This document shows, in pieces, positions 1 through 22,763 of a stretch of 22,763 nt of DNA (position 1 is the stretch's first letter; the number at the start of each line of letters is the position of its first letter). The notes under the pieces were generated by a model. The model was not told the origin of the DNA, did not search any database, and worked only from the letters and a program-made list of their open reading frames with translations. This stretch comes from a virus. The DNA lies in IMG/VR virus record IMGVR_UViG_3300014913_000085, positions 1-22,763 of that record. One strand, written 5' to 3'. The position numbers were made by a program, and so were the translations under genes.

Positions 1-1
1 A

Positions 2-238
2 ATGGGGAAAGAAACTTTAGCAATCAAAATGGCAAAAATAGAAACAAACATAGACAACATAAAAAGTAACTTGCAAACACATTGTGATGAGCAAAGAGAA
101 GACTTCCAAAAGATATCAGACAAACTAGACGCAATGCACAACTCATTCGCAGGCAAATGGGTTGAAAAAGTCTCAGTAGGTGTCTTAATAACTGCTATAG
201 CAGGAATAATAATCATATTAATACAAAACTTAGGATAA
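2..238 (+). CDS. Coiled-coil protein with C-terminal membrane anchor (XhlA/holin-like)
   Basis: 78 residues. Residues 1-50 are charged with heptad-like spacing (a likely coiled coil). Residues about 56-75 form one hydrophobic segment (VGVLITAIAGIIIILI), preceded by KWVEK. This N-terminal coil plus C-terminal anchor is the layout of phage XhlA-type haemolysin/holin accessory proteins, which act with lysis genes at the host membrane. The family assignment is by shape, not by a conserved motif. The ATG is only one base into the window, so the true start could lie upstream. It is followed after 4 nt by the next gene in what looks like one operon. It could instead be a membrane-tethered structural protein. 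Confidence 0.6.
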   Translation: MGKETLAIKMAKIETNIDNIKSNLQTHCDEQREDFQKISDKLDAMHNSFAGKWVEKVSVGVLITAIAGIIIILIQNLG

Positions 239-242
239 ACAA

Positions 243-776
243 ATGGTAACACCACCCGTAGGAAATTCAGAAACCTTTCATGTAAACGATGGAGTGTTAT
301 ACATCGCGCTAACATGGGGAGACAGAGACGGTGTAGCTTACACTATATACAACCTTTCAGGGGAAGTAGTCGATGAGGGCGCTTTCACCGAAGTTGGAGG
401 TGGAGGATTTTGGCACTTACAGAAAAACATGGTAGAACTAACCGATGAAGTTTATTTTATCAAATTAGAATATAAAGGGGACTCTTCAACACAATTCATC
501 AGTGGGGGAGTGATATTTAACAACGTACCATTAGAAGACGTCTACGACGTTGACGTGATCAAACAACTAAGATTTGGCAATCAAAAGATAGATTTCACAT
601 TTGCAACCGAAACAAACACCACTAGGAAAGTAGAAGTTGGAATGTTAGATTATCAAACCATCATGATAAAATCAGATGAAGATAAAGACTGGGTAGAACC
701 AGTTAGCACTAAAGAATTATACTTTTGGTATGACTCAAATGCAAAACTTATAAGCGTGAAAGAGGAAGATTCATGA
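243..776 (+). CDS. Hypothetical beta-rich protein, probable virion/adhesin component
   Basis: 177 residues, no membrane segment, rich in beta-forming residues and in Asp/Glu, with a Gly-run loop near residue 57 (GGGG). I do not recognise a family. AGGA seven nt before the ATG gives a weak ribosome site. Its stop overlaps the ATG of the next small gene (ATGA), so the two are probably translationally coupled. It lies in a block of proteins with fibre-like features upstream of the portal gene, so a role in the tail periphery or host attachment is inferred from context only. Codons mostly end in C or A, unlike the gene at 943. Confidence 0.7.
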   Translation: MVTPPVGNSETFHVNDGVLYIALTWGDRDGVAYTIYNLSGEVVDEGAFTEVGGGGFWHLQKNMVELTDEVYFIKLEYKGDSSTQFISGGVIFNNVPLEDVYDVDVIKQLRFGNQKIDFTFATETNTTRKVEVGMLDYQTIMIKSDEDKDWVEPVSTKELYFWYDSNAKLISVKEEDS

Positions 777-946
777 GTTCAAAAGGAATAGCAACGATGG
801 GTTACCAAGACGAGTTCACAGTCATAGTAGGTGAAGAAGTCACAGGTAACATTGAAACCAACACCCTAGCAGGAGCTATAACCTCTTACGAATTAACAGG
901 CGATATTGAAACGACTACTTTAACAGGGGACGTGACTGAAGAATGA
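773..946 (+). CDS. 57-aa protein with internal TG-x-I-E-T repeats
   Basis: 57 residues. It overlaps the gene before it (ATGA) and the gene after it (ATG at 943, TGA at 944-946), the tight coupling seen elsewhere in this genome. The C-terminal half contains two copies of a short unit, TGNIETNTLAGAI and TGDIETTTLTGDV, 18 residues apart. A related pattern (TTISGEI) opens the next protein. Short alternating strand-turn units of this kind occur in trimeric fibre stems, so a fibre linker is plausible, but this is inference from pattern. No enzyme motif is visible. Confidence 0.65.
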   Translation: MSSKGIATMGYQDEFTVIVGEEVTGNIETNTLAGAITSYELTGDIETTTLTGDVTEE

Positions 947-1818
947 ACTCTGGAACTGTTAGCAAAACCACTATAAGTGGAGAGATAAAAGTTGTAACCG
1001 AAGAAAAAGGCGACGTGGAAGTATTACAAAAACCAATCACAGACATAAAATTAGAAGTAGAAGATATATATACGGCGTTTTATGATCCAGGAAATCAAGA
1101 GTTCTACGTTTATAATGATGACGAAGAATTATATGTTTATAATAGTGATTGGGAGCTAGCAGATTATTATGAAGAAGCATATTTAGCTTATGAAGGAACC
1201 ACTGTAATAAATGGTTATGTTTATGGGGTAGATGGTAATGACTTATTAAAAAGCGATTTACAAGATATTGAAGAACCAATAGGAGAATACACGTTACCAT
1301 CCATTTTTGTAAAAGCAGGAACCACTTATTATTTCGATTATAACTATAATAATAGTGGATTAACTTACCATGAAGGATATTTTTATATGCCAGCATTTAT
1401 GTGGGCGTCAGGAGAACAAAGTACTAACAGGAGGTTAGCTTTAATAAAATTTTCAGATACAGACTTAGAAAACCTAGTAATATACGACTTTTTAGATTTA
1501 GGAAGTGCAGGTTATAATCCTACAGAAACAAGGGTTACAGGAGCGGATTATTATGATGGAAAAATATACTTGTTTTTTAAACTGCCTACTAATGAGATTA
1601 AAACTTATGATACTGATTTAACTTATTTAGGAATTGTAGAAGATCATGACGACGGGTTATATTCTTGTTTATTTCATGTAGGTTACAATTTTTATAGGGT
1701 TAAAGTCTCAGGCGATCCAGTAGTACAAAAATACTCTTACAATCAAGAAACCACTTATGAAACTTACGACTTAAAAGGAGAAATCTCCATTAACGAGATG
1801 GGAGGAACAATAGAATGA
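943..1818 (+). CDS. Putative beta-propeller-like adhesin
   Basis: 291 residues, very rich in Tyr, Asp and Asn. Repeating short strands such as KIYLFF, EFYVYN and ELYVYN are spaced as in a beta-propeller or similar repeat fold. The termini carry GEI/GGTIE segments resembling the repeat in the 57-aa protein before it, perhaps for assembly with it. No catalytic motif is seen. Codon use contrasts with its neighbours: in the 40 codons from 1081, Asn/Asp/Tyr/Phe codons end in T 15 times and in C 3 times, while the next gene's first 50 or so codons show 2 T and 11 C. This suggests a separate origin for the central part. A receptor-binding role is an inference. Confidence 0.75.
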   Translation: MNSGTVSKTTISGEIKVVTEEKGDVEVLQKPITDIKLEVEDIYTAFYDPGNQEFYVYNDDEELYVYNSDWELADYYEEAYLAYEGTTVINGYVYGVDGNDLLKSDLQDIEEPIGEYTLPSIFVKAGTTYYFDYNYNNSGLTYHEGYFYMPAFMWASGEQSTNRRLALIKFSDTDLENLVIYDFLDLGSAGYNPTETRVTGADYYDGKIYLFFKLPTNEIKTYDTDLTYLGIVEDHDDGLYSCLFHVGYNFYRVKVSGDPVVQKYSYNQETTYETYDLKGEISINEMGGTIE

Positions 1819-2171
1819 CTAATGAAATTACAATCGTGAAAGGAGACACCGCAACCTTCACAATCACAATCACCGAAGACGGATCTGCAAAAAACCTAAC
1901 AGGTTACGAAACAATATTCACCGCTAAGAAGAACTACGACGACTCAGATGACAAAGCGATCATCGGACCTAAAATTGTAACCGTTGCAACACCAGCAACT
2001 GGCATAGGAGTCTTAACAATCACATCAAGCGAATCAAACAAACTAGTTGGGGATTACTACTACGACGTACAAATATCAACAGACGTGGGCGGAGCAGGAG
2101 AAGATATCAAGACACCTATAGTGTCAGAACTGACAATCACCAACGATGTGACAATCAAGAAAACAATTTAA
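1815..2171 (+). CDS. BppU-like / Ig-like baseplate or fibre domain protein
   Basis: 118 residues. The pattern is that of the N-terminal domain of phage baseplate upper proteins (BppU type): an opening strand of the form ITIVKGDTATFTI, a central LTGYE, then FTAKK, then GVLTIT and LVGDYYYDVQI. In those phages this beta-sandwich anchors receptor-binding proteins on the baseplate. Here it stands alone as a single-domain protein, which fits a small adaptor for the adhesin-like gene it overlaps by 4 nt. The SD is GGAGG at 1801-1805, nine nt before the ATG. Family similarity is judged by eye. Confidence 0.65.
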   Translation: MTNEITIVKGDTATFTITITEDGSAKNLTGYETIFTAKKNYDDSDDKAIIGPKIVTVATPATGIGVLTITSSESNKLVGDYYYDVQISTDVGGAGEDIKTPIVSELTITNDVTIKKTI

Positions 2172-2192
2172 AGGATATAGGAGGAATATATA

Positions 2193-3965
2193 ATGAATTT
2201 TTTTGGATTTAAAACAAAAAGTGAAGTAAAAGATCGAGACGTAGGAGACGTTAGTATAAAACAAAGTGACGGAGTGCATAAAGCCTACATCCCAGAGTTT
2301 TTATACAAACCACCATTTGGCTATCCAAGAAAGGATAATATTCCCTTAATTAGACAGTTAGCTAAGAACCCTTACATCTACAGCGTTGTGAAAACCTTAT
2401 GCGACGAAGCAGCAGACACAGATTATAAAGTCGTGTACAAGGAAGACGTTGAACACAGTGAAGAGCTAGACAAAATTATTAAAGACATAACTAGGTTCTT
2501 AGACAACCCAAACAAGAACAAAGAAAGCTTTGCACACATCTTAAGAGCAGCAGTTAAAGACGTATGCGAAGTAGACAGTGGAGTAATCGTTAAAACCTTT
2601 AACAAGAAAGGAGAAATGGTAGAATTATTCGCACGAGACGGCGGATCATTCCTAATGAACCCAGACATCTACGGCTACCTTGGAAACAGAGAAGAATACG
2701 TTAAACCAATGAACATCAATTGGGGTATCACACCTGAAAGTCCAGACTGGCAAGCAACCCTTAACACTTACACCTTAACTTACAAACAAGCAGCAGCTTA
2801 CTTCCAATACGGAACTACAGCTATGGCTCTACCAGTGCCGTTTGGAAGGAGAGAGATAATCTATTTAATGATGAACCCTCAAAGCAATAGTATCTACGGT
2901 ATAAGCCCAGTGCAGATATTAGCTGATATAATCATGACTTTGATATATGGTTCTAATTACAACTTAGACTTCTACATGAACAGTAACATGCCAGAAGGAA
3001 TAATCACATTGTTAGGAGCTAACAAAGATCAAATAACTGCTTTTAGAGAACGATTTGATAGTCAGTTCAAAGTGAAAGATAAGATCACAGGCTTCATGCG
3101 TAAGATCGGATTCAAATACCCAATCGTTAACCAAGAAGCAAAATTCACACCTTTCCAACTAGATCCTAAAGTGATGCAGATAATCGAACAGCAAGAATGG
3201 TTTACTAAACTAGTATGGACTTGTTTCGGAGTAACACCTGATGAGATGGGATTCACCGAGAACAGCAACAAAGCTGTCAGCCAAGGACAAATGGCAGTTA
3301 ATAAACGACGAGCTGTGAAACCTATACTGTCATTGCTAAAGTATCGTATTGATAAAGAGATCATCGCTGAGTGGGGAGAATTAGCATTTGACAATTTAGA
3401 ATTTAAATGGGAAGATTACGATTTAGACGAAGACCTGAAAAAGCACGACTTGTATCAGAAACAAATCAACATCGGCATTAAAACCGCTGAGATGATAGCA
3501 GAAGAAGAAGGTATTGACGTGGATGTATTGAAGAAACAGAAAGAAGAAGCTGAAGAGAAAGAAATGGACAAGTTCGAACAAGAAGCAAACATCAGCAACC
3601 AAGAAGTCAAACAACCAGACAAGAAAGACGACAAGAAAAAACCTTTTGAAAAGAAAAGCGTTGGAAAAATAGCACTACACGACTGGGTTAAAGTAATCGG
3701 CAACTCAAAAAGTCATGCAGGAGAAACAGGTTATGTGAAAGAAATCATGAACAACGGCGAAGAAGACTATTACCTAATAGAATTCCAAGCAGGAAATGAT
3801 ATTTACTTCAACCAAGAGCTAAAATTCATACGAGAACAAGTAAAAAGTGCAGGTTACGAGAACGATTTAGAAAAAGAACTAGTACAAGCAGTTAAAAAAC
3901 GAGGAAAAGAACTGTTAAAAGCGTTAGACATGTACGGAAAAGGAGAACTAGACAGCGTAAAATGA
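2193..3965 (+). CDS. Portal protein with C-terminal KOW/SH3-like extension
   Basis: 590 residues. This is the dodecameric portal through which DNA enters the capsid. The central part has the HK97-type portal pattern: IYSVVKTLCDEAA near residue 70, IYLMMNP then IYGISPVQIL near 230-250, and a long clip/wing helix region. Residues about 430-495 are a highly charged helical tail rich in Lys and Glu. Residues about 496-547 form a small beta module (HDWVKVI, then HAGETGYVKEI, then YYLIEF) resembling a KOW/SH3-like fold, which usual portals lack. GGAGG lies eight nt before the ATG. The next gene overlaps by 4 nt. The portal call is firm; the KOW-like call is moderate. Confidence 0.92.
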   Translation: MNFFGFKTKSEVKDRDVGDVSIKQSDGVHKAYIPEFLYKPPFGYPRKDNIPLIRQLAKNPYIYSVVKTLCDEAADTDYKVVYKEDVEHSEELDKIIKDITRFLDNPNKNKESFAHILRAAVKDVCEVDSGVIVKTFNKKGEMVELFARDGGSFLMNPDIYGYLGNREEYVKPMNINWGITPESPDWQATLNTYTLTYKQAAAYFQYGTTAMALPVPFGRREIIYLMMNPQSNSIYGISPVQILADIIMTLIYGSNYNLDFYMNSNMPEGIITLLGANKDQITAFRERFDSQFKVKDKITGFMRKIGFKYPIVNQEAKFTPFQLDPKVMQIIEQQEWFTKLVWTCFGVTPDEMGFTENSNKAVSQGQMAVNKRRAVKPILSLLKYRIDKEIIAEWGELAFDNLEFKWEDYDLDEDLKKHDLYQKQINIGIKTAEMIAEEEGIDVDVLKKQKEEAEEKEMDKFEQEANISNQEVKQPDKKDDKKKPFEKKSVGKIALHDWVKVIGNSKSHAGETGYVKEIMNNGEEDYYLIEFQAGNDIYFNQELKFIREQVKSAGYENDLEKELVQAVKKRGKELLKALDMYGKGELDSVK

Positions 3966-4585
3966 TGGATGTTGAAACTAAAGCAATAATTAACGACTTG
4001 ATAAAACGATTCGTACAAATATTGAACATCAACCCATTAGTAGAAACTGTAAACAAGATCTTAACGCAGGAATACGATAAAGGAATTGAGTTAGAAGAGA
4101 AAAACTTTGACATGAACTTTTCAAGGAACGAAAAGCGACTGCAATTCTTAAAAGACTACACCTTTGACAACATCAAAGACCTAAACACCGCCATGGCGGA
4201 GAAGCTTAGAGGAGAACTCCAAAGGAGCATATTGAACATGGAATCAATCCCTAAGATGAAAGAGCGAGTTAAGAAGGTGATGGACGTGTCAGAAGTGAGA
4301 GCAACAGCAATTGCTAGGACCGAGAGCATTCGAGCGACCAACATGGGTCGTATCGACGGTGCTAGACAGACAAATTTAAAATTAGTAAAATGGGTCAACG
4401 TACACTTAGATGCTAGGACTAGCCCTATCTGTAGGCGTATGCAAGCTAAGTATGGTGATCGGACTAAAGGAATAGGTATTGATGCTAAGTTCGTAGACAA
4501 CGACACTGGCAAGACTTTCGACATACCACCTTTTCATGTTAATTGTAGAACAAACGTGTTATATGACACGCCAATAAAAAAATAG
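3962..4585 (+). CDS. Mu gpF-like minor head / head morphogenesis protein
   Basis: 207 residues. The C-terminal half carries the MuF-domain pattern: ATAIARTESIRATNMGR (residues 114-130), W144, then LDARTSPICRRM (149-160), and the closing PPFHVNCRT (189-197). Members sit inside the head at the portal and take part in capsid assembly or DNA ejection; some carry toxin domains, but none is visible here. At 207 residues it is shorter than SPP1 gp7 and has a short helical N-terminus. The start is ATG 3962 (or 3965, in ATGATG), overlapping the portal stop. Confidence 0.9.
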   Translation: MMDVETKAIINDLIKRFVQILNINPLVETVNKILTQEYDKGIELEEKNFDMNFSRNEKRLQFLKDYTFDNIKDLNTAMAEKLRGELQRSILNMESIPKMKERVKKVMDVSEVRATAIARTESIRATNMGRIDGARQTNLKLVKWVNVHLDARTSPICRRMQAKYGDRTKGIGIDAKFVDNDTGKTFDIPPFHVNCRTNVLYDTPIKK

Positions 4586-4620
4586 TATTAAAAAGATTAA
4601 AAATATAATGAGGAATAAAG

Positions 4621-5526
4621 ATGGACGTAAAAACATTTAATTTTATAACAAACGGCTTATCATACGAAGAATTTGGTATGAAAGGTCAAAAAGAGTATTT
4701 CGTCACCGGCTATATTAGCACAGACGAGGTAGATCGTTCTAATGATATTGTCACCCGAGAAGCTATGAAGAGCATGGTGTCTCAGATTAAAGCTGGCAGT
4801 GTCAAGTTAGACGTTGAACATAGCACTTTCACAGGTGAAAACGATATACCAGTTGGTAAGATCGTAGACGCTGGCTTAGACGGCAAAGGACTATGGGTAA
4901 AATGCACTTTAAACAAAGCCCATAGTAAGTTCGAAGAAGTATGGAAAAGCGTTCAGAACGGCTTCTTAGACGCCTTCTCAATCGCTTACAAAGTGAACAA
5001 CTTCGTTAACGAAGTAGTAGACGGAGTAAACGTCACAGTGTTAAAATCCTTAGAGCTACTAAACGTAGCAATCACAGGAAATCCAATTTGTAGAGGAGCA
5101 AAGATGACTGAAAGTTTTTACAAGTCATTAAAGCACGCAAAAGAGAATATGGAGGAAAATCAAATGACAGAAGAAAATGTTATTGTTGAAGAACCAAAAG
5201 TTGAGGAACCAGTTAAAACTGAAGAACCAGTTAAAACCGAAGAACCAGCAGTTGAAGAACCAGCAGTTGAAGAAGTAAAAGAGGAGCCAGTGGTAGAAGA
5301 ACCAAAGGTAGAAGAAGTTAAAGAAGAAGTAGTTGAAGAAAAAGGACCAGATCCTTTAGACACAATCAAAAGCTTACAAAAAGAAGTGGCAAGTCTAAAA
5401 GCTGACGTAAAAAGTTTGAATAAAACATTAGAAGAACCACAATTAAAAGCAATAAACAGCACTGATATCGCTGACGTGAAAGACGACACACCAGTTGTGA
5501 AATCTCCACTACAAGCTATCAAATAA
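4621..5526 (+). CDS. Prohead protease (S78-like) fused to scaffold domain
   Basis: 301 residues. Residues 25-160 match the HK97-family prohead protease: GYISTDEVDRSNDIV at the N-side, probable catalytic His67 in KLDVEHSTF, and probable catalytic Ser120 in LDAFSIAYK. It would remove the scaffold during capsid maturation. Residues 185-235 are a Glu/Pro/Val-rich repeat (EEPV and EEPAV units). Residues 240-275 are a probable coiled coil (SLQKEVASLKADVKSL), typical of scaffolds. A strong internal start at 5164 probably also makes the scaffold alone. GAGG at 4611-4614 precedes the ATG. It lies between the minor head and capsid genes, as expected. Confidence 0.88.
   Translation: MDVKTFNFITNGLSYEEFGMKGQKEYFVTGYISTDEVDRSNDIVTREAMKSMVSQIKAGSVKLDVEHSTFTGENDIPVGKIVDAGLDGKGLWVKCTLNKAHSKFEEVWKSVQNGFLDAFSIAYKVNNFVNEVVDGVNVTVLKSLELLNVAITGNPICRGAKMTESFYKSLKHAKENMEENQMTEENVIVEEPKVEEPVKTEEPVKTEEPAVEEPAVEEVKEEPVVEEPKVEEVKEEVVEEKGPDPLDTIKSLQKEVASLKADVKSLNKTLEEPQLKAINSTDIADVKDDTPVVKSPLQAIK
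5151..5166 (+). promoter_or_regulatory. Internal ribosome binding site for nested scaffold
   Basis: GGAGG, an eight-nt spacer, then ATG, inside the protease gene and in frame. The codons used encode MEEN, and the match to the anti-SD is stronger than at most gene starts in the window, so it is unlikely to be incidental. Confidence 0.65.
5164..5526 (+). CDS. Nested scaffold protein from internal in-frame start
   Basis: 120 residues, starting at Met182 of the protease-scaffold gene and in the same frame. GGAGG at 5151-5155 lies eight nt before this ATG, a ribosome site at least as good as that of the full gene. The product has only the Glu-rich repeat and the coiled coil, so it would be free scaffold made in excess over the protease, as with lambda C/Nu3. 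The signal is seen directly; that the product is made is inference. Confidence 0.65.
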   Translation: MTEENVIVEEPKVEEPVKTEEPVKTEEPAVEEPAVEEVKEEPVVEEPKVEEVKEEVVEEKGPDPLDTIKSLQKEVASLKADVKSLNKTLEEPQLKAINSTDIADVKDDTPVVKSPLQAIK

Positions 5527-5534
5527 AATTATTT

Positions 5535-5548
5535 AACACGAGGTAAAA
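5535..5548 (+). promoter_or_regulatory. Strong ribosome site cassette of capsid gene
   Basis: The 14-nt leader AACACGAGGTAAAA before the capsid ATG occurs identically at 7024-7037, and its core ACGAGGTAAAA occurs again at 6668-6678. It appears to be the preferred initiation cassette for abundant virion proteins. Confidence 0.6.
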
Positions 5549-5554
5549 ATTAAA

Positions 5555-6667
5555 ATGGCAGGAACAAAAGCAATAGGAAATAATTTCAGTTCTAGTAACG
5601 CATACGCTTCAAGTTTCGGTTGTATGGCTGACAAAACCGTATATCAAGATTCATACGGATTAAAAGGCGCAACTGTAGATCGAAGAGAAGAAGTAAGCAA
5701 CGCTTTCGGAATTGGATTAAAAGCACACACCACACAAGCTGGCGGTGCAGGAACAGCAGGATATGCAATGATACCAGTTTACGTTGACCCAAGAGTCATC
5801 GACACTACAAGGAAATACACTCCAATCGTTGAGTTAATTCCAAGAGTAACAAACCAAGGTATGTACGCAGACTACAACAAAATTACAGCAAAAGGCGGAG
5901 CTTTCTCAGCAGCAGAAGATGCGAGCTTAGCAGACACCAACACAACTTATGATAGAGCTAGCACAGCAATCAAATTCTTCTACGCAGTAGGTAGAATCAC
6001 TGGACCTTCAGTAGCAGCACAACCAGCTTACGTTTTAGCAGGTATGATGCCAGGCGCAGGAGCAACTGGACCTTTCTCAGATCAAGGTGCACCTAATGCT
6101 AAACAAATGGAAGTATTAGTTAAAACTAGAGAAATCAGAGAATACCAAGAAAACACTATTATGAACGGATCAGTTAGCGGTACACCAACCGACTACGATG
6201 GAATCATCACCTTAATGGGTGCAACCAACACCGTTGATAAAAGTACAGCAGCTCTAGCTTTAGCAGATATCAACATAGCAGTTCAAAAAGCTTTCGATGA
6301 TGGTGGAAGACCTAATCTAGCAGTATGTTCAAGTGGAGTATACACTGACTTACTAACTTTATTAACCGCTAAAATCGGATATTTAAAAGCTGAAGCACAA
6401 GTATTCTGGGGATTCACCACAATAGTATTACATACTATGGTAGGTAGCATTCCAGTAATCCCAAGTATGTTTATGAGTAACGCATCAGGAAGCAAAGCAA
6501 TCTACTTTTTAGACATGAGCGTTGTTGAAATGAGAGTATTACAAGACTTAACATATTTCGAATTAGCAAAGACTAACGACAGTGAAAAGTTTGCATTAAA
6601 AATTTATGAAGCATTAATCATCAAAAACACTTCATTCTGTGCAAGCGTAACTGCAATTAGTGCATAA
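5555..6667 (+). CDS. Major capsid protein (HK97 fold)
   Basis: 370 residues, the shell protein. Position directly after the protease/scaffold gene, size, and pattern support the call: a flexible N-terminal arm of about 60 residues; YAMIPVYVDPRVIDTTRKYTP leading into the E-loop/spine region; a central stretch with EYQENTIMNG, seen in many HK97-fold proteins before the A-domain; and a C-terminal A-domain with GSIPVIPSMFM. There is no long delta domain, consistent with a separately made scaffold. It has the consensus leader AACACGAGGTAAAA with SD spacing, suggesting high expression. Confidence 0.9.
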   Translation: MAGTKAIGNNFSSSNAYASSFGCMADKTVYQDSYGLKGATVDRREEVSNAFGIGLKAHTTQAGGAGTAGYAMIPVYVDPRVIDTTRKYTPIVELIPRVTNQGMYADYNKITAKGGAFSAAEDASLADTNTTYDRASTAIKFFYAVGRITGPSVAAQPAYVLAGMMPGAGATGPFSDQGAPNAKQMEVLVKTREIREYQENTIMNGSVSGTPTDYDGIITLMGATNTVDKSTAALALADINIAVQKAFDDGGRPNLAVCSSGVYTDLLTLLTAKIGYLKAEAQVFWGFTTIVLHTMVGSIPVIPSMFMSNASGSKAIYFLDMSVVEMRVLQDLTYFELAKTNDSEKFALKIYEALIIKNTSFCASVTAISA

Positions 6668-6682
6668 ACGAGGTAAAATAAA

Positions 6683-6985
6683 ATGGCAGCAGAATTATTA
6701 ACTCACACTTACAGCGGAGCACCAATCGGTGGAGCAGCTGCAAGTGCAGGAAAAAACGGATTAGTATGGAACGTCGTAGACGTAACTTGTACTGAAAACG
6801 GTGACTGGATAGTATTATCAGAATTTGATCAGATATTATTCGTATCAGCAGTAGCTATTGCAACAGATGTTCACACACCTGAAGCAATCGAAGTTGACAC
6901 AACCGTAACCAATAAATTAATCTTAACAGCAGGCGGTACTGATGTTATGAGGATCTTAGTTATTGGAACCCCAGCTCAAAATTAG
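6683..6985 (+). CDS. Small head protein, probable capsid decoration protein
   Basis: 100 residues, beta-rich and Ala/Gly/Thr-rich, with no Cys cluster and no membrane signal. It lies 15 nt after the capsid gene, shares that gene's ACGAGGTAAAA ribosome cassette, and is followed by a T-rich terminator-like tract. It would thus be made in amounts close to the capsid protein. These facts suit a decoration or stabilising protein on the outside of the shell. I do not recognise a specific family, so the role is inferred. Confidence 0.7.
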   Translation: MAAELLTHTYSGAPIGGAAASAGKNGLVWNVVDVTCTENGDWIVLSEFDQILFVSAVAIATDVHTPEAIEVDTTVTNKLILTAGGTDVMRILVIGTPAQN

Positions 6986-6993
6986 AATTGGAA

Positions 6994-7023
6994 TTTTTTT
7001 ATTTTTTTATTATTTTTATTTTT
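6994..7023 (+). terminator. T-rich terminator-like tract after head genes
   Basis: Two runs of seven T, then two runs of five T, separated by single or few A bases, directly after the head operon. No stem-loop precedes it, which fits intrinsic oligo-T termination in archaea. The ribosome site of the next gene follows at once, so it more likely attenuates than fully stops transcription. Confidence 0.6.
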
Positions 7024-7041
7024 AACACGAGGTAAAACAAA

Positions 7042-7197
7042 ATGGATGAAGACATTAAAAGCGTAATATTATTTGATGATAGGGGAAGAGCTTATCTTAA
7101 AATTTTAAAAGACGAACCAGTAGTAGAAATTGAAGAACCAAAGTTAGTCATCGCTCCTAAAAAGAAGAAGACTATTAAAAGAAAAGTTAAGGAATAA
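7042..7197 (+). CDS. Small basic-tailed hypothetical protein
   Basis: 51 residues. An N-terminal SVILFDDRGRAYLKIL strand-like stretch is followed by an acidic linker and a C-terminus of Lys/Arg (KKKKTIKRKVKE). It uses the full AACACGAGGTAAAA ribosome cassette with a nearby ATG, so it is very likely translated although short. It sits between the capsid/decoration genes and the connector. The basic tail could contact DNA or RNA in the head. No family is recognised. Confidence 0.65.
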   Translation: MDEDIKSVILFDDRGRAYLKILKDEPVVEIEEPKLVIAPKKKKTIKRKVKE

Positions 7198-7212
7198 AGG
7201 TGTATTAAAATT
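7198..7212 (+). promoter_or_regulatory. Ribosome site placing an ATT start codon
   Basis: AGGT, eight nt (GTATTAAA), then ATT. At the gene beginning at 6683 the same geometry is AGGT, AAAATAAA, ATG. No ATG, GTG or TTG lies in frame before GTG 7273, which has no ribosome site and would truncate a conserved N-terminus. Confidence 0.6.
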
Positions 7213-8040
7213 TATTGTACTACAGATGACGTTTTCAGAGTTGCAGGAATCACTAGTTCAGAAATCTCAGCTGTGAACGTCGAGCAAGCAATATTAGAAT
7301 CACAAGGAGTAGTTGACAGACTGACCAACACTACTTATTGGGCTGATGAAGATAGTGGAACCGCTGACGCAGGCGCAGGTGATGCAGAGTTAGATGACGC
7401 AACTAAGACTTGGACAGCTGATGAATATATCAACGCTTATTGCTGGGTTTATAGTGGTACAGGATCAGGTCAAATTAGAAAGATCACCGATAATACAACA
7501 ACAAAATTAACCTTAGAAAGCGATTGGGATACTAACCCAGACGCTACAAGCCTTTACAGAGTATTCGTTACAGGCACTAACCCTCATATCTCGGAAGAGT
7601 TGAGAGATGGGGATGACACTGAAACCATTTTCTTAGACAAGTACCCCCTACAATTATTGACGACTGCGACAAGTGACTCCATCAGTGTCACTCCATCTTA
7701 CATTTATCAATATAAAAGCATGGGTAAGTTATTATTAGGATCTAACGCTGAAGTTAGTAGTTGGACTAGTAAAAGAGCTTTGTTAAACGTATTCGATTAT
7801 TGGTATGGTGTTCATGAATTACCATTCGAAGTGAAAAGACTAACAGAAGTCTACGCTGCAATATTCATATTACAATCACAAATGGGTGGGACTCACAACG
7901 TACCATCAACTTATAGTTTACCAGAAGGAAGTTTAACAATTGGACAAGCGTATATAAATATCAAAGGCACATGGGACACCTTAATGCGTGAGAAAGATCG
8001 CTTAGAACGTTGTATAATTCGTTATGCAAATTTTGCTTAA
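7210..8040 (+). CDS. Head-tail connector (gp6-like) with inserted beta domain, ATT start
   Basis: 276 residues if started at ATT 7210. The reading frame opens with YCTTDDVFRVAGI, a typical N-terminus of gp6-type adaptor proteins that bind under the portal. The first standard start (GTG 7273) would remove it. AGGT plus an eight-nt spacer precedes the ATT, the same spacing as at the 6683 start. Helices typical of the adaptor are at both ends; the C-terminal one includes YAAIFILQSQM. Residues about 45-120 are an inserted beta module (GTGSGQIRKI then TLESDW then TSLYRV) known as a motif in many phage structural proteins. The next gene is an HNH insertion. Confidence 0.8.
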   Translation: MYCTTDDVFRVAGITSSEISAVNVEQAILESQGVVDRLTNTTYWADEDSGTADAGAGDAELDDATKTWTADEYINAYCWVYSGTGSGQIRKITDNTTTKLTLESDWDTNPDATSLYRVFVTGTNPHISEELRDGDDTETIFLDKYPLQLLTTATSDSISVTPSYIYQYKSMGKLLLGSNAEVSSWTSKRALLNVFDYWYGVHELPFEVKRLTEVYAAIFILQSQMGGTHNVPSTYSLPEGSLTIGQAYINIKGTWDTLMREKDRLERCIIRYANFA

Positions 8041-8057
8041 ACATTAAAATAATAAAT

Positions 8058-8065
8058 TTTAAATA
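8058..8065 (+). promoter_or_regulatory. Archaeal TATA box of HNH gene 1 (leaderless)
   Basis: TTTAAATA starts 29 nt before ATG 8087. Archaeal transcription begins about 25 nt after the box centre, which is at the ATG, and there is no SD close to the ATG. This predicts a leaderless mRNA. The same box and distance occur before HNH gene 2. Confidence 0.7.
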
Positions 8066-8086
8066 CAGGTATACATTAACACATGT

Positions 8087-8545
8087 ATGAAACAACCAAA
8101 TAAAAATTGTGTACAATGTGGAAAAGCATTTTACACTCCACCATGCCTTGAAAGAATAAAGTTTTGCAGTTCAAAATGTTACCATGAAAATCGTAAAACT
8201 TGGAAACTTTCAGATGAATGGAAACAAAAAATCAGTGACAGTGTAAAGAAAAACTTACCTTCAACTGCTTGGAAGAAAGGACAACATTTTTCACCGGAAA
8301 CAGAATTTAAAAAAGGTGAACGACTAGAAGAAAATCATCCAAGATGGAAAGGTGGTAAAACAAGTTATAGAAGAATAGCAAAAAGAAACAAGAATTGGAT
8401 ATGTGAACAATGTGGAAAAAAAGAAAAACTACATGTGCACCACATAAACGAAAATAGAAACAATAACAACATTGAAAACTTAATGATATTATGTTGCAAA
8501 TGTCACATGATATTACATAAAGGAAAACTCCCAGACGGAGTATAA
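8087..8545 (+). CDS. Free-standing HNH homing endonuclease 1
   Basis: 152 residues. An N-terminal zinc knuckle (Cys8, Cys11, Cys27, Cys31) is followed by a NUMOD3-like DNA-binding helix region (LSDEWKQKISDSVKK, 41-55) and a basic HPRWKGGK turn. The HNH fold is at 105-144: Cys106/Cys109, His118-His119, Asn near 128-131, Cys136/Cys139 and His140/His144. Such enzymes cut DNA lacking the insertion and spread their own gene. It is wedged between connector and stopper genes with its own archaeal promoter, independent of the late operon. No intron boundary or split gene is visible around it. Confidence 0.9.
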   Translation: MKQPNKNCVQCGKAFYTPPCLERIKFCSSKCYHENRKTWKLSDEWKQKISDSVKKNLPSTAWKKGQHFSPETEFKKGERLEENHPRWKGGKTSYRRIAKRNKNWICEQCGKKEKLHVHHINENRNNNNIENLMILCCKCHMILHKGKLPDGV

Positions 8546-8572
8546 ACAGAGAACCATGAGGTTAAAGAAAAG

Positions 8573-8932
8573 ATGAGTATAAAATTCACAAATGCAGGTT
8601 ACGAATCAATGATTGATAACTTTGCAAAAACAATTTCTAGAACCCCTGTCACTAAGACTACTAGCAACATTTCAGGTGAGGAAACTTTGACAGACGGAAC
8701 AGCAGCTAACATTAGCGGTGCGTTCTTTCGTAAAGAAGATGCTTGGAGTCAAGGTAAAGAAGGGTTATTTCAAGGAGCAGACGCAATCATAATGATTAAA
8801 AGCGATGTATCTTTGAACCTGAACGACTTATTAACTTACGATTCACAAGATTACAGGGTGATAAACGACCCAATCACTAGACGACTAGGCACAACAGTGT
8901 TTTACATAATGGCTAGGTGTAATAAAGTATAA
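8573..8932 (+). CDS. Head-tail stopper / joining protein
   Basis: 119 residues. Position after the connector, and the pattern with a long N-terminal arm rich in Thr/Ser, then a beta barrel (IMIKSDVSLNLNDLLTYDSQDYRVIN), suit stopper proteins of the SPP1 gp16 / HK97 gp7 kind, which close the head after packaging. SLNLNDLLTYDSQDYRV resembles the conserved barrel strand of that family (do-ID...Y.V). AGGT about ten nt before ATG 8573 is its ribosome site. Moderate confidence in the exact role. Confidence 0.7.
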   Translation: MSIKFTNAGYESMIDNFAKTISRTPVTKTTSNISGEETLTDGTAANISGAFFRKEDAWSQGKEGLFQGADAIIMIKSDVSLNLNDLLTYDSQDYRVINDPITRRLGTTVFYIMARCNKV

Positions 8933-8936
8933 GAAA

Positions 8937-9359
8937 ATGGATGTATTTCAATGTATAGAGAACGCTAGAGAATTAATCGGCATTCGTATGCGAAATGAAT
9001 TGAGCATCAAAGCACCTTACGACACTGGGAACTTATCAGCTAAGATCCGATACGACGTCGACGGTGAGAAAATAACTTTTTCAATGCCTGAATACGCAAT
9101 GTATTTAGAATACGGAACTGGTTTGTATAATACTTATCCAGGCGCAACCAAGGAGAAGATAACCGCTAAGAACGGCAAAGCACTTGCTTGGGGTAAAACG
9201 ATTGGGACATCAAAGAGTGGGAAGCCAATGAAACAAATGGTTAGGAAGAGCATTAAAGGAATGACGCCACAACCGTTTATCAGACCGGCTTTTCATCAAA
9301 AATTATTAGACATCGTCACTGAGAGTTTAGTGGAATGTTTAAAGGAGATAGATTTATGA
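8937..9359 (+). CDS. HK97 gp10-like neck/tail completion protein
   Basis: 140 residues. It has the hallmarks of the HK97 gp10 family: APYDTGNLSAKIR near residues 26-38, the strand YAMYLEYGTG (56-65), and GMTPQPFIRPAF near 108-120. Members bridge head closure and the tail terminator. The distance from the stopper gene is four nt, and the last four bases overlap the next start (ATGA). Expected length for the family. Confidence 0.85.
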   Translation: MDVFQCIENARELIGIRMRNELSIKAPYDTGNLSAKIRYDVDGEKITFSMPEYAMYLEYGTGLYNTYPGATKEKITAKNGKALAWGKTIGTSKSGKPMKQMVRKSIKGMTPQPFIRPAFHQKLLDIVTESLVECLKEIDL

Positions 9360-10018
9360 CAGTTACAGGATTAATAGATTTTGGAAGTATAGAAGAAGAA
9401 CTCACAGTGTTCGCTAGGAATAGTGACATCTTCACGATAACACAGCGAGGTGTTACAACTGAGTCTGACACTGGTACTTTCTCAGCTGCTGCTACTCATA
9501 CACTAGCAACCACACCAACCATTGTTAAAAATGTTCGAAGCGTTATAGTAGGCGGTTCAACTCTTACTAGGTATACTGATTACACTGTTGACTATGATAC
9601 GGGTGTGATAACCTTTACTAGCGCACAGACAGGCGCTTATACTATTAGTTATGATGTTGGAGCGACTGACAAGATCTTCCCAGACTTTCCAAAGACTGAG
9701 ATTAAAATATCTAGTTATCCAAGGATAGCAATCGCTATTACCAGCATGACCACAACTGATGAAGCTCTTAGCTCTCATTATAAGATGAGTGACTTCTTAA
9801 TATCTTTCTACGTCTACGCGGTTGGAAAGACTAATTCAAACACTTACATCGCGAGTCTTAGAGAGAAACTATTAGAAGCTAAGACAAGTTTTTATCATCT
9901 TAAATACGTCACCCCAGTGTCTAATGGTCCAGCTATCAATGAGCCTGCGCGTGGTGATAAAATAATTACTCGGACTCTCGAAGTGAGAAGTCCACTTAAC
10001 ATGGAGGTTATATCATGA
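9356..10018 (+). CDS. Tail terminator protein with inserted Ig-like module
   Basis: 220 residues from ATG 9356, chosen over ATG 9335 because it overlaps the previous stop (ATGA) with GGAG upstream. The C-terminal half (FPKTEIKISSYPRIAI, then DFLISFYVYAV, then RTLEVRSP) fits tail terminators that cap the tube and bind the neck. Residues about 28-103 are an inserted beta module ending YTDYTVDYDTGVITFT, a pattern shared with the tail hub at 12612. The gene order neck protein, terminator, tube supports the call. Confidence 0.7.
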   Translation: MTVTGLIDFGSIEEELTVFARNSDIFTITQRGVTTESDTGTFSAAATHTLATTPTIVKNVRSVIVGGSTLTRYTDYTVDYDTGVITFTSAQTGAYTISYDVGATDKIFPDFPKTEIKISSYPRIAIAITSMTTTDEALSSHYKMSDFLISFYVYAVGKTNSNTYIASLREKLLEAKTSFYHLKYVTPVSNGPAINEPARGDKIITRTLEVRSPLNMEVIS

Positions 10019-11022
10019 GTCAAGGAAATATATTTACAAAAATACAATACGGGCCAGAAGCTAGCGCTTACGGTACAAAGGCTGTGGCTTGGACTGAGCT
10101 TTCAAGAGTTCAAAGTTCCGAGTTAAACAGCGACAACGGGAACATTTATGATCGTGGTTCAGGAGAAGGAATCAATGCAGTAAAAACTTATTATGGAAAG
10201 TTCGAAGCTAGTGGTAATGTTGTTTTTAATCCAGTCAGTTTTGACTTCTTAAAACATTGGGTTGGTGGAAAGTCAGGTGCAGGTTCATCAAGTGGTGATC
10301 CTTTCGAATTAAACGAAGCTACCAGTACAGATACAACTGCGGGCGCTACAGTTCTACAACCTTTCAGTTTAGAAAGAACTAACGATGTTGAATCAACTGA
10401 CAGCACTGAATGGGGTCTTGGTTGTATGGGTACAGACTTCACTTTATCAGGAGCTATTAATGAGAAACTGGTTTGTAATGCTAACTTCGTTGGACAGAAA
10501 ACTACATTTAAAGCTGCAACTGGAGAAACTTATACACCTGTAGATGAAGCAGCATTCATAATGCTTAATGGTACTTGGAAGTGGGGAGCAACTCCTAGCG
10601 CTATAAGTGGTGTTAGAGAATTTACAATATCATACGCTAATGGTTTAATACTCGAAACTAGAAGTATTGAAAGCAGATTTATGAACATGCCACAACTTGG
10701 ACAAAGAGTTTATACTTTCAGCGTTGGAATAATCATGGCTAGCGCACTAGCAACAACAATCATTAATGATTTTTACGGAGACGTAAGCAGTGGAACTTAC
10801 ACCCCTGAAGACGGATCAACTAGCATAAGCCCTACAAGTAGTTTAGAATTCAAAGTAGAACTTGTGAACGGATCAAAATACGCAAACTTACAACTTGACG
10901 AGTGCGCAATTGATAGGATATCAAAACCAAACGCTTTAGGAGGCGGACTTGTAATGCTTACTTTTGAAGGGACAGCTAGACAAGGAAAAAGCAACCAACC
11001 AATCGTGTGGTGGAGTGTATAA
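10015..11022 (+). CDS. Major tail tube protein
   Basis: 335 residues. It follows the terminator gene and precedes chaperone and tape-measure candidates, the standard tube position. N-terminal YGPEASAYGTKA and the central FEASGNVVFNPVSFDFLKHW are typical of the tube protein of non-contractile tails. The length leaves room for a C-terminal Ig-like addition (SLEFKVELVNGSKYANLQ). The stop-start overlap with the gene before is ATGA. No sheath gene is present between it and its neighbours, which argues against a contractile tail. Confidence 0.8.
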   Translation: MSQGNIFTKIQYGPEASAYGTKAVAWTELSRVQSSELNSDNGNIYDRGSGEGINAVKTYYGKFEASGNVVFNPVSFDFLKHWVGGKSGAGSSSGDPFELNEATSTDTTAGATVLQPFSLERTNDVESTDSTEWGLGCMGTDFTLSGAINEKLVCNANFVGQKTTFKAATGETYTPVDEAAFIMLNGTWKWGATPSAISGVREFTISYANGLILETRSIESRFMNMPQLGQRVYTFSVGIIMASALATTIINDFYGDVSSGTYTPEDGSTSISPTSSLEFKVELVNGSKYANLQLDECAIDRISKPNALGGGLVMLTFEGTARQGKSNQPIVWWSV

Positions 11023-11024
11023 AG

Positions 11025-11420
11025 ATGTTCAACTGGTTTAAAAGAAAAGAATTAACAGCAGACTTTGTAGAATTAACAGTTGGGAGAGTAGGTTTTAAAC
11101 CTATAACTAACGGTATGTTAAATGACATAACAGTCAAAAGCACAGTAATTAACAACGTGCTAAATGATAATTTTTTCTTTCAACTATTTGAATATGCAAT
11201 TGTAGATCTTAGTAAAAAACAAATACAAAACTTATCATTAAAAGATGGCGATAAGTTAAGAAGTAAACTTAAAGAAATATTATTAAGACACGACATCATT
11301 AAGGTTGAAAAGAAAACCGAAAAATCGAAGACTAACATGTTTGACAAGTCTGATGTTGAATGGTTTGATAGATCTCGTAATGACATGTTAGGAAAAATTA
11401 GAGGTGGTATGAATGGATGA
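11025..11420 (+). CDS. Putative tail assembly chaperone
   Basis: 131 residues from ATG 11025 (MFNWFKRK). An upstream GTG at 11007 inside the tube gene is less likely. Mostly helical and charged, with a Lys-rich middle (KVEKKTEKSK). Called from position only: between tube and tape-measure genes, where chaperones that coat the tape measure normally lie. No programmed frameshift into the next gene is possible, because that frame has a stop (TGA at 11410-11412) right before the next ATG. It overlaps the next gene by 8 nt. Confidence 0.55.
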   Translation: MFNWFKRKELTADFVELTVGRVGFKPITNGMLNDITVKSTVINNVLNDNFFFQLFEYAIVDLSKKQIQNLSLKDGDKLRSKLKEILLRHDIIKVEKKTEKSKTNMFDKSDVEWFDRSRNDMLGKIRGGMNG

Positions 11421-12207
11421 TATTGCAAACGCTAAAGTAACTATTAATGTTCAAAGAGGAGAAAGTGGCGGAACACCTACTTCTATGAGTAAATCTGATA
11501 AAGGCAGTAAAGACATTTTAAAAACACTAAAGAACATCGGTGGGACATTAACAGAAAGTAAAAAACTACAGATGAGTGGATTATTAGGAATGGGCTCAGG
11601 TGCAGCGGCAGGTGTAGGAGCAGCTGTCGGAGTAGCAGCACTAGCTCACATGTCCACTCAGGGAACCGAAGAACTTGAAGAACAACTTAAAGATATGGGA
11701 ATCATTAATGATTTCGTTGAAGAATTTGTAGATGGTGAAAGAATAGTTAAAGAGGTCAATAGAAAAACTGAAGAAGTAGTAGATGTTATGACTAAACAGG
11801 AAGCTATTGATAGAGGAATATTCGACACTAAAGGAAAGATAAAAAGCAAACTCGCAACAGGAGTACCATTAGTTGATAGCATGGTTAAATATTTTGGTGG
11901 GATATCAAATAGTGTGTTAAAGGTTTTTAACAGTGTAAAAGACGTACTTGATTTATATGATAAAGAGAAGGTAATACAACAAAAAATCATTGATGAGGAA
12001 ATGAAGAGATTAGAAAGGTTGAGAGCACATAATAAAACAACTGGAGATATCACTTTAGGATTTTCATCACCAACACAAGGATATACAGAAGCGGTCGAAG
12101 GATTAATCGCTAGAAACGTATCAACTACTTACCAAGAAAATCCGTGGGAGACAATATACAGAGAATCAAACATGGACCCAATAGATATAATACCAGGAGA
12201 TAATTAA
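11413..12207 (+). CDS. Short tape-measure-like protein
   Basis: 264 residues. Residues about 55-79 are a Gly/Ala-rich hydrophobic helix (GAAAGVGAAVGVAALAHM), as in tape-measure proteins that insert in the host membrane during DNA entry. Residues 140-205 are helical and amphipathic with a charged coiled coil (IIDEEMKRLERLR). It lies where the tape measure should be, but tape measures usually have 600 or more residues. If it is the ruler, at about 0.15 nm per residue the tail would be near 40 nm. It could instead be an internal tail protein of a short tail. Confidence 0.6.
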   Translation: MDDIANAKVTINVQRGESGGTPTSMSKSDKGSKDILKTLKNIGGTLTESKKLQMSGLLGMGSGAAAGVGAAVGVAALAHMSTQGTEELEEQLKDMGIINDFVEEFVDGERIVKEVNRKTEEVVDVMTKQEAIDRGIFDTKGKIKSKLATGVPLVDSMVKYFGGISNSVLKVFNSVKDVLDLYDKEKVIQQKIIDEEMKRLERLRAHNKTTGDITLGFSSPTQGYTEAVEGLIARNVSTTYQENPWETIYRESNMDPIDIIPGDN

Positions 12208-12209
12208 AA

Positions 12210-12611
12210 ATGGATAAACCAGACATGAGCCTATTTACAGGGAGTGAGAATTTTGGAAACGTTTTCTTAGAGAGAATGAGTATTAACGTTAAGAGTAGTG
12301 ATTTCTCAGTTCCTTTCACATCAACAGCTGGTAATATTTCTGTCAATTGGAAAGGAAAGATCAGGTTAATAGTGATACAAGGTTCACACGATGGAACAGG
12401 TTTCACCGGTGCAACACAAGAAGAAAGATTGAAAGCATTCGTTGACACCATGGAACTAGAATGGATTGATGAGAACATTGTAGACGCAGTTAATTATACA
12501 GACACCTTTAGCCACGAATACAGCGTGATGCCGATTGATTGGACTTGGACCAGATCCGTTAATAGACCAAACACAATACTGTACACATTATTAATGAAGA
12601 GAGCAAACTAA
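12210..12611 (+). CDS. Putative distal tail protein
   Basis: 133 residues, beta-rich, with KGKIRLIVIQGSHDG (residues 50-64) and WTWTRSVNRPN near the end. Position between tape-measure candidate and tail hub suggests a distal-tail or hub-adaptor role. I do not recognise a definite family. It starts two nt after the previous stop (TAAAAATGG region) and ends directly against the ATG of the hub gene, so it belongs to the same transcript. Confidence 0.55.
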   Translation: MDKPDMSLFTGSENFGNVFLERMSINVKSSDFSVPFTSTAGNISVNWKGKIRLIVIQGSHDGTGFTGATQEERLKAFVDTMELEWIDENIVDAVNYTDTFSHEYSVMPIDWTWTRSVNRPNTILYTLLMKRAN

Positions 12612-14171
12612 ATGACTATTAAAAATTTGAAGTATAGTTTTATACTTAATGGAAATGAAATAGGAGATCCAACTCAGAGCGGATCAGGTTATGTATTAGA
12701 AGGCACTAAGATTTGTCGTGATCGTAAAGGCAGTAGTGGTAATACCGCGGATATATTTGTATCAGATGATTTATTCACTGATTATAGTATTATTGAAGGA
12801 CAAGAGATAGTTATTAGTAGAGGGGAAACAACCGCATACGAACAATACATTTTTAGAGGTAACTACAAAAAATCTGACATTAAGGATAATCGAATCATTC
12901 TTAGATGTAGAGATCCATTACAAAAATTAAAATATGATTTATTCACTTATAGTTATGATAAAAACATTGATTCTGAAGCCGGAGAGATTAGTGCTATTTT
13001 TACAGACATAGCTGAAGACGGCGGATTCACTGTCAGTGCGGTTTCTACTGGTACGGCAACTACTGATATTGTGTTGGATAAATATATTAGTAAGGATAAT
13101 ACAAGACTTAACAGATTGGACATCTTAGCTAAAATAGTTAATTACTTTTTTTATTATGATTATGATAATTCAAGAATTAGATTTGAACCTAAAGGGTACG
13201 AAACATACACCTCACCTTTAATTGTTGGATCAAACATTTATAATACACCAAAGTGGATTGTGGATATTGAACCGATGCGTAATAAGATCAAAGTTGAAGG
13301 AGCATACGAATTAGACACTAGAGAAGATACCGACACAGGTGATGGTATCGAAACAACATTCGAATTCACTTATACCCCTGAAACAACTGATTGCACTGTT
13401 AATGGTGTTTTACAAGTCAGAGGTATAGTAGGTGAACCAGGAGCTTATGATTATACTGTTGATCGAGAAAATAAAACTTATACTTTTGCAGTAGCACCTA
13501 CCAATACACATGCGATAGTCATGGGTTATACCACCAAGTTATTGATGCCTGTGACTGATAGCAGTTCGACAAGTATTGCTAAATATGGTCTTACACAAGA
13601 AGAAAAATTTAAATTTAAAGATATAGTAACAGTTGACGACGCAGAAAAAAGAATAGAACAATTATTAGAATTATTAAAAGACGGTGTTACAAACACGACT
13701 TTGGAAACTGACGAGTACGATATTAAACCTGGAATGAAAGTTGACGTTGAGGATCCTATAAGGACTTTTAGAAATGGTAATTACATAGTTTCAAGTGTCA
13801 TCACAAATTATCCACACCCATTGGAAATTGTTAAGGTTGGCAGTAATGAAATCAATATCAGCACTATTTTACAAACAATTGATGAGAGGATAAAGGCGAT
13901 CGTCGGCGATGATTATAGTTTATCTGAGATTCTCAGACAGATCGTTAGTTTATTTCATACTTATACTTATAGGCGTTACAGTATCGAAACAGAGATGAAA
14001 GTAACAGGTGCTGCAATATACGGACATCCAAGCTTAGGAATATACGGCAGCAGCACTTATGGAGACGATACGAGCTTCACACTAGGACACCCGACATACG
14101 GAGTGTTAGGCACCAGCAGCCTTGGAGATCAAGGAAGTGCATGGGTAGAAACATACGAGAGGATATACTAA
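12612..14171 (+). CDS. Tail hub / baseplate protein (gp27/Tal-like) with insertion
   Basis: 519 residues. Size, position and pattern (an N-terminal beta domain with IFVSDD and GQEIVISRG, then LDILAKIVNYFFYYDYDNSR at 169-188, then NKIKVEGAY, and later IKPGMKVDVEDP) match tail hub proteins of the gp27 / late-control-D / Tal group that close the tube tip. Residues about 237-312 are an inserted beta module (DGIETTFEFTYTP, then YDYTVDRENKTYTFAVAP). The last 60 residues contain YG/LG repeats (YGHPSLGIYGSSTYG and LGHPTYGVLGTSSLG). Codons change toward C-ending about there (near 13985), so the tail may be separately acquired. No lytic domain is seen. Confidence 0.7.
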   Translation: MTIKNLKYSFILNGNEIGDPTQSGSGYVLEGTKICRDRKGSSGNTADIFVSDDLFTDYSIIEGQEIVISRGETTAYEQYIFRGNYKKSDIKDNRIILRCRDPLQKLKYDLFTYSYDKNIDSEAGEISAIFTDIAEDGGFTVSAVSTGTATTDIVLDKYISKDNTRLNRLDILAKIVNYFFYYDYDNSRIRFEPKGYETYTSPLIVGSNIYNTPKWIVDIEPMRNKIKVEGAYELDTREDTDTGDGIETTFEFTYTPETTDCTVNGVLQVRGIVGEPGAYDYTVDRENKTYTFAVAPTNTHAIVMGYTTKLLMPVTDSSSTSIAKYGLTQEEKFKFKDIVTVDDAEKRIEQLLELLKDGVTNTTLETDEYDIKPGMKVDVEDPIRTFRNGNYIVSSVITNYPHPLEIVKVGSNEINISTILQTIDERIKAIVGDDYSLSEILRQIVSLFHTYTYRRYSIETEMKVTGAAIYGHPSLGIYGSSTYGDDTSFTLGHPTYGVLGTSSLGDQGSAWVETYERIY

Positions 14172-14177
14172 AGAAAA

Positions 14178-15089
14178 ATGGCTAATGGAGGAAAAATCAC
14201 AACAACAGGGTTGAACAACGCTCTGAATAGAGCTTACAAATCAACACCTGATTACACAGCACCGTATCAGTTCAAAGTAGGAATCGGATATACGACGCCT
14301 ACAACAACTGATACAGATCTAGAAATAGCAGTTCCAATAACTAACGGAACAGTGAACGACGATGGTGACAACCAATTAACTGGATCTAGTGGTGGAGATA
14401 ACACAACCGATAACACTACTACTTACAAACCAGGTGCCGGATTAACCGATAACACCGCTCAGAACTTGATAGCTAATAATACAGCAACAACTAAGATCTG
14501 GACAATCGCAGACCTAGCCACTAACGGGAACGACGTCGTAAGCACACAGTTCATAGGACAATGGCTATACATTAAAGACGCTGCTGCACTTGCAAAGATT
14601 GTAAGCGTGGAATTCAAATACGGCGAGGATAGCAGTAATTATTACAGCATCACAACCCTAGTAGCAAACTTAGCAGTTGGTTGGAACTGGATCACCGGCA
14701 ACACCGACACAGTAGCAGACCTAGACGAAACCGGAACAGTAACTGGAGACCTAGACACATTCATAATAGAAATCGTAACTAACAACGCAACTGATACTTT
14801 TGTAGCTGGAGACGTAATTTATGACTTGTTAAGACAATGGGAGACAAGTGACTTATTCAAAACATTCGTATCAGGCTACCCAACACTAGACGAAGTAAAC
14901 ATTCGAAGTACAATCAGATGTTACCTTACAACTCTAGAAGCAAACGGGTTCTTACTACGAGAAATAGCAATATATAATAATGACGGAACACCAATACTAT
15001 TAATGAGAGACGTTTACGACGAACATTCAAAAAGCAGCACAGACGAATTCGCATACGTCTTAAAAGACGAGATGGAGGAAGGAACATGA
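14178..15089 (+). CDS. Baseplate/fibre attachment protein with carbohydrate-binding-like middle domain
   Basis: 303 residues. The N-terminus (residues 1-60) is Thr-rich and beta; the C-terminus has LTTLEANGFLLREIAIYNNDGTP (residues about 251-272, in part), the strand pattern of phage tail proteins that join fibres to the baseplate. Between them, residues about 60-215 look like an inserted jelly-roll: GQWLYIKDAAAL, KYGEDSSNYYSI, VGWNWITG, then DVIYDLLRQWE. Such domains often bind glycans. The order of genes after the hub supports a distal-tail location. The next gene overlaps by 4 nt. Confidence 0.65.
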   Translation: MANGGKITTTGLNNALNRAYKSTPDYTAPYQFKVGIGYTTPTTTDTDLEIAVPITNGTVNDDGDNQLTGSSGGDNTTDNTTTYKPGAGLTDNTAQNLIANNTATTKIWTIADLATNGNDVVSTQFIGQWLYIKDAAALAKIVSVEFKYGEDSSNYYSITTLVANLAVGWNWITGNTDTVADLDETGTVTGDLDTFIIEIVTNNATDTFVAGDVIYDLLRQWETSDLFKTFVSGYPTLDEVNIRSTIRCYLTTLEANGFLLREIAIYNNDGTPILLMRDVYDEHSKSSTDEFAYVLKDEMEEGT

Positions 15090-15397
15090 GTATGAATACA
15101 TTAACACCTGAAGGAAAAGAGAAATACAAATCAAAATTCTTCACAGAAAAAGGCTATGAAACATTATTAACATTTACAAAGAGTTTAATCAAAGAAAGTT
15201 TCAAACATAAAGACGGTGGCTATCCATTCAAACTAGGAGTAGTGTTCGGGATCCCAATGTTTGACTGGGCTCAAGAATTCAAAACCCATGACGAAATGAT
15301 GGGTCGGATCAAGGCTTACATGCAGATCTTAGGAGTGGAAGAATTAATAGTTGACGATATCAAGTTTAGCTTTAAGCTTAAAGAGGATAAAAAATGA
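15086..15397 (+). CDS. Small hypothetical protein among fibre genes
   Basis: 103 residues, basic, mixed helix and strand, one Trp, no Cys, no membrane segment. It overlaps the genes on both sides by 4 nt (ATGA at the start, ATGA at the end), so it is certainly part of the same translation chain. No family recognised. The position between two fibre-like genes suggests a fibre chaperone or linker, which is only inference. Confidence 0.65.
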   Translation: MSMNTLTPEGKEKYKSKFFTEKGYETLLTFTKSLIKESFKHKDGGYPFKLGVVFGIPMFDWAQEFKTHDEMMGRIKAYMQILGVEELIVDDIKFSFKLKEDKK

Positions 15398-16662
15398 CTT
15401 TACACAAACATGTAAATGGAGATGTAATTGACGCTCCTGAAACAAATCAAGACAACGCCGAGGGTTACACACTTGGCGGTTTGAACTTAATCAGATCTTT
15501 GATTGATCGTGCTGCTGTTTGGAGTGCCGGAATGATTGATTGGTGGGGAGATGCTTACATTGATGCTAATGGAAGAGAGAACAGTGTTGACACTGGAGAC
15601 TCACTTGCAATTTTTAACACTGACAAGTATGAAACTGTGCCTGTGGAAACTGTGTACGCAATCATAGAAGCTAATGATGCAACTATTAGTTGGACTAATA
15701 ATGATTGTTTTTTACAAAAAGTTTCAAGTGGAAAATGGTTATTAACTTGTGATACTGGATCAGACGCAGTGAAAAGGGCTCAAATCATACAATCGTTGTT
15801 TTATGGAACTAATGGAACTGATGCTTTGATAGATGATTTTACTAGTGTGACCGCTCTTAAAATAACTGACTCTGATCTAGTAGGTTATAGGGGTGTGTTG
15901 AGAAAATTTAATGGTGTTAGTTCTAACACCGCAGCCCAAACTGTTCAAGTGACTGATACTTTTACAGACACTTCTAATAATATTTCTTTTAGGATGTGGG
16001 GTAAAATTACAAAAAATGGTTATAGTAGTTCTGCTAATGATCAACACCGATTAGAATGTCCTAGTGGAACTAACATTCTTAGTCTCCCAGGAAATACTGT
16101 TTCTTTAGAAATTGATGATTTAGGATTAACTGGTACTACACCTTCTAATCCTGCAACTATGCAGTTTGATAATTACACTGGTGCTGGTTGGTCTAGAACT
16201 TTTACAATGATGAGTTTTTATGTTTGTAAAGGAGCAGTGACTCAGGGAACTCCAACTATTGGAACTGGTTGTAGTGTTTCAACTGATACTTTAGTAGATT
16301 ATTATGCTGATAATAGTATTCCATTATTCACCCTTGCAGGGGATTATGAGGCTGAAGAAATTTATAGTACCATAGAACACGATATTCCTACAGGAACTTT
16401 CGGAACTACAATTACTAATGCTATTGGAGTTCCTTTAATTGAAGATTGGGAAGACGGAGCAAACATCCAATACAAACTAACAGGGTCAGCAGGAGCGGAA
16501 GACACTGGGTGGCTAGACGCAATGGACACAGAACCAGAAGGAAGTAGTTTCACTGCTTTCACAGCAGAACCTGACACCTTAATAGTTAAACTAGTACCAA
16601 AAACAACGAGTCCAACAGCTGGTTACCCTAGCATAAAAGGATTCGTAATGAGGAGCACATAA
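15394..16662 (+). CDS. Putative tail fibre / adhesin (mosaic gene)
   Basis: 422 residues, beta-rich, dominated by Thr, Asn, Asp and Gly, with no enzyme motif. The N-terminus contains YTLGGLNLIRSLIDR, a likely attachment helix. The last 75 residues (EDWEDGANIQYKL to GYPSIKGF) form a distinct beta domain. Codon use breaks near position 16440: in codons 15661-15780 the two-fold pyrimidine codons are T 9, C 1, while from 16441 they are T 1, C 9. This marks a domain exchange inside the gene, common in host-range fibres. The fibre call is from composition and place. Confidence 0.7.
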   Translation: MTLHKHVNGDVIDAPETNQDNAEGYTLGGLNLIRSLIDRAAVWSAGMIDWWGDAYIDANGRENSVDTGDSLAIFNTDKYETVPVETVYAIIEANDATISWTNNDCFLQKVSSGKWLLTCDTGSDAVKRAQIIQSLFYGTNGTDALIDDFTSVTALKITDSDLVGYRGVLRKFNGVSSNTAAQTVQVTDTFTDTSNNISFRMWGKITKNGYSSSANDQHRLECPSGTNILSLPGNTVSLEIDDLGLTGTTPSNPATMQFDNYTGAGWSRTFTMMSFYVCKGAVTQGTPTIGTGCSVSTDTLVDYYADNSIPLFTLAGDYEAEEIYSTIEHDIPTGTFGTTITNAIGVPLIEDWEDGANIQYKLTGSAGAEDTGWLDAMDTEPEGSSFTAFTAEPDTLIVKLVPKTTSPTAGYPSIKGFVMRST

Positions 16663-16665
16663 AAC

Positions 16666-17199
16666 ATGGCAATAAAAAATACTTTACTAGGTGGGACTGA
16701 CTGGGTTAATGGTGAAGTCTTAGAAGCAGACGACTTAAACGACACAATAGATGCAGCGTCAACAATATTAGGTGGCTATGATGCTACCGGTGGAAGTCAT
16801 ACTAACAGTAACACTACCGAAACAGAAGTAGCAGCAACAGCTGCAATCTTAGAAGGAAAAACCGCTTATGTGATTAAAGCAATGTTCACAATAGTTAGAA
16901 CGGCTACTTACACTGCTAATACCACTGCAACTGTAAGATTAAAAAGAGGAACTACTTTTGGTGGCAGTAGCACTTTTAAAACTGAAACCATTAAATTAAT
17001 CCCTATCCTTGCAGGGAGTGTAACTTATTATGCTTCAGAACAGAACAGTCAAACAGTTATGTATGTTGAAACTACAGGTGGAAACTATAGTGGCACTGAA
17101 AAGGTGTATGCAAGTGTAGAATTTAGCGATGCAGCAGCTACCAATGTTACTTGTTATTGTAAGTGGATTGAAGTGGTTGGCTACGGATATAGTGGGTAA
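16666..17199 (+). CDS. Tail fibre-like protein with conserved N-terminal anchor
   Basis: 177 residues. It opens with the pattern GTDWVNGEVLEADDLNDT (residues 10-27), seen in phage tail fibre N-termini that dock on the baseplate (G-x-x-L-x-A-x-D-L-N). The rest is a beta sandwich rich in Thr (TATVRLKRGTTFGG, then VYASVEFSDA). It starts four nt after the previous gene and ends two nt before the next. The type of receptor is unknown. Confidence 0.7.
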   Translation: MAIKNTLLGGTDWVNGEVLEADDLNDTIDAASTILGGYDATGGSHTNSNTTETEVAATAAILEGKTAYVIKAMFTIVRTATYTANTTATVRLKRGTTFGGSSTFKTETIKLIPILAGSVTYYASEQNSQTVMYVETTGGNYSGTEKVYASVEFSDAAATNVTCYCKWIEVVGYGYSG

Positions 17200-17201
17200 A
17201 A

Positions 17202-17816
17202 ATGAATAAGATTCAAAAGACACTCGTGGAGACAATCTTTAAAGGAGTAGAAGTAAAAGGCTTAATTCACACTGCTTTCAGGTACATGATTGACTCTAAG
17301 TATCGTAAGAAAGTTTTGATTAGCAAGTACCTAGAAGAACAACTTGTAAACGTCCCTGCAGACTTATACATTCAAAGCAGAGTTTTAAGAGGGAAAACAG
17401 CTGATCAAACAATCGTTAACATTTTAAAATGGGTTCGGAAAAACTACAAGTACAAACGAGACAAAGATAATTATGGCCGATTAGAATATTGGGCTAATAT
17501 CAGAGTTATCTGGGCTAAGAAAGAAGACGACTGCGACGGGTTAAACACCTTAGTATACGTCATGGCAAGAATGGCCGGCCTAAGCTCAGACCAACTATAC
17601 TGCATGATCGGAGACACACCCGTAGGAGGACACTTCTGGCTAACCTACTGGACCCCCAAACTAGGAAAGTATGGAAAAGTAGTCGCAATAGATGCAACTT
17701 ATTACCCAAACAACTGGAGCGTGAAGAACAGACCAGCGTTTAGGTACAGTAAAAAGAAATACCAAAACTCTTGGTACATCTTCAATGAGCGAATTTGTCT
17801 TCGTGGTAAAAAGTAA
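17202..17816 (+). CDS. Transglutaminase-like cysteine peptidase
   Basis: 204 residues. It has a clear catalytic triad of the transglutaminase-like fold: Cys111 in KKEDDCDGLNTLVYVMARMAG (residues 107-125 in part), His144 in VGGHFWLTYW, Asp164 in VAIDATYYP. Residues 64-83 (GKTADQTIVNILKWVRKNYK) are the usual N-terminal helices of such domains. The fold includes proteases and peptide hydrolases; in methanogen viruses pseudomurein endopeptidases share it, but no wall-binding repeats or signal peptide are visible here. A virion-associated or lysis role is inferred from its place after the fibres. C-terminus LRGKK recurs in the next gene. Confidence 0.75.
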   Translation: MNKIQKTLVETIFKGVEVKGLIHTAFRYMIDSKYRKKVLISKYLEEQLVNVPADLYIQSRVLRGKTADQTIVNILKWVRKNYKYKRDKDNYGRLEYWANIRVIWAKKEDDCDGLNTLVYVMARMAGLSSDQLYCMIGDTPVGGHFWLTYWTPKLGKYGKVVAIDATYYPNNWSVKNRPAFRYSKKKYQNSWYIFNERICLRGKK

Positions 17817-17818
17817 AA

Positions 17819-17826
17819 TTTAAATA
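17819..17826 (+). promoter_or_regulatory. Archaeal TATA box of HNH gene 2 (leaderless)
   Basis: TTTAAATA begins 30 nt before ATG 17849, with no SD between. It matches the promoter of HNH gene 1 in sequence and distance (flank TAAAATTTAAATAG versus TAAATTTTAAATAC), so both mobile genes bring the same kind of private promoter. Confidence 0.7.
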
Positions 17827-17848
17827 GTCAAACACCTTTTCATTGATT

Positions 17849-18412
17849 ATGAACCAAAAAGGAAGATATAAAAGAACAGAAGAACACAAAAAATTAATGT
17901 CCAAGATTAAATTAAAAAATAATCCTCTCAAAGGAGTATCCTCCTGTAGGAAAGGGATATTTAAATTTAAGATAACCAAAGAAGAATTAGCATATTTATA
18001 TTTAAAAAAGAAAATGTCTCTTTCGGAAATAGGTAAAAAATATCAAACATCAGGATCAACAATATTTCATTATATGAAAAGATACGAAATTCCAAGTAGG
18101 AAACTCAGTGATGCTTTAAAATTGAGAGATTTTAAAAATGAAAAACATCCTAATTGGAAAAATCAACCTAAAATACCTAGTTTACATAGATGGATAGAAA
18201 AAAACAAATCCAAACCTTTACAATGTGAAATTTGTAAAAGAACCATAAAATTAGAATTGAGTTGTACAGATCATAAATATACTAGAAATATAGAAGATTA
18301 TGAATGGCTATGTAGATCTTGCCATAGGAAAAAAGATTTTAACTATCAATCTTCACCATTAAAAAATATGAGTAGGTGGAAAGAAAAAATAACATTACGA
18401 GGAAAAAAATGA
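17849..18412 (+). CDS. Free-standing HNH endonuclease 2 with HTH domain
   Basis: 187 residues from ATG 17849; an upstream TTG at 17843 is less likely because the TATA spacing favours the ATG. Residues 1-25 (RYKRTEEHKKLMSKI) resemble NUMOD3. Residues 42-85 are a helix-turn-helix (ITKEELAYLYLKKKMSLSEIG, in part). A zinc-bound HNH domain follows: Cys126/Cys129, Asp141-His142, Asn147, Cys155/Cys158-His159. HPNWK (100-104) parallels HPRWK in HNH 1. The stop overlaps the next ATG (ATGA). The last residues ITLRGKK repeat the C-terminus of the peptidase gene before it. Confidence 0.85.
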   Translation: MNQKGRYKRTEEHKKLMSKIKLKNNPLKGVSSCRKGIFKFKITKEELAYLYLKKKMSLSEIGKKYQTSGSTIFHYMKRYEIPSRKLSDALKLRDFKNEKHPNWKNQPKIPSLHRWIEKNKSKPLQCEICKRTIKLELSCTDHKYTRNIEDYEWLCRSCHRKKDFNYQSSPLKNMSRWKEKITLRGKK

Positions 18413-18561
18413 ACGCAAAACAAATAGTGAAAATAGTGAGTAAATTCTTTTATGTAACCTTCAGTATGAACGAACAAAAACCAACCGTTAGAGTTATGAT
18501 CCCATTCTTCAAAGTAGGATTAGGCATGAGCTTAAACTTCTTCGTTGTAAAAAATAAATGA
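18409..18561 (+). CDS. Small hydrophobic-patch protein
   Basis: 50 residues. GAGG in CGAGGAAAAAA precedes the ATG, embedded in the end of the HNH 2 gene. Residues 10-18 and 28-47 are hydrophobic (FFYVTF; VMIPFFKVGLGMSLNFFVV), perhaps an amphipathic membrane-associated peptide. It overlaps both neighbours by 4 nt. It was probably the direct neighbour of the peptidase gene before HNH 2 arrived. No family recognised. Confidence 0.6.
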   Translation: MNAKQIVKIVSKFFYVTFSMNEQKPTVRVMIPFFKVGLGMSLNFFVVKNK

Positions 18562-18701
18562 GGATGTGGCTCGATGAGCTGGGAAGAATCAACGTCGAAT
18601 GGAGTGACAACCTTCAAAGAGGTGAAGCAAGTGACACCCCTAACATTCCACTCCAACGATTCGACGGGACAATTGAATGGCGACAAAACGTATCAAAATA
18701 G
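18558..18701 (+). CDS. Small hypothetical protein
   Basis: 47 residues, MRMWLDELGRINVEW at the start, soluble, acidic. Its ATG overlaps the stop of the previous gene (ATGA), the coupling used throughout this region, which is the main reason to accept it. ATG 18564 is an alternative start two codons later. No family recognised. Confidence 0.5.
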   Translation: MRMWLDELGRINVEWSDNLQRGEASDTPNIPLQRFDGTIEWRQNVSK

Positions 18702-18790
18702 ATAACACCAAATTTATAGTATTAGTGATAGATAGACAGAGCCTACTAGGAACAGCGATTAGATGGAAGAGAAAGATATTGAAGAGATAG
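18677..18790 (+). CDS. Possible 37-aa basic protein
   Basis: 37 residues, MATKRIKIDNTKFIVLVI at the start and a Lys/Arg-rich end. It overlaps the genes on both sides by 25-28 nt and has no convincing ribosome site. It spans the only gap (18702-18762) between them. Doubtful; the gap may instead hold a promoter (AAATTTATAG at about 18708-18717). Confidence 0.25.
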   Translation: MATKRIKIDNTKFIVLVIDRQSLLGTAIRWKRKILKR

Positions 18791-18978
18791 TTAACGGTAT
18801 CTGTCCTAGTTGTGATGCAGATACAGCATTCAAATACATCGGTACTCAAGAAGGAATAGCTGAATACAAAGATGTTCAACTATACAATTGCCTTGATTGT
18901 GGTACCACGATAAGTTTGAAAAAAATTTATCGAGCAGAATCAAAGGTGATAAAAAATGGACGAGAAGAGTATAGATGA
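18763..18978 (+). CDS. Zinc-ribbon mini-protein
   Basis: 71 residues. Two Cys pairs, CPSC (residues 14-17) and CLDC (residues 43-46), form a zinc ribbon. Between them is a beta segment with YIGTQEGIAEYKD. Such proteins bind nucleic acid or partner proteins, for example as transcription modifiers. It lies in the small-gene block and overlaps the next gene by 23 nt. A regulatory role is possible but not shown. Confidence 0.7.
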   Translation: MEEKDIEEIVNGICPSCDADTAFKYIGTQEGIAEYKDVQLYNCLDCGTTISLKKIYRAESKVIKNGREEYR

Positions 18979-19207
18979 AGTAGTTGACGGCAAAGAATTC
19001 TTTAATTACATGCGTACAACTATGAAGGCATACCAACAACAAATCAGAGCTTTAAGCGATCAATACAATAAGATCGCAGAGATGGTACAAGATATAGACC
19101 ATTACGAAGCACTTGGCTATAAAGTCAAATATTTCTTTAATGAGAAAACACAGAGTTATAGTTATGAAGTGAACGAAAAACCAGTGATAGGGTTTAGATC
19201 TAAATGA
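18956..19207 (+). CDS. Small helical hypothetical protein
   Basis: 83 residues. Residues 15-45 (MKAYQQQIRALSDQYNKIAEM region) form a likely coiled coil, followed by a beta hairpin (YKVKYFFNEKTQSYSYEV). AGGT with an eight-nt spacer precedes the ATG, the spacing seen at the capsid-region genes, so the start is well supported. The next gene overlaps by 4 nt. No family recognised. Confidence 0.7.
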   Translation: MDEKSIDEVVDGKEFFNYMRTTMKAYQQQIRALSDQYNKIAEMVQDIDHYEALGYKVKYFFNEKTQSYSYEVNEKPVIGFRSK

Positions 19208-19446
19208 GTAAATTAGAAATCATTGCAGAGGTGTCTCATGGCAGAGGATTCAAATACATGGATAAAGACTTCAAGATTTACGAGATTGCTAGTGGGGTTT
19301 GTTGCCCTGCTAGTCCTATGGTTAGTTATACTAAGTATAACGATTCAAAGTTTTATACTAGAATTAGTAACCCATCTGAAGAATTATATCAAGCGTTTCA
19401 TTACTTATTACAACCCAAAGAACTAATAGTGTACGAAGGCGATTAA
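19204..19446 (+). CDS. Small hypothetical protein
   Basis: 80 residues, mixed fold, with Cys-Cys (VCCPASP) in the middle and FHYLLQPKELIVYEGD at the end. Its ATG overlaps the previous stop. Its stop (TAA at 19444-19446) overlaps the ATT proposed to start the next gene. No motif identifies a function. An alternative frame of 67 residues inside it is a shadow. Confidence 0.65.
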   Translation: MSKLEIIAEVSHGRGFKYMDKDFKIYEIASGVCCPASPMVSYTKYNDSKFYTRISNPSEELYQAFHYLLQPKELIVYEGD

Positions 19447-19828
19447 AACGAACAACAAAGAGAAGAAACACAATGGACTAGTAGACCTAATCTACGACAG
19501 ATTAAGAGACAAAAAAGACGAGAATAAGAACAGGTTTTATTTCTCAGTCGGCAAAGAGATGCCTTTCTACAAGCGCGATGGCGTGAACCTTGAAGGGCAA
19601 TTAGATGATATCGCGTTACATTTAGGCGGACATCATAAAAAATATTTCTTACTATTTGAAGTAAAGCATAATTGTAAATGGAGAAGTAAAGCTCATAAAC
19701 AATTAAACAAGGCTGAAGATCATTTAATTAGGAATTTTAAGAAGTCTGGGTTTGAAAACTATAAGATCTACAAGTTTCACATCTATGGTTATCGTGACAC
19801 TTACAAGGTTGAATGGTACAGGAAGTGA
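19442..19828 (+). CDS. PD-(D/E)XK nuclease-like protein, probable ATT start
   Basis: 128 residues from ATT 19442; the first ATG (19559) would give only 89. The nuclease core is visible: Glu51, Asp55/Asp56 in LEGQLDDIAL, then Glu73-x-Lys75 in YFLLFEVKHN, and Gln87 in KAHKQLNKAE. This is the PD-(D/E)XK order, as in Holliday junction resolvases and many restriction-type enzymes. The frame is open from 19430 with coding-like codons and no ATG, GTG or TTG before 19559; ATT 19442 overlaps the preceding TAA by one base. The fold call is fairly good; substrate unknown. It might act in replication, packaging or host DNA breakdown. Confidence 0.65.
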   Translation: MKTNNKEKKHNGLVDLIYDRLRDKKDENKNRFYFSVGKEMPFYKRDGVNLEGQLDDIALHLGGHHKKYFLLFEVKHNCKWRSKAHKQLNKAEDHLIRNFKKSGFENYKIYKFHIYGYRDTYKVEWYRK

Positions 19829-19917
19829 TCTATAACATTTGGTGTCCTGGTTGTGGCAGGCACATTATTTCTTCTAATCAGCACATCTGCTTTCATTGTT
19901 TTACTAAAAAGGCTTAA
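19825..19917 (+). CDS. 30-aa zinc-ribbon micro-protein (GTG start)
   Basis: 30 residues with CPGC and CFHC, spaced for one zinc: IWCPGCGRH, then HICFHCFTKKA. The GTG start overlaps the preceding stop (GTGA). It has weak ribosome signals (AGGA close by), but the paired CxxC motifs in a frame that starts exactly at the overlap are unlikely by chance. A role in DNA, RNA or protein binding is possible. Confidence 0.55.
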   Translation: MIYNIWCPGCGRHIISSNQHICFHCFTKKA

Positions 19918-19955
19918 ACTATATTCTGTAACCTATATTACAAATTCCCTATACC

Positions 19956-19963
19956 TTTATATA
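19956..19963 (+). promoter_or_regulatory. TATA-like promoter for downstream small-gene operon
   Basis: TTTATATA in a 101-base gap (19918-20018) that holds no other gene. A start site about 25-30 nt later (near 19985) would leave a leader of some 35 nt carrying the SD GGAGG at 20005-20009, nine nt before ATG 20019. This would open a new transcript. Confidence 0.5.
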
Positions 19964-20018
19964 CTAGTAAACTATTTTAATATTATCGGAGATGAAACAT
20001 GCTCGGAGGCGAATCAAC

Positions 20019-20237
20019 ATGAAAGACGAAAATAAACAAATATTAACAGCATTAAACAACGCAGAATTTAACTACAAAGACTTTGGAACTGTAATGTTAG
20101 TGAACAACAAAATCATAAGTATAGGAAAAACTGTTAATGTAATCACAAAAGACGAAGAAGTAGAAGAATTAGTAAAAGAATTTGTAGCATCAGAATTTGG
20201 AACAACTGACGTATCAAGAATTATGGAGGACTACTAA
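20019..20237 (+). CDS. Small acidic hypothetical protein
   Basis: 72 residues from ATG 20019, which has GGAGG nine nt before it; the in-frame ATG 19992 is less likely. Strand-rich middle (GTVMLVNNKIISIGKTVNVI) and acidic helix at the end. It heads the operon after the 19956 promoter. No family recognised. Confidence 0.7.
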   Translation: MKDENKQILTALNNAEFNYKDFGTVMLVNNKIISIGKTVNVITKDEEVEELVKEFVASEFGTTDVSRIMEDY

Positions 20238-20238
20238 A

Positions 20239-20421
20239 ATGAAAACCGACGTAATGATACAACTTGAAGAACAAAAAAAGAACAAACCATACGGAACCTG
20301 CGGGTTATATGGACAAAAAACTTTAATTCAAAAATTAAACAAAGCAAGAACCAACATGTTCAAGAAAGGATTCAAAAAATTCAACCTATTATTAAAACCA
20401 TGGGAATGGAGAGATGAATAA
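20239..20421 (+). CDS. Small basic hypothetical protein
   Basis: 60 residues, with KNKPYGTCGLYGQKTLIQK and many Lys and aromatic residues. GGAGGA at 20225-20230 lies eight nt before this ATG, so the upstream in-frame ATG at 20197 is rejected. It lies 1 nt after the previous gene. No family recognised. Confidence 0.65.
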   Translation: MKTDVMIQLEEQKKNKPYGTCGLYGQKTLIQKLNKARTNMFKKGFKKFNLLLKPWEWRDE

Positions 20422-20422
20422 A

Positions 20423-20521
20423 ATGGATTCATTAAACAAAACAAGACTAAAAAACCTATTACTAAGAGATAAAAGATTCAGCATGAGTGATGTATACGAA
20501 ACAATGGAGGGATTGCAATGA
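20423..20521 (+). CDS. 32-aa small protein
   Basis: 32 residues (MDSLNKTRLKNLLLRDKRFS at the start), helical. It fills the gap between two genes, one nt from the first and overlapping the next start by 4 nt (ATGA). GGAG at 20408-20411 is a possible ribosome site. Function unknown. Confidence 0.55.
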   Translation: MDSLNKTRLKNLLLRDKRFSMSDVYETMEGLQ

Positions 20522-20874
20522 ACCGAGAAGAACTAAGAAAACAATTAACAGCCCGATACCCAACCGCAGGTGCAAGCGACATCGACCATTGGGTTGAAGA
20601 CAGAATGATGACCTCAACTGATAAAATAGTTGAACGAGAAACCATAAAGTTTGACGCAATCATATCCATGATCAAAGAAAGAGGATATAAAGCCCATACA
20701 CAAGAGATCGACGAACTTGAACAAGCCTTTAACGCAGTGATAAAAGCCCACAGATTAGGTGTTATCAAGCCCTTAGAACCAGTTAAGCAAGAACCATTAG
20801 GGAAAGTTGAAACTTATGAGTGTAGAAGAGCAAAAAGAATGTATGAAAACGAAGAAAACGAGGGAAGACTATGA
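20518..20874 (+). CDS. Helical hypothetical protein
   Basis: 118 residues, mostly charged helices (TRYP-like loop then DIDHWVEDRMMTST, and IDELEQAFNAVIKAHRLG). No Cys cluster, no membrane segment. Coupled to both neighbours by ATGA overlaps; GGAGG at 20507-20511 lies six nt before the ATG. No family recognised. Confidence 0.7.
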   Translation: MNREELRKQLTARYPTAGASDIDHWVEDRMMTSTDKIVERETIKFDAIISMIKERGYKAHTQEIDELEQAFNAVIKAHRLGVIKPLEPVKQEPLGKVETYECRRAKRMYENEENEGRL

Positions 20875-21050
20875 AAGAATTAATAAAAAAAGAACTACAA
20901 AACACGATCAATTACTTGTACAAAAACGAGCTGAACTTTAACAACGCAGACACCACAAGTAAACAACTATGTTATAGCAAAGAAGAAATCAAAGAATTAA
21001 TCAAAGAGGTATTACAAGATGAGTTGGGAACAAATGGCACCAAGAATTAG
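20871..21050 (+). CDS. Small helical hypothetical protein
   Basis: 59 residues, Lys/Glu-rich helices (MKELIKKELQNTINYLYKN; KEEIKELIKEVLQDEL). The start overlaps the previous stop (ATGA). It overlaps the following gene by 32 nt, where the next ribosome site (GAGGT) lies within its codons. Function unknown. Confidence 0.6.
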   Translation: MKELIKKELQNTINYLYKNELNFNNADTTSKQLCYSKEEIKELIKEVLQDELGTNGTKN

Positions 21051-21420
21051 AAAACTATCAGCAAGAGAATTGTTGTTAAAAAAGAAAATAGAGAATAAGA
21101 ACAAAGATAAGAGGATGAAAACCTTGAGAGGCGCACAGATAAGCGTTAAAGTACCATTCAAAAAAGCAACTAATGAGTATCCCGACTTCATAGGTAAATG
21201 CCCTAAATGTTTTACGAAAACCCCCTTTGGACGAATGCCAAAATGGGATAACAATTTAGCAAAACAATGGGTTAGAACTAAGAGTTTTTTAAAACGATAC
21301 GATGAATGGCATAATGTATCTGTTTGTGACGAATGCTACAACTTAATGCTTGAAGGGTGCCGTTTGAATCGAACCGGCGAGACAGGCAATAATAATTTAC
21401 ATAAGAGGATGTTAAAATGA
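21019..21420 (+). CDS. Basic zinc-finger-like hypothetical protein
   Basis: 133 residues. A basic helical N-terminus (LSARELLLKKKIENKNKDK) is followed by CPKC (residues 61-64) and a second pair CDEC (residues 103-106), about 40 residues apart, giving a possible zinc site; a further Cys is at 114. It may bind DNA or RNA. AGGT with an eight-nt spacer precedes the ATG. It is the largest protein in the second small-gene operon. Confidence 0.7.
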   Translation: MSWEQMAPRIRKLSARELLLKKKIENKNKDKRMKTLRGAQISVKVPFKKATNEYPDFIGKCPKCFTKTPFGRMPKWDNNLAKQWVRTKSFLKRYDEWHNVSVCDECYNLMLEGCRLNRTGETGNNNLHKRMLK

Positions 21421-21539
21421 GCAAGATAGTGATAGAATTAAAAGAAGGGTTATCAACCCTAGCAATCATACGTATGACCGAAGCAATCAAGAAAGAGCAC
21501 ACTTCAAAAGTTGAAACAATCGCTTGGATGGTGGACTAA
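21417..21539 (+). CDS. 40-aa small protein
   Basis: 40 residues, an amphipathic helical profile (LKEGLSTLAIIRMTEAIKKE). The ATG overlaps the preceding stop (ATGA) and its stop is one nt before the next ATG. Function unknown. Confidence 0.55.
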   Translation: MSKIVIELKEGLSTLAIIRMTEAIKKEHTSKVETIAWMVD

Positions 21540-21540
21540 G

Positions 21541-21714
21541 ATGGAACTCACAGTAGAAATAGGTATTTGTCAAAATTGTAAGAGACCCTTTTCAATAGAA
21601 AAAGCAAGAAAGAAAACAAATCACGATACTGCATTTATTTGTCCTAGTTGTGGTCATGCCAATTATGACGATAACGTGGTTGGATATTTCAGAATACACG
21701 AGGTGGAATTATAA
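21541..21714 (+). CDS. Zinc-ribbon mini-protein
   Basis: 57 residues from ATG 21541. CQNC (residues 10-13) and CPSC (residues 34-37) form a zinc ribbon; CPSCGHANYDDN resembles knuckles of nucleic-acid-binding ribbons. An upstream TTG at 21511 is rejected because it lies within the previous gene. The next gene's ATG shares the final A of its stop region. It may be a transcription or translation modifier; not shown. Confidence 0.7.
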   Translation: MELTVEIGICQNCKRPFSIEKARKKTNHDTAFICPSCGHANYDDNVVGYFRIHEVEL

Positions 21715-21899
21715 TGGCTAAAGTCAAAGAATTAACCGTTGAAGCAACCAAGAGTAACAAGTTTCAAAGCTACAAAGTAGGCTACAACATCGAATTAGAA
21801 GAAGACGATGATGTGGACACAATAAGAAAGATCTATCAAGACAACGCAAGGAAAGCTTGCCTAGTACAGATAGAGATTGATAAGATGAGGAATGAATAA
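21714..21899 (+). CDS. Small hypothetical protein
   Basis: 61 residues, a beta strand pattern (FQSYKVGYNIELEEDDDVDT) and an end helix (ARKACLVQIEIDKMRNE). CGAGGT with a nine-nt spacer precedes ATG 21714. Similar in outline to small single-domain proteins of archaeal viruses; no family recognised. Confidence 0.65.
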   Translation: MAKVKELTVEATKSNKFQSYKVGYNIELEEDDDVDTIRKIYQDNARKACLVQIEIDKMRNE

Positions 21900-21900
21900 G

Positions 21901-22008
21901 ATGAAATCAGACACAGAAAAAACAATTGAAATATTATTTTATATAACACTAGTCAGTGGCTTAGTGGTATTATTAATAAGTCGTCTTTATGGCTTAGGAG
22001 GGTTTTAA
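21901..22008 (+). CDS. 35-aa single-pass membrane protein
   Basis: 35 residues. Residues 10-27 form one membrane helix (ILFYITLVSGLVVLLI), with a short acidic/polar N-terminus and a Gly-rich end. It lies one nt after the previous gene and contains in its last codons the GGAGG of the next. First gene of a four-gene membrane cassette. Confidence 0.6.
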   Translation: MKSDTEKTIEILFYITLVSGLVVLLISRLYGLGGF

Positions 22009-22010
22009 AA

Positions 22011-22229
22011 ATGAATGTGAGTAAAGAAGTATTAAATGAGATTAAGATGTATCAAGCAAACGACTATGATATCAAAGATGAAACACCGGCATATGTGTTA
22101 TTAACCAGAAACAAATCAACTATGATGGGTCACTTTTTAGTGTTCTTATTCTTTGGATGGTGGACTTTCTTCCTAGCAAACGTGGCGTATCATTTCTTTT
22201 GTCAACAGAAAAAAAAGGTGATGAAATAA
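22011..22229 (+). CDS. Small membrane protein
   Basis: 72 residues: a soluble N-terminal half of about 38 residues, then one long aromatic-rich hydrophobic segment (MGHFLVFLFFGWWTFFLANV, residues 39-58) and a Lys-rich end. GGAGG nine nt before the ATG. The GHFLVFLFFGWW segment resembles short hydrophobic tails of superinfection-immunity or zinc-ribbon/membrane proteins, but not strongly. Function unknown. Confidence 0.65.
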   Translation: MNVSKEVLNEIKMYQANDYDIKDETPAYVLLTRNKSTMMGHFLVFLFFGWWTFFLANVAYHFFCQQKKKVMK

Positions 22230-22230
22230 A

Positions 22231-22476
22231 ATGGCAGACTTAAAGACAAGTTTTTTCAGTTTCGACAACATGGTAACACCTGGATTAATCCAAGTACTAT
22301 GGTTTTTAGGGGTAATCTTAGCAGGGTTTGCAATGATCGCTGCGATCTGGGCATCTATTAGTAGGATAACGAACATTTTAATGATATTCATCATACCTGT
22401 GTTTTTATTAATGTTCAGGATCTACTTAGAATTCATAATCGTAGTGTTCAAGATCTACGAACGGTTAAAAAAATGA
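22231..22476 (+). CDS. DUF4282-family membrane protein
   Basis: 81 residues. The profile of the DUF4282 family is present: SFFSFDNMVTPGLIQVLWFL at the start, a first membrane helix (residues 20-41), a second (48-64), and the ending FRIYLEFIIVVFKIYERL. Members occur widely in bacteria and archaea with unknown function. It sits at the end of the window in a cassette of four small membrane proteins and overlaps the next gene by 4 nt. Confidence 0.75.
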   Translation: MADLKTSFFSFDNMVTPGLIQVLWFLGVILAGFAMIAAIWASISRITNILMIFIIPVFLLMFRIYLEFIIVVFKIYERLKK

Positions 22477-22655
22477 ATTTTAACTTAGATAAAATTTTAA
22501 GAGGGATTGCTATCACTGTGATAGTGGTTTTATTCTTAACAATCTGGACTTTGATAATGTCACCAATTATCTATCCGTACTTAATAGCGGGGATTCAATG
22601 GATCAAAATCAGAATGATATTTCTAGGGCAAGTTTGGACTCTAGCAGGTTATTAA
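22473..22655 (+). CDS. Small two-helix membrane protein
   Basis: 60 residues. Residues 10-28 (GIAITVIVVLFLTIWTLIM) and 33-55 are hydrophobic, so two membrane passes are likely. The ATG overlaps the previous stop (ATGA). The T8 terminator follows two bases after its stop, making it the last gene of the transcript. Holin-like size and shape, but no family motif. Confidence 0.6.
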   Translation: MNFNLDKILRGIAITVIVVLFLTIWTLIMSPIIYPYLIAGIQWIKIRMIFLGQVWTLAGY

Positions 22656-22657
22656 TA

Positions 22658-22665
22658 TTTTTTTT
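22658..22665 (+). terminator. Oligo-T terminator
   Basis: Eight consecutive T just after the last gene, without a preceding hairpin, in keeping with archaeal intrinsic termination. Confidence 0.6.
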
Positions 22666-22675
22666 ATTCTTGAAA

Positions 22676-22746
22676 TTTGACTAGCAGCCACCCGTAAGAA
22701 AAAAAGATTCGCCTCTTGAATTCTGAAAACGGAGCAGTTAGTCAAA
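22676..22746. repeat. 71-nt structured inverted-repeat element
   Basis: TTTGACTA at 22676-22683 pairs with TAGTCAAA at 22739-22746 (a perfect 8-bp stem, extended by one G.U and one C-G pair). Inside are a 5-bp hairpin (GATTC 22706-22710 and GAATT 22718-22722, seven-nt loop) and a 3-bp CTG/CAG hairpin (22723-22737). The layout recalls a tRNA in size, but the T-loop and anticodon-loop consensus are absent on both strands. It could be a small RNA, a processing site or an attachment site. Confidence 0.4.
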
Positions 22747-22763
22747 CAAGAAAACTTTAATTG

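Follow-up and report, generated by a model that had tools for sequence, protein, structure and literature searches.

The probable nuclease gene HNH 2, which follows a transglutaminase-like peptidase gene in a virus fragment, quite probably represents a homing element that replaces the end of its target gene and that is carried by tailed viruses of probably archaeal hosts, an interpretation built on the comparison of sequences. The window, by which we mean the whole stretch of 22,763 bases that was analysed, encodes portal, prohead protease and SU10-type major capsid genes according to Pfam. The interpretation draws on two similar gene ends written in different codons at this locus and on the same architecture, seen together with its empty site, in the pair of related records L032 and L033.

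The peptidase and HNH 2 locus

The features of the locus, all on the + strand, are as follows.

17202..17816, +, gene of a transglutaminase-like peptidase, presumably the target (Transglut_core at 3.8e-5 and DUF553 at 1.4e-4 in Pfam, both passing the cut-off)
17787..17816, +, present end of the peptidase, ERICLRGKK and stop, probably element-borne as judged by codon use (minimum extent)
17819..17825, +, TTTAAAT, a TATA-like box 30 bases before the ATG at 17849; no Shine–Dalgarno motif
17849..18412, +, HNH 2, with a NUMOD3-like start, a helix–turn–helix-like part and a C-terminal HNH/treble-clef-like region
18383..18412, +, EKITLRGKK and stop, the C-terminus of HNH 2, probably the displaced native end of the peptidase
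18399..18403, +, GAGGA, Shine–Dalgarno-like site for the ORF at 18409
18409..18561, +, small ORF of 50 amino acids with its start within ATGA, a putative gene

The stop codon of the peptidase is separated from the ATG at 17849 by 32 bases, which places the nuclease directly downstream of the 3′ end of its target. The program-made ORF list starts HNH 2 at the TTG at 17843; the ATG at 17849, with the TATA-like box 30 bases ahead of it, is the likelier start. The peptidase gene terminates at a stop codon of its own (17816) and HNH 2 likewise begins with its own start codon, an organization different from that of a spliced intein or group I intron, and no Rfam family reached its gathering score anywhere in the window. 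The 50-amino-acid ORF at 18409 is regarded as only putative because it has no relative among the collected loci. Homologues of the peptidase are found behind fibre-like genes in L083, L084 and L076, and also in L075.

Two similar gene ends

The 3′ end of the peptidase reads GAG CGA ATT TGT CTT CGT GGT AAA AAG TAA, and that of HNH 2 reads GAA AAA ATA ACA TTA CGA GGA AAA AAA TGA. Seven of the nine residues are identical, with one codon identical, six synonymous, one conservative and one otherwise changed. The initial annotation had described a shared C-terminus in different synonymous codons; the repeat proved to be real and longer than claimed, extending over ERICLRGKK and EKITLRGKK, with six of the nine codons differing silently. 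It had also placed the start of the next gene and its ribosome site within the second copy, and indeed the stop of HNH 2 overlaps the ATG at 18409 in ATGA and GAGGA lies inside the end of HNH 2.

The in-register C-terminal score between the two ends is 36. The best scores among 5906 ORF ends from other loci, a set which still includes some overlapping records, are 29 against the HNH 2 end and 28 against the peptidase end, such that EKITLRGKK resembles the end of the peptidase more closely than does any of these ORF ends; as a displaced end it carries some doubt, since it is short and fused to the frame of the nuclease. Among 8973 collected ORFs of at least 30 residues, LRGKK ends are confined to the peptidase and HNH 2. 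Nor is this ending a family trait of the nuclease, a possibility that the initial annotation had recognized as damaging: HNH 2 alone ends in RGKK among 67 distinct HNH ORFs from several subfamilies.

The two copies differ in their codon usage. For the last nine codons of the peptidase the codon-adaptation value is 0.44, which places them at the 1.4% level among all nine-codon windows and makes them the lowest of the 22 window gene ends tested (the next lowest is at 13%); over 12 codons the peptidase end is at the 3.8% level and the next gene end at 15%. The HNH 2 copy has a value of 0.86, at the 72nd percentile, and is thus typical of the virus. Because its codon use is native-like and because the next ORF has its ribosome site and start within it, the HNH 2 copy appears to be the old end of the peptidase; at this locus, we therefore infer from the sequence that the end of HNH 2 is the native copy and that the present end of the peptidase was brought in.

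HNH-free relatives and an empty-site pair

The proposal that HNH 2 had entered the 3′ end of the peptidase gene fits the local evidence, and the L032/L033 pair described below displays the same event directly; at the peptidase locus itself the insertion is still inferred, since no close HNH-free relative turned up. Single-protein scans of viral contigs, genome contigs and the phage collection yielded no close relative of the peptidase. The relatives without an HNH gene behind them (L083, L084, L075, L076 and L077) are 20–28% identical, and their different C-termini (YKLIHPYQRK, EYKLK, FRELRTKK, KDKLDRR and GSFTL, respectively) neither confirm nor refute the insertion, because this identity is too low for diagnosis. 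The L075 peptidase overlaps the following gene by ATGA. Used as queries, the fibre-like gene at 15394 had no match, and the gene at 14178 matched L110 (identical to G046), L111 and L112, the latter two of which stop 1.3–1.6 kb past the matched part. Among the 69 records with a related major capsid protein, the 50 longest were examined; the peptidase was matched in three of these and HNH 2 in three. The phage collection contained no match for the window DNA, HNH 1, an HNH 2 relative from L093, the capsid protein or an L124 gene, and the search for relatives of L124 returned the same contig only.

L032, with an HNH gene, and L033, with none, belong to the same virus group as the window and share the same Mu-F-like head gene. 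Their common left flank is identical in 154 of 157 bases, and the next 51 bases agree in 27 of 51, a chimeric gene with a sharp drop in identity relative to the empty allele. The head gene of L032 ends in ALNPPFHPSCRTILRTVRQEDIKRGKS and stop in place of the VLAPPMHCNCRTVLRVVRVNKPNDTLQRGSL and stop of L033 (the gene ends being ...KTVRALNPPFHPSCRTILRTVRQEDIKRGKS and ...KTVRVLAPPMHCNCRTVLRVVRVNKPNDTLQRGSL, respectively). A 21-base stretch of the L033 gene end, TTTACAGAGAGGTAGTCTATG, is found behind the core of the L032 HNH gene, at 2762; it includes the ATG of the next gene, and within the HNH gene it is translated in a different frame and forms the tail of the protein. In L032 a new end and the HNH gene thus replace most of the old end, the last bases of which stand to the right. 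As the flank is 98% identical and the end agrees in only 27 of 51 bases, the new end came from elsewhere.

The HNH proteins of L034 and L050 are 84% identical, and the genes upstream of them both end in RFTxxEExxVL (in L034 this ending stands behind a frame break), an ending which is absent from the HNH-free L037 and L051. This sharing is a sign that the gene end travels with the nuclease. L034 was not itself counted as a case, the frame of its upstream gene being broken near the end.

Several further arrangements were observed at head genes and at a terminase-like gene. Free-standing HNH genes stand behind the same head-gene end in L011, L026, L032, L050, L053 and L083. Behind this end in L007, at 52–108, there is an apparent remnant of an HNH gene of which only the first and last codons are left; the gene is whole in L009 and L083. 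In L038 (1596–4738) a portal/head gene is interrupted at an HVN/CRT (HxN/CRT) site, with the HNH half in a second, overlapping frame; by its motifs the interrupting stretch is intein-like. By the same kind of motifs, the terminase-like gene of L047 (2296–4797) presumably contains an intein in its nucleotide-binding loop.

Displaced gene ends at other HNH genes

HNH genes were surveyed in relatives collected by capsid protein (69 loci), by HNH protein and by profile search of the collected loci. In L026 a gene ends in LRFIQRDNE, and LRFVQRE and a stop stand directly behind the HNH stop; in L002 the gene end YKGQVDIIRE recurs at the end of the HNH gene as YKGQIEIQRL, out of the HNH frame. In L124 the gene end KKLEEVL is matched by the HNH end EKLEEVL, with four of six shared codons synonymous, and the HNH copy contains GGAGG and overlaps the next start. 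L137 shows EIICLQENSK against DILCLQK, and L050 and L053 are similar but weaker 3′ cases. A mirror image at the gene start is found in L048, in which the HNH gene begins with MNNARVHY and the next gene with MDAARVHY; in the HNH-free L047 the gene begins with MDNNKTHY and overlaps the preceding gene by eight bases, like the HNH gene of L048, the preceding genes of the two records being not evidently alike. L147 is a second 5′ mirror case (MKFKRRICKCGNKAVQN and MIKFRKRKCRKCGNQAVQN), followed less clearly by L136 and L105. Most of the HNH genes surveyed have no such duplication of an end.

A score of at least 28 was reached in ten of 91 tests of HNH neighbours versus 15 of 1974 control tests (Fisher p 3e-8; 2.5e-6 on removal of the doubtful L093 and L130, and 2e-5 when the window is also removed), under a scoring rule that was devised after the window pair was known and that was preceded by several score designs. 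In an earlier scoring from which paralogues had not been removed the window pair ranked below many tandem paralogues, and in another design it was fifth. In a further design it scored highest (37), with a p of 0.005 because one random draw equalled this score, the peptidase itself being among the controls. L124 is absent from the ten positives, its upstream gene having been displaced during gene picking by an overlapping antisense ORF, as are L032 and L053, which were recognized solely by comparison with relatives. Some of the 15 high-scoring control (non-HNH) tests represent fibre or other paralogues or repeated ribosome-site ends.

A number of matches were rejected or considered doubtful: that in L104, which is not adjacent and whose LKQF tail is widespread among its family; those in L130 and L141 (zinc-ribbon start; end like a ribosome site); the pair in L093 (neighbouring HNH genes); and the fibre and head-decoration matches (paralogues). 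In L087 (4883–6426) several genes end in near-identical DNA (GAGCTGGAGGG...TGA), apparently a repeated ribosome-site stretch. In the window, the neighbouring ORFs 18763–18978 and 18956–19207 are otherwise unlike and have similar starts with different codons (MEEKDIEEIVNG and MDEKSIDEVVDG); the L084 relative of the latter starts with MQDKSIDD. This is possibly the same kind of end duplication, with a zinc-ribbon-like ORF in place of the HNH gene.

The HNH proteins, their possible promoters and the probable host

The Pfam matches of HNH 2 lie below the cut-off (HNH at E 0.046 and NUMOD3 at 0.098), and those up to E 0.1 comprise HTH, NUMOD3, HNH and small zinc-binding or unrelated models, with no intein or LAGLIDADG model among them. 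In an alignment of 33 sequences H113, C126, C129, Y144, C155, C158, H159 and D163 of HNH 2 are invariant, which includes a C-x-x-C and a C-x-x-C-H motif. A structure model of HNH 2 (mean pLDDT 79, pTM 0.44) shows helices at 44–78, and two strands with a helix at 135–167; the last predicted helix, with the LRGKK tail, is of low confidence. HNH-named proteins are among the best viral structure matches (BFVD), from 1e-4 and with low TM-scores. A search of the PDB gave no match under E 0.001, the top match at E 0.39 being EcoKMcrA, which we take to be an HNH enzyme.

The window contains a second HNH gene, with a similar box ahead of it.

8058..8064, +, TTTAAAT, 29 bases before HNH 1
8087..8545, +, HNH 1 (Pfam HNH_3 5e-6)

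HNH 1 adjoins the stop codon of the upstream gene, and its last codons (PDGV and stop) extend into intergenic DNA that is common to the HNH-free L009 (10080–10260, used as the empty-site comparison), which makes it an insertion at a stop codon with no duplicated gene end. Polymorphism of presence and absence was observed for HNH 1 against L009 and for the HNH gene of L032 against L033. HNH 1 likewise has no Shine–Dalgarno motif, and TTTAAAT ahead of both genes presumably reads as an archaeal leaderless promoter. None of the other 37 listed ORFs of the window has such a box at −28 to −30, and in the collection TTTAWAW at −28 to −30 precedes 12 of 67 HNH ORFs versus 48 of 2512 control ORFs.

When 371 genomes were drawn from the phylum to which a genome titled Candidatus Pacearchaeota archaeon belongs, two had a relative of the capsid protein with 52% identity; a scan of 395 genomes from the phylum of a Bacteroidia genome, run with no positive control, found it in none. 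From these sequence matches an archaeal host is likely for these tailed viruses, bearing in mind that viral contigs can be misbinned. L149–L152, which come from two genomes of the same phylum as the Pacearchaeota genome, contain relatives of the capsid gene (identity about 50%), a hint at the host.

Proposed mechanism and alternatives

In the mechanism that we propose, an HNH gene with its own TATA-like promoter would travel with a version of the last codons of its target gene. A double-strand cut in the empty allele would be repaired from the donor, whose gene end and HNH gene would be transferred together; exchange would presumably take place within the body of the gene at one flank and within the remnant or the next gene at the other. 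The body of the recipient peptidase would be joined to the diverged but protein-equivalent end of the donor, followed by the HNH gene, and the original last ∼30 bases of the recipient would be left to the right of the HNH gene. This remnant would still hold the signals of the next ORF (ribosome site and ATGA start), and its translation would now supply the nuclease with its C-terminus. The peptidase would remain intact and the target would be altered in the new allele. By analogy, it is plausible that the new end is resistant to its own nuclease; the recoding needs no such self-immunity, since divergence of the donor allele alone would give it.

It is unlikely that the repeat is a coincidence in which a gene end with an embedded ribosome site and an ATGA overlap tends to encode R-G-K-K-like residues and the peptidase happens to match it. 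Ends shaped by ribosome sites do recur within genomes (ELEGEK and ELEGGK in L087, EGEKLK in L092), and eight further ORFs in the list end in RGKK, several of them representing one gene in overlapping records; however, the peptidase copy is not beside a start and has no ribosome site. In a set of 202 ORFs that terminate in ATGA and embed a Shine–Dalgarno-like motif, the end of the peptidase scored 36 against HNH 2 and no higher than 24 against any other, which makes signal-driven convergence a poor explanation; nor can such signals account for displaced ends that are out of frame with the HNH gene (L002) or lie beyond its stop (L026). Still less probable is a local duplication of the peptidase end, between the copies of which the HNH gene later arrived and which drifted at synonymous positions, with no donor or homing. 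This likewise gives two similar ends around an insert and is compatible with the present locus taken alone, but there is no evident reason for the copy at the HNH end to have conserved its amino acids when six of the nine codons show silent differences, and in L032/L033 the contrast between a 98% identical flank and an end with 27 of 51 bases identical points to an origin elsewhere.

A gene end that arrives from a donor together with the nuclease accommodates these observations, and a refinement compatible with it is that the recoding was selected specifically for escape from the element's own nuclease. The element-linked FBA1 allele in yeast is described, in the portion of the report consulted, as resistant to its own WHO nuclease (PMC7282813), whereas divergence of the donor alone explains the pattern here; we regard such selection as possible, though somewhat doubtful. 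On balance, we lean towards the wider proposition that prokaryotic viruses carry a widespread natural 'home-and-rescue' class, in which stand-alone HNH genes settle within the initial or final codons of genes that are needed, bring a diverged substitute for these codons and reuse the displaced end as their own start, tail or stop, with 3′ and 5′ versions that steadily reshuffle gene ends.

Relation to known systems

The insertion sites of inteins and of intron homing endonucleases are conserved positions within coding sequence. HNH 2 differs from these in that there is no sign of splicing and in that the supplied end keeps the host gene whole; a likeness is seen in L038, where the intein-like HNH insertion lies in the head gene behind which other records have free-standing HNH genes.

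The closest parallels are with two fungal systems. In the WHO elements of Torulaspora and Lachancea, a nuclease gene stands beside the 3′ end of a host gene, and in the homing model the donor end replaces the end of the host gene, giving a chimeric intact gene with the old end beyond the nuclease gene (Coughlan et al., 2020; PMC7282813). The consulted portion of that report documents cleavage and allele-specific resistance, as well as replacement of the 3′ end of FBA1 with the old end pushed rightwards (PMC7282813). The sharp drop in identity within the host gene resembles that in L032/L033; in contrast, the WHO proteins are intein–zinc-finger fusions related to HO on a yeast chromosome, whereas the present genes encode probable HNH nucleases in tailed viruses (PMC7282813). 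The FBA1 3′ part compared is about 400 bases, whereas the remnants here are about 20–30 bases and sometimes form the C-terminus of the nuclease, and the sections of the report consulted mention no 5′ version, whereas the viral HNH set has 5′ cases (PMC7282813). By Pfam, HNH 2 is not an HO/VDE-like intein-derived nuclease with zinc fingers.

In the mORFs of Glomus and Allomyces mitochondrial DNA, an endonuclease ORF brings a foreign C-terminal part and the native part is displaced downstream; the difference in atp6 is largely silent, with 63.5% nucleotide and 91% amino-acid identity in the part of the article considered (PMC3630166). A mostly silent difference is likewise seen at HNH 2, where the gene end was probably replaced and the native end displaced, but the Glomus nucleases are of the LAGLIDADG or GIY-YIG type, reside in fungal mitochondria and mostly have longer C-terminal parts (PMC3630166). 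HNH 2 would therefore work like a WHO element or an mORF, but is no member of the WHO family and is of a nuclease type unlike that of the Glomus mORFs. The free-standing homing endonucleases of T4-like phages (seg and mob) are similar in being stand-alone, in lying beside conserved viral genes and in the co-conversion of flanks; they differ in being described as intergenic insertions or as splitting genes, and the consulted part of the review mentions no replaced or displaced ends (PMC2988022). In a literature search that included phage homing nucleases and lay mostly outside subscription papers, we came across no prokaryotic virus described as having gene ends replaced and displaced in this way.

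Stand-alone homing genes have mostly been described between genes or splitting them, whereas here they appear to enter and repair coding sequence. End replacement would explain odd, fast-changing ends of viral genes, would offer a simple sequence signature for homing sites and would be a natural counterpart to engineered home-and-rescue gene drives; the L032/L033 pair allows a direct test of it. In L093 (17035–18061) there are three consecutive HNH ORFs, which recall the tandem WHO clusters described in the portion of the yeast report consulted (PMC7282813).
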